Source: Acidobacteriota bacterium
GTDB taxonomy: Bacteria > Acidobacteriota > Terriglobia > UBA7540
Length of the DNA: 64,000 nucleotides
NCBI GenBank assembly: GCA_004298155.1
Contig: SCRD01000010.1
Span: 1 to 64,000, forward strand
Direction of reading: 5' to 3'
The position numbers were made by a program, and so were the translations under genes. Shown in pieces: positions 1 through 64,000 of the stretch; position 1 is the stretch's first letter; each line of letters starts with the position of its first letter. Below the pieces are notes generated by a model. It was not told the origin of the DNA. It saw only the letters and a program-made list of their open reading frames with translations, and did no database searches.

Positions 1-1
1 C

Positions 2-304
2 GAAAAAGATTTCACCGCGCATGCCGAGCTCAAAGCTATCCAGGAGGCCTGTCGCAATTTAGGGACGTCCGACCTCGATGGCTGCGAGTTGTATACCACT
101 GCGGAGCCCTGCTTCATGTGCTCGTTCGTGATTCGCAGCGCCCATCTTTCCAGGGTAGTCATGGGAAAGGCCGTGCCGCACATTGGCGGTGTCAGCTCCA
201 AGCATCCCATTCTGATTGATGCTGGTATTCCCAACTGGCCGCAGCCTCCGGTGGTGGTGACAGGCGTGCTCGAAAAGGAATGTAATGAGTTGTACATTCA
301 TTAG
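2..304 (+). CDS. Nucleoside/cytosine deaminase family protein, 5' end missing
   Basis: The gene runs in from before the window; about 100 C-terminal residues are visible. It carries both zinc-site signatures of the cytidine/guanine/tRNA-adenosine deaminase fold: HAE at 20-28 (zinc-ligand His and catalytic Glu) and PCFMC at 107-121 (two zinc-ligand Cys). The family hydrolytically deaminates a base or nucleoside in the cytoplasm. The short C-terminal tail (VLEKECNELYIH) and the motif spacing resemble stand-alone nucleoside deaminases, but the substrate cannot be read from this fragment. The TAG stop is at 302-304. No partner gene follows on the same strand before the regulator at 531. Confidence 0.85.
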   Translation, partial: EKDFTAHAELKAIQEACRNLGTSDLDGCELYTTAEPCFMCSFVIRSAHLSRVVMGKAVPHIGGVSSKHPILIDAGIPNWPQPPVVVTGVLEKECNELYIH

Positions 305-434
305 ACAGCCGTTGATATCTATCCGTCGCCGGCCGAATGCCGCCTTGTTTAGACGCTTTTCCCTTCAGCCTGCTACGCTCTGATGGCTCGTGAGAATCAC
401 TCAAGCAAAAAGAAGGTTTCTACGTTGCAAGGGC

Positions 435-481
435 GATGATAATCAAAAGTTTTAATTTATAATCATCAAATTAGGAGGATG
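435..481 (+). promoter_or_regulatory. Candidate promoter region of the sigma-54 activator gene
   Basis: An AT-rich patch in GC-rich surroundings holds a perfect TATAAT at 458-463; no good -35 sits at the usual distance. The patch is bracketed by a 6-bp inverted repeat, GATGAT at 435-440 and ATCATC at 462-467, which could be an operator over the -10. A Shine-Dalgarno-like GGAGG at 474-478 abuts an ATG at 479 that would encode only 14 codons; spacing is too tight to make a leader peptide convincing. Confidence 0.35.
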
Positions 482-530
482 GCAAGGCGTCGAGCCGCTG
501 AGGATCTGGGCCGAGTCAGATGAACAAGGT

Positions 531-2819
531 GTGCACAGACAGAATCAGATAGCCATGAACGTGAGAGCCAGTCCTGTCGAATCTCAGGAACTTCTGAATT
601 CACTTCCTGACGGCGTGGTGGTGACCGATGCCGAAGGAAGCATTACCTTCGTGAGCGACCAGGCCCTCGAGATATTCGGCTTCCCGCGCGAAGAATTGCT
701 GGGCCATTCAGTCGAGATTCTCGTTCCGGACGCCTTTCGCGAGACGCACCGCAAATATCGGGAAACCTATCTCTGGAATGCTAAAGCCCGTCCTACGGAT
801 GCCATGGAACTCCAGGCCAGGCGCAAAGACGGCAGCCTTTTTCCTGTAGAGATGAGTCTGGCCGCCTACCGTACCCCGGACGGCCTCCGTATTATCACCG
901 CCATCCGAGATATCAGCCGACGCAAACAGATGGAAGAAGCTCTTCACCGAAGCGAAGAGCGCTACCGTCGTCTGATCGAAGAGGTGAAAGATTACGCCAT
1001 TTTCATGCTGGATCCGGAAGGCAGGGTGATGACCTGGAACGAAGGTGCGCGGCAAATGCGAGGACATCGCGTCGAGGAAATCCTTGGGCGCCATGTTTCC
1101 GTGTTTTTTACGCCGGAAGATATCAAAGTCGGCAGGCCCGAAGAAGAGCTGAGGGAAGCGGCAGAAAAAGGGCGATTCGAGACGGAGGGCTGGCGTGTGC
1201 GCAAAGACGGCTCGCGCTTCTGGTCGCACGTCGTGCTGACCGCGCTTCGCGATCAAAACCATCAGCTGCTGGGATTCACCAAGATTGCGCGCGACATTAC
1301 GGAGCGCAAGCGAGCTTCCGAAGCCGTTTTGCTCGAAATCAGCAACCGCCTGATTTCTCATTTGAATCTCGAGGATCTGCTAAACGCCATCGCGGCGTCT
1401 CTCCGGCAAATCAAAGAGTATGATTACGCGGGTCTCGCGCTCTATGATCCCGCCATCCAGAAGCTGCGGGTTTACGCTTTGCCTTTGGCTTCGCACAAGA
1501 ATCTGATTCACGAAGAACTCTTGCTCTCGATGGAAAACTCGCCCGCTGGCTGGGCGATCAAAGCCCGCCGTCCGCTCGTTCTGAACCGCGTGCATGAAGA
1601 CGGCAGGCCTTTTGAAATTCCCGCGAACCTTATCAAGCAGGGAGTGCTATCGGCGTGCCGCATTCCCTTGATCCATCGAGACCGGGTTTTAGGCACGTTG
1701 AACCTTGCAAGCCTCCAGGAGGGTGCTTTTTCCGATGAAGAAGTGAGCCTCCTAGGCCAGATAGCGAACCAGATCGCGCTGGCGCTGCGCAACGCGATCT
1801 CTTTCCGCCAGCTTTCCGAATTGAAAGAGAAATTGGCGGACGAGAAGCAGTACCTGGAAGCCGAAATCCGCAGCCGGTCGAATTTTGGTGAGATCGTTGG
1901 CCAGAGTGCGGCGCTCAAGCAGGTGCTCGAGCAGGTCGAAACGGTGGCTCCCACCGATTCGACGGTTCTAATTCTGGGGGAGACCGGGACCGGCAAAGAG
2001 CTGATTGCCCGGGCCATTCATGGGCTAAGCCGCCGGCGCGAGGAAGCATTCATTACCGTCAATTGTTCCGCGCTGCCCGCAGGACTTCTCGAAAGTGAGC
2101 TTTTCGGGCATGAAAAAGGTGCTTTCACGGGATCCACATCGCGCAAGATCGGGCGCCTGGAGCTGGCGCATCGTGGAACACTTTTCCTGGATGAAGTTGG
2201 GGATATTCCTTTGGATCTTCAGCCGAAGCTCCTGCGAGCCTTGCAGGAAAGGCAGTTTGAAAGGCTAGGCAGCTCCCAGACCATCAATGTGGATGTGCGC
2301 CTGCTTGCCGCTACTAACCGTGATTTGGAAATGATGGTGGATGGGGGGCGCTTCCGTAGCGATCTCTACTACCGGTTGAATGTTTTTCCCATTATGTTGC
2401 CTCCATTGCGAGAGCGCGCGGGAGACATTTCGCTTCTGGCCCGGTATTTCCTGGAAAAATACAGCCGCCGCATGGGCAAGAAAATCGACTCGATCTCTTC
2501 CGAAGTTCTGCACGGCCTTTCCCGGTATTCGTGGCCTGGCAACATCCGTGAATTGGAACACTACATCGAGCGTGCCGTCATTCTGACCACCGGCCCACTC
2601 CTGCAAGTGCCGCCCCTGGAATCCAAATTCAAGAAGAAGTCGAAGCCGGCATCCGCCAACACGCTCGCTGACGCGGAGCGCGAGCACATCCTGCGCATTC
2701 TGCGCGAAACCAACGGCATTGTCGGCGGTCCGCGCGGCGCTGCCGCCCGTCTGGGCTTGAAGCGGACAACCCTTGCTTCGAAGATGCAGCGGCTCGGAAT
2801 CTCGCGAAACAGCGTCTGA
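531..2819 (+). CDS. Sigma-54-dependent transcriptional activator with PAS-PAS-GAF sensory part
   Basis: 762 aa enhancer-binding protein. Order: PAS about 15-130, second PAS/PAC about 145-262, GAF about 285-440, AAA+ ATPase about 462-690, Fis-type helix-turn-helix about 715-760. Visible motifs are Walker A GETGTGKE (483-490), the sigma-54 contact loop GAFTGS (530-535) and Walker B LFLDEVG near 554. The protein should hydrolyse ATP to open a sigma-54 RNA polymerase complex in response to a small-molecule, redox or light signal sensed by PAS/GAF; no receiver domain is present, so it is a one-component sensor. The GTG start at 531 has no strong SD; ATG at 555 is an alternative. A palindrome and a -24/-12 element lie immediately downstream, which suggests that it controls the next genes. 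Confidence 0.93.
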
Positions 2820-2837
2820 CATTGGGAGCGCCATCAT

Positions 2838-2855
2838 GTCGTCAGATGTGACGAC
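2838..2855. promoter_or_regulatory. Palindrome, candidate upstream activator site
   Basis: GTCGTCA (2838-2844) and TGACGAC (2849-2855) form a perfect 7-bp inverted repeat with a 4-bp spacer, 18 bp after the activator's stop and about 115 bp before a -24/-12 element. A matching half-site TGACGA occurs at 2908-2913. There is no T-run after it, so it is not a typical terminator. Position and symmetry suit a dimeric Fis-type HTH binding site; binding by the adjacent activator is inference. Confidence 0.45.
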
Positions 2856-2971
2856 TTATACCAGTCAGAACAGTTATTCCTCCTGATTGTAAATCACGCC
2901 AAAAACCTGACGATTTCGCAAGTGTTGCCATTGCCATGGGTTACTGTCTTTTCCTCAAGTGACTTCCGCTT

Positions 2972-2987
2972 TGGCTCTGCACTTGCC
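2972..2987 (+). promoter_or_regulatory. Candidate sigma-54 (-24/-12) promoter
   Basis: TGGCTCTGCACTTGCC has the invariant GG and GC exactly 10 bp apart and matches the TGGCAC-N5-TTGCA consensus at 9 of 11 positions. It would start transcription near position 3000, about 70 bp before the DUF488 gene, and would drive that gene and the following flavin reductase. The sigma-54 activator encoded just upstream supports the call. Confidence 0.55.
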
Positions 2988-3069
2988 CTCATTCCAAACG
3001 AAGGCGCGGTGCCTCACAGCTCCGATGCCTTAACAGAAAGCAGGAATTTGAAAAGGAGGTCAGAAATCT

Positions 3070-3438
3070 ATGATCACGCTAAAAAGAGTTTATGACACGG
3101 AAGGGTGTGTTGGGGGTAAATGTTTCCTGGTAGAGCGGCTTTGGCCGCGGGGCATCAGGAAGGGAACCCTGCAACTTGATGGTTGGTTGAAAGACGTCGC
3201 TCCCAGTCATGAGTTGCGTCGATGGTTCAGTCATGATCCGGCCAAGTGGGAGGAGTTTCGGCATCGCTACTTCGCCGAACTTAAGGCCAAGCCGGAAGCC
3301 TGGAAACCACTGGCCCAGGCGGCTCGCCAGGGCAACGTGACGCTGGTTTACAGTTCCCATGACTCTATTCACAATAACGCTGTGGCGCTCAAGCAGTACC
3401 TCGAAACCGAAATGGCCTTCGAAACCAAAGCGGCGTGA
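3070..3438 (+). CDS. DUF488 family protein (short form)
   Basis: 122 aa, matching the short DUF488 proteins: N-terminal RVYD, the conserved VERLWPRGIRK segment (about 24-34), HDPAKWEEF, and a C-terminal VTLVYSSHDSIHNNA. Biochemical function is not established for the family; it is a small cytoplasmic protein often found beside redox or stress genes. An excellent SD, AAAGGAGGT, at 3052-3060 fixes the ATG start. It probably forms a two-gene unit with the flavin reductase 90 bp downstream, behind the candidate sigma-54 promoter. A longer DUF488 relative occurs at 8145-8708. Confidence 0.9.
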   Translation: MITLKRVYDTEGCVGGKCFLVERLWPRGIRKGTLQLDGWLKDVAPSHELRRWFSHDPAKWEEFRHRYFAELKAKPEAWKPLAQAARQGNVTLVYSSHDSIHNNAVALKQYLETEMAFETKAA

Positions 3439-3528
3439 TTGCGCTAAACCAAAGTGGAGGCGTTCTGCGGCAGGGTTCGATAGCCATGATGCAGACCCCT
3501 TTTGCATGAAGCCTAGAAGGAGAAATGG

Positions 3529-4275
3529 ATGAGTACGATTGCAGTTTCGACCTGGCCAATATTTGAATTACCATTGATCGGTAGTTGGAAAGTTGCCGAT
3601 CACACAATGGCGTTCAGGTTTAAACGGCCTGCCGGCTGGGGCTTTAAAGCCGGCCAGTTCGTGGATATATCGCTGCTGAATCCTCCCGAAACCGACGCTG
3701 AGGGCAACGTGCGGGGTCTTTCCCTCGCCAGTTCGCCAAGCGAGGCAACTCTTATGGTGGCGACTCGAATGCGTGATACGGCGTTCAAGCGCGTGTTGGG
3801 AGTTGCCCTCCCGGGAGTTGAAGTCAAGATCGAAGGACCTTTCGGCGATTTCAAGCTCCATCAGGATAGTCAGCGGCCTGCGGTGATGTTTGCGGGAGGA
3901 ATTGGGATTACGCCTTTTCGGAGCATAATCCTTGATGTAAGTGAGCGTAGGCTGAGGCATCACATCGTTCTTTTTTACTTCAACCGGCGTCCCGAAGACG
4001 CACCATTTCTTGATGAGCTCAAGCAGATTGAGAGTCGTAATTCAAATTATCGATTCATCCCCATCATGACGCAACCCGACCGCTCACGCCGGCACTGGAG
4101 CGGCGAGATCGGACATCTCAGCCAAGCCATGCTTGAAAGATACCTGAAATGGTTGAGCAACCCCGTCTACTATATTGCCGGCCCTGCGCCGATGGTGAAG
4201 GGGATAAGAGGCGTACTGAACCTGGCCGGCATCGACGATGATGATATCCGAATGGAGGAATTTGCGGGCTACTAA
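3529..4275 (+). CDS. FAD-dependent oxidoreductase of the ferredoxin-NADP reductase family
   Basis: 248 aa FNR-fold flavoprotein without a fused ferredoxin or globin domain. The FAD-binding barrel contains RGLSLASSP (about 64-72, a variant of the RxYS motif) and GPFGDF. The NAD(P)-binding half has GGIGITPFRSI (about 124-134), YIAGPAPMV near 216-224 and the C-terminal EEFAGY. It should move electrons between NAD(P)H and a carrier or small acceptor in the cytoplasm. The SD AGAAGGAG (3515-3522) supports the ATG. It follows the DUF488 gene and probably shares its promoter. The true acceptor is unknown. Confidence 0.88.
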   Translation: MSTIAVSTWPIFELPLIGSWKVADHTMAFRFKRPAGWGFKAGQFVDISLLNPPETDAEGNVRGLSLASSPSEATLMVATRMRDTAFKRVLGVALPGVEVKIEGPFGDFKLHQDSQRPAVMFAGGIGITPFRSIILDVSERRLRHHIVLFYFNRRPEDAPFLDELKQIESRNSNYRFIPIMTQPDRSRRHWSGEIGHLSQAMLERYLKWLSNPVYYIAGPAPMVKGIRGVLNLAGIDDDDIRMEEFAGY

Positions 4276-4395
4276 GGCAGTTGTCGTTGCTTCTCTGATA
4301 CCGCCCTAAGCTCATCTGTAATTCGCGGAGCGTATAAGGTCCGAGACGCAAGCTCGCGACAGCCGTTCGACAATCCGAATCCTATTCGACGTGTT

Positions 4396-6156
4396 TTATA
4401 TCTCCAGCTTGTACCGGGTCTCCGCCAAAGCGTAAAGCCTCCGCCAGACCAGCCGATTGATGGTAACAACCACTGCAGCCATGGCGACGGTCGATGCAAT
4501 CAGTACATCAAAATTCCCCGCGGCAGTCGCCTGGCTGATTGTGGCCCCGAGCCCCACAGTGGAAAAGATATGACCTTTGAACTCGAAATACTCGGCGATG
4601 ATGCTGGCGTTCCACGCGCCGCCGGACGCGGTGACAAAGCCGGTAATCAGGTAGGGAAAAATCCCTGGAAGAATGAGCTTGCGCCACTTGGCGCCGGGTC
4701 CGAACTTAAACACGGCGGCTGCCTCCTTTAGGTCGCTCGGAATGGCTATGGCGCCGGCTATGACATTGAAGAGGATGTACCACTGTGTTCCCAGCAGCAT
4801 GAGAACTACTGAGGCCACACCCAACCCCCCGCCCAACCGGATGAGCACCAGCAGCACAATCGGAAACAGCGCCGTGGCGGGAACAGAAGCTGCAATCTGC
4901 GCCAGCGGTTGTACAACCCGCGAAAGCCGGGGACTGAATCCGATGGCCACTCCGGCGGGGATCGTCCACGCTGCGCCGATCAGCAGCGCAATATTCACAC
5001 GGGCAAACGTGGCCAGCATTCCAATTCCCATTTCCGCAATCTCCGCCCGGTCAAGACCGGCCATCATCATGCCGGCACGGGCGACTGCGTAAGCCACGAC
5101 TGCCACGAGCGCTACGCCAAGCACTCGAGGCGCCCACCTCTTCAGACCGCGGAAGCGTTGCTGTTCTGGTGCCTTTTTTAGCCGTGCTTCGGCGAAATGC
5201 ACCGAAATACGTTCAATAAGCGGGGCAAGGGTGCTCTTTTGAAAGAGGGCAATGAGCCGCGAGTGGCGAATCAAGTCCAGCATCCATGATTTGGATGATT
5301 CGCCGCCCTCGATCTCCTCCAACTTGAATTTTCCAGCCCAAGCGATTATCGGCCTCCACAGACATTGATCGAGCAGAACGATGACAGCCACCATGACTGC
5401 GACGCCCCAGAAGATCGCTATCGTATCGCCGGCGCTGGCCGCGGTCTGGAGGTAGGAACCGAGCCCCGGCAGGCGAAAATCACGGTCACCGAGCACGAAC
5501 ATCTCGCACGCCATCAGAAAAAACCAGCCACCGGCGACAGACATCATGGAATTCCACACTAAACCGATAGCCGAGGAAGGCAGTTCGACCTCCCGGAGGC
5601 GCTGCAACGCATTGAAACGGTAAACCCGCGCGGTTTCGCGCATCTCTTTGGGAATACCTTTCAGCGAAGCGTAAAAGCTAAACGCCATATTCCAGACCTG
5701 GCCGCTAAAGATGAGGAGAATAGCTCCGAGCTCAATTCCGAGCTGCCGCAAAGGGAACAGCGCTACCATTGCGAGCATGACACCGGGTAGAAAGCTGAGG
5801 ACGGGGATCGATTGCAGAATGTCCAGCAACGGAATCATGAGGCGCTCCGCCGTGGCATTGTACGCGGCGATGTAACCGTAAACGAGAGCAAAGCCGAGGC
5901 TAAGCAGGTAGGCAACCAGGATGCGGAGCAGCGAGTAGGCAGTATAGCCGGGTAGCGCTAGTGGGCTCCGGTTGATTTCTATCCTGGGCGTGATCGGACC
6001 AAGCCAGGTGCGCCCGACCGCAATCAGGCCGTAGAGAAGCGCCAGGCCAGTCGCAAAGATCACAAGGTCGATCGCTCGCGGCCAGGTGCGTAATGGCCGC
6101 AACGACCAGGGTCCGCCCGCCAGGGCCCTCAAGCGTTTGCTGGTGATGCGATTCAT
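4396..6156 (-). CDS. ABC transporter permease, two fused NitT/TauT-type permease halves
   Basis: 586 aa membrane protein containing two tandem binding-protein-dependent permease domains, N-terminal half about 80-260 and C-terminal half about 370-570, each with several membrane segments and an EAA-like cytoplasmic loop (for example KGIPKEMRETARVYRFN and PSDLKEAAAVFKFGPGAKWRK). The second half closely resembles nitrate/sulfonate/bicarbonate permeases. One polypeptide could therefore supply both permease subunits of an importer. It lies 8 bp downstream of its ATPase gene. No periplasmic binding protein is encoded nearby, so the substrate is open. It converges with the flavin reductase gene, leaving about 120 bp between the stops. 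Confidence 0.9.
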   Translation of the reverse strand: MNRITSKRLRALAGGPWSLRPLRTWPRAIDLVIFATGLALLYGLIAVGRTWLGPITPRIEINRSPLALPGYTAYSLLRILVAYLLSLGFALVYGYIAAYNATAERLMIPLLDILQSIPVLSFLPGVMLAMVALFPLRQLGIELGAILLIFSGQVWNMAFSFYASLKGIPKEMRETARVYRFNALQRLREVELPSSAIGLVWNSMMSVAGGWFFLMACEMFVLGDRDFRLPGLGSYLQTAASAGDTIAIFWGVAVMVAVIVLLDQCLWRPIIAWAGKFKLEEIEGGESSKSWMLDLIRHSRLIALFQKSTLAPLIERISVHFAEARLKKAPEQQRFRGLKRWAPRVLGVALVAVVAYAVARAGMMMAGLDRAEIAEMGIGMLATFARVNIALLIGAAWTIPAGVAIGFSPRLSRVVQPLAQIAASVPATALFPIVLLVLIRLGGGLGVASVVLMLLGTQWYILFNVIAGAIAIPSDLKEAAAVFKFGPGAKWRKLILPGIFPYLITGFVTASGGAWNASIIAEYFEFKGHIFSTVGLGATISQATAAGNFDVLIASTVAMAAVVVTINRLVWRRLYALAETRYKLEI

Positions 6157-6164
6157 CAGGAGTT

Positions 6165-7472
6165 TCAGCCCCTGGTTTCGGCGCCGCTGTCGGGAAGCGA
6201 AAGTCGGCCGCTTTCAGAGTCGTAGTCGAAAACCTCGGCGTAGCGGCCCCAGTCCAGAGCTGTGTCGAGTTGGCGCCACACTTCGCCTTCGGTGAAGTGC
6301 TCACTCAGCATATCCTGAAGGAATTTCTCTTCGATGCTATGGTCAGGTTTCGCCCGTAGGGTGCTTTCGATAACGCGAAGCAGCGCGACGTATTTTAGGG
6401 CTGCCTCACGGAATAGCGCTTTGCGCGTCAGGATATCGGCCTCAGCAAAAGCCTTGCCCTGAGGGGTGATCTCCACATCGCCTTCCTTGAGCGAAGCAAA
6501 ACGCAAGAGTGCTGAGGCTTCAACGGTTGGCAAGAGTTCATCGACCTCCATGTTAAGTTCGTCCGCAAGGTGATAGAGATCGTCTCGTCCGCCACTGCTA
6601 CCCAGCAGTTCCAGAAATCCGCTGACGCCGCTCGGGAAAGCGTGTGGCAGCATCTGGTATCTTTTCTTTCCCACCGGCTTTCGAAGTAGAAGTGGAGGTG
6701 CTTCCTCTTTTGGCCGCGTCATGACCGCATAGATATAATCAACGTATTCAGTAAACCGGCTGGCCTTGCGATCTCTTGCATGTGGCAGGTCGACCGGGAA
6801 ATCAGCGCGAATGTGGCCGGGATTGTGCCCCAGCACGATCACCCGGTCAGCCAGCAGGACCGCCTCTTCAATGTTGTGAGTGACAATGAAAATGGTGTTG
6901 GTAGGCATTTTCCTGTTGAGCCACAGTTCCAATAGCTCGCCGCGCAGGTTTTCAGCCGTCAGTACATCGAGAGCTGAAAAAGGCTCATCCATGAAGAGCA
7001 CTTCCGGCTCGACAACGAGAGCGCGCGCAAAGCCTACCCGCTGCTTCATACCGCCAGAAAGTTCTTTGGGGTAGGCCTTCTCGAACCCGTCAAGGCCCAC
7101 TGTATCCAGCACCCGCAAAGCGCGTTTGTGGCGTTCCATGGCATGCATGCCTCGTGCTTCGAGCGGCGCTTCAACGTTCTCCAGAACCGTCAGCCAGGGG
7201 AAGAGAGCAAAGCTCTGGAACACGATGGCAACGTTGGGAATCTGGCCGTTCAGTGGTTTCCCGTGCCACAGAACCTCACCTGCCGAAGGCGAAGCAAGGC
7301 CAGAAAGAATTCGCAATAAGGTCGATTTGCCGGACCCTGAAGGGCCCAGCAGGGCAACAATCGCCCCGGGACGTATCGCAAGATCAGTGGCCGCGATCAC
7401 TTCAATCTTGCCACCATCAGGCCGAATATAGGTCTTCTCAACTCCACGAGCTTCGATTATCGCGTCCGGCAC
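6165..7472 (-). CDS. ABC transporter ATPase with C-terminal AAA-associated domain
   Basis: 435 aa. N-terminal NitT/TauT-type ATPase domain: Walker A GPSGSGKST (43-51), Q-loop in VFQSFALFPW, signature LSGGMKQR (138-145), Walker B VLFMDEP (158-164), and switch His in FIVTHNIEEAV. Residues about 285-420 form the AAA-associated C-terminal domain found in a subset of nitrate/sulfonate-like ATPases, probably regulatory. It energises the fused permease encoded next. GTG start at 7472 is chosen because GAGGAG lies 5 nt before it. ATPase first, permease second, 8-bp gap: one transcription unit. Confidence 0.93.
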   Translation of the reverse strand: MPDAIIEARGVEKTYIRPDGGKIEVIAATDLAIRPGAIVALLGPSGSGKSTLLRILSGLASPSAGEVLWHGKPLNGQIPNVAIVFQSFALFPWLTVLENVEAPLEARGMHAMERHKRALRVLDTVGLDGFEKAYPKELSGGMKQRVGFARALVVEPEVLFMDEPFSALDVLTAENLRGELLELWLNRKMPTNTIFIVTHNIEEAVLLADRVIVLGHNPGHIRADFPVDLPHARDRKASRFTEYVDYIYAVMTRPKEEAPPLLLRKPVGKKRYQMLPHAFPSGVSGFLELLGSSGGRDDLYHLADELNMEVDELLPTVEASALLRFASLKEGDVEITPQGKAFAEADILTRKALFREAALKYVALLRVIESTLRAKPDHSIEEKFLQDMLSEHFTEGEVWRQLDTALDWGRYAEVFDYDSESGRLSLPDSGAETRG

Positions 7473-8144
7473 CGCAGCTCCTCATAATTTCATCCTGTCC
7501 TAAGATAGGATTTTAACAGGTCGTGAGAGCCTCCGTTCGCGCGGTTCGCGGCCCTTCTAGCCAGGTCGCATACCGGGTTGTACCTGAGTGTCCGGTTGCG
7601 GCACCGCAGCCTTTCGACATCTTTCCCTGGGCCAAAACCAGTGCTGCAGACCGCACAACCGGCGCACTGCGCGATTTCACGTTCCACACCGTGGGACTGC
7701 AGGTCTTCGCATCAAAAGGCCCATGGCACGAAGTCGCTGCCGCGGCAACAAGCCGTTCTTCTGCTGCAGCACCATGGCGCGCGGCTTGCCCGGTGAATTA
7801 CACCTACATAGAACTTGGATAAATTCAAAGGTGCGGACATTCACGCCCAGCCAAACTTCTAATCATTGGCTTCGCGTGCCTACCATCGGGTGGCTGGGCA
7901 TTCCGCGATAGCGCTGGGTAAGAAGTGGAATGTCACCCGGGAACGCGCACAGCCTCGGGGGAGTCATCGGGAGAGCGTCGAGACGATAGGTGAGATCGCC
8001 CCTGAAGTGGCCCTCTGCGGCAAGCGCCTCGATGTCTCAGGCAGCATGCGAGCGCATCAGTGGCTGTCCAGGCTAAAATTCATAGAGGGGCTATTAGACC
8101 TAACTTGTCCCCCGATTCCAAGTCCGGGAGGAAGCGGAGTAAGC
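7473..8144. other. Long gap without a recognisable gene
   Basis: About 670 bp between the divergently placed ABC operon and the second DUF488 gene. Several open frames exist here, but none has a credible SD, a known motif or natural composition. It must hold the promoters of the flanking genes; no clear -10/-35 pair, repeat or RNA structure was seen. Confidence 0.5.
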
Positions 8145-8708
8145 GTGGCGAGAATAAAGAAGAACCCTTTCGTGATCTACACAATCGGCCATTCCACCCG
8201 CGAACTGCCCGTATTCATCAAGCTCTTGCAGAGTCATGGAATCAAACAACTTGTGGACGTTCGCACTATTCCGCGCTCTCGGATGAATCCGCAATACAAC
8301 ACCGAAACGCTTCCAAAAGCTCTCCTCCCCGCTGGGATCTGCTACGTTCACCTGCCCGCGCTGGGCGGGTTGCGACGTGCGGCCCGGGACTCGATCAACA
8401 CGGGATGGCGGAACGCATCCTTCCGTGGATTTGCTGACTACATGCAGGGAGCAGAATTCGAGAAGGGGCTGGACCAGCTTGTAAAATTACGTTCGGCGAG
8501 CCCGACCGCTATCATGTGTGCAGAGGCTGTTCCGTGGCGCTGCCATCGGTCGTTAATTGCCGACGCGCTTACAGTGCGGGGCGTCCGCGTCTTGCACATC
8601 GTCAGCGCCGGCCCAGCCCGCGAGCACACTTTGACATCGTTCGCTCAAGTCAAGGGAATGCGAATTTGGTATCCCAAAGGCCCAGGCGAGTCGGCCACTC
8701 TTCCATAA
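8145..8708 (+). CDS. DUF488 family protein (long form)
   Basis: 187 aa when started at GTG 8145, behind a GGGAGGAAGCGGAG stretch; the frame is open further upstream to 7866, but that extension lacks family resemblance. Typical DUF488 features are TIGHSTR near the N-terminus, DVRTIPRSRMNPQYN in the first third, and MCAEAVPWRCHRSLIADAL in the last third (conserved Cys/His cluster). Molecular function is unknown for the family. It stands alone, with a different sequence type from the DUF488 protein at 3070-3438. Confidence 0.88.
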   Translation: MARIKKNPFVIYTIGHSTRELPVFIKLLQSHGIKQLVDVRTIPRSRMNPQYNTETLPKALLPAGICYVHLPALGGLRRAARDSINTGWRNASFRGFADYMQGAEFEKGLDQLVKLRSASPTAIMCAEAVPWRCHRSLIADALTVRGVRVLHIVSAGPAREHTLTSFAQVKGMRIWYPKGPGESATLP

Positions 8709-9001
8709 ACTGAAAACGAATAATTGGCCGGTCGAAACAGGCCCGCTCGCCTCTTGGTTCTATCCCAAAGACGAATACGCCTACCGATGAAGGCGATATT
8801 CTCCGGGCAGGCGCGCCGTCCGGCGGCTGGAGCTGGCGCAGACCACTGATCTTTTGCGAGCTGCCTGGTACCGAAACGACTGGCTGCCTGGCGGCTCCAG
8901 AAACGTTATACAGGAATAAATGTCACGATGCCTCGTAGCACAAGCCGAGCCCGAGGCGGCATGATAAACTTGCTTCTAATTCACATAGGAGGTCATCCAG
9001 A

Positions 9002-9544
9002 ATGACTTATTACGGGGCAAAAGAGTTGGCACAGTCTTTCCATACGGTCCGCGAAAACACCATTCAAATCGCAGAAGAAATCCCCGAGCACAAATACGGT
9101 TTTCGCCCGGCGGAGGGTTGCCGGAGCGTGGCGGAGACGCTGGTACACATCGCAATCATGCCGCGAGTCCCGGAGCAGATCCACTTTATCGAGCACCGCA
9201 ACACGCTGGCCGGTTTCGATTTCTTCGGCTTGATGGGCAAGCTGCAAACGGAGACACAAACACCTCGCACGAAAGCCTAGACTCTTGATTTATTGCGTGC
9301 CGAAGGCGAGAAGTACACCAAGGCGCTGGAAGGGGTGTCGGAAGCGTTCCTGGGCGAGCGAGTCGAGTACCCCGAAGGCATGGAGCCGAGAATCAAGTCG
9401 CGCTTTGAAATGCTGATTGCAGCCAAGGAGCACGAGATGCATCACCGCGGGCAACTGATGGTGGTCGAGTGCATGCTCGGCATCACTCCGCACCTCACCC
9501 GGCGGATGGAGGAAGTGATCGCGACGGCACAGGCGCACCGGTAA
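9002..9544 (+). pseudogene. DinB family protein interrupted by one in-frame TAG
   Basis: Reading straight through from ATG 9002 (SD AGGAGGT about 8 nt upstream) gives 180 codons of a DinB-like four-helix bundle, with a single TAG at 9278-9280 (codon 93). The first part holds the helix-1 segment and the metal-site-like LVHIAIMP; after the stop, the same frame continues with LRAEGEKYTKALEG and the HEMHHRGQLM helix that provides metal-ligand His residues in this fold. Both halves belong together, and frame and length are otherwise intact. A recent nonsense mutation or a base error is the simplest reading. DinB-fold proteins are putative metal-dependent thiol transferases or hydrolases. Confidence 0.8.
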
Positions 9545-9740
9545 CGTTAGCACAGCATTTCGCGGGCCAGAAACCCTGGGGTTTTCTCTTTGAAGAATCA
9601 ACGCGGCGCCAGCCAATGCATCAAAAGAAGAACCGTGGAACGCAAAATCGGCGGCCCTCGCTACCCGTTTTTTTTCCAAGAACGAACCGCAGAATCCGAA
9701 GTCGCCAGACTTTGCGATACTTCGCTGCAAGGAGATTTGC

Positions 9741-10187
9741 ATGAGCTCAAAGAAAGAAATGCAGAAGTCCAAGGGATTCACGGCGGAGGAAAAAGCCGCA
9801 ATGAAGGAGCGCGCCAAAGAGCTGAAGGCGGAAGCAGGCGCCAGGAAGGACAGGGCGGCCGGGGAAAGCGATCTGTTGGCGAAGATAGCTGAAATGCGGG
9901 AGCCGGACCGCACCATGGCCAATCAGCTTCATGCCATTATCACAACCAGCGCGCCAGATCTCGCGCCGACAACCTGGTACGGGATGCCCGCGTACGCCAA
10001 GGACGGCAAGGTCGTCTGCTTCTTCCAAAGCGCACAGAAGTTTAAAACCAGGTACGCGACGTTTGGCTTCAGCGACAAGGCGAACCTCGACGAAGGCGCG
10101 ATGTGGCCAACCGTCTTTGCGCTGAAGGAGTTGACTGCCGCCGAAGAAGCAAGGATCAGCGCGCTCGTGAAGAAATCGGTGAGCTGA
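9741..10187 (+). CDS. DUF1801 (YdhG/frataxin-like fold) family protein
   Basis: 148 aa. A lysine/glutamate-rich helical N-terminus (about 1-50, [18 protein letters not shown]) precedes a DUF1801 domain with [19 protein letters not shown] (about 77-95), [10 protein letters not shown] and an ALKEL..EEARI C-terminal helix. Relatives are annotated as iron-chaperone-like or DUF1801 proteins; the role is unproven. The SD AAGGAGA lies just upstream of the ATG. It follows the broken DinB gene, a common neighbour for small cytoplasmic proteins of this class, but no operon link can be shown across the 196-bp gap. Confidence 0.85.
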
Positions 10188-10454
10188 GGGGTGATCTCGC
10201 CAGTGGGCCCAGTATAGCGGGAAGCCACGATACGGTTCCTGTGTCAGGCAGCGGCTGGCCCTTCGGGGCCGCATAAGTCATGCCCTTGCGCCCTCGGCAG
10301 GCAGATCCAAAGCTCTGCACCAGCCTCGTGCTGGTAATTTATTGTGACCTCAAAGGCTTCGGACCCAGGAGGATCATATATCCTGTGATCTTCTTGCTGG
10401 AATTTCCTTCCAAAAAGCTTTACGCTAAGCCGTTCCGCATGGAGAGAATGGTTT

Positions 10455-11243
10455 ATGCCACTGCTCGATGGGAAAGTTGCAGTCGTGACCGGCGGTGGTG
10501 GTTCCGGGATCGGTCACGGTATATCTCTGGTGCTTGCAAAACATGGAGCGCATGTAGCGATTCTGGAAATCGACCTCAACGCGGCCGAAAAAGTACGCCA
10601 TCAGATCGAGGCCGCCGATGGCAGTGCAACTGTTATTCACGCGGACATCAGGAGTTCAATTGATGTTCGCCGGGCAATCGATATGGTCATTGAAGACCGC
10701 GAGCGCCTGGACATTATGGTTAATAACGCGGGCGTTGGCTTGATCCGCGCCGTTGCTGAGGCCAGCGAGGAAGAGTTCGACCAACTGGCTGCCATCGACC
10801 TCCGCGGGATGTGGCTGTGCTGCAAGTACGCCATCCTGCACATGCGGCGGCAAAAACAGGGGTCAATTGTCAACATCGCCTCGGTGCACAGCCGCGCGAC
10901 GCTGCCGCAGTTTGGAATTTACGCGGCCATGAAAGCAGGAGTAACCGGGTTGACCCGCGGGATCGCCGTCCAATACGGGCCGGACGGCATTCGGGCCAAT
11001 ACTGTTTCACCCGGCCTTGTTGACGGCAAGCAGACTCGTGACATCGTAGGCAAGATTTCCGATGACGTGGAAGGTTATCTTAACGATTTTGTCAAGCGCG
11101 ATCAGGCATTGCCGCAATTGATCCAGCCCGAAGACATTGGAAACCTGGTAGCTTTCCTGGCTAGTGATCACGCTAGAATGATCACCGGCGCGAATATTCC
11201 CGTTGACGCCGGAATGTTGGCTCAACTCAGCAGCCGGCAGTGA
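10455..11243 (+). CDS. SDR family NAD(P)-dependent oxidoreductase
   Basis: 262 aa classical short-chain dehydrogenase: cofactor glycine motif TGGGGSGIG (12-20), NNAG (about 91-94), catalytic Ser in VNIASVHSRAT and YAAMKAG (catalytic Tyr and Lys). The Asp/Glu-rich turn after beta-2 (LEIDLN) suggests an NAD preference. It lies 6 bp before an enolase-superfamily gene, with a creatininase-type hydrolase after that, consistent with oxidation of a sugar or sugar acid in a small catabolic set. The exact substrate cannot be told. Confidence 0.92.
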   Translation: MPLLDGKVAVVTGGGGSGIGHGISLVLAKHGAHVAILEIDLNAAEKVRHQIEAADGSATVIHADIRSSIDVRRAIDMVIEDRERLDIMVNNAGVGLIRAVAEASEEEFDQLAAIDLRGMWLCCKYAILHMRRQKQGSIVNIASVHSRATLPQFGIYAAMKAGVTGLTRGIAVQYGPDGIRANTVSPGLVDGKQTRDIVGKISDDVEGYLNDFVKRDQALPQLIQPEDIGNLVAFLASDHARMITGANIPVDAGMLAQLSSRQ

Positions 11244-11249
11244 GGCGTT

Positions 11250-12371
11250 GTGCGGATTACAGGCATCGAAAAAATCAAAGTCAGGGTCCCCGCCAAAGCC
11301 GACACCTTGAACAGCCCCGAAGTCCTGGACCCGATGCACATGCTGGTTCTTGACGGCAAGCCGTCCTGGCGCATTCAGTTTGACCAGATCTGGAAATACA
11401 TCTACCGCGTTCAAACAGACGAGGGGGTGGAGGGGCTGGGAGAAAGCTACCGTGGCGTGAATCCGCAGGCTGTCGATGGAATGATCGCGAGCCTGATTGG
11501 CAGTGACCCTATGCGCTTGAATCTGCGCAGCCTGCCGATTGCGTGGTCGCGGGAATACGATGGATTTGAGGCCGCAATTTTCGACATTTGCGGCAAAAAG
11601 CTCGGAGTGCCTGCGTATCAGTTGCTGGGCGGTGCATTCCGCGAATGGGTTGATGTTGATTACTGGACGGGCCGGCGAACAACAGTAGACGCAATCAGGA
11701 AGGCCAAAGAGGGCCACGCGGCCGGTTATGGCGGCATCAAGTTCAAATGCAACCTTGAAGATGACGTTGTGACGTGGGCGGAAGGCATTCGAGAGGCCTG
11801 TGGTCCGTGTTTCAGCATTGTGCTTGACCCCAATTGCCGCTTTGACCGGCCGGCTGAGGTGATGCGGTTCAACCGCGGGCTGGAAAAGGCTGGCAACATT
11901 CGATGCCTGGAAGACCCCGTGCCGCGCTGGAACCTTGCCTGGTACCGCCTGTTGCGTGAGAAAACTTCGATCCCGATTGCCCTGCATGTGGCGCTACCTT
12001 ACATGGAGCTGGGGCAGATGGTTCAGGACGTAACCAAAGCCATTCAGCTGGAGGCGGTGGACTACTTCAATTTCAACTGCGGGATCGCCAACTTCGTCCG
12101 AATGGCTGATGTCGCCGACGCCGCCGGCATTCCCTGCTGGCACGGCAGCGAAGTTGACCTGGGCATTCTGGAGGCAAGTTACCTGCACGCATCCGCTGCG
12201 GCACGGAACTGCACCATGCGCAGTGACATTTTCGGCCAACTCGTGCGTGAAGATGACCTGATTGCCGAGCCGATTGAAATTACGGGTGGGCGCGCCCGCG
12301 TCCCACAAAAGCCGGGACTCGGAGTCGATCTGGATCTCGATGCGCTGGAGAAATACCGTTTGCTAGATTGA
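11250..12371 (+). CDS. Enolase superfamily protein (mandelate racemase/muconate lactonising type)
   Basis: 373 aa, GTG start 6 bp after the SDR stop. Capping domain about 1-125, then a TIM barrel with GGIKFKCN (Lys on strand 2), VLDPNCRFD (metal Asp), CLEDPV (metal Glu) and a late WHGSEVDLG (His in the general-base region). These proteins abstract a proton alpha to a carboxylate; many are sugar-acid dehydratases. Pairing with an SDR supports a sugar-acid pathway. The substrate-specific residues are not enough for a name. Confidence 0.88.
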   Translation: MRITGIEKIKVRVPAKADTLNSPEVLDPMHMLVLDGKPSWRIQFDQIWKYIYRVQTDEGVEGLGESYRGVNPQAVDGMIASLIGSDPMRLNLRSLPIAWSREYDGFEAAIFDICGKKLGVPAYQLLGGAFREWVDVDYWTGRRTTVDAIRKAKEGHAAGYGGIKFKCNLEDDVVTWAEGIREACGPCFSIVLDPNCRFDRPAEVMRFNRGLEKAGNIRCLEDPVPRWNLAWYRLLREKTSIPIALHVALPYMELGQMVQDVTKAIQLEAVDYFNFNCGIANFVRMADVADAAGIPCWHGSEVDLGILEASYLHASAAARNCTMRSDIFGQLVREDDLIAEPIEITGGRARVPQKPGLGVDLDLDALEKYRLLD

Positions 12372-12471
12372 ATTTAGCAGTGAGAACGGGTAAATGAAGA
12401 CATCGGCATTTTCGCCACATCACCTGCCGTCATGCGGACTTGTCAGGCTGGCGCCGTGCTAATCTAATTCA

Positions 12472-13236
12472 ATGCTTCTCTACGACCTTACTTCGCCGCA
12501 AGTATCGGACCTCGACCGTGGCATAGTCGTTGTCGTCCCCTTTGGATCAATTGAACAGCACAGTCTTCATCTGCCGCTGGGGACGGACTCAATCATCGGC
12601 GAGGCGATTGCCCGCCGCCTGGAACAAGCACTCCCTAGCCAGGTCCTTCTGCTTCCCATGATGTGGCTCGGCTGCTCGCGCCACCACATGGATTTTGCGG
12701 GCTCGCTGACAGCAGAAATCGAAACCTTTATCGACATTGGCGAACAGCTTGTGTCAAGCATGGCCGAGCACGGGTTCAGGAATTTCATTCTTCTTAACAG
12801 CCACGGAGGCAACATCAACAAGGTTTCGCTTGTGGCCGAAAAGCTCCGCTATAAACTCGGGCCCAGCTCGAAGGTTGTGGGCGTTACCTACTGGCATTTG
12901 GTGGGCGAGGAAATCCAGTCAATTCGCGACACACCCGTCGGTGGCATGGGCCACTCGGGCGAGCTTGAGACGTCCGTCATGCTGGTGGTCAGGCCAGAGC
13001 TTGTGAGGAAAGATTTAATAGACCCCGACGGTCCGGGGAAGCTTTCAAAATTCGAAGGCCGGGACATGTTTGCCCCTGGGAAGGTCTCGATTGCTAAGCC
13101 CTTCAAGGAAATGACCCGCCACGGCGGCATCGGCGACCCACGAAAGGCTTCCAGGGAAAAAGGCGAGAGGATTCTTTCCGTTATTGTCAAGAAACTCGCC
13201 GAAGTTGTAGAAGAGATTCAAACCGGAAAGCTCTAA
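12472..13236 (+). CDS. Creatininase family protein
   Basis: 254 aa metal-dependent amidohydrolase of the creatininase fold. Metal-ligand motifs: GSIEQHSLHLPLGTD (about 23-37), NSHGGN (about 106-111) and GHSGELETS (about 160-168), with a C-terminal GGIGDP. The family opens cyclic amides (creatinine and related) or acts in cofactor and sugar-amide metabolism. It is 100 bp downstream of the enolase-superfamily gene on the same strand, so it may belong to the same catabolic unit. There is no clear SD at the ATG. Confidence 0.9.
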   Translation: MLLYDLTSPQVSDLDRGIVVVVPFGSIEQHSLHLPLGTDSIIGEAIARRLEQALPSQVLLLPMMWLGCSRHHMDFAGSLTAEIETFIDIGEQLVSSMAEHGFRNFILLNSHGGNINKVSLVAEKLRYKLGPSSKVVGVTYWHLVGEEIQSIRDTPVGGMGHSGELETSVMLVVRPELVRKDLIDPDGPGKLSKFEGRDMFAPGKVSIAKPFKEMTRHGGIGDPRKASREKGERILSVIVKKLAEVVEEIQTGKL

Positions 13237-13354
13237 GCGGTGGTTAGATGCCGGTTCAGGCCATGGCGCTTGAATGGCTACCTGGACTGCAGCAGAGCGC
13301 AATCCGCCGCTGATCTGAGAGCCGATCGCTTTTCCCAAACAGGTCTTGCAGCGC

Positions 13355-15259
13355 TTACAGGCTCACCTTGCGGACTGTGGGGGCCTTATTAACGAAGCTC
13401 TGAATTTTTTCCACGATGCCGTCAGCATCCAGCCCATACTTGGCATGAAGCAGATTGGGCGCCCCGTGAGGTATGATGCGGTCAGGGACTGCGATGCGGA
13501 CCACGCTGGCAGGGATTCGACGGTCCTGCAGCAGGGCCGCGACCGCGGACCCGAACCCGCCGCACTCGGTGCCTTCCTCGATGGTCACCAGAAACTGTTT
13601 TTCTGATGCCAGGCAGCAGATTAGTTCCTGATCCAGCGGCTTCATAAAGCGCGCGTTGATGACGGTGGCACGGATTCCAGAGGCTTCCAGCCTTTCGGCA
13701 GACTCGAGCGCCGGGTAGACCATGCTTCCCAAAGCCAGAATGGCAATGTCGCTTCCTTCCCGAAGTATTTCTCCCTTACCGATTTCCAGCCGCTTGAACT
13801 CCGGATCAATAGAAACGCCGAACCCGTTGCCGCGGGGATAGCGCACGGCCGCAGGGCCATTCACACTGAGCGAGGTGGCCAGCATGTGGCGCAGTTCGTT
13901 CTCGTCTTTGGGCGCCATGACCACCATCCCGGGAACCGCAGAAAGGTAAGCCAGGTCATAGAGACCGTTGTGCGTTGGCCCATCTGCGCCCACGATTCCT
14001 GCCCTGTCAAGCGCAAAGGCTATAGGCAGGCGCATCAGGCAGGCGTCGTGAATCACCTGGTCATAGGCCCTCTGAAGGAAGGTGGAATAGATCGCCACCA
14101 TGGGGTGCAAACCCTCACATGCCAGGCCGCAGGCAAAAGTTACTGCGTGCTGTTCGGCAATGCCGACGTCGAAGAAACGGTCAGGGAAGCGTTTGGCAAA
14201 ATCCACGAGGCCAGTCCCCTCGGCCATGGCTGCAGTGATGGCTACGATGCGCTTGTCTTTCTCTGCCAGTTCGCACATGGCCTCACCAAACACAGAAGTA
14301 TAGCTGGGCGCCTTTGCCGGGGCCTTGCGAAAAGCCCCTGTTGCGACGTCAAACTGCGTCACGCCGTGGAATTTGACAGGCAGCATTTCCGCATGCGGGT
14401 AGCCTTTGCCCTTCTGAGTCACAACGTGCAACAGGGTTGGCTTGGGATTGTCTTTCGACCGCGAAATCGCCGTGAGCAGTTCGTCCATATTGTGGCCGCT
14501 GATCGGCCCCACGTAGTCAAAGCCGAGTTCCTCGAATACCAGCCCTGGAATCAAAGCCGTTTTGGCGGATTCCACCATATCCTTGGAGAGCTTCAGCAGT
14601 CGGGAGCCCAGGCGTGGAACCGACAGGATCATCTTTTCGACTTCCTGAGTGATCCGATGGTAAGCCTGCCCATGCACCACGCGGTTGAGATAGCCAGCGA
14701 TTGCGCCCACGTTCGGAGAGATCGACATTTCATTGTCATTCAAAACAACCAGGACCTTTTTCTGGAGGGTTCCCAGATTGTTGATGCCTTCGAGTTCCAG
14801 GCCGGACGTTAAACCTGCGTCGCCTACTACAGCAACCACGTGGAAATTCTCACCCTTCAGATCCCGCGCTACCGCCATTCCGAGCGCTCCGGAAATAGCG
14901 GTACCCGCGTGGGCCACGTTAAAGGTGTCATACGGACTTTCGTCCCGCACGGGGAAACCGGAGATACCACCGTACTGCCGGATGGTGGCCAGGCGGTCGC
15001 GCCGGCCTGTGAGGACCTTGTGGCCGTAGGCCTGGTGTCCTACGTCCCAGACGATCTTGTCCCTGGGCGCGTCAAACAGATAATGCAGCGCCAGAGTGAG
15101 TTCGACGGTCCCAAGGCTTGAAGCCAGATGGCCGCCGACTTTGGAAACGACGGTGATGAGATAATCGCGAAGCTCTTCTGCAACCGTCGGCAGTTCTTCA
15201 CGAGGAACTTTTTTCAAGTCCGCTGGTGAATCGATTTGTGAGAGATACCGGTATTCCAT
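13355..15259 (-). CDS. dxs: 1-deoxy-D-xylulose-5-phosphate synthase
   Basis: 634 aa, full length. It makes DXP from pyruvate and glyceraldehyde 3-phosphate using thiamine diphosphate, the first step of the MEP isoprenoid pathway. N-terminal GHQAYGHKVLTGRRD and the ThDP-binding stretch VVGDAGLTSG; middle pyrimidine domain with GIAEQHAVTFACGLA; C-terminal transketolase domain with EEGTECGGFGS. The ATG overlaps the stop of the prenyl synthase gene (TGATG), so translation is probably coupled. Last gene of the metE/F-xseB-ispA-dxs run; xseB-ispA-dxs is a common bacterial grouping. Confidence 0.97.
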   Translation of the reverse strand: MEYRYLSQIDSPADLKKVPREELPTVAEELRDYLITVVSKVGGHLASSLGTVELTLALHYLFDAPRDKIVWDVGHQAYGHKVLTGRRDRLATIRQYGGISGFPVRDESPYDTFNVAHAGTAISGALGMAVARDLKGENFHVVAVVGDAGLTSGLELEGINNLGTLQKKVLVVLNDNEMSISPNVGAIAGYLNRVVHGQAYHRITQEVEKMILSVPRLGSRLLKLSKDMVESAKTALIPGLVFEELGFDYVGPISGHNMDELLTAISRSKDNPKPTLLHVVTQKGKGYPHAEMLPVKFHGVTQFDVATGAFRKAPAKAPSYTSVFGEAMCELAEKDKRIVAITAAMAEGTGLVDFAKRFPDRFFDVGIAEQHAVTFACGLACEGLHPMVAIYSTFLQRAYDQVIHDACLMRLPIAFALDRAGIVGADGPTHNGLYDLAYLSAVPGMVVMAPKDENELRHMLATSLSVNGPAAVRYPRGNGFGVSIDPEFKRLEIGKGEILREGSDIAILALGSMVYPALESAERLEASGIRATVINARFMKPLDQELICCLASEKQFLVTIEEGTECGGFGSAVAALLQDRRIPASVVRIAVPDRIIPHGAPNLLHAKYGLDADGIVEKIQSFVNKAPTVRKVSL

Positions 15260-16155
15260 CAGGCAGACCTCTCAATTAGAAAATAAGCTAACTCCTGTAG
15301 CCTGCTTGCCGCCTTGCCGTAAGGTTCCAGGCTTTTGCAGGCTTCCTCGATCAGCAGCCTGGCCTTGCGGCGGGATTCTTCGATACCGTACAGCGACGGA
15401 TAAGTTGCCTTGCATTGTTCATCGTCTTTGCCTGCCGTCTTGCCCAGTGTGGCGCTTGAGCCCAGGACATCGAGCAGATCATCTGCAATCTGGAATGCCA
15501 GCCCGATCTTCCGGCCATAAGTTGTAATGTGCTCAAGGTCGGTTTCCGTGGCGCCGGCAAAGATAGCGCCACACCGCACGGCTGCGCAAAGGAACGCCCC
15601 CGTCTTGGCGGAGTGAATCAATTCAAGGGTGCGGGCATCAACGGCGTGATGGGTTGCTTCCAGATCGAGCACCTGCCCGGCCACCATGCCTTCACGCGTC
15701 CCGGTTGCCCGCGCCAGCTCATAAATGATGCGAAGCTGGCATTGCGGAGGCGCTAATTCCGGCTCGGCCAGCACCTCGTATGTGAGAGTCAGAAGAGCAT
15801 CTCCCGTAAGGATTGCTGTGGATTCTCCGAAAGCGCGATGGCAGGTCGGCTTGCCGCGTCGCAAATCGTCATTATCTAGCGCAGGCAGGTCGTCGTGGAT
15901 CAGAGAATAGGTGTGGATCAGCTCCAGTGCAGAAGCAATCCGCACAAGGGAGGGTCCATCTGCGCCAAGCAAGCGTCCGGCCTCGGCACATAATATGGGT
16001 CGCAGCCGCTTACCCCCGGCAAACACTGAGTAACGCATCGCCTGATGGATGGAGTGAGGAAAAGCATCCTCGGGAGGGAGCATCCGGTTAAGTTCCTGGT
16101 CAATCAAAGCACGCTGCTCGTCCAGATACTGTGAAACCCTAGTGGAAGTGCTCAA
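15259..16155 (-). CDS. ispA: Polyprenyl (farnesyl/geranylgeranyl) diphosphate synthase
   Basis: 298 aa class I prenyltransferase. First Asp-rich motif DDLPALDND (about 93-101), GKRLRP near 50, and second Asp-rich motif DDLLD (about 226-230). It condenses IPP with allylic diphosphates to make C15 or C20 products for quinone, carotenoid and cell-wall lipid synthesis. The start is TTG, overlapping the xseB stop by 4 nt (TTGA); no nearby ATG fits. Sits directly before dxs. Chain length is not determined from sequence. Confidence 0.94.
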   Translation of the reverse strand: MSTSTRVSQYLDEQRALIDQELNRMLPPEDAFPHSIHQAMRYSVFAGGKRLRPILCAEAGRLLGADGPSLVRIASALELIHTYSLIHDDLPALDNDDLRRGKPTCHRAFGESTAILTGDALLTLTYEVLAEPELAPPQCQLRIIYELARATGTREGMVAGQVLDLEATHHAVDARTLELIHSAKTGAFLCAAVRCGAIFAGATETDLEHITTYGRKIGLAFQIADDLLDVLGSSATLGKTAGKDDEQCKATYPSLYGIEESRRKARLLIEEACKSLEPYGKAASRLQELAYFLIERSA

Positions 16156-16418
16156 ATCGACTCCGTTTCGTTGTCTTCCTGTTCAAAAGGCTCTGCGACA
16201 ATTTTTCCGCCCGCTCTTTTCATCAGGATCTGGACGCGGCCCTCAGCTTCCTGAAGCTGTTTCTGGCAGGCTTCCGAAAGCTTCATGCCCTCCTCATAAA
16301 TCTGCAAAGCTTTTTCGAGAGGGAGATCAGCGTCTTCAAGCTGGCGAACGATGGCATCGAGCCTCTCCAGATTCTTTTCAAACGATTCCGGCTTGGCAGA
16401 TTTTGGCGCCTGCGACAT
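16152..16418 (-). CDS. xseB: Exodeoxyribonuclease VII small subunit
   Basis: 88 aa, usual length. FEKNLERLDAIVRQLE and LPLEKALQIYEEGMKL are the two helices typical of XseB; they form a coiled-coil hairpin that binds the large subunit XseA, giving the enzyme that degrades single-stranded DNA. The large-subunit gene is not in the window. It overlaps ispA by 4 nt and follows the methyltransferase/reductase gene by 31 bp. Confidence 0.95.
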   Translation of the reverse strand: MSQAPKSAKPESFEKNLERLDAIVRQLEDADLPLEKALQIYEEGMKLSEACQKQLQEAEGRVQILMKRAGGKIVAEPFEQEDNETESI

Positions 16419-16449
16419 TTGTCTTTGTCACGACCTCCGGAATGAAATC

Positions 16450-18357
16450 TCACACCGTACTGGCTTCTCCCCGTGCCTCCGGCAGAGCAGTCTCCCCTTT
16501 CGCCGCGTGTACGCGCGCGCCGAGGGCTTCAACCACTTCCACTGCCATAGCATACCTTGAAAACGGCGCTACAATCTGGACTCCCTGTACCAGTTCATGG
16601 ACTTCCTGCAGCATTTCCCGCGCGATTTTCAATCCCTCGGCCCGCGCTTTTTCGCCGGTATCTACCTTGCGCATACGCATTAGAATTTCCGGGGACACCG
16701 ACATTCCAGGGACTTCGTTATTTAGGAACTCAGCGTTCCGGTAGCTCGTCAAGGGATGAATTCCTGCAAGAAGCGGAATTTTCGGCACGTCAAGCGCCTG
16801 GGTTCGGCGAAGGAAACCGGCAAGCCGATCGACGTCAAATACCGGCCGGATCACGCCAAAATTGGCGCCGGCTTTTATTTTATATTCAAACCGGCGAAGC
16901 TCCTCGTCCGGGTCGAGAGCATTGGGATTAAGGCCTACTCCGATCAAGAAACTGGTTTGTGTTCCCAGCGGGTTCCCGCTCATATCCAGCCCACGGTTCA
17001 GGTTGCTTAGCACATTTACCAGGCCAATGGCGTCCACATCAAAGACGGCTGTGGCTGAGGGAAGAGTAGCAATCTGAGGAGAATCGCCCGTTACGGCCCA
17101 GACATTCCTTATACCCAACGCGTGAGCGCCAAGAATGTCCGACTGAAGGCTGAGCACGTTGCGGCCGCGACAACTGAAGTGAAGCAGCGTTTCGATGCCG
17201 GCCTGCTGCTGGATTACCACCGCAAGCGTCTGCGCGCTCATCCTTGCTGTAGCCCCTGAGCCGTCAGGGATATTAACCGCGTCGATTCCATTTTGCTTCA
17301 GGTATTGCGCGCCTTCCACCTCGCGCGCGGGATCGCAACCCTTGGGGGGAACGATTTCAACTACCACCGGGAACTCGCCTCGAACCAGCTTTTCGGCAAG
17401 GTGCGAACGGAGTTTGATGGGTGCGGGCTCAAGCGCCTGGAGGGGGCGAAGAGTTGTTCCAATTGCCACCCGCTCCGCCTGCGGTCCCAGCGATTTCACC
17501 GCCGTTTTGATGGCCTTAATATGTTCCGGGGTGGTTCCGCAGCATCCGCCCACAATTCGGGCGCCGGCCTGGATAAATCTGCTGGCCCGCTCGGCCATGT
17601 ATTCGGGGGAGCATAGATAGTGGGTCCTGCCGTCGATGGAATGGGGGAGTCCGGCGTTGGGCTGGGCTGAAAGTTTCCGTGTCGTGGCCGTCGCCATTCT
17701 CTCGAGCGTTTCCAGGACGGTTGCAGGTCCCATTCCGCAATTGACACCGATAACATCAGCTCCCCAAGTGTCAAGCTGGCGCGCAAAGTCCTCGGGACTG
17801 GCGCCGGAAAGAGTATTCCCATCTTCCTGAACCGTCATCTGGACCACAGCGGGAAGTGAAGTGGCTTCTCTCACGGCGAGCAGCGCCTGATGGGCCTCCT
17901 CCAGGTCCATCATCGTTTCAATGATGATCAAGTCCACGCCGCCCTCGGCAAGAGCTTCAACCTGCTCGCGAAAGGCGTTTCGCGCTTCTGTAAGCGATGT
18001 GGGTCCCAAGGGCTCGAGACGCAGACCCAGCGGGCCGACGGAGCCGCCCACGTAAAGATCTTCACCGGCGCTTTCGCGCGCCAGCCGCGCTCCGGCCAGG
18101 TTGATTTCACGGACTTTCTCGGCCAGGTCAAACTTGGCCAGCCGGAAGCGGTTTGCCCCAAACGTGTTGGTCTCAAGAAGTTCAGCGCCTGCTTTGACGT
18201 ATCCCATGTGAACTTCTTTTACCATATGAGGAGAGACGAGGTTCAGCTCATCGAAGCTGCGGTTGAGGGACACACCTCTAGCGTACAACATGGTGCCCAT
18301 GGCGCCGTCGCAGACCAAAGGACGCTTCTCGAGCCGCTGTAGGATCGGTTCACGCAC
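16450..18357 (-). CDS. Fused homocysteine S-methyltransferase / methylenetetrahydrofolate reductase
   Basis: 635 aa. Residues about 1-300 are a Pfam S-methyl-trans domain: CDGAMGTML at the N-terminus, ETNTFGANR, IGVNCGMGP (first zinc Cys) and GGCCGTTPEH (the zinc Cys pair). Residues about 325-615 are a MetF-like (βα)8 domain (PVVVEIVPPKG, NIPDG, WAVTGDSP) that reduces methylene-THF with FAD. The fusion couples formation of methyl-THF to homocysteine methylation. GTG start at 18357 without a clear SD. Likely first gene of the xseB-ispA-dxs run. No S-adenosylmethionine or cobalamin riboswitch was recognised in the 270 bp upstream. Confidence 0.94.
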   Translation of the reverse strand: MREPILQRLEKRPLVCDGAMGTMLYARGVSLNRSFDELNLVSPHMVKEVHMGYVKAGAELLETNTFGANRFRLAKFDLAEKVREINLAGARLARESAGEDLYVGGSVGPLGLRLEPLGPTSLTEARNAFREQVEALAEGGVDLIIIETMMDLEEAHQALLAVREATSLPAVVQMTVQEDGNTLSGASPEDFARQLDTWGADVIGVNCGMGPATVLETLERMATATTRKLSAQPNAGLPHSIDGRTHYLCSPEYMAERASRFIQAGARIVGGCCGTTPEHIKAIKTAVKSLGPQAERVAIGTTLRPLQALEPAPIKLRSHLAEKLVRGEFPVVVEIVPPKGCDPAREVEGAQYLKQNGIDAVNIPDGSGATARMSAQTLAVVIQQQAGIETLLHFSCRGRNVLSLQSDILGAHALGIRNVWAVTGDSPQIATLPSATAVFDVDAIGLVNVLSNLNRGLDMSGNPLGTQTSFLIGVGLNPNALDPDEELRRFEYKIKAGANFGVIRPVFDVDRLAGFLRRTQALDVPKIPLLAGIHPLTSYRNAEFLNNEVPGMSVSPEILMRMRKVDTGEKARAEGLKIAREMLQEVHELVQGVQIVAPFSRYAMAVEVVEALGARVHAAKGETALPEARGEASTV

Positions 18358-18428
18358 GCTCAGCGTAGTTTATCACGCCTCTGGCGATGCTGACGAGTGA
18401 CGCAGGGTTGGGTGTGAGTTGATTTGCC

Positions 18429-18493
18429 TTGTGGCACGGGCCTCCTCATCCGTGCTGCGGCCAAAAGGCATGGCCATCCTGGCCACGCCACAA
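18429..18493. repeat. Decayed palindromic repeat upstream of the methionine operon
   Basis: TTGTGGC (18429-18435) and GCCACAA (18487-18493) form an outer inverted repeat around a small hairpin, CACGG...CCGTG, and a TGGCCA repeat. The layout resembles worn intergenic REP-like elements; it lies between the divergent methyltransferase/reductase and DedA genes. It could also contribute to promoter-region folding. Confidence 0.4.
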
Positions 18494-18629
18494 AAAGTAA
18501 AAATCAAACTGGGTTGCCACGCCGGATTGGCGGCGGGGCGAATAAAGAGTGACCGCAACAACTCGATAAGCTATCATCTGATTTAGTTTTAGGCCTAGCC
18601 GGAGATTTTTTCACCTCATACCTCAAGAC

Positions 18630-19241
18630 ATGGCCCACACGATTTTCCAAACGCTATCGGAAGTTTTTTCGAAGTATGGCTACTGGGTGGTCTTCTTCGG
18701 GGTCATGCTCGAGAACGCGGGGATCCCCATCCCGGGTGAAACAGTCCTTCTGTTCGCTGGTTTTCTTGCCTACCACGAAAGAATTGGCCTCTTGCCCAGC
18801 GTCCTGGTGGCGATTGCAGGGGCTACTCTCGGCGACTCGATGGGATTTCTGATCGGGCTTTTTGGTGGGAGGGCGTTTGTTGACCGGTTTATTCGCAGTT
18901 TCCCGATCGTTCGAAATTCCTTTGACCATTCCCAGGTATTGTTCATGAAGTACGGCCAGTGGGCAGTTTTCACAGGCCGATTCATCACAGGATTACGAAT
19001 GTTCGCGGGGATCATCGCCGGGCTTTTTCGTATGCCCTATCGCCGGTTTCTCCTTTTCAATTTTACAGGCGCTGCTATATGGGCCATTGCAGTCATCTAT
19101 GTTGGGTATCTGTTCGGGAACAGTTGGCGGCGAGTCGAGCAGCACTTAGTGCAAGTTAATGAGGTTGTGACGGCCGTTGTCCTGGTTGCTGTTCTGGTTG
19201 GCGTGATTTCGTACTATTTGAGGAAGAAGCGGCCTTTTTAA
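18630..19241 (+). CDS. DedA family (SNARE-associated) membrane protein
   Basis: 203 aa polytopic membrane protein. Family features: ENAGIPIPGETVLLFAGFLA in the first third, GATLGDSMGFLIGLFGGR, and the FTGRFITGLRMFAGIIAG helix with conserved Arg, then MPYRRFLLFNFTGAAIWA. DedA proteins are linked to membrane-potential maintenance and recycling of lipid carriers. ATG start, weak SD. Monocistronic by position. Confidence 0.94.
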   Translation: MAHTIFQTLSEVFSKYGYWVVFFGVMLENAGIPIPGETVLLFAGFLAYHERIGLLPSVLVAIAGATLGDSMGFLIGLFGGRAFVDRFIRSFPIVRNSFDHSQVLFMKYGQWAVFTGRFITGLRMFAGIIAGLFRMPYRRFLLFNFTGAAIWAIAVIYVGYLFGNSWRRVEQHLVQVNEVVTAVVLVAVLVGVISYYLRKKRPF

Positions 19242-19279
19242 GTCTCTGCGTTGCCCCTGGGGAGCGTTCTGGGCCGGCC

Positions 19280-19645
19280 TTACTGGGTCGCGTTTAACCA
19301 TCCTTGCCGGATTTTCACTTGCTCTTCCGTGGCCCCGGGCAGCTCCATGATCGAATACTCATCGGGCTGCGGTGGATCGAGCTGAAAAGTAACAAAAAAG
19401 CGGCCTTCGTGGCGCTCCATCTCAAAGGGAACTTTAGCGTCTGCCGGGTAGATGTTTAGCCTGTCGGCCAGACTTTCAGTAGCGAGTGACTGGTCATCCA
19501 CAGTAAAAGAAAAGTGATCTTGTAGCACGAATTTTCTTTTACTGGGATTCCAGAAGTTTGGAATAGGAACTTGCAATTTTTTCACTCTGCAACGGGCGAG
19601 TGGTTTGCGCGAGCCCGATCGCGGGCCGGCAATTGTCTCGAGCAT
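19280..19645 (-). CDS. Hypothetical protein downstream of the DUF885 peptidase
   Basis: 121 aa if started at ATG 19645, 4 bp after the DUF885 stop; the frame is open to 19714, but that would overlap the peptidase. It is not recognised. The C-terminal two thirds have balanced composition with a beta-rich look (FVLQDHFSFTVDDQ, EGRFFVTFQLDPPQ) and end in EEQVKIRQGWLNATQ; the first 35 residues are Arg-rich and may not be translated. No signal peptide and no convincing SD. Could be a small translationally coupled protein or a chance frame. Confidence 0.4.
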   Translation of the reverse strand: MLETIAGPRSGSRKPLARCRVKKLQVPIPNFWNPSKRKFVLQDHFSFTVDDQSLATESLADRLNIYPADAKVPFEMERHEGRFFVTFQLDPPQPDEYSIMELPGATEEQVKIRQGWLNATQ

Positions 19646-19649
19646 CGTG

Positions 19650-21461
19650 CTATAGGACTGGGGTCCTGTCCTGCAAAATCTGTTCGCGGACCAGCTTGAC
19701 TGGCACGATGCCATAACTCAGGAACTGATCGTGGAACGCTTTCAAATTGAAATTATCGCCAAGCTTCTTCTTATAGTCCTCCCGCAGTTTCATAATCTCC
19801 AGCTTGCCAAGCGTATAAGCCAGGTAGGTGGGATCGAAGGTCCCGCGCATCGCTTCGCGCTCCGCGTTTGCCGTTTCCATGTAGGCTTCCTGTTGGAACA
19901 GATTGGAGGCCTGCTCGATCGTCATGCCCTGCGTGTGCAACTGGATTCCAGCCAGGTAGCGGCACACCCGCATGAGCGCCGCCTGGAGCTGCACCAGCAG
20001 CAGGTTGGGATCACCTTCGCCGTAGCCCTCTTCCAGCATCATCTCTTCGCAGTAATGGGCCCAACCTTCCACGCTGGTACTCATGCCGTTCATTGTGGAA
20101 CCAAGTTTTCTCGCCTTTGTAGGCGCCTGCTTCAGCCACAGGAACTGCACGTAGTGGCCTGGGTAAACCTCGTGGATGGCAACGACCCGTGTGGAGAACG
20201 GGTTAAAAAACCGGAGCAGCTGCTGTTTCCTTTCTTCGTCCCAGGCGGGATTGGGCAGCGTGACATAAAAAAATGACTGGATTGAATGGTCCTCGAATGG
20301 CCCCGGCGTATCCATCGATGCGAAAGTGAGCCCGCGCATGAAGGGCGGCGATCCCATCACCTGCGGGATGGGTGCCGCAGGGACCGTCACAATTTCATGG
20401 GAGAGCAGGAATTGCCGGAGGCTGTCGAGCACGGTTTGGGTATTTCCAATCACCTGGTCTGCCGCCGGAGCGGTTTGCTTAATGCTCTGAAGCACCTGAA
20501 GAGGAGTTTTTGTAGGGTCGATGATGTTGGCCGCTTGTTTGAAAAGCGACTGCACGCGGCGCATCTCTTTGTAGCCGATTTTCAACAGGTCTTTAACTGG
20601 AATGTCGACCATCTCGTCATAGAGGAGCTTTTTCCGGAAAATCTCGGCGCCAAGAGCGAAATTGCCTTGCGACTGGAGCGTGAGACCCGTCTGCAGGTAT
20701 TTGAGAAACTGCTGGTACGCCGACACGGCGTTCTGGTTCACCTTTTCAAATTCTGTTTTCAGTGCCGGGCTCTCTGCGCCGGCCACGGCATGCGGCAGGA
20801 CATTCTGAAGGAAATCAAGCTGTGCCTGGGCCTGTTCAATGGCAACTCTGGTATAGACGGCAGGAGGGCCCACCACGTTTGCCCTCGCGTTGTTCAAGAT
20901 TTCAGGCACGCGGCGTTCGCGGACAATCAATGATTTCAATCGGTCGTCGAGCGGAGCAAAATCACGCTCGACCAAGGTATACAAGGCAGTCGCCGCCTGG
21001 GCGTTGTAAAACCCTGGATCTTTTGCCCACATTCGGATATCAGCCAGATCAAGCAGGCGCCCGTTAATCAGGCTTGCTAGTACCGTGGCGTCAAGCAGGT
21101 TGTTCTGGGACAACCCGTCGCTCGGTATCCTCGCCAGCTCTCTAAGCGCCCTCTGGTTGCGTGCAATTTCATTTTGAATGTCTGTCTGCGAATAGGCGGG
21201 AAGTTCGCCATCGTATTTGTGAATGCCCGCGCTGGTGGCCCTGGCGGGATTAAACTGGAAAAAGCCATCGAAGTATTCATCGACAAATTTCTCAAATGCC
21301 TGGTCGGATGCAGAAGGCTGCGCAGCTTGGTATAAAGGCGCTGTGGCCTGCGCTTCGACCGGGCCTGGCATAGTCTGGGCCTTGGTTCTTGCGACGGTGC
21401 TTCCGGCGGCCAACGCCGAGACCATTGTCAATATTGAATCCCGGCGTGTCATTTTCTGCAT
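19650..21461 (-). CDS. DUF885 family metallopeptidase-like protein, exported
   Basis: 603 aa. The N-terminus MTRRDSILTMVSALAAGS looks like a twin-arginine or Sec signal, so a periplasmic location is expected. DUF885 signatures are HEVYPGHYVQF (metal-binding HExxxGH, about 433-443), EGWAHYCEEMM (about 471-481) and a helical C-terminus with ETANAEREAMRGTFDPTYLAYTLGK. The family is thought to be zinc carboxypeptidase-like, distantly related to M32 enzymes. It lies 15 bp after the penicillin acylase gene on the same strand, suggesting joint expression of two secreted amide-bond hydrolases. Confidence 0.9.
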   Translation of the reverse strand: MQKMTRRDSILTMVSALAAGSTVARTKAQTMPGPVEAQATAPLYQAAQPSASDQAFEKFVDEYFDGFFQFNPARATSAGIHKYDGELPAYSQTDIQNEIARNQRALRELARIPSDGLSQNNLLDATVLASLINGRLLDLADIRMWAKDPGFYNAQAATALYTLVERDFAPLDDRLKSLIVRERRVPEILNNARANVVGPPAVYTRVAIEQAQAQLDFLQNVLPHAVAGAESPALKTEFEKVNQNAVSAYQQFLKYLQTGLTLQSQGNFALGAEIFRKKLLYDEMVDIPVKDLLKIGYKEMRRVQSLFKQAANIIDPTKTPLQVLQSIKQTAPAADQVIGNTQTVLDSLRQFLLSHEIVTVPAAPIPQVMGSPPFMRGLTFASMDTPGPFEDHSIQSFFYVTLPNPAWDEERKQQLLRFFNPFSTRVVAIHEVYPGHYVQFLWLKQAPTKARKLGSTMNGMSTSVEGWAHYCEEMMLEEGYGEGDPNLLLVQLQAALMRVCRYLAGIQLHTQGMTIEQASNLFQQEAYMETANAEREAMRGTFDPTYLAYTLGKLEIMKLREDYKKKLGDNFNLKAFHDQFLSYGIVPVKLVREQILQDRTPVL

Positions 21462-21476
21462 TTTTTAGTTTGTCCC

Positions 21477-23996
21477 TTAATGCCTGGTCTCATGCATTTC
21501 CACCGGATTTGCCGTTGCCGGTTCAAGTGCCAGTCGATGAACTGCCGCTTTTTGCACGGCCTCATCACTGAACAGCATCGGAAAGCTCTGGCCATGATAC
21601 CAAGCTTCGAACTGATCTTTGTAGTATGGGCTGAACGGCTGTGCTGACTCTCCGAGCGTAATGTTTTGGACAGAGCTGTCAATTTCTCCGAGATCGACCA
21701 CCATGCGCATGGAAGGCCCTACTCCGCCAGCAGCGCGTTTGATAGTGTTGGCCGTTCCAGATTCAGGAAAAGGACCCACATTCAATATCCACCCCAGTGG
21801 CCGCAAGGCTCCTCCCAGCGGATGGCGGAATGTTAAGGGTATCGTGACGCCCCACCTCCAGGCGTTGTGATCATTGGCTCCAACGAGTTTTGGAATTTGT
21901 CCGACGGCTTCTTCCAGGCTCTTCATTAGAGTCTGGTTAAAGTTGCTGTCGCCGGGCGGCAACCACCGGTCCAGGTTGTTATCGATCACGTTCTGCAAAA
22001 AAACGGTGCTCATTGGACAGCGATACCCGGAAAGATTGTTCCCAAGCCTGGGCGCAAGGATGCGATGAAGAAGGGTCGTCTTTGTGAGTTCACACACCAG
22101 CGTGGCAGCGGAATCAAAAGTTGCCTCGCCGTTCCACGCCCGTAGTTTTTCTATGGCAAACCGGACGTCGGGCTCCCGGGGCAGGGATTCCTTAGCGGCG
22201 GCAATCAATCGCTCGCGCAGCCACTCATCGTCCAGCGGATGAATGTCCATCTGGATCATCAGCATGTCCCAGACGGTGAAAGACGTTCCGGCTTCCAAAA
22301 GCTGATAAATACGTGCTGTCCGGTAGGGAGCACCCCACGTCGAGGTGATGAAGTAGGGATAATCGTCGGGTACAACTCGGCCGTTGGCCGTTGCTAGAAC
22401 GCCGTCTTTCGGATTGTAAGCGTGCGGAAGGTCCTGAAAGGGAACCATTCCAAGCCACTCGTAATTGTCGCTTGAACCGGGAACGGGAACGCTGCCATCA
22501 CCGCGTTTCCGGATGGGAACCCAGCCGGCTGCATAGAAGCCGATGTTTCCTTCAGTGTCGGCGTAGACAAAATTCTGCATCGGCCCCGCAAAATCTCGCA
22601 GAGCATCCGTGAACTCTTTCCAGTTCCGGGCCTGGTCAATCTTTAAAAAAGGAAAGTGCAGCGCGTGTGGCAACAGGGCTGTCCAGGCAAGAGCGAAGTG
22701 CCGACTGCCGGTATCTCGAAGGATTGGCCCGTGCCGGGTGGATTTTACCACCATGACCTCATCCAATTTCCCGCGGACTTTGATCCTCTCAGTTCTTTCA
22801 TTGTCTTCAACCCATTTGCCATCAGAAAAATATTGATGCGGGTTCTCGGAGTTGAAAGATTCCTCGTACAGGTCTTGCACATCAGGGTCGGTATTCGTTA
22901 CCCCCCAGGCGACGTGGCGATTGTGTCCGATGATAACCATTGGCAACCCCGGAAGGCTTGCGCCGCTCACGTCTACGCCGGGAGCCTGCAAATGGACCAT
23001 GTACCAAATGCTCGGAACACCAAGAGGAAGATGCGGGTCGTTCGCAAGCAAAGGCTTTCCGGACCGCGTATGGGTTCCGCTCACCACCCAGTTGTTGCTG
23101 CCCACGCCGGTGTAGGAGCTTGAGGACTCCAAAGCCTGCAGCATGGGATCAAGACCGTCGAGGCCTCCTTCCAACGAGGTCGTTACTCCGCCCGTCGGCA
23201 GCGGAAATTGCGGCTGGAGCGACACGGCGATAGAAGACTGGTCTCCCGCCGGCTTAGCTGGTACTGAAGAACCGGAGGGCAGTTGGGCCACGGGGTGGTC
23301 CAGGGGCGAATGGGCAGGAAACAGGTCACTTTCAAGCTGCGGATTACCCAACTTTCGCCGCACTCGCTCGCGCATCAGTTCGTCCTGCCAGGATGTGTTC
23401 AACAGCCGGGCCATGTTCAGGGCTACTTCCAGCGAGTCGGACTCGCGCCAGGGCTCAGGATGATAACGCAGGAGCAGAAACTCGACCGGAAGGCGGTCCT
23501 GATGGGTCGAGATGAACGCGTTGACGCCCTGGGCATAATCGCGCAGCAGGTTCTGCTCTTCAGAATCGAGGTCCTTTACGCCACGCTCGGCAGCCTGCTT
23601 CATCCCAAGGGTCCGGTTTTCATTATCAGAATGGAGTGTGCGCGGCCCGAACAACTCCGACAGGCGGCCCTGCGCAATCCTGCGGCTCAAGTCCATTTGC
23701 CACAGGCGGTCCTGTGCGGTGACGTATCCCTGCGCGAACATCAGGTCTGCGAGCGAAGAGGCTCGAATGTGCGGCACCCCGTGCGCGTCACGCAGGACCT
23801 CAATTTTACTTTGGATTCCCTGCAGCCTTAAGGTTCCATCCAGCCGAGGCAGACAATCATGAACGCGCCAGCAAATCCACAATCCTGCCGCGGCCAATAA
23901 CATGACAAATGCAATGGAGACCGACAGTCCCACCGGGCGCAACGGCCGGCGGGTTGAGCGCGGAGCCTGTGAAACCTTAGGTGGATGCGTCGCCAT
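21477..23996 (-). CDS. Penicillin acylase family protein (Ntn hydrolase)
   Basis: 839 aa, typical precursor length. A membrane/signal segment at about 25-45 (SVSIAFVMLLAAAGLWICW) puts it in the envelope. Alpha region up to residue 299, then SNNWVVSG: Ser300 becomes the N-terminal nucleophile after self-cleavage. LLANDPHLPLGVPS and GHNRHVAWGVTNT follow as in the family (calcium/oxyanion region). Such enzymes hydrolyse acyl amides, including beta-lactams and acyl-homoserine lactones; the substrate is not predictable. First gene of a pair with DUF885. Confidence 0.94.
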   Translation of the reverse strand: MATHPPKVSQAPRSTRRPLRPVGLSVSIAFVMLLAAAGLWICWRVHDCLPRLDGTLRLQGIQSKIEVLRDAHGVPHIRASSLADLMFAQGYVTAQDRLWQMDLSRRIAQGRLSELFGPRTLHSDNENRTLGMKQAAERGVKDLDSEEQNLLRDYAQGVNAFISTHQDRLPVEFLLLRYHPEPWRESDSLEVALNMARLLNTSWQDELMRERVRRKLGNPQLESDLFPAHSPLDHPVAQLPSGSSVPAKPAGDQSSIAVSLQPQFPLPTGGVTTSLEGGLDGLDPMLQALESSSSYTGVGSNNWVVSGTHTRSGKPLLANDPHLPLGVPSIWYMVHLQAPGVDVSGASLPGLPMVIIGHNRHVAWGVTNTDPDVQDLYEESFNSENPHQYFSDGKWVEDNERTERIKVRGKLDEVMVVKSTRHGPILRDTGSRHFALAWTALLPHALHFPFLKIDQARNWKEFTDALRDFAGPMQNFVYADTEGNIGFYAAGWVPIRKRGDGSVPVPGSSDNYEWLGMVPFQDLPHAYNPKDGVLATANGRVVPDDYPYFITSTWGAPYRTARIYQLLEAGTSFTVWDMLMIQMDIHPLDDEWLRERLIAAAKESLPREPDVRFAIEKLRAWNGEATFDSAATLVCELTKTTLLHRILAPRLGNNLSGYRCPMSTVFLQNVIDNNLDRWLPPGDSNFNQTLMKSLEEAVGQIPKLVGANDHNAWRWGVTIPLTFRHPLGGALRPLGWILNVGPFPESGTANTIKRAAGGVGPSMRMVVDLGEIDSSVQNITLGESAQPFSPYYKDQFEAWYHGQSFPMLFSDEAVQKAAVHRLALEPATANPVEMHETRH

Positions 23997-24525
23997 TGTC
24001 AGGAAGGAACAAAGGCCTTAGCAGGTGAATTGCCCGGCACGCCCGGAGGAAGGATAGTATTGAAAATCCTCCAACTCTGCAACGAGCCTCGATAAAACAT
24101 CATCGCGTTTGCAACGGCACACGCCTGAGACCCTGCGACTCCATGGTGCGGTTTCCCTATGAACAGTTGCAGCGAGGCGGCTGGCTTGCTTTTCTCTGAT
24201 CTCCCATCAAATCAAGAAGTAGAACCTAATCCTTGGCATATGGAAAATGTGGCCCTCGGCAATTTTCGTACCGCTCGCCTGCTACCCGGCCGGTCAAGAA
24301 GCCGTTTCGTCACTGGGTTGCGCGCCTGGTTATTATACCGGGGAAATACCGTTTCAGATAATGCAAGGCACTAGAGTGAGGAAGCCAAGTAGCCGATGAA
24401 ATTTGAATATGGCGCCATGGGGGACATCGGTTAACCCGTGCCTGCTGGGTCGGACAATCTTGCGAGTGCCAGAACATGCACGGCTTCGTTCGTTGCCGCG
24501 TGGCAATGCGAACAGCAAGAATCGA
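23997..24525. other. Intergenic region before the pilin genes
   Basis: About 530 bp between the divergent penicillin acylase and the first pilin gene. It contains the upstream open part of the FimT-like frame (24403-24525), which is not pilin-like. Promoters for both directions are expected; a TTATAATAACC-like patch (minus strand, around 24330) is the only AT-rich feature seen. No RNA gene or repeat recognised. Confidence 0.4.
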
Positions 24526-25149
24526 ATGGCTTCCTGCCGGGAGCGCGCCTTCACGTTGCTTGAGGTTCTCATCGTGGCCGCAATTTTTGGAATTATTGCG
24601 ACAATGGCAATCCCGCAGGCCTATTATGCCGTCAAGGCTTACCGGCTGCACGCCGACGCTTCGGCGCTTGCGAACCAGTTGAATATCGCGCGCATGAGAG
24701 CGGCATCGCAGTTTGCGCCTTACCGCGAAGTTGTCAATGCCTCTTCCGGGACCTACTGGCGGGAACAGCTCTGTGGCGGCACCTCCACCAGTACCGATTC
24801 CGCATGCTCCTCAGCCTACAACGCCCTGACGGCGGCAGATATTGAAGGCGGAACGCAATACGCAACGGAAGGCAACAGATTCTCAAGCTGCCGCCCGTCG
24901 TTCCTCGGCGCAAGCAGCTATCCGGGAACAATTCAGGCGGACCCGAGCCCCTGCCCGGACCCGATTGAAATCTATTTCAACACGCGGGGTGCTCCGGTGG
25001 ACAGCAGTGGCAACCCGCTCGGCAATGGAGGAGCGGTGATTTACTTTTGCAACCAGTACGACATGGTGGACGCTGTGACGGTGTCGATTGGCGGAGCCAT
25101 CACCGTGTGGAACTGGGACACGGCCAGCAGTTCCTGGGTGAAGCGATAA
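24526..25149 (+). CDS. GspH/FimT-type pseudopilin
   Basis: 207 aa when started at ATG 24526, which leaves an 8-residue leader (MASCRERA) before FTLLEVLIVAAIFGIIATMA, the hydrophobic N-methylation helix with the conserved Glu5. The residue before the cut is Ala rather than the usual Gly. The globular part has three Cys and a long Ser/Thr-rich loop, as in FimT/GspH minor pilins. The frame is open to 24403, but that stretch does not look like a leader. First of four genes that should supply a type IV pilus or type II secretion tip complex. Confidence 0.82.
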   Translation: MASCRERAFTLLEVLIVAAIFGIIATMAIPQAYYAVKAYRLHADASALANQLNIARMRAASQFAPYREVVNASSGTYWREQLCGGTSTSTDSACSSAYNALTAADIEGGTQYATEGNRFSSCRPSFLGASSYPGTIQADPSPCPDPIEIYFNTRGAPVDSSGNPLGNGGAVIYFCNQYDMVDAVTVSIGGAITVWNWDTASSSWVKR

Positions 25150-25187
25150 ACGGTCCCTTTATGATGAGAGTGCGTGAGGTAAGCGAA

Positions 25188-25778
25188 ATGCAAAGCCCGG
25201 CCAACGAAAGCGGCGTCACACTGATTGAGACGCTGATCGCTGTGTTGATTGCCGCCGTTGGGCTGTTCAGCGTGGGCGGCCTCATCTTTCAGGGGACGGT
25301 GACCAACAAGAACCAGGGCACGGAGGTGACGCGGGCGGCCATTTACGCGCAGGACAAGATGGAAAAGCTGCTGTCTCTCAACTTCAGCAACTGCACGCAG
25401 GCGGCCTCCGCCCAGCCATCCAGTTGCAACACCACCAACGTCACCGCGGCTGGATGGACAGAAGGCCTGCTTGCCGGGGGAGCCATCGGCCCCTCCGTCC
25501 AGGCCACCTGCCCGGGTTCCGGGGCTTCGGTCGGATACATTGATTTTCTCGACGGCAACGGCATCCAGCTTCCCGGCTCGACAGCGGCCACCAGTTGCTC
25601 TGCAGTTACGCCCTCGACCATTTCATACGTACGGATGTGGCAGATCATGGATGTAGCCTCCACGGGAGGCCCCATCCTGAAGCAGATTTCCGTTGCGGTC
25701 TATTCCCAGTCGGCAGTGAATACCAGTTCCGGCAAGCCGGTGGTGATACTGACCAGTTTGCTGTCTAATCCGAACTAG
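25188..25778 (+). CDS. PilV-type minor pilin
   Basis: 196 aa from ATG 25188, which has GAGG 9 nt upstream; ATG 25161 would add nine residues. The prepilin site is ANESG|VTLIETLIAVLIAAVGLFSVGG with Gly at -1 and Glu at +5. After the helix comes QDKMEKLLSLNFSNC, typical of PilV, and a Gly/Ser/Thr-rich body. Processed by prepilin peptidase, inner membrane then pilus tip. 38 bp after the FimT-like gene. Confidence 0.85.
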   Translation: MQSPANESGVTLIETLIAVLIAAVGLFSVGGLIFQGTVTNKNQGTEVTRAAIYAQDKMEKLLSLNFSNCTQAASAQPSSCNTTNVTAAGWTEGLLAGGAIGPSVQATCPGSGASVGYIDFLDGNGIQLPGSTAATSCSAVTPSTISYVRMWQIMDVASTGGPILKQISVAVYSQSAVNTSSGKPVVILTSLLSNPN

Positions 25779-25789
25779 GAAAGCGACAT

Positions 25790-26857
25790 ATGAAACAGGG
25801 CCAGAATTTACGGAGGGATTTTCCGACTGGATTTTCGCTGGTCGAGTTTCTGGTCAGCGTGGCCATCATCACTCTTCTGATGTCCGCTGTTTTTCCGTTT
25901 CTTTTTCAGTCCCAGAAAAGATATCAGGCCAACCAGGTGGTTTCAGAGGCGAACCAGAGCGCCCGCGCGGCGATGGAGGTCATGACGCAGGAGATCGGGC
26001 AGGCTGGCTTTAATCCGAATTTCACCAGTGCCAAGACTTCCAACAATACAGTGGCCGTGAGCTCAAACGCGCAATGCGTCACCCTTAGCGACATCAATCA
26101 GATTAATCCCGGTGACTGGCTCACGGTGGATACGGGGCCGAACCAGGAGCTGGTTCAGGTCCTTTCAACCTCGAACGTTTCGGGGACGCCATGCAGTGCC
26201 TCCAATCAGATTGATGCCGTTTTCCTGATGAGCCACTCCGGGTCCGCGACTCCGTTTCCCGTCATCAGCTATAAAATGCCTTACGGCAGCGGCATACTGC
26301 AAGCTTCGGGCACATCAAGCGGCCAGCGGCTGGAATTCTTCGGCGACATCAACCAGGACGGAACCATCCGTTACGTGGTTTACAGCCTGTTGCCCGCCAG
26401 TCCCTCCGTCACGGCCACGATTAATGGGACCACCTATACTTATTGCGACCTTTATCGTTCCGTGACAAGCGTGCCGTTCACGAACCTTCCAGCGCCTTCC
26501 ACCTACACTCCGCCTGCGAATAATCAGGCGTCGCCCCTCGTCACCAACGTCCTCTATAACACCATGAACCAGAGCGGCCCCGCAGGCCAGCCGATTTTTG
26601 CCTACCCCAACCAGATTGTGATCGGGGTTGTGCCCAATCAGATCACCGTGGTCGGGACGGTGGTTGTCACCATCAGCGTTGCTGTAAGCCCCAAGAGTCT
26701 GGAGTCGGGATCTCCGCAATGGTTTACCCTGGCCACTCAAATCCGGCCGTTGAACCTTCAGGCGGCTATTGTTGTGAATAACGCCGGCGGAGCCATCTAT
26801 CTGCCGCCTCTCCCCAAGAGCTTGCCGATGACGTTTCCGTCGAACTATTACCCGTGA
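25790..26857 (+). CDS. PilW-type minor pilin
   Basis: 355 aa. Leader then TG|FSLVEFLVSVAIITLLMSAVF with Gly at -1 and Glu5. ARAAMEVMTQEIGQAGFNPN is the diagnostic PilW region (an assembly helix followed by the GQAGF motif). The remainder is a beta-rich, Ser/Thr/Asn-rich domain ending in a Pro-rich tail. 11 bp after the PilV-like gene, 13 bp before the PilX-like one: one operon. Confidence 0.87.
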   Translation: MKQGQNLRRDFPTGFSLVEFLVSVAIITLLMSAVFPFLFQSQKRYQANQVVSEANQSARAAMEVMTQEIGQAGFNPNFTSAKTSNNTVAVSSNAQCVTLSDINQINPGDWLTVDTGPNQELVQVLSTSNVSGTPCSASNQIDAVFLMSHSGSATPFPVISYKMPYGSGILQASGTSSGQRLEFFGDINQDGTIRYVVYSLLPASPSVTATINGTTYTYCDLYRSVTSVPFTNLPAPSTYTPPANNQASPLVTNVLYNTMNQSGPAGQPIFAYPNQIVIGVVPNQITVVGTVVVTISVAVSPKSLESGSPQWFTLATQIRPLNLQAAIVVNNAGGAIYLPPLPKSLPMTFPSNYYP

Positions 26858-26870
26858 GGAGCAGCCTCCG

Positions 26871-28592
26871 ATGAAAACTTTGCCGTTCAGAAAAATGAGG
26901 CCGTCATGCGTTGGGTGCGAGCATGGCATTGCGCTGATTCTCGTCCTGCTGGCGATGCTGGTCCTTTCCGTCCTGGCCGCGGCCATCGTCTTCACCGCAC
27001 GGTCCGAAACTTTTGCGGCCTATAACTACAAGCTGGACACGCAAGCGGACTATCTGGCCAAGGCGGGAATCCAGCGCGCCGTCAATTGGTTTCGAAGCAC
27101 GCATTACCGGGCCGTTGCGGAGAGCGAGGCCAACACTTATTACCTGGTAACGTCGAGTGGCAGCCCTTTTAATCTCTACACCTCGAACGCCTCGCCGGTG
27201 GTGTGCAAATCCGGCTGCACGAGCAACAATGGCACCGTTCAGCTCATCGGATTCGGCAGCGGGTCATCGAATTTCCCCAGCATCAACAACAGCGAGAGCG
27301 CGGCACGGAAGGTTACCGACGCTTTTGCCTCGGATTTGAATGACCCTGCAAACACCCGCGTCTCCGCCGACGCAAACAATTCCGGCTATTTCAACGTGAA
27401 TGCCGTCCTGTTGAATTACCAGACAGTCAACGTGGGTTACCAGCCTCCGCTTACGACTACGCCTGTCGAGACCTGGCTGATTACTTCCAAGGCGACCTGG
27501 ACAGGGGGTTCGGGTTCGTCCACGAGAATTGCCACTGCTGAGGAACAAGCGATTGTGCAGCCCATTTACATTCCGACCTGGGGCAACGCGCTTTACGGAT
27601 TCTGTTCTGTCACCATGCAGGGGAGCTCTGGCACCTGTACGGATGCCTTCAACTCTTCGCTGGGCGCGTATGGCGGCGGCAACCCGAGCGTGGCCTCGGG
27701 CCAGTGTGATTCCACCACAGCCAGCAACGTGATTGGCGCGGGCGCCAGCGTGGGAGCGAACGGCGGAGTTACGCTGGGGAGCAACGTGACGGTTTCTGGG
27801 GATGTTGTGATCGGCACCGGCGGCAGTTCCGGCTGCACTGCCACCGGCTATAGCGGAAGCACGAGCTCGGTGTTGGGGCAGGTGATCAACGGTCCATATA
27901 AAGCGCCGCCACCCATGCCTTCCTTTCGTTCCAATTTTCCCGGCAGCGCTCCTTCATACTCTCTGAGTTCCGGCAGTGTGCAGGTCCTGCCGGTCGGGGC
28001 GACGTGGTCCAACAATCCATTTCCTCAAACGACGGGCGTGAGTCCTGCGACGAACTCGCCGTGCATGGACACTTCCTGCAACGGCACCTCTACCCATCCC
28101 TACGAAATTTCGAGCATCACGATGTCGGGCGGCGGGGGAGGCAGTAGTACCCCAGTACTGGAACTGGTGGGAGGCTCCAGCCCATTGGATCCGGTCTATT
28201 ACGATATTGGCAGCCTTAGTGAAACTCAGGGCCAGATCAGTGTTTCAGGATACGTTGTCATCAACATCAAGGCCAACTTCAGCATCGGCGGCCTGGGGAT
28301 TGCCAATGGAGTGTCATCCAGCATCCCCCCCGAATGCGTTGTCATCAACTACGTGGGGACAAACAGTGTTTCCATCAGCGGAAACGGGGCTATCTCAGCG
28401 TTGCTGAACGCTCCTAATGCAACTGTCAGCCTGGGTGGAGGCGGCAGCGGAGGTTACTTTGTTGGGGCCGTGCAGGCCAACAACGTGTCTGTTCAGGGCG
28501 GCTACCCCGTCCACTACGATGTTCAACTCACCCACGCCGGCGGAACGATGGGGGTGATGGTGACCTCCGCGTACAGCCGGAAGAAGATGTAG
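26871..28592 (+). CDS. PilX-like pilus assembly protein with long Gly/Ser-rich domain
   Basis: 573 aa, much longer than the ~160-200 aa of classical PilX. The N-terminus CEHG|IALILVLLAMLVLSVLAAAI has Gly before a hydrophobic helix, but lacks Glu5, as PilX/GspK-like proteins can; TARSETFAAYNYKLDTQADYLAKAGIQRAVNWF is the PilX N-domain. From about 230 on, it is a repetitive Gly/Ser/Thr/Val beta-structure (VIGAGASVGANGG, GGGGGSSTP, LGGGGSGGYFVGAV) resembling a bactofilin-like or adhesin-like beta-helix. A tip adhesin is plausible. Last gene of the pilin cluster. Confidence 0.8.
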   Translation: MKTLPFRKMRPSCVGCEHGIALILVLLAMLVLSVLAAAIVFTARSETFAAYNYKLDTQADYLAKAGIQRAVNWFRSTHYRAVAESEANTYYLVTSSGSPFNLYTSNASPVVCKSGCTSNNGTVQLIGFGSGSSNFPSINNSESAARKVTDAFASDLNDPANTRVSADANNSGYFNVNAVLLNYQTVNVGYQPPLTTTPVETWLITSKATWTGGSGSSTRIATAEEQAIVQPIYIPTWGNALYGFCSVTMQGSSGTCTDAFNSSLGAYGGGNPSVASGQCDSTTASNVIGAGASVGANGGVTLGSNVTVSGDVVIGTGGSSGCTATGYSGSTSSVLGQVINGPYKAPPPMPSFRSNFPGSAPSYSLSSGSVQVLPVGATWSNNPFPQTTGVSPATNSPCMDTSCNGTSTHPYEISSITMSGGGGGSSTPVLELVGGSSPLDPVYYDIGSLSETQGQISVSGYVVINIKANFSIGGLGIANGVSSSIPPECVVINYVGTNSVSISGNGAISALLNAPNATVSLGGGGSGGYFVGAVQANNVSVQGGYPVHYDVQLTHAGGTMGVMVTSAYSRKKM

Positions 28593-28959
28593 GAGTCATC
28601 GCTCCCTCCTCTGTAGACTTCAAACTTTCCTTTCACCGTTGCTGCAAGCGCATTTTGATTTATTTTAATTTTCATGGTTTCTAAGTTGGTTAATTTACCA
28701 GTGCTGAACGCCAGCACTTACCGGCCCCCCTTGGCGTGTGGTAATCTTAAGGTGTATGGGGAGGGCTGGCCTGCGTCCGAGGCCCCAAACGAGGGAACCA
28801 TTCGTGGTTGGCCGCTAATTTCACCCGGGCCGGGGGGTAGTGCGCGAGGAAACCCTTCCGAGTTGGAGGCGCATCTTACCTGGTGGCAAAATTAAATTTG
28901 ACCCTCCCCGAACGGATTGAACTCTCGGCAGAAGAGTCGACGAAAGGAGAATCTTTTTC
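28593..28959. other. Intergenic region between pilin operon and HtrA gene
   Basis: 367 bp. No gene recognised. AT-rich piece 28650-28700 contains TTGATTTATTTTAATTTT, possibly promoter material, and AAAATTAAATTTGACC at 28886-28901 lies about 60 bp before the HtrA start. The SD AAAGGAG of htrA is at the end. No terminator hairpin with a T-run was seen. Confidence 0.4.
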
Positions 28960-30483
28960 ATGCCGCGTTTTTCGAAGCAGTTCCTGCGCGAGAATTTTCT
29001 GGGCTTGAGCCTGACGATGATTGGCGTCCTGTGCCTGGTGCTCGCGTCTGTAATGTACGTCGGGCACCGCAGCTATGCGAATATCGTGCTGGCCGACGGC
29101 CAGGCGCTGAGCGGCCCGGACATCAGCCTGCTTGAGCAGTTAAATAAGGCCTACGAGCGTGTCGCTCAGGCCGTAACTCCTGCGGTGGTATACATCAGCA
29201 CCACGCAGGTGATGAAGGTGCAGCAGTCCCCCTTTTTCTCCGATCCTTTTTTTCGCCGCTTCTTCGGCAATATGCCTGGAACGCTTCCGCAAAAGCAAAT
29301 CCTGCACGCCCTGGGTTCCGGCGTGATTGTGTCACCACAGGGCTACATTGTGACCAACAACCACGTGATCGCGCAGGCCTCTGATATCGAAGTGATGCTT
29401 TCCGATAAGCGGAACTTCAAGGCCAAAGTGATCGGCACAGACAAAGAGACGGACCTTGCCATTATCAAGATTGAAGCAGATAAGCTGCCCGTCGCATCCT
29501 GGGGGGATTCGCAAGGGCTCAAGGTCGGCGATATCGTGATGGCGTTTGGGAATCCTTTTGGCCAGAACTTCTCGGTCACTCGAGGGACGGTCAGCGCCCT
29601 CGGCCGTTCGGGGATTGAACCGGGGGGTTTGGAAAACTTCATCCAGACCGACGCAGCCATCAACCCTGGGAATTCAGGTGGTGCTCTTGTCAATGTCCGT
29701 GGACAGGTGGTTGGGATCAACACGGCGATCCTGAGCGGCAACTCAGGCCCGGGAGGCGAGGGCAGCTTTCTTGGCATCGGCTTCGCAATCCCTTCCAACA
29801 CCGTCAAACACGTGATGGAAGATCTGATTAAATCCGGAAAAGTCTCGCGCGGCTATCTTGGAGTTCTTGTATCGAATGTCACTCCCGATTTTGCCAAGGA
29901 ATTTGATGTTCCTGACACCTCGGGCGCTTTTGTCCAGAATGTGGAACCCGAGGGACCCGCAGCCAAGTCGGGTCTCCAAAATGGCGATGTCGTTCGCAAA
30001 TACAATGGCAAGGATGTTGCAGATGCCGGAGCGCTCACAGCCATGGTGACGCAAACCGATCCCGGATCCACTGCTGCCTTGAGCATCCTCCGGAACGGGA
30101 AACCCATGGAAATCAAAGTAACTCTTGGTGAGAGGCCCGCGAACGCCGGCGCGGCTCCCAACCGGGGCCAAGCGCCGTCAGGAAGCGCTCTCGAGGGCAT
30201 TTCAGTCCAGAACCTGACTCCTGGCATGCGAGATCAACTGGGAATTCCCGCCAATGTGAACGGAGTTGTGGTTTCCGATGTGGACCAAAGTAGTCCGGCG
30301 GCTGAGTACCTCCAGCAAGGAGATGTGATTCAAAGCATCAACCGTCAGCCTGTCCACAACGTCAATGACTTTAACAAGCTGGCGGGCGAAGCCAAAGGGC
30401 AGGTGCTGCTGCGGGTCATTCACCAGGGACAAGGCTTCTTTGTGGTGATTTCGCCGGGCCCTGGCGATGGCGGAGGACAGTGA
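28960..30483 (+). CDS. Do/HtrA family periplasmic serine protease
   Basis: 507 aa, Deg/Do type. N-terminal membrane anchor or signal about 12-32 (LGLSLTMIGVLCLVLASVMYV). Trypsin-like catalytic triad: His135 (TNNHVI), Asp165 (TDLAII), Ser239 (NPGNSGGAL). Two PDZ domains follow (about 290-390 and 410-500). It degrades or refolds misfolded envelope proteins. SD AAGGAG supports the ATG. Monocistronic, converging with secA. Confidence 0.95.
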   Translation: MPRFSKQFLRENFLGLSLTMIGVLCLVLASVMYVGHRSYANIVLADGQALSGPDISLLEQLNKAYERVAQAVTPAVVYISTTQVMKVQQSPFFSDPFFRRFFGNMPGTLPQKQILHALGSGVIVSPQGYIVTNNHVIAQASDIEVMLSDKRNFKAKVIGTDKETDLAIIKIEADKLPVASWGDSQGLKVGDIVMAFGNPFGQNFSVTRGTVSALGRSGIEPGGLENFIQTDAAINPGNSGGALVNVRGQVVGINTAILSGNSGPGGEGSFLGIGFAIPSNTVKHVMEDLIKSGKVSRGYLGVLVSNVTPDFAKEFDVPDTSGAFVQNVEPEGPAAKSGLQNGDVVRKYNGKDVADAGALTAMVTQTDPGSTAALSILRNGKPMEIKVTLGERPANAGAAPNRGQAPSGSALEGISVQNLTPGMRDQLGIPANVNGVVVSDVDQSSPAAEYLQQGDVIQSINRQPVHNVNDFNKLAGEAKGQVLLRVIHQGQGFFVVISPGPGDGGGQ

Positions 30484-30768
30484 GCCTGTATCGGTTCACC
30501 GAAACCGCGGCTTAACTCACAAGCTCCTGGAACGTTGAAACAAGCCTTCGTAGTGAAAAGAAAACAAGGCCGGTGGCAACGTCCCAGGGTTTTTTTGCTT
30601 ACAGCCCTGGACCGTCAGCGCCTAGTATCGGCGATAAGGCTAAGTGCTGCTTTCCGCATGGCAATTTAATGGAAAATATGGTTTAGAAACCTGTGTCGCC
30701 CCTTCCATTATGAGAACGGGAATGGCCCTGATTTCTGCTGTTTCAAAGTAGGGCCTGCGGCAATCCGT

Positions 30769-33700
30769 TTATGAATCGGTGGGAATTTCCGGGGAGCTGC
30801 CAGACTTCGCAGCAGCAGCGATTGCGGCCGGCGCGCCGTGGCATTTCTTATATTTCTTGCCACTGCCGCAGGGACAGGGATCGTTCCGGCCAATCTTTTC
30901 CTTGCGGACAACCTGCTGAGGCTTTTCCATAACCCCGCCACCAACCATGCGCATTTCCGCCTGCTCGCGTCTCTTGCGCTGCTGATACTGGTGAATCAAC
31001 GCCTCTTCCTCTTCGGGGGTTCGCATGAGGTAAAGGTAGCGGAGAGTTTCGTCTTCGGTGCGGTCCATCATGGCTTCAAACATGTCAAAGGACTCGCGCT
31101 TGTATTCCACCAGCGGATCGCGCTGTCCGTATCCACGCAGGCCAATGCCCTCTTTCAGATGGTCCATGGCTAGCAGATGGTCTTTCCATTGGGCGTCCAC
31201 TACCTGCAACATAATCATGCGCTCATGGAACCGCATGCGCTCGGGGCCCCAGACCTGCTCGCGCTCCTGGTAGTGCTGATGAACGATCTGCTTCAGGTCC
31301 TCAGTCAGCGAGTCGAGCAACTTGGGATCGAGTTGCAATTCATGTTTGCGAAGATCGACACCAAAACGGCCCCAGAATTCGTTCTGCAAGCCCTGAATAT
31401 TCCACTCATCCGCATGTTGTGCTTTGGGGCAGTAGCTCGTTACAAGCCAGTCAACCACACGATCGGCGGAGTCAAGCAAATATTCTCTCTGGTCGTCGCC
31501 CTGGAGCAATTGGCGGCGCAGATCGTAGATGGTCTCCCTTTGCTTGTTCATCACATCGTCGTACTCAAGCAGGTGCTTCCGGGACTCGAAGTTCTGGCCT
31601 TCAACCGCCTTCTGGGCGGCTTCGATCCGTTTGGTGATCAGGCGCGATTCAATGGGCACGCCTTCTTCCATGCCCAGCCTGTGCATGATCTTCGAGATGC
31701 GGTCGCCGGCAAAAATCCTCAGTAGGTCATCTTCAAGCGAGAGATAGAACCGCGATGAGCCGGGGTCGCCCTGGCGGCCGGCGCGCCCGCGCAACTGGTT
31801 GTCAATGCGGCGAGACTCATGGCGCTCGGTGCCAAGGATGTGCAGGCCGCCCAGGTCGATCACGCGCTCGTGCTCGACGTCGGTTGTGGCCTTAAACCGA
31901 TTGATGAATTCGGTCCACTTCTTTCGCCACTCCGCGTAGGCATTGATATAAGCCTGGTAGATCTCATCCGCGGAGTCGGCGGCCGGGCGCTCGGGCGGTT
32001 CCGGATCGACGCCCTGCTGGCGATATTTCTCCGGCAACTTGCGAAACTCTTCCCGTGCCAGGAATTCCGGGTTGCCGCCCAGCAGAATGTCTGTTCCGCG
32101 GCCGGCCATATTGGTGGAGACGGTAACGGCGCCCACGCGGCCAGCCTGTGCCACGATTTGCGCTTCGCGGTCATGCTGCTTGGCGTTCAGGATGTTGTGT
32201 CTGATTTCCCGCTGTTCCAGAACTTCCACCAGGCGCTCGGGGCGGCACTGGATTGCAATCAGGTAATCGAGCACCGGAACTACTTTGTCCGGAGCCCTGG
32301 TTGCCAGCTCCACCAATTCCGGGATTCCGTCGCCGTCGAGCGGATCGGCCGCCGGGGCGAAGTATCTTTCCACCTTGCGTTTCAGCAGCGCGTTGACAAA
32401 CTCATTCCGGTTGCCGTTCGGCGAGCTGGCCACGCTGGCGAAGCGCCCGTCTTTCAAGGTCTTCTTCAGGACCGAGAGAGTGACGCCGGCCCGCACCAGC
32501 CATTTCATGGCGGGCCCGTGCTGCGCCAGAAGGTTGCTAGCCCACTTTTCTAGTTCACGCCCGTCCAGCCCTGCCTGTTTCAGCAGTTCCTGGAACTGTG
32601 CCGGCAGGTATCCGGCCTTCCGGAGCTGGGCGCTCAGCCTCTCCGATTTTTCAATGGCGATGGTGCCCACCAGCACCGGCTGGCCGCGCAGGTGGTACTG
32701 TTTGATTTCCTCAATGGCGGCGTTGAATTTTTCGCGCTCGGTGCGATACACCACGTCGGGGTGCTCATACCGGATCAGCTCGCGGTTGGTGGGAATCACC
32801 ACCACTTCCAGCTCGTAGATTTTTTCAAACTCGGCCGCTTCGGTTTCCGCCGTACCGGTCATTCCGGCCAGCTTGTCGTACATGCGGAAGTAATTCTGGA
32901 AGGTGATGGTCGCCAGCGTCTGGTTTTCCTTTTCGATCTTGACGCCTTCTTTGGCTTCGATGGCCTGGTGCAGGCCGTCGGACCATCGCCGGCCGGGCAT
33001 CAGCCGTCCGGTAAATTCGTCTACGATGATCACTTCGCCGTCTTTCACCACGTAGTCCTTGTCACGCAGGAAGAGCGCATGCGCTTTCAATCCCTGGTAG
33101 ACGTGGTGGATAAATTCCATGTTGGCGGGGTCGTACATATTTTCGAGCCCCAGCAGTTTTTCGGCCTTGGCGATGCCGGGCTCGAGCAGGCTCACCGTGC
33201 GCAGCTTCTCGTCCACCTCGTAATCGTCTTTGGGCTTCAGGTGGGGAATCACCTTGTCCACGCGGTAATACTTCTCCGTGGATTCTTCCGACGAGCCTGA
33301 AATAATCAGCGGGGTCCGCGCCTCGTCGATCAAAATCGAGTCCACTTCGTCCACGATGGCGTAATGGTGCGCGGGCTGGACGCAGTCCGCCAGCTCAAAC
33401 TTCATGTTGTCGCGCAGGTAATCGAACCCGAACTCGTTGTTGGTGCCGTAGGTCACATCGCTGTTGTAGGCAATGCGGCGCTCGTCGTCGTCCAGGTCAT
33501 GGACAATCACGCCGACGCTCAGGCCCAGCAGGCGGTAGATGGGGCCCATCCAGGCGGCGTCGCGGTTGGCCAGGTAATCGTTCACCGTGACCACGTGCAC
33601 GCCCTTGCCTTCGAGCGAATTCAAATAGACGGGCAGGGTGGCCACCAGCGTCTTGCCCTCGCCGGTCTTCATCTCGGCAATCTTGCCTTCGTGCAGCACC

Positions 33701-33984
33701 ATGGCGCCCACCAGCTGAACGTCAAAGTGGCGCATGTTCAGCGTGCGGCGGCCGGCCTCGCGGCACAGCGCAAAGGCTTCCGGCAGCAGGTCATCGAGCG
33801 TCGCGCCGTCGGCCAGGCGCTTCTTCAGCTCCTCGGTGCGGAGCGGAAAGTCCGCGTCCGCCAGCTTCTGCATCTCCGGCTCAAGCGCGTTGATCTCCTC
33901 CACGCGCGCCTGCATGCGCTTCAGTTCGCGGTCGTTCTTTGATCCGATGATCTTGCCGAGCCCGGTCTGAAAATATGTTCCCAT
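30769..33984 (-). CDS. secA: Preprotein translocase ATPase SecA with ~135-residue insertion
   Basis: 1071 aa. ATPase motor of the Sec export channel. Walker A MKTGEGKT (105-112), [34 protein letters not shown] and [20 protein letters not shown] are all present, as is the C-terminal zinc SEC-C motif ([16 protein letters not shown]). Between [13 protein letters not shown] and [15 protein letters not shown], which are adjacent in ordinary SecA, lie about 135 extra residues (459-593), mostly helical. A second smaller insertion rich in Trp/Tyr/Lys precedes [19 protein letters not shown]. Both continue in frame without stops. ATG at 33984. Confidence 0.97.
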
Positions 33985-34023
33985 GGTCCTCAGTGGAGCG
34001 ATGGCCCCGTATTTACACTACAT

Positions 34024-34138
34024 TCGCTCGCAGTGTCACGGTGTCATAGTGTCATAGCGACACACTGTCATTGTAGCACTGTGTGTCATCCTAGATCACT
34101 GCGCACAGCGCGTACTCCGCTGTGTTCAATGCGAGCGA
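34024..34138. repeat. Short GTGTCA repeat cluster inside a 9-bp inverted repeat
   Basis: TCGCTCGCA (34024-34032) and TGCGAGCGA (34130-34138) are exact inverted repeats enclosing at least five copies of GTGTCA or its complement between 34033 and 34088. It lies 40 bp upstream of the secA start. Could be a small palindromic element or part of the secA promoter region. Confidence 0.4.
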
Positions 34139-34178
34139 TCTACCTTCCCCCTGTACGATTGGCAAAGCTCGCGCTTCT

Positions 34179-34468
34179 GTAGCGCAGGCCCTTGTGGCCT
34201 GCGGCTCTTGCCTTTGGTTCTGTTTTAGATTCCGGTTTTGATTTGGGTTCGGCATCGGTCAGAGTAGCTTTACGGCCTGTGGTTCTTGCCTTTCCAGGAA
34301 TCCCCAGCGAATGTCCCTTATGGCCTGCGGAATCTGGCTCCGGTTTTTAGAATTGCAGCCAAGGCCCGCGTGGCCTGCAGCTCTTATCCTTTCGAATTGT
34401 AACGAGCTCCTTGACAGCCGGCCTGAACTCGAAGGCAAAGTACCGCGGGCCGTAAAGGCCCACGCTAC
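34179..34468. repeat. Cluster of one intact and several decayed REP hairpins
   Basis: An intact REP is at 34179-34203: GTAG foot, 8-bp stem CGCAGGCC/GGCCTGCG, 5-nt loop. Worn copies follow at about 34264-34290, 34314-34330 and 34360-34380, and an opposite-strand copy ending in CTAC is at 34445-34468. It lies beyond the 3' end of the nuclease gene cluster, the mirror of the REP arrays around the transposase at 37050. No gene is seen in 33985-34593. Confidence 0.75.
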
Positions 34469-34593
34469 CTCCGGAATTTGCCCCGTTTTCTTCGTCTCCG
34501 TCTGGTTGTTCAGCCGCACAGGCCGGAAGGGGTTGTGGCCTGGTCATAGCGGGTCGAAAAAAGTGCTCACTCGGATCTTTCTGTAGGTACCTC

Positions 34594-35022
34594 TTAGGGT
34601 GCCGGCTTGAGGGAGACTTTCGGGTAGGTTACTTCGCCCTCTTTCAATGTCATCAGCAATAGCCCGTTTTGTTTGAGCCAGTGGAATGGAATATTCTTGC
34701 GGTATCGCTGGGGATAGGGATCAGGATAACCTTCGAGCCATTTCTTGAAGAAATCGATCATCCAGCTTCCATGTGCATAGCGCAGATCGACGTCTCGCAG
34801 GTTGTTTTTATGGTCAAAAAACAGGTGTCCTACCTCCATATCCTTGCGCAGCTTTTCCTTGCCAGTATTTCTGTGATATTGGTATTCGTAGCTGCCACCA
34901 TCAAGAGCCGACTTCACCTCGTACTGAGACAGGTCGATGCCCGCAGCCCGCTTTTTCCCTGGGTCCCTCAGCAGGATGGAGGCAAAGACTTCCCAATCGC
35001 AGAACATCGTACACAGGCGCAT
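34594..35022 (-). CDS. Candidate PD-(D/E)XK nuclease-like protein of the nuclease cluster
   Basis: 142 aa, family not recognised by name. The core GIDLSQYEVKSALDGGSYEY has an Asp followed by E-V-K, the spacing expected of a PD-(D/E)XK nuclease active site, then EYQYHRNTGKEKL and a conserved-looking HLFFDHKNNLRDVDLRYAHG. The Tyr/Trp/Arg-rich end (PYPQRYRKNIPFHWLK) could bind DNA. Start ATG shares its A with the previous gene's TGA (TGATG), so translation is coupled; alternatively, the two frames are one gene split by a frameshift. Activity and role in restriction are inference. Confidence 0.55.
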   Translation of the reverse strand: MRLCTMFCDWEVFASILLRDPGKKRAAGIDLSQYEVKSALDGGSYEYQYHRNTGKEKLRKDMEVGHLFFDHKNNLRDVDLRYAHGSWMIDFFKKWLEGYPDPYPQRYRKNIPFHWLKQNGLLLMTLKEGEVTYPKVSLKPAP

Positions 35023-35363
35023 CAGTCCCTTCGCTTGAGGCTGTTTTTACTATTTGTCGTCCGGGCAATTTTCACGATGACCGGCGCTTCCTGCTGTCCG
35101 CGCGACAGCTTGGCCGTTCCAAGCCACTCTACAAACCTACTCGCCCTTAGGAACACAGGCTGACCTCGGTGCCATGCGAGCAGCTCTTTATATGTCAGGC
35201 AATCTGGCGGAGGGTTGCCGTCTGTTTCCTCAGAAGGAATCAGCCCCGCCCGTGCTTCGACAACGCACTCCGGCAGCCTCATCCAAACGCCAAGAGGCGC
35301 GCTCGCGGCTCCGCGCCGCACTGGTCTTCTCATGTTGCGCGGTCGAACAGGCGCATTAGTCAT
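35022..35363 (-). CDS. Small basic protein in the nuclease cluster
   Basis: 113 aa from ATG 35363, chosen for GGAGGA just upstream; ATG 35387 would add eight residues and overlap the preceding gene by 4 nt. Not recognised. Arg-rich N-terminus (PVRPRNMRRPVRR), then a segment ending in ELLAWHRGQPVFLRASRFVEWLG and a Lys/Arg/Asn-rich tail. It sits between two nuclease-like proteins and ends in the TGATG overlap with the next gene, so it may be its N-terminal partner or, if a frameshift separates them, its N-terminal domain. Confidence 0.5.
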   Translation of the reverse strand: MTNAPVRPRNMRRPVRRGAASAPLGVWMRLPECVVEARAGLIPSEETDGNPPPDCLTYKELLAWHRGQPVFLRASRFVEWLGTAKLSRGQQEAPVIVKIARTTNSKNSLKRRD

Positions 35364-35383
35364 ATCTCCTCCGATTGTCAGGC

Positions 35384-36145
35384 TCATATTTTTGCCGTCC
35401 AGCTGACCTGGATCGTTTTTTGCTCCACTTTGTTGAAGATAAGTTTTCCGTCCAAGGGATCCTGATATAACTCGTGAAACGGGTTTTCCTTGAAATTCTT
35501 TACGACAAACAGAAAGAATCTGCTCGTCATTATCGACGCAACTGCATGTTCCTTACTTGTCAGCGCGATGGACCCGCTCTGCTCGCTCAAGCCCTTCACT
35601 TCCACTCCGTAGAAAACATCGGATGAAAAGAGTTTGAAATCAAAGCCGCAGCCTATCTTTGTAGTGTCTTCTAAGTCGAGGTCCTTAAAGAGGCTGATCT
35701 GCCTGTACACCGCCCTGAAATACTGTTCTGCTGCCTGCCCGGTCATCAGCCTCTTAGCAAAGGAACAATCCTGGCCCTCGGTCCTGTCAACTTCTTCTTC
35801 GAGTTCGTCTAGGTCGCGGTCTTTGTAAACAGCTTGTTTGATCAAGGCGGTAAATTCATTAAGGTTCAGGCTGCCGAAGGATTTGTAGACTGCCGCGCAG
35901 TAGCCTCTTATCGCCCTCTTGTGCCAGCCTTTTCGCTTGTTCGGGAATAAAGGGTCAAATTCGTCCCGATAGTTCTTTAGCGAGGCTGGCCGAACACCCA
36001 ATGCCGACCCGACTACGTTATATGCTTCTATGAAGCTACTGAATCCAAGGCGCTGGAGCCCTTCAAAGTCGAACTTTGACAGGTACAGTCCTACTAGAAC
36101 CGACTTTTCCCTTCGTGTGAGTGGTCCGTTGATTTTTGTAGCCAT
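35384..36145 (-). CDS. DUF3883-like (PD-(D/E)XK) protein, candidate restriction/defence nuclease
   Basis: 253 aa from ATG 36145 (MATKINGPLTRREKS). TTG 36238 is the upstream end of the frame, but its extra 31 residues read across a vsr remnant and look non-coding. Helical N-terminal half with SLKNYRDEFDPLFPNKRKGWH; C-terminal half matches the DUF3883/NOV-C pattern: GCGFDFKLF (Asp), GVEVKGL (E-x-K), IALTSKEHAVA, FFLFVVKNF, the order of a PD-(D/E)XK fold. Such domains occur in restriction and phage-defence loci. First gene of a three-gene minus-strand cluster, located next to a vsr remnant and REP/RAYT elements. Confidence 0.65.
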   Translation of the reverse strand: MATKINGPLTRREKSVLVGLYLSKFDFEGLQRLGFSSFIEAYNVVGSALGVRPASLKNYRDEFDPLFPNKRKGWHKRAIRGYCAAVYKSFGSLNLNEFTALIKQAVYKDRDLDELEEEVDRTEGQDCSFAKRLMTGQAAEQYFRAVYRQISLFKDLDLEDTTKIGCGFDFKLFSSDVFYGVEVKGLSEQSGSIALTSKEHAVASIMTSRFFLFVVKNFKENPFHELYQDPLDGKLIFNKVEQKTIQVSWTAKI

Positions 36146-36224
36146 TCCAAGGCGAGAAAGGAGTCGCGCTCCGTTTCCATTTGTCGGGTTTCGGTCCTGT
36201 CTCCTGGTTCGTGGTAGGAGGCCT

Positions 36225-36332
36225 CTACTCCGGTTCAATTACAAGCCTCCGGACAAGTAACTCTGGTGTTGTCCCTTTCGATTGAACGCGGCGCATAATT
36301 TCGCTCCGCTTGGCGGGCGAAAAAACGTCCAT
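36225..36332 (-). pseudogene. vsr: Truncated very-short-patch-repair endonuclease (vsr) 5' fragment
   Basis: From ATG 36332 (minus), 35 codons read MDVFSPAKRSEIMRRVQSKG then TTPELLVRRLV, the N-terminus of Vsr endonucleases, before losing similarity and meeting TAG at 36225-36227. The catalytic part (PDhVF, CFWH) is absent in all frames downstream. Vsr nicks T:G mismatches made by 5-methylcytosine deamination and is normally encoded beside a cytosine-C5 methyltransferase. The fragment is too short to be functional and marks a former restriction-modification locus. Confidence 0.7.
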
Positions 36333-36684
36333 TGCGCTCGTTTCCCCCAATTCCCTATTATGTCTGCGAAGCGGATTGGCAGTGCCGTTGCTACCGACCT
36401 TCGACGTCCAAAGGCGATACTACCACGCATGGGAAAAAATTTATACAGACTCAAAATCATTGGAGCTACGATTATTCCACTCACGCCACTTACGGAGATC
36501 CGGTCATGGATCGGGGCCTTCATGGGCGCATTCTGGCAGGGTGCGGAGGGTTTCGATCAAGTGCTGCTTGCAGCGGTCGATGAGTTCTTGGCCGTGGGTG
36601 GGCATGATGGGATTTGTCCTCCTGAGGCTGATGGTTTGCGTGCGGGCATAATATACACCGGAACCGCGAAGAGCAAAAGGCCGT
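36333..36684. other. Degenerate region upstream of the vsr fragment
   Basis: No intact gene. On the minus strand, a frame ending at the vsr start contains ATALPIRFADIIGN, which faintly recalls the C-terminal end of cytosine-C5 methyltransferases (GNA-P-xx-A). This is only a hint. The region ends at the first REP of the transposase-flanking repeat. Confidence 0.25.
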
Positions 36685-37020
36685 GTAGCGCAGGCCCTTG
36701 TGGCCTGCGGCCCTTTTCGGTCCGTAGAGGCGCCATTCGCCTGGATCAGGAACCCAAGACATCCAACCCGAAAACCAACAACCGAACACCAGAGCAAAAA
36801 AGAGCAAGAGCCGCAGGCCGTAAAGGCCTGCGCTACGAGTGCACACCTAAAAACAAGGGCCGGAGGGCGGAGGGGCTATCACGACGAATGCCTGAGGGAA
36901 AATCGAAAACAACGGCAAGAACCGCAGGCCATAAAGGCCTGCGCTACGAATTCAAACCCAAACCCAAGACCAAGACCAGGATCAAAAGCAAGAGCCGCAG
37001 GCCGTGAAGGCCTGCGCTAC
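36685..37020. repeat. Left ~336-bp direct repeat with four REP hairpins
   Basis: Contains REPs at 36685-36709 (GTAG first), 36812-36836, 36923-36947 and 36996-37020 (the last three inverted, ending CTAC). All have the 8-bp stem CGCAGGCC/GGCCTGCG and 5-nt loops. The sequence between hairpins (for example AAAACCAACAACCGAACACC and ACACCTAAAAACAAGGGCCG) recurs in the same order at 37589-37902. The repeat lies 30 bp before the transposase start. Confidence 0.9.
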
Positions 37021-37049
37021 GGGCCCAAAGCGTGGGATAATGGCGGGCC

Positions 37050-37592
37050 GTGTCGCGCCTGCGCCGAGTTGTTCAATCCGACTGCTATTTTTTTGTAACG
37101 TGTAATGTCCGAAAGGTTTTATCGCGGGCAGGACAGAGTTCTCGCTTTGCGGACCCGGTGATGTTGCTCGATAATCAGGATCTTGCCTATCTGGCTGAAG
37201 CGATTGAGGCCAGCCGGAAGCAGCTCGGCTTTCTGCTGACGGCCTGGGTGTTTATGCCGGACCACTGGCATGCCATCCTTTGTCCGCGCGCCCCAGCAGG
37301 CATTTCCGCCATCATGCAGCTCGTCAAGCAACGCTCGACCCACGCGATTGGGTTGCCGAGACACCAATCCATTCGTTTGTGGCAGCCACGGTTTCACGAG
37401 CATGCGCTGCGAACGGTGAGGGAATATTTGGCCGCGGTGGAGTACATCCACATGAACCCCGTTCGGCGGAACCTTGTAACGCGGCCGGAAGATTGGAAAT
37501 GGTCAAGCGTGCACGATTATGCGCCGGGAGGCGCAAGTCCGCTCGCAGTTGATCGTGTAAACCTTCCTGCGGACCACAACGCTCGCTTGTAG
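37050..37592 (+). CDS. REP-associated tyrosine transposase (RAYT, Y1_Tnp family)
   Basis: 180 aa, GTG start. Y1/IS200-like single-stranded DNA transposase fold: HUH motif His72-Trp73-His74 in FMPDHWHAIL, catalytic Tyr132 in VEYIHMNPVRRNLV, and the family's WKWSSVHDY end. RAYTs recognise the GTAG foot of REP hairpins and cut and join them, and are the presumed source of REP spread. Here the gene sits between two long REP-bearing direct repeats, and its own stop codon, TAG at 37590-37592, is part of the GTAG foot of the next REP. No second transposase or accessory gene. Confidence 0.93.
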   Translation: MSRLRRVVQSDCYFFVTCNVRKVLSRAGQSSRFADPVMLLDNQDLAYLAEAIEASRKQLGFLLTAWVFMPDHWHAILCPRAPAGISAIMQLVKQRSTHAIGLPRHQSIRLWQPRFHEHALRTVREYLAAVEYIHMNPVRRNLVTRPEDWKWSSVHDYAPGGASPLAVDRVNLPADHNARL

Positions 37593-37902
37593 CGCAGGCC
37601 CTTGCGGCCTGCGGTCCTTATCGGTCCGTAGAGATACCGCGCGCCTTGGCCAGGAACCCAAGGCATCGAACCAGAAAACCAACAACCGAACACCAGAACA
37701 AAAAAACCAGGAGCCGCAGGCCGCAAGGGCCTGCGCTACAAATGCACACCTAAAAACAAGGGCCGGAGGGCGGAGAGGCTATCATGACGAATGTCTGAGG
37801 GAAAATCGAAAACAACGGCAAGAACCGCAGGCCATAAAGGCCTGCGCTACAAATTCAAACCCAAGACCAAGAGCCGCAGGCCGTAAAGGCCTGTGCTGCT
37901 AC
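37589..37902. repeat. Right ~314-bp direct repeat with four REP hairpins
   Basis: REPs at 37589-37613 (GTAG first), 37715-37739, 37826-37850 (inverted) and an imperfect one at 37875-37902. The order +,-,-,- and most intervening sequence match 36685-37020, with scattered substitutions and a ~20-bp shorter end. Its first GTAG gives the transposase its stop codon; its last CTAC gives the stop of the minus-strand gene that follows. Confidence 0.9.
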
Positions 37903-38780
37903 ATGCCGCCGAGGAGTTCGTCGAAGAGTTCAGGATCGGTGGTGGTGGAGGCGAGGTCGAAGCGCTCGCTGCCGGGGAAGCCGGCGATGGGATCGAGCAG
38001 GCGCTGGCCAGTCTGGAAATTGGGATCGCGGCCGAAGCGCAGGCGCAGATAGCGGCGCAGCAGGCGCTCAGTGGCGCCGATTAATCGCGTGGCGCGGCGG
38101 TGCGATTTATCGCGATCCAGCAGCACGGTGAGCAGCGTGTAGGCGCGCAGCTTGGTTTCATTGGCGTCGGTGGATTCAATCGGCGGGGCCTGGCTGAGAA
38201 AGAAGTTGATTCGCTCGAGCTGCCAGGCCGCCTGGGCGAAATAGATGCGGTGCTGCCGCCAGAGCGAGTCAGCGATCAGGCGCGCCAGCTCTTTCTCTTC
38301 TTCGCTCTGTGGCCCGAAGTAACGCGCCACCAGGCGGTGAATGGCCTGGTAGTCGCGCGGATTTTCTCCCAGCGCCGCCACCGGGCCGCGCAGCCGGCGG
38401 GCGAACAATCCGTGCTTGAGGATCTTTTCCGCCTGGCGCTCGATGCTCTGGCGGGTGCGGGCGGCGCGGGCCTTGGCGATCGACTGGCGAAGCTTGGCGA
38501 GGTGCTCGGGCGAGCGGCCCCGGGCCTTGAGCGCTTCGCGCGCTTTGGCAACGTTGCGGCTGGCGGCTTCACGCTGGGCGGATGAAAAAGCGCGTCCGGG
38601 CAGGCGGTTGGCAAAGTGCGCCTTCTTGATGCTCCAGCGGGAGGCGGCCCGGCGCGCGGGAGTGAATTCCCAGCGCGAGCGGCTGGCCTGCCAGGCTTTT
38701 TCAAGGTTTTTGAGCGAGGCGTCGCGATGGCGCGGCGACTGCTGATGTGTTGTTGTCAGCCTTCGCTGTTTATTAGACAT
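37899..38780 (-). CDS. Hypothetical basic helical protein
   Basis: 293 aa, not assigned to a named family. N-terminal ~130 residues are Arg/Lys/Ala-rich and helical (HLAKLRQSIAKARAARTRQS), followed by GPVAALGENPRDYQAIHRLVARYFGP, SEEEKELARLIADSLWRQHRIYFAQAAW and a C-terminal half with LRRYLRLRFGRDPNF. This composition recurs in lineage-specific proteins near mobile elements, but the function is unknown. Its TAG stop (37899-37901) is inside an imperfect REP. A 12-bp inverted repeat lies 20 bp upstream of its ATG. No SD. Confidence 0.7.
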   Translation of the reverse strand: MSNKQRRLTTTHQQSPRHRDASLKNLEKAWQASRSRWEFTPARRAASRWSIKKAHFANRLPGRAFSSAQREAASRNVAKAREALKARGRSPEHLAKLRQSIAKARAARTRQSIERQAEKILKHGLFARRLRGPVAALGENPRDYQAIHRLVARYFGPQSEEEKELARLIADSLWRQHRIYFAQAAWQLERINFFLSQAPPIESTDANETKLRAYTLLTVLLDRDKSHRRATRLIGATERLLRRYLRLRFGRDPNFQTGQRLLDPIAGFPGSERFDLASTTTDPELFDELLGGM

Positions 38781-38799
38781 TGTTTTCTTGAAGGACGCC

Positions 38800-38838
38800 C
38801 TGGCGCATACATTCCAAGCTGCGGAGTGTATGCGCCAG
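38800..38838. repeat. Long perfect inverted repeat upstream of the 293-aa gene
   Basis: CTGGCGCATACA (38800-38811) and TGTATGCGCCAG (38827-38838) are exact complements with a 15-bp loop. Different sequence family from the REPs. No T-run on either side, so terminator function is doubtful; it may be a palindromic intergenic repeat or an operator for the gene on its left. Confidence 0.7.
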
Positions 38839-39001
38839 CCTGATTGCTACGCGGCAAAGGGCGGGGCGCGAAGGGTGCGCCCGTGAATCTCCTGTAAAAG
38901 CGGCGGCGAAGTGGCCGCGAATACGCCGTGGGGTGGCGTTGACATTGGTAGGCTAGCATAAGGAGAGGTTGTTGTCAAGAAAAAAGTTGCGCGAAGAGAG
39001 T

Positions 39002-39051
39002 GTAGCGGCGAGTTTATCTCGCCACGTGTGGCGGCGTAAAGCCGCCGCTAC
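39002..39051. repeat. 50-bp paired-hairpin element
   Basis: Ends GTAGC and GCTAC are inverted repeats. Inside are two hairpins, GGCGAG/CTCGCC and GGCGGC/GCCGCC, separated by ACGTGT. The same 50-bp architecture with other hairpin sequences occurs at 46968-47017, and a half copy at 55751-55778. GTAG ends suggest mobilisation by a RAYT. Confidence 0.75.
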
Positions 39052-39112
39052 AAAAAAGCTTGCGCTACAATTGTCCCTCAGTTCTTAACATTTCACGGCA
39101 AGGGAGGACGGC

Positions 39113-39508
39113 ATGGCAACGTTGGGCCTGATTGAATACAAGGACGCCGGCCCGGAAGTGCGGGCGGTGTATGACGACATCATGGCGACGCGCAAGACGG
39201 ACTGGGTGAACAACTTCTGGAAGGCGCTGGCGCACGATCCGGCAACGCTGCGGCGGACGTGGCAAAGCATCAAGGAAATCATGGCCGAGGGCGCGCTTGA
39301 CCGCCTGACGAAGGAGATGATCTACCTGGCCGTGAGCGTCACCAACCAGTGCGGCTACTGCATCGCCTCGCACACCGCCGGCGCGCGCAAGGCCGGAATG
39401 ACCGATGCCATGCTGGCCGAGCTCGCCGCCGTGGTGGGCATGGCGAATGAAACCAACAGCCTGGCTGGCGCCTGGCAGATTGAAGTGGACGAGCAGTTCA
39501 AGACGTAA
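39113..39508 (+). CDS. Carboxymuconolactone decarboxylase/AhpD-like protein
   Basis: 131 aa. The CMD-fold redox motif CGYCIASHTAGARK (about 82-95) has the CxxC and following His of AhpD-type peroxidases. Upstream helix LTKEMIYLAVSVTNQ is typical. Likely a thiol peroxidase or disulfide-reducing partner in oxidative-stress defence; a decarboxylase function is less likely. SD GGGAGG at the correct distance from the ATG. Standing alone before the ion-channel gene. Confidence 0.9.
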   Translation: MATLGLIEYKDAGPEVRAVYDDIMATRKTDWVNNFWKALAHDPATLRRTWQSIKEIMAEGALDRLTKEMIYLAVSVTNQCGYCIASHTAGARKAGMTDAMLAELAAVVGMANETNSLAGAWQIEVDEQFKT

Positions 39509-39634
39509 CCCCGGAGAGGAACAAGGCCGCGAACCGCAGGACGCAGGGGACTGGGCTACGGTAGAACGTTCTCTGCCAACCTGCTAGAGTTATGGGGAAC
39601 AGTTTCGCAGGCGTCTGGGTGAAAGGAAAACTTT

Positions 39635-40780
39635 GTGGCGGCGTTCATTTTCCTGCTGGGAATCGTTCTGCTGGGCACGATCCTCTGGGACGCTTTTGAG
39701 ACCATCATTCTGCCGCGACGGGTGACGCGGCGCTACCGGTTGACGGCGGCGTTTTATCGTTATACGGGAAAGCCCTGGCTGGCCATCGCCCGCCGCATCA
39801 AATCCGCCAAACGCCGGGAAGGGTTTCTGGGAGTTTACGGGCCGCTCTCGGTGCTGATGCTTTTCGGCGTGTGGGCAGGCGGCCTGATCCTGAGCTTCGC
39901 CATGATGCAGTGGGCGGAAGCCTGCCTGACGGGCGACCCAGGCACGATCCAGTCGTTCCGAACGCAGCTTTATCTGAGCGGCACCAGCTTTTTTACGCTG
40001 GGACTGGGCGACGTGACACCCAAAACGCCGTTTGCGCGGGTTGTGACCGTTGCCGAGGCCGGCATGGGCTTTGCCTTCCTGGCAGTAATCATTTCCTACC
40101 TGCCGGTGCTCTACGGAGCGTTTTCCAGGCGCGAGGCCAACATTTCGCTGCTTGACGCGCGCGCCGGCTCTCCGCCAACCGCCGCCGAGTTGCTGCGCCG
40201 GCACGTCCGACAGCAGAACCTGGAAGCGCTTGACCAATATCTGCGCGCCTGGGAAACCTGGGCGGCTGAGCTGATGGAAAGCCACCTTTCCTATCCGGTA
40301 CTCTGCCATTTCCGCTCGCAGCACAACAACCAGTCGTGGGTGGCGGCGCTGGCAACCATTCTGGACGCCTGCGCGCTGCTGATTGCCCACACCGAGGGCG
40401 CGCTGCGCTGGCAGGCGGAACTGACCTTCGCCATCTGCCGCCACGCGCTGGTGGACCTGGCGCAGGCGCTGGCCATCCCGCCGCGGCTGGTTTCGAGCGA
40501 CCGCTTTGAGCCGGCCACGCTCGCTGAGGTGCGCGAGATTCTATGCGCCTGCGGGACGCCCATGTGCAGAGAGCGCGCCGCCGAAGAAACGCTCGAGAAG
40601 CTGCGCGGCATGTATGAGCCCTACCTGTTTGGATTTTCAGAGCGGCTGCTGATGGCGCTTCCTGTATGGGGGCCCGCCAAACCCAGTCCGGACAACTGGC
40701 GCACCAGCGCCTGGGAAAAAGTCTCGTCGGCAGCGGACCCATCAGCGGTGGTGGGCGTGGAAGAGGATGACCACTCCTGA
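39635..40780 (+). CDS. Two-TM potassium channel family protein with TLGLGD filter
   Basis: 381 aa. First membrane helix at the N-terminus (FIFLLGIVLLGTILWDAF), another about 70-92, pore loop SGTSFFTLGLGDVTPKTPFAR with the filter T121-LGLGD126 in place of TVGYGD, then a last helix about 133-155. Residues 160-380 form a long helical cytoplasmic part that is not an RCK domain. Related GLGD-type channels exist, so the ion selectivity could differ from K+. GTG start with AAAGGAAAA upstream. Monocistronic. Confidence 0.82.
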   Translation: MAAFIFLLGIVLLGTILWDAFETIILPRRVTRRYRLTAAFYRYTGKPWLAIARRIKSAKRREGFLGVYGPLSVLMLFGVWAGGLILSFAMMQWAEACLTGDPGTIQSFRTQLYLSGTSFFTLGLGDVTPKTPFARVVTVAEAGMGFAFLAVIISYLPVLYGAFSRREANISLLDARAGSPPTAAELLRRHVRQQNLEALDQYLRAWETWAAELMESHLSYPVLCHFRSQHNNQSWVAALATILDACALLIAHTEGALRWQAELTFAICRHALVDLAQALAIPPRLVSSDRFEPATLAEVREILCACGTPMCRERAAEETLEKLRGMYEPYLFGFSERLLMALPVWGPAKPSPDNWRTSAWEKVSSAADPSAVVGVEEDDHS

Positions 40781-40895
40781 GGGGCGCGGACTACGAGCGA
40801 AAGTCGCTATTCCAACGTCCGAAACTTTGCGTCATCAGAAAAGCTGGTGAGCCCGAAAGAATAATCTGCGAGAATTCATAGATCAGGAGGTGAAC

Positions 40896-42443
40896 ATGCC
40901 GAGCGAGCGGAATGCCGCAGAATGGCGGAAATGGACAGCGATCGTTCCTAATCTCAGGCGTAGCAATCGGGCGCGAGCACAAAGCCCGCGCGTGCCATGG
41001 CCAGGTATTGTTCTTGCAGTCATTGCACTAGTTCTGATACCGGGGCTTGCCGGCACGCAGGCCCTGGGGGCGGAGGGCAACAGCGCGGCCGGGGCATCGC
41101 GCATGTCCGCGGCGCAGCTTCTCTCTACGCTGGCCTCGGAACCGGCTACTCCGCAGCAGCCAGCAGCCGCCGACGGGAGCAGCACCAGCGCGCCGCTGAC
41201 GCTCACGCTGAAGGATGCGCTGGAGCGTGCGGAGAAATACAGCCCGCAGTTCCAGGCGGCGGTGACGGCCACGAGGATGGCGCGAGCCAGCGTGACGCAG
41301 GCGCGGTCCACGCTGCTGCCTTCGGCGGATTACACTACCCAGGAACTTCTGACGCAGGGCAATGGCAAGGTGCCCACCGGGCGTTATGTTACCAACGACG
41401 GCGTTCACGTTTACCGCTCCTGGGGCGTTTTTCGGCAGACGTTTTCCGCGGACACTTTTACATTGGCAAGCTACCGGGCCGCGACGGCAGCGCAGGATAT
41501 TGCCCGCGCCCAGCAGGAGATTGCGCAGCGCGGACTGAAGGTTGCAGTGACGCAGGCCTATTATGCACTGGTTGTGGCCGAGCGTGGCTACGGCACGGCG
41601 CAGCAAGGTCTCGACCAGGCCCATGCTTCGCTTGAAAGCAGCCAGGAACTGGAGAAGGGCGGCGAGGTAGCGCACAGTGACGTGATCACCTTCCAGATCC
41701 AATACAACCAGCAGCAACAGGCGTTCCAGGAGGCCACGATGGCCATGGCGAACGCGCGGCTGGCGCTCGCGGTGATGCTGTTTCCCGATTTCAATCAGAA
41801 CTTCAACGTGGTGGACGACCTCGATACCTCTCCGCCCCTGCCCACGCTGGAAGAAGCTGCGAAAATGGCCGAGGCAGGGAACCCCGAAATTCGCGCTGCG
41901 ATGGCGGCCCTGCGCCAGTCGCGCTACGGAGTGTCGCAGGCAAAAGCGGCTTTCCTCCCCACGCTCTCTTTTGACGTCGATTACGGAATCGAGGCCAACG
42001 CCTACGCCCTGCGCAGCGTGGCCAGCGGATTTCGGGAAGCAGGCCCGCTGCCTAACCTGGGCTTCTTTATGACGGCCACGCTGAACGTGCCGGTGTGGCA
42101 CTGGGGGGCGAACCTCAGCAAGCTTCATCAGGCGCAGTATCAGAAGCAACAGGCGCAGGTGGAATTGAGCTTTGCGCAGCGGCAGGTGCTGAAAAACCTC
42201 TATTCCTACTATAATGAAGCGCGCACGTCCCGGTCAGAGCTGGCTACGCTCGAGAATTCGGCCAGCCTTGCGGCCGAGGGCCTGCGGTTGAACCTGCTTC
42301 GCTACAAGTCAGGAGAGGCGACGGTGCTGGATGTGTTGAACGCGCAGAACACGCTGACGCTGGCCCGCAACGATTTCGCGGCCGGGCTGGCCCGTTATCG
42401 CGTGGCCCTGGCCAATCTCCAGACGCTCACGGGGACCTTCTAA
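40896..42443 (+). CDS. TolC family outer-membrane efflux protein
   Basis: 515 aa from ATG 40896, which lies 3-5 nt after an AGGAGGTGA Shine-Dalgarno; GTG 40890 inside the SD is unlikely. N-terminal signal segment about 34-54. Two long helical repeats typical of OEP domains: LKDALERAEKYSPQFQAAV and PTLEEAAKMAEAGNPEIRAA, each followed by coiled-coil and beta parts. Trimeric outer-membrane duct. First gene of the tripartite efflux operon (gaps of 3 and 7 bp to the next genes). Confidence 0.93.
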   Translation: MPSERNAAEWRKWTAIVPNLRRSNRARAQSPRVPWPGIVLAVIALVLIPGLAGTQALGAEGNSAAGASRMSAAQLLSTLASEPATPQQPAAADGSSTSAPLTLTLKDALERAEKYSPQFQAAVTATRMARASVTQARSTLLPSADYTTQELLTQGNGKVPTGRYVTNDGVHVYRSWGVFRQTFSADTFTLASYRAATAAQDIARAQQEIAQRGLKVAVTQAYYALVVAERGYGTAQQGLDQAHASLESSQELEKGGEVAHSDVITFQIQYNQQQQAFQEATMAMANARLALAVMLFPDFNQNFNVVDDLDTSPPLPTLEEAAKMAEAGNPEIRAAMAALRQSRYGVSQAKAAFLPTLSFDVDYGIEANAYALRSVASGFREAGPLPNLGFFMTATLNVPVWHWGANLSKLHQAQYQKQQAQVELSFAQRQVLKNLYSYYNEARTSRSELATLENSASLAAEGLRLNLLRYKSGEATVLDVLNAQNTLTLARNDFAAGLARYRVALANLQTLTGTF

Positions 42444-42446
42444 CCG

Positions 42447-43691
42447 ATGCCCACCAAATCACGACCCTGGTTCGAACGCCGCACGCCCGCCCTGCTGGCG
42501 CTCGGGGTTTCGCTTGTGATGGCCGGCTGCGGCGGCAAGGAAGCTCCCGAACCTCAGCCGCTGGTCACGGTGCAGGCGGTGCGCGTGGAGCGGGCAGAAA
42601 TCCGGCAGCAGATCCGTTCAGAGGCCGTGCTCTATCCGCTCAACCAGGCCACCATCGTGCCCAAAATCAGCGCACCTATCAAGAAGTTTTATGTGCAGCG
42701 CGGTGATCGCGTACACGCCGGGCAGCTTCTGGCGATGCTCGAAAACAGCGATCTGGCTGGCGCCGCCGCCAGCGCCAAAGGCACTTACGAACAGGCCCAG
42801 GCGAATTATGAGAGCACCGCCGCCGCCAACCTTCCCGAACAGGTCACGCAGGCGAAAGGGAACGTGGAAAGCGCCAAGGCCGGGTACGCAGCCGCTCAGA
42901 AGCTTTACGACAACAGCCAGAAGCTTTATCAGCAGGGCGCCCTGGCCGGGAAGCAGCTTGACCAGGCGCGTGTGGGACTGGTGCAGGCGCAGGCGCAGTT
43001 GCAGAGCGCCGAGCAGCAGCTCGAAAAGCTGCAATCCGTCGGGCTGAAGTCCCAATTGAAAGCGGCCCAGGGACAACTGGATGCCGCCAAGGGCGCTTAC
43101 GATAACGCCGCAGCACAGCTTTCGTACACGGAAATCCGCAGCCCGATTGACGGCGTGGTTACGGACCGGCCGCTCTTCCCGGGCGACATGGCTTCACCTG
43201 CGGCACCGCTGGTGACGGTGATGGACCTGTCGCAGGTGGTGGCGCGGGCGCGCGTTCCTGCGGCCGAAGCTGCCGCGCTGAAGGTGGGCGACGCGGCTGA
43301 GATTTCCGTGGCGGATGGATCGAAGCCGCTGGCGGGAAAAGTGACGGTAGTAAGCCCGGCGATCGACCCTGACAGCACAACCGTCCAGGTGTGGGCGCAG
43401 GCCGCGAACCCCAGGGGCGAACTGAAACCCGGTTCCACCGTGACGGTCACTGTCACCGCCAGGAAGGTGGCCGACGCGCTGGTGGTTCCGCGGACGGCGC
43501 TGCTGAACGATCCCGACCTTGGCCCGTACGTGATGCTGATTGATTCAGCGAGCGTTGCGCACCAGGCGAAGGTGGGACCCGGCATCGAGCAGGGCGGCAA
43601 TGTGGAGATCACGAAGGGGCTCAAAGCAGGAGATCTGATCGTGGCCCAGGGCGCTTATGCGCTGCCCGACGGCACCAAGGTGAAGTATTAG
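42447..43691 (+). CDS. RND efflux periplasmic adaptor (membrane fusion) lipoprotein
   Basis: 414 aa. Lipobox-like LVMAGC near 21-26 after a short hydrophobic segment: Cys would be lipidated. Barrel-sandwich hybrid halves (IVPKISAPIKKFYVQRGDRV and YTEIRSPIDGVV) surround a long coiled-coil hairpin (about 95-215, Ala/Gln-rich). Beta-barrel and membrane-proximal domains follow. Bridges the RND pump and the TolC protein. Confidence 0.93.
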   Translation: MPTKSRPWFERRTPALLALGVSLVMAGCGGKEAPEPQPLVTVQAVRVERAEIRQQIRSEAVLYPLNQATIVPKISAPIKKFYVQRGDRVHAGQLLAMLENSDLAGAAASAKGTYEQAQANYESTAAANLPEQVTQAKGNVESAKAGYAAAQKLYDNSQKLYQQGALAGKQLDQARVGLVQAQAQLQSAEQQLEKLQSVGLKSQLKAAQGQLDAAKGAYDNAAAQLSYTEIRSPIDGVVTDRPLFPGDMASPAAPLVTVMDLSQVVARARVPAAEAAALKVGDAAEISVADGSKPLAGKVTVVSPAIDPDSTTVQVWAQAANPRGELKPGSTVTVTVTARKVADALVVPRTALLNDPDLGPYVMLIDSASVAHQAKVGPGIEQGGNVEITKGLKAGDLIVAQGAYALPDGTKVKY

Positions 43692-43698
43692 TCCATCG

Positions 43699-46600
43699 AT
43701 GAACGACCGCGCCCAGCCAAATCCCGACCTCACGCCAGCCTCCGGCGCCCGCGATAAAGAAGCGTCCTCTTACTGGTTTGCGCGGGAGACCAAGCCCATC
43801 ATCTTCCTGATTATCGCCCTGGCCCTGGTGGGCATCTATCTCGGCTTCACCATTCCCATCGCGGTTTTTCCCACTACGAATTTTCCCCGCGTCATCGTCG
43901 GCGTGGACAACGGCGTGATGCCCATCGACCAGATGATGGTGACCATCACGCGGCCGATTGAAGAGACCGTGAGCGGCGTGCTGGGCATCGAGGACGTGAG
44001 GTCGATCACCAGCCGCGGCTCGGCGGAAATCGACCTGTTCTTCAACTGGCACGTGGATATGTTTGAGACGCTCCAGCGCGTGAATGCAGCCATCGCCAAG
44101 GTGCGGCCTGATCTTCCTGCCACGGCGCGTATTGATACCAACCGCCTGGAGTTTTCCAGCTTTCCGATTCTGGGCTACAGCCTTACCTCGAAGACGGTGT
44201 CGCAAACCGAATTGTGGGAGCTGGCCACCTACAGCATCAAGCCGCGCCTGAACAGCCTGGCGGGCGTGGGCAGCATTCTGGTCCAGGGGACCGAGGTGCC
44301 GGAGTTCCACATCACGCCCGACCCGGCCAAGCTGCTGGCCACCCGCGTGACGGTTTCCGACCTGCTGAGCGCGGTTGACCGCTCGAACCTCATCCAGTCG
44401 CCCGGCCTCCAGGAACGGGACCACCAGCTTTACCTGGACCTGATCACCGGCCAGGTCCACGACCCGAAGGAAATTGCCGGCGTATTTGTGAAAAAGGACC
44501 CCGCCGGCAATCCTCTTTACGTCCGCGACGTCGCGAGTGTGACTTCAGGAGTTGCGCCGAATTACACCATCGTAACCGCCAACGGCAAACCTGCCGTGCT
44601 GGTGAACATCAACCGGCAACGGCAGAGCAACACCATGCGCGTGGCGGCGGAAGTGCAGGCGGAGATGCAGCAGATTGAAAAGACGCTGCCGCCGGGCGTA
44701 GTGGTCAGGAATTTTTATGACCAGTCGTGGATTGTGGGGGAATCCATCAAAAGCGTGCGAGACGCCATTCTGATCGGCATCATCCTGGCGTCTGCGGTGC
44801 TGGTGCTTTTCCTGCGCGACTGGGGATCATCGTTCATCGCCGGCATGGTGATCCCCATCAGCATCCTGATGACGTTTGTGGCGCTGAAATTTCTGGGTGA
44901 GAGCTTTAACCTGATGTCGCTGGGCGGCCTGGCGGCTGCCGTGGGCTTGATCATCGATGACGCCATCGTTGTGGTGGAAAACACCGTGCTGCGCCGCGAG
45001 GGCGGGCAGGGGCGGTTTGAAGCCGTAGCGCGCTCGCTCAAAGAACTGACGGTGCCGCTGATCGGGTCGACGCTGACGCCCATTGTAGTCTTTGTGCCGC
45101 TGATTGCGATCACCGGAGTCACCGGGGTTTTCTTCCGCGCGCTGGCGGTCACGGTGGGCGTGGCGTTGCTTGCATCGCTCACGCTGGCGCTGACCTGGAC
45201 CCCCAACCTTTGCCTTTACCTGCTGCGCAACAAGCGACAGCCCGAAGAGGGACTGCCCGGCGCGAGCAGCGTCGCACCGCCCGAACCCCCAGCGGGCAGC
45301 CGGGAGCCTGAAGCTCCGGATGAGCTGCGGGGCCTGACTCCTGAGCAGACTGACATGCGGCGGATGATGGAGCTGGAAGAGCGCTCGATGGGGAAGGCCA
45401 TCAGCCGGGTGATTGATTCTTACGATCATTGGTTCCGAAGGGCGCTCGATCGCCCGTGGCTGCTGGCCGCGCTGGCCGTTGTGCTTATCGTGGTGTCTTT
45501 CCTTTGCTACCGGCATATCGGCTCTGACCTGCTCCCGGAGATGGACGAAGGAAGTTTTATCCTGGATTACGTGACGCCTCCCGGCAGTTCGCTCAGGGAG
45601 ACCAACCGCATGATCGACCACATTCTGCAGATTGTCCGCTCAGTGCCCGAGGTTGATACCGTATCGCGGCGCACCGGGCTCCAGCTTGGACTGGCGACGG
45701 TAACGGAGGCAAACACGGGTGACATTTCAGTCAAGCTCAAGACGGACCGGAGCCGCGACGTCTGGCAGATTATGAATGAGATCCGCACCAAGGTTACGCA
45801 GCAAGAGCCCGCCGTGCAGGCCGATTTCACCCAGAAGCTCCAGGACATGATCGGCGACCTGACGAGCGCCCCGCAGCCGATCTTTATCGAGCTATTTTCG
45901 CCCAACGCGCAGTTGATCAATTCCTGGGCGCCGAAAGTGGCTGACGCTATCGGCAAAATCCAGGTGTCCGGCCGCCATCCCGTAGTGGATGTCGACAACG
46001 GGATTGATTCCACTACAAGCGGCCCGGCCATTGTGTATCAGGTGGACGTGGCGAAGGCGGCCCACGCGGGTTTCACGCCGCAGGACGTGTCAACCGAAGC
46101 CCAGGCCATGCTGGACGGCGTGCCGGCGGCGCAGCCCGCCGTGGTGAATGACCGGCCCTACACGGTGCGAATTCGATTTCCTGAAGAGGGCCGCTCCTCG
46201 CTGAGCGCCATGAACAACACGGTGATGATCAGCCCCACGGGGCAACTGGCCAGTCTGGGCGGCCTGGCGTCGATAACGGAACTGCCCGGCCAGACGGAAA
46301 TCCTGCAGGACCACCAGCAGCGATACGTGGCCGTTACGGCGCGCCTCGAGGGCCTGGACCTGGGCCATGGAATCGCCGCCGTCCGGCAGACGCTGGCGGA
46401 CCTGCACATGCCTCCTTCCATCCGGGTGGAATACGGCGGCCTTTACAAGACGCAGCAGCAGTCGTTCCGCGACCTGGTCATGGTGCTGGTCCTCGCGGTG
46501 CTCTTCGTCTTCCTTGTGCTGCTGTTTGAGTTCAAAAGCTTTTCCGCGCCCGTTGCCATTCTTGCCTCCGCAACGCTTTCGACTTCGGGAGTGCTGTTCG

Positions 46601-46959
46601 CCTTGTTCCTTACGGGCTCGACCTTCAACCTGTCGTCTTTCATGGGCCTGATCATGGTAATCGGCATTGTGGCCAAAAACGGCATCCTGATTCTGGACGC
46701 AGAAGGGAAGTTTCGCGCAGCGGGCTACAACGCCCGTGAAGCGATCATCCAGGCGGGACGGCGGCGACTGCGGCCCATCGTGATGACGGCGCTGGCGGCT
46801 GCGCTCGGGTTTCTGCCGCTGGCGCTGGCGATTGGTGCGGGATCGCAGATGCTCCAGCCGCTGGCCATCGCCGTGATCGGCGGCATCCTGATCGCCATTG
46901 TGCTGTCGCTGCTGGTGACGCCGGTTCTGTATTACTACTTGAGCAGAAAGGCGGCGTAA
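43699..46959 (+). CDS. RND efflux pump inner-membrane permease
   Basis: 1086 aa, full length. Twelve-helix proton-driven exporter: first helix near 30-50, large periplasmic domains, GLIIDDAIVVVENT (TM4 Asp pair of the proton relay), and a second half with SDLLPEMDEGSFILDYVTPP, similar to heavy-metal/hydrophobic efflux pumps of the AcrB-CzcA superfamily. A Pro/Ser/Glu-rich linker of about 40 residues between the halves (around 515-555) is longer than usual. Substrate unknown. Third gene of the operon; a paired palindrome follows the stop and might end the transcript. Confidence 0.95.
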   Translation: MNDRAQPNPDLTPASGARDKEASSYWFARETKPIIFLIIALALVGIYLGFTIPIAVFPTTNFPRVIVGVDNGVMPIDQMMVTITRPIEETVSGVLGIEDVRSITSRGSAEIDLFFNWHVDMFETLQRVNAAIAKVRPDLPATARIDTNRLEFSSFPILGYSLTSKTVSQTELWELATYSIKPRLNSLAGVGSILVQGTEVPEFHITPDPAKLLATRVTVSDLLSAVDRSNLIQSPGLQERDHQLYLDLITGQVHDPKEIAGVFVKKDPAGNPLYVRDVASVTSGVAPNYTIVTANGKPAVLVNINRQRQSNTMRVAAEVQAEMQQIEKTLPPGVVVRNFYDQSWIVGESIKSVRDAILIGIILASAVLVLFLRDWGSSFIAGMVIPISILMTFVALKFLGESFNLMSLGGLAAAVGLIIDDAIVVVENTVLRREGGQGRFEAVARSLKELTVPLIGSTLTPIVVFVPLIAITGVTGVFFRALAVTVGVALLASLTLALTWTPNLCLYLLRNKRQPEEGLPGASSVAPPEPPAGSREPEAPDELRGLTPEQTDMRRMMELEERSMGKAISRVIDSYDHWFRRALDRPWLLAALAVVLIVVSFLCYRHIGSDLLPEMDEGSFILDYVTPPGSSLRETNRMIDHILQIVRSVPEVDTVSRRTGLQLGLATVTEANTGDISVKLKTDRSRDVWQIMNEIRTKVTQQEPAVQADFTQKLQDMIGDLTSAPQPIFIELFSPNAQLINSWAPKVADAIGKIQVSGRHPVVDVDNGIDSTTSGPAIVYQVDVAKAAHAGFTPQDVSTEAQAMLDGVPAAQPAVVNDRPYTVRIRFPEEGRSSLSAMNNTVMISPTGQLASLGGLASITELPGQTEILQDHQQRYVAVTARLEGLDLGHGIAAVRQTLADLHMPPSIRVEYGGLYKTQQQSFRDLVMVLVLAVLFVFLVLLFEFKSFSAPVAILASATLSTSGVLFALFLTGSTFNLSSFMGLIMVIGIVAKNGILILDAEGKFRAAGYNAREAIIQAGRRRLRPIVMTALAAALGFLPLALAIGAGSQMLQPLAIAVIGGILIAIVLSLLVTPVLYYYLSRKAA

Positions 46960-46967
46960 GACGGCCT

Positions 46968-47017
46968 GTAGCGCCGGGCTTCAGCCCGGCACGTGCCGAC
47001 CTGAAGGTCGGCGCTAC
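46968..47017. repeat. 50-bp paired-hairpin element after the efflux operon
   Basis: GTAGC and GCTAC ends; hairpins GCCGGGC/GCCCGGC and GCCGACC/GGTCGGC separated by ACGT. Same length and plan as 39002-39051. It begins 9 bp after the RND stop, so it could stabilise or end the efflux mRNA. Confidence 0.8.
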
Positions 47018-47061
47018 AAAGACGACTACGCAACGGCTCCACAAAAGCGTCTGCGCAAACC

Positions 47062-47898
47062 ATGAACCTTCGCACCATGAATGCTTCCGACATTCCTGCC
47101 GGGATGAGGCTGAAAGATCTGGCGGGATGGAACCAGACATTCGCCGACTGGCAGCGTTTCTTGGAATCGAGCCCGCGCGGATGCTTTGCGGCGGAAGTCG
47201 ATGGCGAGGTGGTGGGCACGGCGGCAACCATCGTCTACGAACAGCGTTTTGCGTGGATCGGGATGGTGCTGGTCGATCCGGGATTTCGCAGCCGGGGAAT
47301 TGGAACGCGCCTGCTGGAAAAAGCTATCGAATATCTCGACGGCGTTGGCGTCCGAACCATGAAGCTCGATGCCACGCCGGCGGGCCGGCCGATTTATCAG
47401 AAGCTCGGATTCGCGGACGAATATGAAATCGAACGGTGGCTGCTGAAGCGGACCGTCGCCGAAGCTGCACCTGCGGCTGGGCTGCATTCCATTTCAGACC
47501 GCGTCCTGCGGCTCGACCGGGAGATATTCGGGGCCGACCGCGGCAACCATCTGCATTCGCTGGCGGCTGAAAATCCAGACTTCGCCCTGGCGGCGGAGCG
47601 AGATGAAGAAATTGCGGGATATACATTCGGGCGGCGCGGAGCCCTGGCAGACCATCTGGGGCCGTGGATGGCTCGCGATGAGGCGGCTGCCGCGGAACTG
47701 CTGGGCGAATTTCTCGCGCGCTCGCGGCGAGAAACCGTTTTTGTCGATGCCCTCAAGGACCGCCGGTTCGTGTCTCGAATGCTGCTGGCCAGGGGATTCA
47801 AGGTTTCGCGTCCTCTCACGCGCATGGTGCGCGGGCTAAACTCCTACCCGGGTCGCCCGGACCTGCTCTGCGCCATCCTCGGTCCGGAATTCGGGTAG
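47062..47898 (+). CDS. GNAT family N-acetyltransferase
   Basis: 278 aa. N-terminal GNAT domain about 1-135 with the acetyl-CoA pyrophosphate-binding motif VLVDPGFRSRGIGTRLLEKA and the following ATPAGRPIYQKLGF. The C-terminal half (about 140-278) looks like a second, degenerate GNAT-type domain (FALAAERDEEIAGYTFGRRG). The acceptor is unknown. No strong SD; ATG chosen as the first in frame. Confidence 0.9.
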   Translation: MNLRTMNASDIPAGMRLKDLAGWNQTFADWQRFLESSPRGCFAAEVDGEVVGTAATIVYEQRFAWIGMVLVDPGFRSRGIGTRLLEKAIEYLDGVGVRTMKLDATPAGRPIYQKLGFADEYEIERWLLKRTVAEAAPAAGLHSISDRVLRLDREIFGADRGNHLHSLAAENPDFALAAERDEEIAGYTFGRRGALADHLGPWMARDEAAAAELLGEFLARSRRETVFVDALKDRRFVSRMLLARGFKVSRPLTRMVRGLNSYPGRPDLLCAILGPEFG

Positions 47899-47944
47899 GA
47901 GCCCGCGGGTTGGAACCCGATAGATATCTGAACAGGAGATGAAA

Positions 47945-48733
47945 ATGGAAAACCATCGTCAGCTTTGGAAGAAATTAGCAATGTTTGCGCTTGTTGGAGG
48001 TCTGGCCCTCCTATGGATGGTCAGCGGCGGCAACGGGGAACAGGCCCAGCCGGGCGCCGAATCAACCCCGGCGAGCACGAGCGCGGAGCAGCAGATGCTG
48101 CAGGAATACCGCCAGGTCGAGGTTGCTTCGATTTCCGATGCCGAAGAACAACTTTATGGCCGCAGGATGTACATGAGCCACCAGATGCGGCCGATTTTTC
48201 GGACGAAATTTGTAGGCTACGCTGTGACGGTCCTGCTGAAGAAGCAGGAAAACCATGAGGGCGGCGCGGCCCTGAGCGGCATGCTGGCAGCCATCGATCA
48301 TGGCGGCCCCAATGATGTCTATGTGATGAAAGTAGAAGATGGGACCGATATCGCGGGGATGGGAGGCATCATGGGCACGGCCATGGCGGCCCGAGGCTTT
48401 GTGGGCGCGGTGATCGATGGCGGAACGCGCGACACCGCCTATCTGCAAAAGATCCAGTTCCCGGTTTATGCCAGGGGAATTGTCCCCTCAACTTCGGTGA
48501 ACCATTACGTCTTCGGCGGATCAAATATTCAGATTGACTGCGATGGCGTTCCGGTTGCGGGCGGAGACCTCATCGCCGCCGACTCTGACGGCGTGGTGGT
48601 TGTGCCGCGCGAAAAGGCGGAAGAGGTACTGAGGAAGGCGCAAGGGCTCGACTTCACGGAACACTCGATGTACCCGTTCATTTTCAAATACAAGTCCGTG
48701 GAAGAGGCCATCAAGAAGTTCGGGCGTATTTAA
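47945..48733 (+). CDS. RraA-like (RraA/HMG aldolase family) protein with N-terminal signal
   Basis: 262 aa from ATG 47945, 7 nt after the GGAG of the SD; ATG 47939 is too close. A hydrophobic stretch (AMFALVGGLALLWMVSGG) at about 12-30 suggests export or anchoring, unlike cytosolic RraA. The fold is recognisable from VISD-like SISDAEEQLYG, GIMGTAMAARGFVGAVIDGGTRD (the GGxRD motif) and ADSDGVVVVPREKAEEV. Relatives include RNase E inhibitor RraA and 4-hydroxy-4-methyl-2-oxoglutarate aldolases; an envelope role is unusual. Confidence 0.82.
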   Translation: MENHRQLWKKLAMFALVGGLALLWMVSGGNGEQAQPGAESTPASTSAEQQMLQEYRQVEVASISDAEEQLYGRRMYMSHQMRPIFRTKFVGYAVTVLLKKQENHEGGAALSGMLAAIDHGGPNDVYVMKVEDGTDIAGMGGIMGTAMAARGFVGAVIDGGTRDTAYLQKIQFPVYARGIVPSTSVNHYVFGGSNIQIDCDGVPVAGGDLIAADSDGVVVVPREKAEEVLRKAQGLDFTEHSMYPFIFKYKSVEEAIKKFGRI

Positions 48734-48822
48734 GGCGGCCTGGGTCCTGCGCGGGACGAACAGCGGCTGCAAAGCTCTGCCTGCCGGCCCCGGTCCTGTA
48801 TGATGGATGTTTTGGAGGAACT

Positions 48823-49194
48823 ATGAAGCATTCACCGGGTTTCATGAAGATGGTTGATGACGCGAAGGCGCGGATCAAGGAAGTGGATATCCACGAGGTC
48901 AAGCGCTGGCTCGATTCTGACAAAAAGTTCTGCCTGATTGACGTTCGCGAAGAGAGCGAATGGGCCGCCGGCCGTCTGCCGTGCTCCATCCACATCGGGA
49001 AGGGAATCATTGAGCGGGACATCGAGCTGACGGTTCCCGACAAGAACACCACCCTGGTGCTCTATTGCGGCGGCGGTTACCGCTCGGCTCTGGCAGCGGA
49101 GAGCCTGCAGAAATTGGGCTATACCGGCGTTATCTCCATGGCGGGCGGCTGGCGCGGATGGAAGGAGGCCGGCTACGAGGTGGCCGATGACTAG
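48823..49194 (+). CDS. Rhodanese-like domain protein
   Basis: 123 aa single-domain rhodanese. LIDVREESEWAAGRLPCSIH and the active-site loop CGGGYRS (catalytic Cys then G-G-G-Y-R) near 84-90; AGGWRGWKEAGYEV at the end. Transfers sulfur from thiosulfate or persulfide donors in the cytoplasm. SD GGAGG 5 nt before ATG. 90 bp after the RraA-like gene. Confidence 0.92.
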   Translation: MKHSPGFMKMVDDAKARIKEVDIHEVKRWLDSDKKFCLIDVREESEWAAGRLPCSIHIGKGIIERDIELTVPDKNTTLVLYCGGGYRSALAAESLQKLGYTGVISMAGGWRGWKEAGYEVADD

Positions 49195-49356
49195 CCAGGC
49201 CGTGGTACGCGGGTAGCTCCACGAGGACGTCGGAACGCTCGCGGCAGGCGCTTTTGCCGGCTGCCGAATTTGTTGATCTATCCTTTGGGTTATGTCCTGC
49301 GCAGCGATATAATGAGGCTGGCAGCGTTTGAAGTACGGCTCGCCAGGAGGACCACG

Positions 49357-49536
49357 ATGGAAGGATTGCTTCAACCCACTCATCTCTTTTTCATTTTGCT
49401 CATTGTTCTTATTATATTTGGCCCCGGGAAATTGCCTGAACTTGGCCGGTCGCTCGGCAAAGGGATCCGCGAGTTCAAGGGGGCCATCAACGACGTGAAG
49501 GAAGAGACCAAGAACCCGGGAAGTAAGACCAGTTAG
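49357..49536 (+). CDS. tatA: Twin-arginine translocase subunit TatA/TatE
   Basis: 59 aa from ATG 49357, preceded by AGGAGGACC; the frame extends upstream to 49270 but without family similarity. One N-terminal transmembrane helix (HLFFILLIVLIIFGPGKLPELG, with the FGPGKLPEL turn), then the amphipathic helix RSLGKGIREFKGAI and a short charged tail. Pore-forming subunit for export of folded proteins. TatB/C genes are not next to it. Confidence 0.93.
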   Translation: MEGLLQPTHLFFILLIVLIIFGPGKLPELGRSLGKGIREFKGAINDVKEETKNPGSKTS

Positions 49537-49700
49537 AAGTTCCCGGAGACTGGCTCAGCAAATGGGGTGCGCGGCGCAGGCGTCACGTGAAACGCTGGCA
49601 TTTTTTAACAAACCAAACAGCGCCCTCCGCAAAGTGGCGAAACTCGCGAGGAGAATTCCGAAAAATTAAAGGGAATGGCGCGGATGGTTGGCAACGAGAG

Positions 49701-49910
49701 CTAACGGAACAGCGATGACAGCACTCCCCACGCCAGCCCTCCAAGCCACATCAGAAAGAGTGCTGCGCCCAGAACCGGACCCAGGCTGAAGAACAGGACT
49801 GTGACTGCTTCCATCAAAATCTCGCGCGGCTTCCGCGGATTTGTATCCGAGGCCGCAGGGCCGTTGTTATGGCCCGAAACAAATACCGGCAAGAATTGAA
49901 GATTCATCAT
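49701..49910 (-). CDS. Small single-pass membrane protein of unknown function
   Basis: 69 aa; one hydrophobic helix at about 36-60 (VTVLFFSLGPVLGAALFLMWLGGLAW). No match recognised. The AGGAG six nt upstream of its ATG (minus strand) supports translation. Short Pro/Arg/Asn segment before the helix. Confidence 0.55.
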   Translation of the reverse strand: MMNLQFLPVFVSGHNNGPAASDTNPRKPREILMEAVTVLFFSLGPVLGAALFLMWLGGLAWGVLSSLFR

Positions 49911-50252
49911 AAGTGTCTCCTAGAAGAAGACGCCGGGCGCCGCTCTTTTTGAATCTCATCCAGCCCGGCACCCTGAAGTGGAGCGACAGGCGCCACGCCT
50001 GCAGCTCACCGCCCTGACTTCCAGCACACTAAGCATGAGACTGCAGGGGGACAGAATCAGTGCGCCGAATCACCCCTCAGTGTGATCTTTCTTACACCCT
50101 CCGGCTTCGCTTTGGATTGCCGAATGGGATAGAATCGGTTGCGGAATCAATAAGGTGGCGCCGTGGAGTTATGCAGGCAGCCGCGCAGGCAAGGGCGTCG
50201 TCATCGTGTCATCAATGCTGCTGTGATGGGACCGCAGTGAGCGGGGAGAAAC
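49911..50252. other. Intergenic region upstream of nagA
   Basis: About 340 bp between the small membrane protein gene and nagA, transcribed away from each other. A GGGGAG SD precedes nagA. No confident promoter, repeat or RNA structure was identified. Confidence 0.4.
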
Positions 50253-51416
50253 ATGGAATTCGTCGCCAATATCCCAGATAAAGGCCTGGGCAGGGTAGAA
50301 ATTGAGAATGGGCGAATCGCGTCAGTCCAAAACGTGGGACCGCCGGACGGCGAAAAGCCTTTTATAAGCCCGGGACTGATCGATATTCAACTGAACGGGT
50401 TTGCGGGAATCGATTTCTGCGATGCCGGCCTTGATCCGGCAAAAGCTCGGAACATCCTGCCCGCGCTGTGGAAGACTGGCGTTACTACGTTTTGTCCGAC
50501 TGTAATTACCAACACACAGGAAGGTCTGCTTCAATGTTTCCGCGCGCTTGAAGCGGCCCGGCGCCTCGATCCGCGTTTTGACCTGTGCACTCCCTGTTAC
50601 CACCTGGAGGGGCCGTATATCTCTCCGGGCGGATCGCGAGGCGCGCACAATCCGAAAGTGATGCGGCGACCCGATTGGAACGAATTCCTGGAGATGCAGC
50701 AGGCTGCAGGCGGACGGATTGGAATCGTCACGCTGGCTCCCGAACTGCCGGGCGCTCTCGATTTCATCCGGTGTGCGCGCGAAGCAGGTGTAGTGGTTGC
50801 AATGGGCCACACGGATGCGACGCCAGAGCAGATCCATCAGGGCGCCGATGCAGGCGCCCAGTTGAACACGCATCTGGGGAACGGCTGCCCGCAGATGATT
50901 GACCGCCACCGGACTCCCCTTTGGGCGCAGCTCGCCATCCGCCAACTGTCAGCCAGCATGATCTGCGACGGCTTCCATCTGCCTCGGGACCTGGTGCAGG
51001 TGATTCACCGCGCAAAGGGAATCGATGCCTGCGTGCTGATAACGGACGCGGTCCACGTGGCAGGACTTTCACCGGGACGCTACAAGCTGGTGGATCTGGA
51101 AATCGACCTTCTTCCGTCGGGCCAGGTGGTGGCGGCGGACCGGCACAGCATGGCCGGCTCGGCGGTGAGCATGGACCGCGCCGTCAAAGTCTTTATGGAT
51201 TACGCCGAAGTAAACCTGGGGCAGGCGATCCAGGCGGCCACGGCCAACCCCTCTCGCCTCCTTGGGCGCTATGAAACGTGTGGCGAAGTTAAGGAAGGCC
51301 AACCGGCCAACCTGGTCATTTTCCGCGTGGGCGGCGACAAGCTGGAGGTCGAAAAAACGGTCCTGGATGGCGAAGTAGTCTACGAGCGGGCGGCAAGCTC
51401 TGTGGCAGGCCAATAG
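50253..51416 (+). CDS. nagA: N-acetylglucosamine-6-phosphate deacetylase
   Basis: 387 aa amidohydrolase. LIDIQLNGFAGIDF opens the barrel; HLEGPYISPGGSRGAHNP is the metal/substrate loop of NagA; MGHTDATPEQ provides a metal His, GNG..QLSASMICDGFHLP and ITDAVHVAGL give substrate and catalytic Asp contacts. It removes acetate from GlcNAc-6-P for amino-sugar and peptidoglycan recycling. Usual partners (nagB, a PTS or kinase) are not in the window. GGGGAG six nt before ATG. Confidence 0.95.
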   Translation: MEFVANIPDKGLGRVEIENGRIASVQNVGPPDGEKPFISPGLIDIQLNGFAGIDFCDAGLDPAKARNILPALWKTGVTTFCPTVITNTQEGLLQCFRALEAARRLDPRFDLCTPCYHLEGPYISPGGSRGAHNPKVMRRPDWNEFLEMQQAAGGRIGIVTLAPELPGALDFIRCAREAGVVVAMGHTDATPEQIHQGADAGAQLNTHLGNGCPQMIDRHRTPLWAQLAIRQLSASMICDGFHLPRDLVQVIHRAKGIDACVLITDAVHVAGLSPGRYKLVDLEIDLLPSGQVVAADRHSMAGSAVSMDRAVKVFMDYAEVNLGQAIQAATANPSRLLGRYETCGEVKEGQPANLVIFRVGGDKLEVEKTVLDGEVVYERAASSVAGQ

Positions 51417-51823
51417 GACCCGTTTTCCTCAAGGAATCAACAGCAGGCATGAGGGCCGCCTCGCAGTGCCCTGTGTGGGAAGAAATTCCCTGAAACCAAT
51501 GCGTTGGGAAGGCATCTCAAAAAATGTAGTCCGGTTGATTCCCACGGTGCCTGGGCGTTTGAGGCTGTGATCAAGATTGCCAGAAAGCACGTTCGAGAGA
51601 GGTCTGCTGCCCGCGCAGGAAAGGCTAGTTTCGAAGAAGGAGAGAGAACGCGCTCCAAAGCCGTTTTCAGGTGTATGGTGAGGAATCATGTCACGCGGGT
51701 ATATACACTGTTGCAAGCCTGATTAAATCGCTTAAAATAGCACATTGGCTTTCTAATTTGCTGGTGCAAGGTCAAAAACGCCTTCCGACAGAATTCTAAC
51801 TGAGTGTGACGAAAGGAGATTCG
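51417..51823. other. Intergenic region upstream of the radical SAM gene
   Basis: About 400 bp, no recognised gene. TTGCTGGTGCAAGG and a TTAAAATAG-like patch near 51733 are possible promoter material. SD AAAGGAG ends the region. Confidence 0.35.
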
Positions 51824-53119
51824 ATGGCAGAAGTTCAGAATTTGGAGCGCAGTGCTGGCGCTTCTACGCCGGTTCGGGTGGATGTCCAATTGCACGACTT
51901 GTTGATGAAGCCAGAAACTGGTGCGGCACCCTCGCCTCTGAAGCCGAAACCTTCATCGGAGTCACCGGGTCTGACGTTGCCGGAACCCGTTTTCCCCCAA
52001 AATCCGCTTCCCGAAGGCGTGGATTACACCGAGAAGCAGTATCACAAGATCAACACCATGCGGGCCTTCAAGTGCTGGGCCCTGCCGTTTGTAAAGTCAC
52101 GCTTTCGCCCCTCCGAGTTGCGGCCGATTATCGCCTACCTTTTCACGGAGTTCAAGTGCAACGTCGATTGCCACTACTGCTGGTCCTACAACAACGACGT
52201 GAAAGGCATGACCGAGGACGTTGCCCGCCGGTCGATTGACTGGCTGCACGATACGGGTTGTCGCGTTTTGGCGCTGATGGGCGGCGAGCCGCTGCTGAGG
52301 CCGGGATTTGTCCATAAGGTCGTCTATTACGCCGCCAAGAAGAATTTCTACGTCTATCTGCCCACCAACGGCCGGCTGATGCGTCCCGAGGTGATTGACC
52401 GCATCGGCGATGCCGGAATCGGAATTGTCAACCTGGCCATCGACTGCGTGGAAGAGAAGCCGGGACTGCCCAAAGCGCTGAACCGCATCCGACCTTACTT
52501 TGATTACCTGATCAAGCGGCAGCGGCACTACGGCTACACAGTGATGATGAACATCAACATCACCCATATCAATCAGGATGACGTGAAGGAGCTGACGGAG
52601 ATTGCGCGCGCGAATGGCATTGCCACCGATTATCACCTGAACGAAGCGCCCATGCTCGAGCAGAACCACTTTAAGCACCTGGACGACAACACCACATACC
52701 TGACCCCGGACGATTTTCCCAAGGTGGAGACGCTGCTCGATTACCTGATTGACAAGAGCCGCCACGGCTACAAGATGGCCAATCCGCAGCAGCACATGCA
52801 CGACATGAAAAAACTGATGCGCGGCAAGGTGAAAGCGTGGCCATGCCGGGCGGGGCAGAACAACCTGATCATCCGTCCTGAAGGTACGCTCGCGCCCTGC
52901 TTCCCCATGTATTCCGCCACCTACGATTGGGGAACTGTGGGCAGCCACAAGTTTGACGTGGCCCAGCTCGACGAGATGAAGAAAACCTGCTCCACCACGT
53001 GCCTTTCCACCTGCAACTATATCCTGTCACATTGCTATGACAGCTCGCGCGTGGTCCGCTGGGGCATCAAACAGGCGTTTCGCGGGTTCCACGGCGTAAG
53101 CGGACATTTTGATGATTAG
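51824..53119 (+). CDS. Radical SAM protein with SPASM-like C-terminus
   Basis: 431 aa from ATG 51824, five nt after AAAGGAG; GTG 51806 lies before that SD. The radical-SAM cluster motif CNVDCHYC (Cys112, 116, 119) is followed by GGEPLLRPGF and a TIM barrel. The C-terminus has extra Cys clusters (WPCRAGQNN, APCFPMY, TCSTTCLSTC..HCYDSS) typical of SPASM/twitch proteins that hold a second iron-sulfur cluster and often act in peptide or cofactor maturation. No precursor peptide gene was seen nearby. A Rho-independent terminator follows. Confidence 0.88.
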   Translation: MAEVQNLERSAGASTPVRVDVQLHDLLMKPETGAAPSPLKPKPSSESPGLTLPEPVFPQNPLPEGVDYTEKQYHKINTMRAFKCWALPFVKSRFRPSELRPIIAYLFTEFKCNVDCHYCWSYNNDVKGMTEDVARRSIDWLHDTGCRVLALMGGEPLLRPGFVHKVVYYAAKKNFYVYLPTNGRLMRPEVIDRIGDAGIGIVNLAIDCVEEKPGLPKALNRIRPYFDYLIKRQRHYGYTVMMNINITHINQDDVKELTEIARANGIATDYHLNEAPMLEQNHFKHLDDNTTYLTPDDFPKVETLLDYLIDKSRHGYKMANPQQHMHDMKKLMRGKVKAWPCRAGQNNLIIRPEGTLAPCFPMYSATYDWGTVGSHKFDVAQLDEMKKTCSTTCLSTCNYILSHCYDSSRVVRWGIKQAFRGFHGVSGHFDD

Positions 53120-53168
53120 GGCCGCGCCTTCGGGGGCGGTCTGCGGAACAGAAAGGAAAATTCAGGAG

Positions 53169-53200
53169 GGGCCGGGTGCTCGTCAGCCGGCCCTTTTTTT
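53169..53200 (+). terminator. Rho-independent terminator of the radical SAM gene
   Basis: GGGCCGG (53169-53175) and CCGGCCC (53187-53193) form a 7-bp stem with an 11-nt loop, directly followed by seven T (53194-53200). It lies 49 bp after the stop. Confidence 0.85.
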
Positions 53201-53246
53201 CGGCTCATGCATCTCTATATCCAGGGGCTTTTAAAGGAGGAAAATA

Positions 53247-53729
53247 ATGGAACCGAGACTTAATGCTTCAAAAGTAGCACCGGCAGCATACCGGGCCATG
53301 GCGGCTCTTGAAGGTTACGTAAAGCACTCATCAAACCTGGCGGCGCCACTGCTGGAGCTGGTAAGAATGCGGGCGTCGCAGATCAACGGCTGTGCCTATT
53401 GCCTGGATATGCACAGCAAGGATGCGCGGGTCGCGGGCGAGACCGAACAGCGCCTCTACACGCTGAGCGCCTGGCGGGAAACTCCATTTTTCACCGACCG
53501 CGAGCGCGCCGCCCTGGCCTGGACTGAAGCCATTACCCTGATCGCTTCAAGCAACGCGCCGGACGAAGTTTATGAGGAAGCACGCAAGCAATTCACCGAA
53601 GAGGAACTCGTAAACCTGAGCATCGCCATCGTGGCTATCAATGGATGGAACCGGCTGGCTATTGGATTCCGGACAGTTCCCGGCACCTATCAGCCGGGGG
53701 CGCAGAAGCAGGCCGCTGTGAAACCCTGA
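53247..53729 (+). CDS. AhpD-family carboxymuconolactone decarboxylase-like protein (Cys form)
   Basis: 160 aa. CMD fold with active motif NGCAYCLDMHSKDAR (about 47-61; CxxC then His), preceded by LLELVRMRASQI. Peroxidase or reductase partner of the AhpD type. The SD AAAGGAGG is ideal. It converges with a second AhpD-family gene at 53737, whose motif has an in-frame TGA at the second Cys; only 7 bp separate the stops. Confidence 0.92.
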   Translation: MEPRLNASKVAPAAYRAMAALEGYVKHSSNLAAPLLELVRMRASQINGCAYCLDMHSKDARVAGETEQRLYTLSAWRETPFFTDRERAALAWTEAITLIASSNAPDEVYEEARKQFTEEELVNLSIAIVAINGWNRLAIGFRTVPGTYQPGAQKQAAVKP

Positions 53730-53736
53730 GATCAAA

Positions 53737-54303
53737 CTATTTCCTCTTGCGTTTGCGTACGGTGCGCATCTCGGGTTCTGAATCGATGCCCAGTGCGTCG
53801 GCGACGCGATTGATGTAATTGAAATAGGCGATGACTTCGACGGCGTCCAGAATATCGCGGTCGCTGAGGCCGAATTTGCGAAGATTATCGACGTCCTGCT
53901 TGCGGACGGCGGCGGGGCTGTGGGTGACGAGATCGGCGAATTTTGCCAGGGCCTTGATGCGGGCGGATAGCCTGGCGCGACGATAGTTGTGCTTCACGTG
54001 TTCAGCCAGCTTCGCGTCGCCGCATTCCACACGGAGATCCTCCCCGTGAGCTTCGATTCAATAGACGCAGTGGTTGGCCCGGGATACGACGACGGCCAGC
54101 AGCTCGCGTTCGACGCGGGAAAGACCGGAAGGCGCATGCATGGTTGCCAGGTAGAGGCCCATCGAGGCGTGAAGGGTTTCCGGATTCAGGCTCTGGATCT
54201 TCAGGATGTTGAAGACCTTTCCGGCGCGTTTGACGGCCCTTGAGTATTCCCTCCTCAACTCGCCGGTCGCATCCTCAGGCTCAATGGTCTTGATCCATGG
54301 CAT
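53737..54303 (-). CDS. AhpD/peroxidase-related protein with in-frame TGA at the CxxC, candidate selenoprotein
   Basis: Read through, 189 codons (188 residues with Sec82). Open before and after a single TGA at 54058-54060. N-terminal half ends SRANHCVY; the frame continues as IEAHGEDLR and then a complete peroxidase-related C-terminus (FADLVTHSPAAV, FGLSDRDILDAVEVIAYFNYINRVADALGI). Cys homologues have NHC-x-x-C-xxx-H; the TGA falls exactly at the second Cys, giving CVYU-IEAH. AhpD-like CxxU proteins are a known selenoprotein class. A hairpin follows the TGA. If the cell lacks Sec insertion, it is a pseudogene by a Cys-to-stop change. Confidence 0.7.
54030..54048 (-). promoter_or_regulatory. 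Possible bacterial SECIS hairpin after the TGA
   Basis: In the mRNA sense, CACGG starts 10 nt after the TGA and pairs with CCGTG, with the loop GGAGGATCT whose first bases are G. Distance to the loop G (about 15 nt) and loop size are near the bacterial SECIS range. Short stem, so only suggestive. Confidence 0.5.
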
Positions 54304-54324
54304 AAGTGCCTCCTGCCTGCCTTT

Positions 54325-54349
54325 GTAGCGCAGGCCTTATCGGCCCACA
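54325..54349. repeat. Worn REP hairpin between divergent genes
   Basis: GTAG foot, stem start CGCAGGCC, 5-nt loop, then an imperfect second arm (GGCCCACA). Same family as the arrays at 36685-37902. Lies between the AhpD-family gene and the secreted-protein gene. Confidence 0.65.
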
Positions 54350-54462
54350 CTTTTTTTCGCGCAGGGGTCGCAAGGCACGACGGCCTGAGCGACAGACACA
54401 ATCCTCAGAGCAGGTATAATACAGACTTTGATTTCCCATGTCTTGTTCCACTGAGGGCGTTG

Positions 54463-55704
54463 ATGAAAGTGCTTCTTAACACTATCTTGAGCCTGCTGCT
54501 TGCGGGTGCGCTGTACCCTGCAAGAGCGCAGATTTTCGTCGACGCGCCTGAGATTTCTCCGCGGGATTTTGCGCTGATGGCATGGGACCAGTCGCCGCCC
54601 GATCCGCACCAGCTTGACTTGATGCGGCAGGCTGGGCTGAACATTTCGGGGTTCTGCTCCCCGGGTGAACTTGACCAGGTGCAGGCCGCAAAGCTGTCCT
54701 GCTTTGTTACCGACGATCGTGCGAACGGCTACGACTGGACCGGACTGCCGGATGAAAAGGAGCTTCAGGGGAAGATTGACGCCCTGGTCAAAGAAGTGCG
54801 GAACCATCCGGCGGCTTTGGGATTTTTTCTCCACGATGAGCCGCCCACACAGATGATGCCGGGCCTTGCCAAAGTAGCCTCGATGCTGCAACAGGCGATG
54901 CCGGGAGCCCGTGCCTACGTCAACCTGCTACCCAATTACGCAACCGCCTCGCAGCTCGGGGCGACGAGCTACGAAGCGTATGTCCAGAAGTTTGTGGATG
55001 CAGTCCATCCGCCGCTGCTGAGTTACGACAATTATTCGCTGTTCAATGGAGAGATGCAGGGCCGCTTTTTCACCAACCTGGCAACCATCCGGAACGCATC
55101 GCAGAAGGCCGGCATCCCGTTCTGGAACGTAATCCTCGCCAACAGCCACTTTAGTTACATGGAGCCGACCGACGCGACCCTGGCCTTGCAGGCTTACAGC
55201 ACCATCGCTTACGGCGGGCGAGGAATCGAATACTTCACCTACTTTTCGCCGAAGGTCGGTAATTTCAGGATGGCGGCGGTAGACCAGTTCGGGCACCGCA
55301 CGGCCACCTGGTACATGATGAGGCGGCTGAACAACCAGATCCGCGAGCTGGCTCCCTGGCTGGTTAAACTTCACAGCACGGGCGTTTACCATTCGGCGCC
55401 GCTGCCAGAGGGGGCTGAGCCTGTCGACAAAAGCGAGCTCGTGAAACAGGTGCGGGCAACCACTTTTCAAAGCCCTCCTGTCGCGCCAGAATATCTGGCC
55501 GGGGAGTTTCGCGACGATGAGGGACATCCGTTCCTGATGGTCGTGAACAGGTCGCTGAAGTATTCCATGCGCTACGCGATTGACCTGAAGGATAGCGGCC
55601 AGCACCTCGTTCTGGTTTCTCCTTACACCGGCCAGCTTGTTTCTTTCACTGGAGAAATGAACTGGCTGGCCCCGGGGCAGGGCGCGCTGCTTGAGGTCAA
55701 GTAG
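54463..55704 (+). CDS. Secreted protein with TIM-barrel/glycoside-hydrolase-like features
   Basis: 413 aa from ATG 54463. Signal peptide LLNTILSLLLAGALYPARAQ. Not assigned to a GH family with certainty; ALGFFLHDEPP (about 125-135, Glu in the position of an acid/base), YDNYSLFNGEM, IAYGGRGIEYFTYF, and a C-terminal beta-sandwich-like portion (about 325-413) with FLMVVNRSL resemble beta-galactosidase-type barrels plus an accessory domain. Its stop codon TAG (55702-55704) is part of a REP GTAG foot. Confidence 0.65.
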   Translation: MKVLLNTILSLLLAGALYPARAQIFVDAPEISPRDFALMAWDQSPPDPHQLDLMRQAGLNISGFCSPGELDQVQAAKLSCFVTDDRANGYDWTGLPDEKELQGKIDALVKEVRNHPAALGFFLHDEPPTQMMPGLAKVASMLQQAMPGARAYVNLLPNYATASQLGATSYEAYVQKFVDAVHPPLLSYDNYSLFNGEMQGRFFTNLATIRNASQKAGIPFWNVILANSHFSYMEPTDATLALQAYSTIAYGGRGIEYFTYFSPKVGNFRMAAVDQFGHRTATWYMMRRLNNQIRELAPWLVKLHSTGVYHSAPLPEGAEPVDKSELVKQVRATTFQSPPVAPEYLAGEFRDDEGHPFLMVVNRSLKYSMRYAIDLKDSGQHLVLVSPYTGQLVSFTGEMNWLAPGQGALLEVK

Positions 55705-55725
55705 CGCAGGCCTTTATGGCCTGCG
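55701..55725. repeat. REP hairpin providing a stop codon
   Basis: GTAG (55701-55704), stem CGCAGGCC/GGCCTGCG, loop TTTAT. The TAG of the foot is the stop codon of the secreted-protein gene upstream. Confidence 0.85.
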
Positions 55726-55750
55726 GTTCTTGTCTTGAATTGCCCAAATG

Positions 55751-55778
55751 CCACATGGCGGCGTAAAGCCGCCTCTAC
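55751..55778. repeat. Half of a paired-hairpin element
   Basis: CCACATGGCGGCGTAAAGCC then GCCTCTAC matches the right half of the 50-bp element at 39002-39051 (GGCGGC/GCCGCC stem with GTAAA loop). The left half is missing. Confidence 0.6.
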
Positions 55779-55839
55779 GGCAAACCGAAGCTCGGCGGTT
55801 GTTCTCACCCTGCGTTCAGGCTAAAATTAGAATCTGGCA

Positions 55840-56748
55840 ATGGCGGAACTGGTCCAGATCGGCATTGATTCGCGTCCGGCGCGGCGGCCTGAGTGGCTGA
55901 AGGTACGCATTCCTTCCGGCGAAAACTATTTTGAGCTGAAGGGCCTGATGCGCGGGCTCAAGCTTCACACAGTCTGCGAAAGCGCCCGCTGCCCCAACAT
56001 TGCCGAGTGCTGGCAGCACCGCACGGCCACCTTCATGATTCTTGGAGAGCTTTGCACGCGGCGCTGCGGCTTTTGCGCGGTGCCGAAGGGGCGTCCGGCC
56101 GGCCAGGTGGATTGGGCAGAGCCTGAACGCGTGGCCGAGGCCGCCAAAAGCATGGGTCTTAAGTATGTTGTGGTGACTTCTGTGGACCGCGACGACTTGA
56201 AAGACGGCGGCTCAACCATTTTTGCCAAAACGATCGAAGCCCTGCGGCGGCGAGTTGAAGGGTGTAAAGTGGAAGTCCTGGTCCCCGATTTTCGCGGCTC
56301 GGACGAAGCGCTTGGAATTGTGCTCGAGGCCCGGCCCGATATTCTGAACCACAATATTGAAACGGTCCCGCGGATGTATCCCGTGGCCCGGCGCGGCTCG
56401 CGCTACGAGCGTTCATTGCGCCTGTTGCGGCATTCGCGCGAGATCGATCCTGCAATCCCCACAAAATCCGGGCTGATGGTGGGCCTGGGAGAAACCATGG
56501 AAGAGCTTTTTGGCGTGCTCGGAGACCTCGCCTGTGCCGGCGTCGATATCGTCACCATCGGGCAATATCTCCGGCCTTCGGGCGAGCAGTTGCCTGTGGC
56601 GCGCTTCTACACGCCGGAAGAGTTCGCGACTCTCAAGCAGGAAGGCCTGCGGCGCGGCATCCGACACGTCGAGTCCGGCCCGCTTGTCCGCAGTTCCTAC
56701 CATGCCCACGAACAGTCTTCGTCTCTCGATTCGCAATTGAAGCAGTAG
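55840..56748 (+). CDS. lipA: Lipoyl synthase
   Basis: 302 aa radical SAM enzyme that inserts two sulfurs into octanoyl groups. Auxiliary cluster motif CESARCPNIAEC (about 46-57) and the radical-SAM motif CTRRCGFC (about 72-79), followed by GRPAGQVD and GLMVGLGE. The C-terminal RSSYHAHEQ has the conserved RSSY. ATG without a strong SD. lipB is not adjacent. Confidence 0.97.
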   Translation: MAELVQIGIDSRPARRPEWLKVRIPSGENYFELKGLMRGLKLHTVCESARCPNIAECWQHRTATFMILGELCTRRCGFCAVPKGRPAGQVDWAEPERVAEAAKSMGLKYVVVTSVDRDDLKDGGSTIFAKTIEALRRRVEGCKVEVLVPDFRGSDEALGIVLEARPDILNHNIETVPRMYPVARRGSRYERSLRLLRHSREIDPAIPTKSGLMVGLGETMEELFGVLGDLACAGVDIVTIGQYLRPSGEQLPVARFYTPEEFATLKQEGLRRGIRHVESGPLVRSSYHAHEQSSSLDSQLKQ

Positions 56749-56763
56749 GGTAGTTGCTCTGAA

Positions 56764-56798
56764 TGTGTAGAGACCCGCCGCCAGGGCGTCTCTACACA
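56764..56798. repeat. Perfect 11-bp inverted repeat between convergent genes
   Basis: TGTGTAGAGAC (56764-56774) and GTCTCTACACA (56788-56798) with a 13-nt loop. Between the lipA stop and the minus-strand TPR gene stop. Contains GTAG/CTAC ends like other palindromes here; may act as a bidirectional terminator though it lacks T-runs. Confidence 0.7.
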
Positions 56799-56833
56799 TG
56801 CGCAGCCGCAGAGCGAGATGTCGGTATTGTTTT

Positions 56834-57886
56834 TTACTGGATGTGTTCATTGGGATGGCGTCGCTCGACGGCTTTTTGAGCGGCTTTGTATAGAGATTTC
56901 GCGGCGGCAGATTCCTTCCCACGTTCCTGATTCAGGACTTCGCGATAAAGGGCTTCGCCCTCTTGAGGGTGGCCGGTGCGGATTTTCAGGCTTCCCACCA
57001 TCAGCTTCCACAGGCCGTTACCGGGGTACTGGCTGCTCAATTGCCCGAAGAGTTCGAGAGACTTGGCATATTGCCTTTCATTGGTGCGGGAATAGTCCTT
57101 GGCCAGATAGTAGAGGGCCTCACCGCGCGTCAGTTCACCGTATTTCGCGGCATACTCTATTTCGTGAAGCCCGCGTTCGCGGCTGCCGCCCGGCAGGCCG
57201 ATCATCCACCGCAGAAGTTTGACGATGGTCGGCAGAGTATCCACGAAATAGTCATAGAGCCCTATCCCCGCATATGCGTCGCGCAGGTTCCGGTCCTGAT
57301 GCACGGCGGTGATCAGGAGTGATCGCATCTGTTTGCCTGCGCGGGCAGCGGCAAGGTTGCTTCCCCGCATGGATGCCAGCCGGCCTCGAAGCCCGTAAGC
57401 CATCCCTTCGTAAAGATTATTCCTTGCCACATCCCGTTTTGCGTTTCTATTGGCGCGGGCCTTGGCAATGGCCGTATCGACGAGTTTGTTGAAACGCGCG
57501 TCGTAAGGCGATGTGGAACCCGAGGAAACGACGAAAACGTCGGGATCGATGAGGTTGCCGGTGGTGATGTAGATTTCCCACCAGAGGGCGTTGGCTTCCA
57601 TGAGGTAGCCCAGAGCCGAATCCGGATCGTCCGACTGGATTTTCTGGAAGACTTTGCCGGCCGTTTCGGTGTTGCCGTTCATCAGTATGTTGAGCCCCTG
57701 CTGCGCTACCTTGATTTGTTCTGCCTCGAAGTTTTGAGGACGCGCTGCGGCGCGAGCCAGAGTGGCAGTCGCAAGTAACGACACGAACACGATCAGCAGA
57801 GGCTTGGTTGCCTTTGCGCCACTGAACGAAAAGCAGATTCCTCTCCCGCAATGCCGGATCGGAATGACGAGCATAGGGCCGTCCAT
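56834..57886 (-). CDS. Exported TPR-like protein
   Basis: 350 aa from ATG 57886 (AGGT just upstream); the frame extends to 58204, but that overlaps the Rieske gene and reads as its shadow. Signal segment LLIVFVSLLATATLARA near 25-41. Helical repeats follow (QQGLNILMNGNTETAGKVFQ, GEALYYLAKDYSRTNERQYA, YREVLNQERGKESAAAKSLYK) as in tetratricopeptide proteins. Function unknown. 14 bp downstream of the Rieske gene stop: same transcription unit. Confidence 0.78.
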   Translation of the reverse strand: MDGPMLVIPIRHCGRGICFSFSGAKATKPLLIVFVSLLATATLARAAARPQNFEAEQIKVAQQGLNILMNGNTETAGKVFQKIQSDDPDSALGYLMEANALWWEIYITTGNLIDPDVFVVSSGSTSPYDARFNKLVDTAIAKARANRNAKRDVARNNLYEGMAYGLRGRLASMRGSNLAAARAGKQMRSLLITAVHQDRNLRDAYAGIGLYDYFVDTLPTIVKLLRWMIGLPGGSRERGLHEIEYAAKYGELTRGEALYYLAKDYSRTNERQYAKSLELFGQLSSQYPGNGLWKLMVGSLKIRTGHPQEGEALYREVLNQERGKESAAAKSLYKAAQKAVERRHPNEHIQ

Positions 57887-57899
57887 TTGACCTGCAAAC

Positions 57900-58232
57900 C
57901 TATTGGCCGGGCCGTTTGAGCCAGCCGACCAGGATGTCCTGGCCTTCCACACAGACTTCATAAGCCGAAACGGAATGCCCGCCCGGGTGGTCAGGCAGGC
58001 CCGTCCGGACGTCAAAAGTCCATCCATGCCACGGGCATGTGAGCACGCATCCTTCGAGCCGGCCGCTGGCCAGAGGTCCCCCCATGTGGGGACACACGGC
58101 GTTGACCGCATAGAGTTGCCCGTCCACGTTGCACAGGGCCATGGGTTTGTCGTGAACCACGATGTGCCGGATGGAGCCCGCGAGCATATCGGCGAGGGTT
58201 GCAACCTTGACGAAAGGCGGCCGCTTACTCAT
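57900..58232 (-). CDS. Rieske [2Fe-2S] ferredoxin-type protein
   Basis: 110 aa from ATG 58232, eight nt after GGGAGA; the frame is open to 58313. Cluster ligands CPHMGG (Cys, His) and CPWHGW (Cys, His), with the usual 16-17 residue spacing. Small soluble Rieske proteins carry electrons for oxygenases or nitrite reductases; no oxygenase is nearby. Lies 4 bp after a membrane protein gene. Confidence 0.92.
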   Translation of the reverse strand: MSKRPPFVKVATLADMLAGSIRHIVVHDKPMALCNVDGQLYAVNAVCPHMGGPLASGRLEGCVLTCPWHGWTFDVRTGLPDHPGGHSVSAYEVCVEGQDILVGWLKRPGQ

Positions 58233-58236
58233 AACG

Positions 58237-59208
58237 CTACTCTCCCTTTGTGGCGGCGGAAAAAGGCCGGAAGGCATGTTCATCCCGGCGTGCACGGAAG
58301 AGTCCTTTGACAAGGACCTTCAGCGATTCAAACATGACGAAGCATTCTACGGCAAAGGCGGGAAATCCCAAAAAACCGGGCATCGGCATTTCAAAAATCT
58401 TCCACCCCTGAAGAATAGGGAAGATATAGATCCACCGGGCCGTGGCCCAGTAGTTCCAGAACTCCCAGAAAATTCCGCAAACGAGGCCCGCAGCCATAAA
58501 GTTCCAAAAAAGCGATGCATCACCCTTTTCCCAATCGCGAAGAAGCGAACGGCCTCCCCAGGCGTAGTTCAGGGGATCGAGCAGCAGGACGAATCCCACC
58601 CAGACAAGCGCAAACAGGTACTGCCCGATGCCCACAGGGAACAGGATGGGAGCGGTGAGAAACAGAATACCGAAAATGGCCAACGTGAGCCGAAAAGTGA
58701 AGCTGAAGGGCGCGTGAGGGCGGATAGGCCGGTTGAAAAGACCCAGCGCCTGGAGCAGGTCCGCCGTTTCAAAAATCGCCGGCCAGATGGTGGCGAATGA
58801 CCACGCGTAGCCGAAATTGCGGAGGATGGGATTCGGCGGAAGGCCCACATAGGCCCAGTTCTGCATTCGCAGGTTGTAGGCTTCAAAGATCAGCCACAGA
58901 GGAATGGAGGCCAGCGCCAGCAGAAAAAAAGCACGCGGCGAATCAGAGAGCCGGGATGAACCTTTCAAGCTGCAGACAGCAGCATCAGCCAATAATAAGT
59001 AAGCCGTCCAACAAAGAGGAGTGAGATATGTGGCGACCCAGCCCACGCGGAAAACGAGCAACACTTCAAAAAGGAGAAGCATCGCCAGTCCTGCCCAACC
59101 CCAGACACGGAGCTCGCCTCTTTTTGCCCTGCTGAAGTACCTTAGGCCCAGGAACCCGATCGTGACGCCAACCAGGACCATTCCCACGGGCAGATGCGCG
59201 CTGTTCAT
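58237..59208 (-). CDS. Polytopic membrane protein of unknown function
   Basis: 323 aa with about eight to nine hydrophobic helices. A recurring aromatic-rich motif (PPNPILRNFGYAWSF; WNFMAAGLVCGIFWEFWNYWATARWIY; PILQGWKIFEMPMPGFLGFP) gives it a family look, but no name is known to me. First gene of the three-gene minus-strand unit with Rieske and TPR proteins, so an envelope electron-transfer role is possible. Confidence 0.75.
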   Translation of the reverse strand: MNSAHLPVGMVLVGVTIGFLGLRYFSRAKRGELRVWGWAGLAMLLLFEVLLVFRVGWVATYLTPLCWTAYLLLADAAVCSLKGSSRLSDSPRAFFLLALASIPLWLIFEAYNLRMQNWAYVGLPPNPILRNFGYAWSFATIWPAIFETADLLQALGLFNRPIRPHAPFSFTFRLTLAIFGILFLTAPILFPVGIGQYLFALVWVGFVLLLDPLNYAWGGRSLLRDWEKGDASLFWNFMAAGLVCGIFWEFWNYWATARWIYIFPILQGWKIFEMPMPGFLGFPAFAVECFVMFESLKVLVKGLFRARRDEHAFRPFSAATKGE

Positions 59209-59426
59209 TGCACCTCAAATCGATAATGCTGGCTCACAAGCAGCATATCGGGCGGGAACATCGATTGCAATCAGATGGAGGAAAACGAATTGCTGCTGCA
59301 CGCCTGGCGTGGTTTTCCTCTGGACGAAATAGCCCCTCGACCTGAAGCAGGCGTTCTTGTCTTGCGGAGATGGCCCATTGTATGATGTCTAACCCGGTTT
59401 ACAAAGGAAAGAGAGGAAGCGTCCGG

Positions 59427-60548
59427 ATGGCGGAAGTGAAAACAGGACTTCAGGATGTTGTGATTGCGACTTCGGAGATCTGCTCGATTGACGGGCAGCA
59501 GGGTAGGCTGGTTTATCGAGGCTACGAAATCAGCGATCTGGCTGAGCATTCCACGTTTGAAGAAGTCGTCTACCTGTTATGGTCCGGCAGCCTTCCCAAT
59601 CGCGCGGAACTCGCCCGGCTGAGAAAGCAGCTTGGGGAAAACCGGGCCGTCTCTCCCGAAATTCTTGATCTGCTGAAGAGGCTGCCTCCTGCCCGGCATC
59701 CCATGGAAGCACTGCGAACGGCCGTTTCCGCGCTTTCGCTTTACGATTCGGAATCGGAAGATATGTCCGAGGAAGCCAACCGGCGGAAAGCGATTCGGCT
59801 GACCGCGCAGATGGGGACTATCGTGGCCTCCTACGCCCGCATCAGGGAAGGCAAGGAGGCCGTGGCTCCCGATCCGGGCCTGGGCCACGCGGCAAATTTC
59901 CTGTACATGCTGACCGGCAAAAAGCCCAAAGAAGAGGACGCTCGATGGTTTGACATCGCGCTCATTCTCCATGCCGACCACAGCTTTAACGCCTCCACCT
60001 TTGCCGCACGCGTGACGGCTTCAACTCTGTCGGACATGCACTCCGCCATCACTTCAGCCATTGGCGCGCTGAAAGGCCCGCTGCACGGCGGCGCAAACGA
60101 GCGCGTGATGCGCATGCTGCTCGAGATTGGCAGCGTGGACAAGGCCGAGGATTACCTCCGCGGGCTTCTGGCCCGGCGTGAGAAGGTAATGGGCTTTGGC
60201 CACCGTGTCTATCGCACCCGGGACCCGCGCGCCACGATCCTGGAAAAGATGTCTGAAGAACTGGGGCATAGCGCCGGCCAGACAAAGTGGTTTGAGATGT
60301 CGCAGCGGATTGAGGGCCTGATGATCCGTGAGAAGGGCATCAATGCCAACGTTGATTTCTACTCAGCTTCCTCCTATTACGTTCTGGGGATTCCGGTTGA
60401 CCTTTACACGCTGATTTTTGCCCTCAGCCGTATTTCCGGCTGGACTGCACACGTGCTGGAGCAGTATGCCGACAACAAGCTCATCCGGCCGCTTGCAGGA
60501 TACACCGGCCCCACCGGCCTCGAATACGTTCTCATCGAGGAGCGGTAA
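59427..60548 (+). CDS. Citrate synthase family protein
   Basis: 373 aa from ATG 59427 (MAEVKTGLQDV). ATGs at 59370, 59382 and 59385 would add up to 19 residues. GAGAGGAAG lies upstream. Catalytic residues: His in LHADHSFNASTFAAR, His in GPLHGGANE, and FGHRVYRTRDPRA with the active Arg and Asp. Condenses acetyl-CoA with oxaloacetate (or propionyl-CoA in methylcitrate synthase); the short length fits the gram-positive-like type II/2-methylcitrate group, so the two are not separable. Single gene. Confidence 0.95.
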   Translation: MAEVKTGLQDVVIATSEICSIDGQQGRLVYRGYEISDLAEHSTFEEVVYLLWSGSLPNRAELARLRKQLGENRAVSPEILDLLKRLPPARHPMEALRTAVSALSLYDSESEDMSEEANRRKAIRLTAQMGTIVASYARIREGKEAVAPDPGLGHAANFLYMLTGKKPKEEDARWFDIALILHADHSFNASTFAARVTASTLSDMHSAITSAIGALKGPLHGGANERVMRMLLEIGSVDKAEDYLRGLLARREKVMGFGHRVYRTRDPRATILEKMSEELGHSAGQTKWFEMSQRIEGLMIREKGINANVDFYSASSYYVLGIPVDLYTLIFALSRISGWTAHVLEQYADNKLIRPLAGYTGPTGLEYVLIEER

Positions 60549-60750
60549 GGCGCCGTATGCATTGCGGCCTGCCTGCTCTATCCCCTTGATATAGTAAGGA
60601 GCCGGGCCTTCGCTCCTCGCGTGATGACCAGATAAGGGATTTCCTGAATCCGTCTTTGCCAAAGACTATCCCGAACCATCGCGGAACAGGCGCGAAAGGG
60701 CGGGCTTTTGTGGTATATTCGCCGGGAGTTCCAAAAAAGAGTTGCTACCG

Positions 60751-61200
60751 ATGACCATTTTAGAACAGGTGGAAAAAGACCTTGTGGCCGCCATGAAAGC
60801 TCGGGAAGAGCTTCGCCTTTCCGTGATGCGGATGGCCAAGACCGCACTCAAGAACAAACAGGTCGAACTCGGCAAACCGCTCAGTGACGATCAATCCATT
60901 GCTGTGTTGCGGACGCTGGTAAAACAGCGGCACGATTCGGTGGAACAGTTCCGCAAGGGCGGGCGCGAAGACCTGGCCGCCAAAGAAGAAGCGGAAGCGA
61001 AAATACTCCAGACCTACCTGCCCGCCGAGGCGAGCGATGAAGAAATCGGAACCGCCGTGGCTGCCGCCATCGCGGAAACGGGCGCCGCCGGTCCGCAGGA
61101 CCTGGGCAAAGTGATGAAGGTCGCCATGCAAAAACTGGCGGGCAAAAATGCTGACGGCAAACGGGTGAACCAGGCGGTCCGCACCAAACTTGGCGGATAG
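60751..61200 (+). CDS. GatB/YqeY domain protein
   Basis: 149 aa from ATG 60751. Helical YqeY fold: VEKDLVAAMKAREELRLSVMRM, FRKGGREDLAAKEEAEAKIL, QTYLPAEASDEEI and the C-terminal GKVMKVAMQKLAGKNADGKRV. Related to the tRNA-binding tail of GatB; role possibly in tRNA amidotransfer quality. Frequently beside rpsU, which is not here. Confidence 0.93.
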   Translation: MTILEQVEKDLVAAMKAREELRLSVMRMAKTALKNKQVELGKPLSDDQSIAVLRTLVKQRHDSVEQFRKGGREDLAAKEEAEAKILQTYLPAEASDEEIGTAVAAAIAETGAAGPQDLGKVMKVAMQKLAGKNADGKRVNQAVRTKLGG

Positions 61201-61261
61201 CACGACGGCTGCCGTAGTCAGCCTCAAGCGCATACTGTTTGTAATGTAGTGAACTTGAAGC

Positions 61262-63412
61262 ATGGCACCTGAACCGACAACCCATCATCAGGCAGACGCT
61301 GCAGCTTCCTTTAAACCTTTTGTACCGGCAGATGTGGTCCTTCCGGAGTTTACTCCGCGCGCCATCCTGCTGGGAGCATTCCTGGGAATCATCTTCGGGG
61401 CAGTCTCCGTTTATCTGGCCCTGCGCGCCGGCCTGACGGTGAGCGCCTCCATCCCTGTTGCGGTCATTTCCATCACAGTCTTCAAGTGGCTCGGGAAATC
61501 GACCATTCTTGAAAATAACATCGTCCAGACGGTGGGGTCAGCGGGCGAATCGATTGCAGCCGGGACCGTCTTTACGCTGCCCGCCCTGATTTTCCTCGGC
61601 TATACGCTCGACTATTGGCGGATTTTTCCTCTGGCTCTGGGCGGCGGCCTGCTGGGTGTTCTGTTTGTTGTTCCGCTTCGCAATGCGTTGGTTGTGAAGG
61701 AACACGGAAATCTCACTTTTCCTGAAGGCAAGGCTTGCGCGGATGTGCTTATTACCGGCGAAAGAGGCGGTATCCAGGCGGGTAAAGTTTTCGGCGGAGC
61801 AGCAATCGGAATTATTTACAAGTTCCTGATGGGCGAGCAGGGCGGCTTGTTCTTCTGGAAGGCCACGCCGGAATGGCACCCGGCCTGGTATCCCGGCTCG
61901 ACGTTTGCGGGAGAAATCACGCCCGAATATCTCGGCGTGGGTTACATCATCGGGACGCGCGTCGCGGGCACGATGGTTGCAGGCGGTGTTCTTTCCTGGC
62001 TGGTGCTGATTCCCATCATCAAGTTTTTTGGCGCGCACGTTCCTGACGCGATGTATCCGGGCACAATGCCCATCGGACAAATGACCGAGACGCAGATCTG
62101 GAGCAGCTACATCCGTTATGTCGGCGCGGGTGCGGTGACCGCTGCTGGCATCATCACGCTGGGCAGGACGGTGCCGACCATTGTCAGCTCATTCAAGTCT
62201 ACTTTCAGCCAGCTTAAGAACAGCAAGCTGGCGGCCGGCCTGAAAATTGAGCGCACCGCGCGCGATCTCCCTCTGACGGTGATTGCCGGCGGTTCCGTGC
62301 TCGTGGTGGGTTTCCTGTGGGCATTGCTCTCGTTCCATATCAATCCCATGGCCAGTGGCAACCTGATCTCAGCATTGCTGATGGTCCTGTTTGGCTTCTT
62401 TTTTGCTACGGTGTCGGCGCGAATCGTGGGCTTGATCGGGAGTTCCTCGAACCCGATCTCAGGAATGACCATTGCCACGCTGATGGGCACCTGCCTGATT
62501 TTCGTGCTGGTGGGATGGACGGGAGGAATGTATTCCGCTATCGCCCTGAGCATCGGCGCGGTGGTTGCCATCGGCGGGGCGAGCGCAGGCGCAACCACCC
62601 AGGACCTGAAGACAGGATTCCTTGTGGGAGGAACGCCCAGCAAACAGGAACTTGGGTATGCCATCGGAGTGATGACCTCGGTCTTTGTAGTCGGGCTCAC
62701 GATGCAACTGCTGAACAGCAGTGCGACCAAAGTGAAGCCCCTGCACATTTCCGATGTCTCCATCACATCTTCGATGAAGCAGCAGGGGCCAGCCACGTAT
62801 GAAGGGCGAAAATACGAAGTGATCAGTGTGATCGGGTCGGCCAAAATTCCCGACGGCCGTTACTTTTACGATCCCGCCAACAGGCAGATTGATTACCAGC
62901 AGGTGATGGGCATCGGTTCGACGGACTATCCCGCCCCGCAGGCGACACTGATGAGCGTGGTGATCAACGGTATTCTGACCCGCAAGCTGCCGTGGACGCT
63001 GGTGCTGTTCGGGGCCTTCACGGTGATTGTTCTGGAACTCTGCGGTATCCATTCGCTGGCTTTTGCGGTGGGACTCTACCTGCCGATTTCAACCACAGCG
63101 CCGATCTTTGCAGGCGGCGTTATCAAATGGCTTGTGGACCGGAGTAAGCGCACCGAAGAAGAGGTATCGGAATCCGAAACCGGCAGCGGGGCCCTGTTCA
63201 GTTCGGGATTGATCGCGGGCGGATCACTGGGCGGTCTGGCGCTGGCCACCGTGGTGGGATTTCAGAAAGAACAGGCGGTCGCCCTGGGCACGCGCTGGTT
63301 CCCGCGCTTCGCGCAGAGCGATTTTGCCGCGCTGATAATCTTTACCGGCCTCGCTGCGTTGCTGTACTTTGTGGCGATATCAAAGGGCCAGGCCAGGAGC
63401 CCTGAAACGTGA
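61262..63412 (+). CDS. OPT family oligopeptide transporter
   Basis: 716 aa polytopic inner-membrane transporter with about 16 helices. OPT features: AILLGAFLGIIFGAVSVYLALRAG near the start, NNIVQTVGSAGESIAAGTVFTLPAL, FPEGKACADVLI, and GGASAGATTQDLKTGFLVG in the middle. OPT members import oligopeptides or metal-chelate complexes. A soluble-looking insertion (about 490-560) precedes the last helices. ATG at 61262; monocistronic. Confidence 0.93.
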   Translation: MAPEPTTHHQADAAASFKPFVPADVVLPEFTPRAILLGAFLGIIFGAVSVYLALRAGLTVSASIPVAVISITVFKWLGKSTILENNIVQTVGSAGESIAAGTVFTLPALIFLGYTLDYWRIFPLALGGGLLGVLFVVPLRNALVVKEHGNLTFPEGKACADVLITGERGGIQAGKVFGGAAIGIIYKFLMGEQGGLFFWKATPEWHPAWYPGSTFAGEITPEYLGVGYIIGTRVAGTMVAGGVLSWLVLIPIIKFFGAHVPDAMYPGTMPIGQMTETQIWSSYIRYVGAGAVTAAGIITLGRTVPTIVSSFKSTFSQLKNSKLAAGLKIERTARDLPLTVIAGGSVLVVGFLWALLSFHINPMASGNLISALLMVLFGFFFATVSARIVGLIGSSSNPISGMTIATLMGTCLIFVLVGWTGGMYSAIALSIGAVVAIGGASAGATTQDLKTGFLVGGTPSKQELGYAIGVMTSVFVVGLTMQLLNSSATKVKPLHISDVSITSSMKQQGPATYEGRKYEVISVIGSAKIPDGRYFYDPANRQIDYQQVMGIGSTDYPAPQATLMSVVINGILTRKLPWTLVLFGAFTVIVLELCGIHSLAFAVGLYLPISTTAPIFAGGVIKWLVDRSKRTEEEVSESETGSGALFSSGLIAGGSLGGLALATVVGFQKEQAVALGTRWFPRFAQSDFAALIIFTGLAALLYFVAISKGQARSPET

Positions 63413-63485
63413 AATGCAGCGCGCAAGGCTCGGACTGTCAACTGGCTCTCCCCCACGCCCTTTTTTTTGTGGTAGGCTTCCAGTA

Positions 63486-64000
63486 ATGCCTCGTTATACT
63501 CAATCGTACATGTCGTTTTTTCCGCCCTTCACGCGAATGGTGAAGGCGCTGATTATCACCACGTCGGCCGTTTTTGTTCTGACTTACTTCCCGTACCGGC
63601 TGTTTGGCTGGCAAGCGCCGTTTATCTACCTGGGTTTGCAGCCTTACCTGGTGGTCCATCGCCTTTATCTCTGGCAGCTTGTCACCTATCTCTTCCTGCA
63701 CGGCGGATTTTTCCATATTCTGTTCAATATGTTTGCTCTGTGGATGTTTGGGCCGGACCTCGAGCAGATGTGGGGCGAAGCGGAATTTCTCAAGTTTTAC
63801 CTTCTCACAGGAATCGGCGCTGGCTTGTTTGATGTGGCGCTGACCATGCTCTTCGGCTCCCCCTTCTCGCTTACGATTGGCGCTTCGGGAGCCATTTACG
63901 GGCTACTCCTGGCGTTCGGCGTGATTTTCCCCAACCGGCCGATTTTTCTCTGGTTTGTCATTCCCATCAAGGCAAAATGGTTTGTGCTGATTATCGGGGG
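63486..64000 (+). CDS. Rhomboid family intramembrane serine protease, 3' end outside window
   Basis: About 171 residues visible. HGGFFHILFNMFALWMFGP carries the rhomboid HxxxN region, and IGASGAIYGLLLAFG the catalytic GxSG Ser. Cleaves membrane substrates within the bilayer. ATG at 63486; the protein continues past 64000, where the catalytic His helix should be. Confidence 0.92.
   Translation, partial: MPRYTQSYMSFFPPFTRMVKALIITTSAVFVLTYFPYRLFGWQAPFIYLGLQPYLVVHRLYLWQLVTYLFLHGGFFHILFNMFALWMFGPDLEQMWGEAEFLKFYLLTGIGAGLFDVALTMLFGSPFSLTIGASGAIYGLLLAFGVIFPNRPIFLWFVIPIKAKWFVLIIG

What the first reader, a model, noticed from the sequence alone, without database searches (positions are those of the whole stretch)
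53737..54303. AhpD-family gene with TGA at the second Cys of CxxC: candidate selenoprotein
The only interruption in a complete 189-codon reading frame is a TGA exactly where Cys homologues have the second Cys of the redox motif (NHCVY-TGA-IEAHGEDLR). A chance stop is unlikely to hit that one codon. AhpD-like CxxU proteins are an established selenoprotein type, and a small hairpin with a G-rich loop follows the TGA at 54030-54048. A Cys-form relative is encoded convergently next door.
Basis: partly seen in the sequence, partly recalled or inferred. Interest (0 to 1): 0.85.

Follow-up and report, generated by a model that had tools for sequence, protein, structure and literature searches.

The report
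AhpD-like CxxU selenoprotein gene
This Acidobacteriota genome encodes a peroxide-handling type of enzyme whose active site carries selenium, through an in-frame TGA codon read as selenocysteine; the case is convincing, but it belongs to a selenoprotein family already catalogued.

Summary
On the minus strand, 54303-53737, a 188-aa AhpD-like frame (TIGR01926, 175 bits) is interrupted only by TGA at 54058-54060, exactly at the second Cys of CxxC. All 80 best relatives in GTDB genomes and the 29 best in 297 genomes of the same phylum carry TGA at that codon; Cys forms appear only at about 40% identity and below. The genome has selA, selB, selD (SelD itself has an in-frame TGA) and tRNA-Sec. The hairpin after the TGA fits the published bacterial SECIS model, is conserved beyond synonymous expectation (114/118 against 76 expected), and shows paired base changes. 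Selection is similarly strong before and after the TGA. Glu67, Cys79, Tyr81, Sec82 and His86 have the spacing of the AhpD proton relay. So it is a genuine selenoprotein, most likely a hydroperoxidase or disulfide reductase with Sec as the attacking residue (activity inferred). It is not new in kind: reviews list 'AhpD-like protein, TIGR01926, CxxU'. One extra: within this family the SECIS sits in two registers (loop 17-18 or 24-25 nt after UGA) on the same coding alignment, with at least two switches on the tree.

The parts
53737..54303 (-). Coding sequence of the 188-aa AhpD-like (TIGR01926 peroxid_rel) selenoprotein, ATG to stop
   Evidence: AGGAGG upstream
54058..54060 (-). In-frame TGA read as selenocysteine (Sec82), second position of C79-V-Y-U82
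   Evidence: TGA in 122 of 122 Sec-class homologues
54030..54048 (-). SECIS core hairpin CACGGGGAGGAUCUCCGUG, 3-nt apical loop GGA (17 nt after UGA) or, in the longer fold, GAU (18 nt after UGA)
   Evidence: model in PMC13188914
54016..54057 (-). Wider SECIS region (42 nt after UGA); with the UGA the fold has MFE -16.1 kcal/mol, z -2.3 against dinucleotide shuffles; z -2.1 against synonymous shuffles
54067..54069 (-). Cys79, first Cys of CxxU, presumed resolving residue; invariant in 122 homologues
54103..54105 (-). Glu67, predicted proton-relay residue, invariant in 122 homologues
   Evidence: spacing as in PMC3141380
54046..54048 (-). His86, predicted proton-relay residue, invariant in 122 homologues
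   Evidence: spacing as in PMC3141380
53247..53729 (+). Convergent neighbour: CMD-domain (AhpD core) protein with CxxC, a distant paralogue, not part of the selenoprotein gene; ends with a normal TGA stop
   Evidence: not found next to any of the relatives' genes

Best explanation
A functional bacterial selenoprotein of the AhpD-like TIGR01926 family. SelB with Sec-tRNA(Sec) binds the hairpin just after the UGA and inserts Sec at position 82 (shown by gene content, conservation and RNA structure, not by protein data). The protein is expected to fold as an all-helical CMD/AhpD domain. Sec82 attacks an organic hydroperoxide (or a disulfide), helped by Glu67, Tyr81 and His86, and the selenenic acid is resolved by Cys79 as a selenenylsulfide that a thioredoxin-like or other dithiol donor reduces (this chemistry is inferred from AhpD).
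For: Complete Sec machinery in the same genome: tRNA-Sec 68.4 bits with anticodon tca, SelA 531 bits, SelB 370 bits, SelD 377 bits with its own in-frame TGA in KAAGUAAKLSP. TGA at the same codon in 80/80 GTDB relatives from Acidobacteriota, Planctomycetota, Chloroflexota, Actinomycetota and Gemmatimonadota, and in the 29 best of the same-phylum search. Purifying selection on both sides of the TGA. SECIS-like hairpin in 114/118 against 76 expected from synonymous recoding, z 7.8; the 42 nt after UGA have the lowest mean folding z of the scanned region (-0.99), against -0.15 for 8 non-TGA homologues. Paired changes G-C to C-G (stem A) and C-G to U-A (stem B). SelB above cut-off in 36/38 genomes with the Sec form against 11/31 without the gene, Fisher p 1.4e-7. 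Glu67, Asn77, Cys79, Sec82 and His86 invariant in 122, Tyr81 in 120; spacing identical to AhpD Glu118/Cys130/His132/Cys133/His137 and to PA0269 Glu36/Cys48/Tyr50/Cys51/His55 (PMC3141380).
Against: No protein, 75Se or mass-spectrometry data. The base could not be checked in reads. Peroxidase activity, substrate and electron donor are inferred. Co-occurrence and Fisher tests are not corrected for shared ancestry; on supported branches only 5 (stem B) and 1 (stem A) independent contrasts exist, too few for significance, though none contradicts pairing. The simple hairpin rule used is also met by a third to a half of control windows, so it is weak alone.
Confidence: 0.94

Rival explanations
1. Pseudogene or sequencing/assembly error: a Cys codon turned into TGA, giving a truncated product.
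For: A single base (TGC/TGT to TGA) would suffice; reads cannot be seen here.
Against: The same TGA occurs in 122 homologues from independent assemblies and several phyla, and selection continues after the TGA.
Confidence: 0.01
2. UGA reassigned genome-wide (for example to Trp), or general read-through, rather than Sec.
For: The frame is open under TGA=sense.
Against: The neighbouring gene ends with TGA, the aligned residue in homologues is Cys, not Trp, the genome has tRNA-Sec/SelA/SelB/SelD, and SelD also carries an in-frame TGA.
Confidence: 0.01
3. It is a selenoprotein, but not itself a hydroperoxidase: a thiol-disulfide/selenenylsulfide exchange protein or an adaptor that reduces a peroxiredoxin, as AhpD does for AhpC.
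For: AhpD acts as an adaptor for AhpC (PMC3141380); the CxxU motif suits disulfide reduction; no conserved neighbour gene tells the substrate.
Against: The relay set Glu-Cys-Tyr-Sec-His is intact, which in AhpD supports peroxidase activity.
Confidence: 0.3

Closest known systems
AhpD-like selenoprotein family, TIGR01926/COG2128, CxxU (Sargasso Sea family, PMC1088965; listed in PMC13188914)
   Same: Same protein family model, same CxxU motif, SECIS after the UGA
   Different: First described from marine metagenomes; this member is from an Acidobacteriota genome, whose clade has a 3-nt-loop SECIS at 17-18 nt
AhpD of Mycobacterium tuberculosis and PA0269 of Pseudomonas (Cys forms)
   Same: AhpD core and proton-relay spacing Glu-12-Cys-3-Cys-4-His
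   Different: Cys instead of Sec; Tyr replaces His132 of M. tuberculosis AhpD (as in PA0269)
Peroxidase-related proteins of solved structure 6k40, 3c1l, 2pfx, 2oyo
   Same: Closest solved relatives along nearly the whole length (E 4e-34 to 4e-30)
   Different: Cys forms; the two alignments printed (6k40, 3c1l) show CxxC
Sestrin Sesn-A domain (Pfam PF04636, 31 bits; human Sestrin2 E about 4e-4)
   Same: Related fold and catalytic helix-turn-helix; Tyr127 and His132 conserved (PMC4674687)
   Different: Sestrin keeps only the first Cys (Cys125) and has Leu at the position of Sec
NF041238 AhpD_rel_CFYUT and NF053654 YciW-related (seleno)proteins
   Same: Other AhpD-type (seleno)protein families; NF041238 also has a CxxU motif
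   Different: The selenoprotein scores 72 bits against the 175-bit cut-off for NF041238; NF053654 matches only the convergent neighbour, 58 against 310 bits

Membership tests
TIGR01926 AhpD-like (peroxidase-related) family | Score above the curated model cut-off | tested here: met
   175.4 bits against 81.8, residues 2-178 of 188
TIGR01926 AhpD-like (peroxidase-related) family | CxxC/CxxU redox motif with Glu and His relay residues | tested here: met
   Glu67, Cys79, Tyr81, Sec82, His86
Bacterial selenoprotein | In-frame UGA aligned to Cys of homologues, conserved in other organisms | tested here: met
Bacterial selenoprotein | selA, selB, selC, selD in the genome | tested here: met
Bacterial selenoprotein | bSECIS: apical loop 3-9 nt, upper stem 4-16 bp, G in the first two loop positions, loop 16-37 nt after UGA | tested here: met
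   loop GGA at 17 nt (8-bp stem) or GAU at 18 nt (4-bp upper stem); model from PMC13188914
Bacterial selenoprotein | Selenium actually in the protein | not testable with these tools
   needs 75Se labelling or mass spectrometry
AhpD alkylhydroperoxidase (TIGR00777) | Score above the AhpD model cut-off | tested here: not met
   24 bits against 191.95: AhpD-like, not AhpD proper
AhpD alkylhydroperoxidase (TIGR00777) | Hydroperoxidase activity / AhpC reduction | not testable with these tools
   inferred only

The most novel reading that the evidence does not exclude
Within one essentially gapless stretch of the coding alignment this selenoprotein family carries its SECIS in two alternative registers: a 7-8-bp stem with a 3-nt loop 17-18 nt after the UGA (type A, most close Acidobacteriota relatives including the window) or a 6-7-bp stem with a 4-6-nt loop 24-25 nt after the UGA (type B, mainly Planctomycetota, Chloroflexota and Actinomycetota). 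The tree requires at least two switches, with a type-A pair (L069, L091) nested in type B. The insertion signal would thus have moved by about 7 nt while Sec insertion was kept.
Probability: 0.7. Interest if true: 0.42.

Novelty: new member of a known kind. Interest (0 to 1): 0.3.

Why it matters
It adds a well-supported, easily mis-annotated selenoprotein (an annotation that takes TGA as stop would cut it at 81 residues) to Acidobacteriota, a phylum not mentioned in the two reviews searched. The family keeps Sec strictly: no Cys form was seen above about 40% identity, so Sec seems hard to replace here. The two-register SECIS offers a natural experiment on how SelB recognition tolerates hairpin position.

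Tried and rejected
A weak SelA-like hit with an in-frame TGA (L011) was looked at as a possible second selenoprotein; its TGA is not in a Cys-type redox motif that I could recognise and it was left unresolved. Conserved operon partners: none next to the gene apart from lipA at two relatives. The convergent CMD gene as a functional partner: rejected for lack of conservation. Structure prediction was not run because solved homologues cover nearly the whole length.

Full report
What is there. The gene is on the minus strand of the window, 54303 to 53737, with AGGAGG upstream of ATG. Reading TGA as a residue gives 188 aa with a single internal TGA at 54058-54060. The protein belongs to TIGR01926 (peroxidase-related enzyme, 175.4 bits, cut-off 81.8) with a Pfam CMD domain, and aligns with solved Cys-form structures over nearly its whole length: 6k40 at 4e-34, 3c1l at 2e-31. 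The TGA stands where these have the second Cys of CxxC.

Is the TGA read as selenocysteine? The genome in which the window lies (5.2 Mb, 97.6% complete) has tRNA-Sec (68.4 bits against a cut-off of 47; ARAGORN anticodon tca), SelA, SelB and SelD, all over their curated cut-offs. SelD itself has an in-frame TGA in the motif KAAGUAAKLSP. A scan of GTDB genomes returned 80 relatives, all with TGA at the same codon and Cys three residues before it. The best 29 relatives in 297 genomes of the same phylum have TGA there too. Of 20 more distant or stop-free relatives fetched on purpose, 12 have TGA, 7 have Cys and 1 has Ser, so Cys forms do exist, at about 40% identity and below. The codon is therefore under long selection as UGA across Acidobacteriota, Planctomycetota, Chloroflexota, Actinomycetota and Gemmatimonadota.

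Selection after the TGA. Against nine close relatives, dN/dS is about 0.08-0.21 before and 0.08-0.19 after the TGA; the one value where synonymous sites are saturated (L030 upstream) is not usable. There is no decay.

SECIS. The 45 nt from the UGA fold at -16.1 kcal/mol, z -2.3. In a 36-39-nt fold the loop is GGA 17 nt after UGA; in the longer fold a slightly shifted version with loop GAU at 18 nt is better. Either fits the published bSECIS model: apical loop of 3-9 nt, 4-16-bp upper stem, G in the first two loop positions, 16-37 nt from UGA (PMC13188914). Across 118 distinct Sec-form genes, 114 have a fitting hairpin, against 76 expected when codons are replaced by synonyms from the same gene (z 7.8), and 33-56% of control windows elsewhere in the gene (this count allowed loops up to 14 nt starting from 14 nt, but all loops found are 3-6 nt and start 16-31 nt after the UGA). 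The mean synonymous-shuffle z is -0.99 in the 42 nt after the UGA, the lowest in the scanned region, and -0.15 in eight non-TGA homologues.

Two registers. The hairpins fall into type A (loop 17-18 nt after UGA) and type B (stem GACCUC...GAGGUC, loop 24-25 nt after UGA) in the same codons downstream of the UGA. In type A the pair at positions 13/23 (counted from 0 after the UGA) is G-C in 28 genes, C-G in 5 and G-U in 1. In type B, 20/33 is C-G in 56, U-A in 11 and U-G in 3. The same columns mostly do not pair in the other type. On a 127-row tree the type labels need at least two switches; L069 and L091 are type A inside the type B part. The covariation is strong by raw counts (Fisher p 2e-10 and 4e-6), but few independent contrasts lie on well-supported branches, so it is supportive rather than conclusive. 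No statement of such a register switch was seen in the papers read, but that search was not exhaustive.

Co-occurrence. SelB passes its cut-off in 36 of 38 same-phylum genomes with the Sec form; the other two (G266, G080) are 72-75% complete. It passes in 11 of 31 sampled genomes without the gene (p 1.4e-7, not corrected for ancestry).

How it likely works. Glu67, Asn77, Cys79, Sec82 and His86 are invariant in 122 homologues and Tyr81 nearly so. Their spacing is that of the AhpD proton relay (Glu118, Cys130, His132, Cys133, His137) and of PA0269 (Glu36, Cys48, Tyr50, Cys51, His55) as given in PMC3141380. I infer that Sec82 attacks a hydroperoxide and Cys79 resolves it, but an adaptor or disulfide-reductase role is not excluded. 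The family also shares the fold and part of the active site with the sestrin A domain, which keeps only the first Cys (PMC4674687; weak Pfam PA26 match).

Surroundings. The convergent gene 53247-53729 is a distant CMD paralogue (21% identity) and is not found beside the relatives' genes; only lipA recurs, in two. There is no operon clue to substrate or donor.

Novelty. AhpD-like CxxU selenoproteins of COG2128 were reported from the Sargasso Sea in 2005 (PMC1088965), were abundant in the Global Ocean Sampling data (PMC2398784) and are tabulated in 2022 and 2026 reviews, the latter under TIGR01926 (PMC9312934, PMC13188914). This is a new member of that kind. The verdict: a correct and well-supported reading of a gene that is ordinary but easily mis-annotated, with a modest extra in the two-register SECIS.

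Noticed in passing
L021:1501-2424 (own genome, contig C17, outside the window): SelD of this genome carries an in-frame TGA in KAAGUAAKLSP, so the genome probably has at least one further selenoprotein.
   Followed up: partly
window 54016-54057 (minus) and loci L026-L159: The SECIS hairpin of this family occurs in two registers (loop 17-18 or 24-25 nt after UGA) with at least two switches on the tree; L069 and L091 are type A within type B.
   Followed up: partly
L011:1501-1935 (own genome, contig C17): A weak SelA-like (PLP-enzyme) stretch reads through one TGA in the context SHLUEYTQMG; selenoprotein, pseudogene or error was not resolved.
   Followed up: partly
L144 and L146: Distant relatives with CxxS (L144) or TxxC (L146) instead of CxxC/CxxU, suggesting change or loss of the redox pair.
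   Followed up: no
L149: A relative with a second in-frame stop 22 codons before the Sec codon; may be a frameshift, a later start or a decaying copy.
   Followed up: no
window 39134-39403 (+): Another stretch in the window matches TIGR01926 weakly (58 bits, below its cut-off) without an internal stop.
   Followed up: no
L072, L073, L080, L083, L087: Ocean Actinomarina (OCS155) genomes keep this selenoprotein with a weak, short hairpin with GGUC loop (about -5 to -8 kcal/mol).
   Followed up: no
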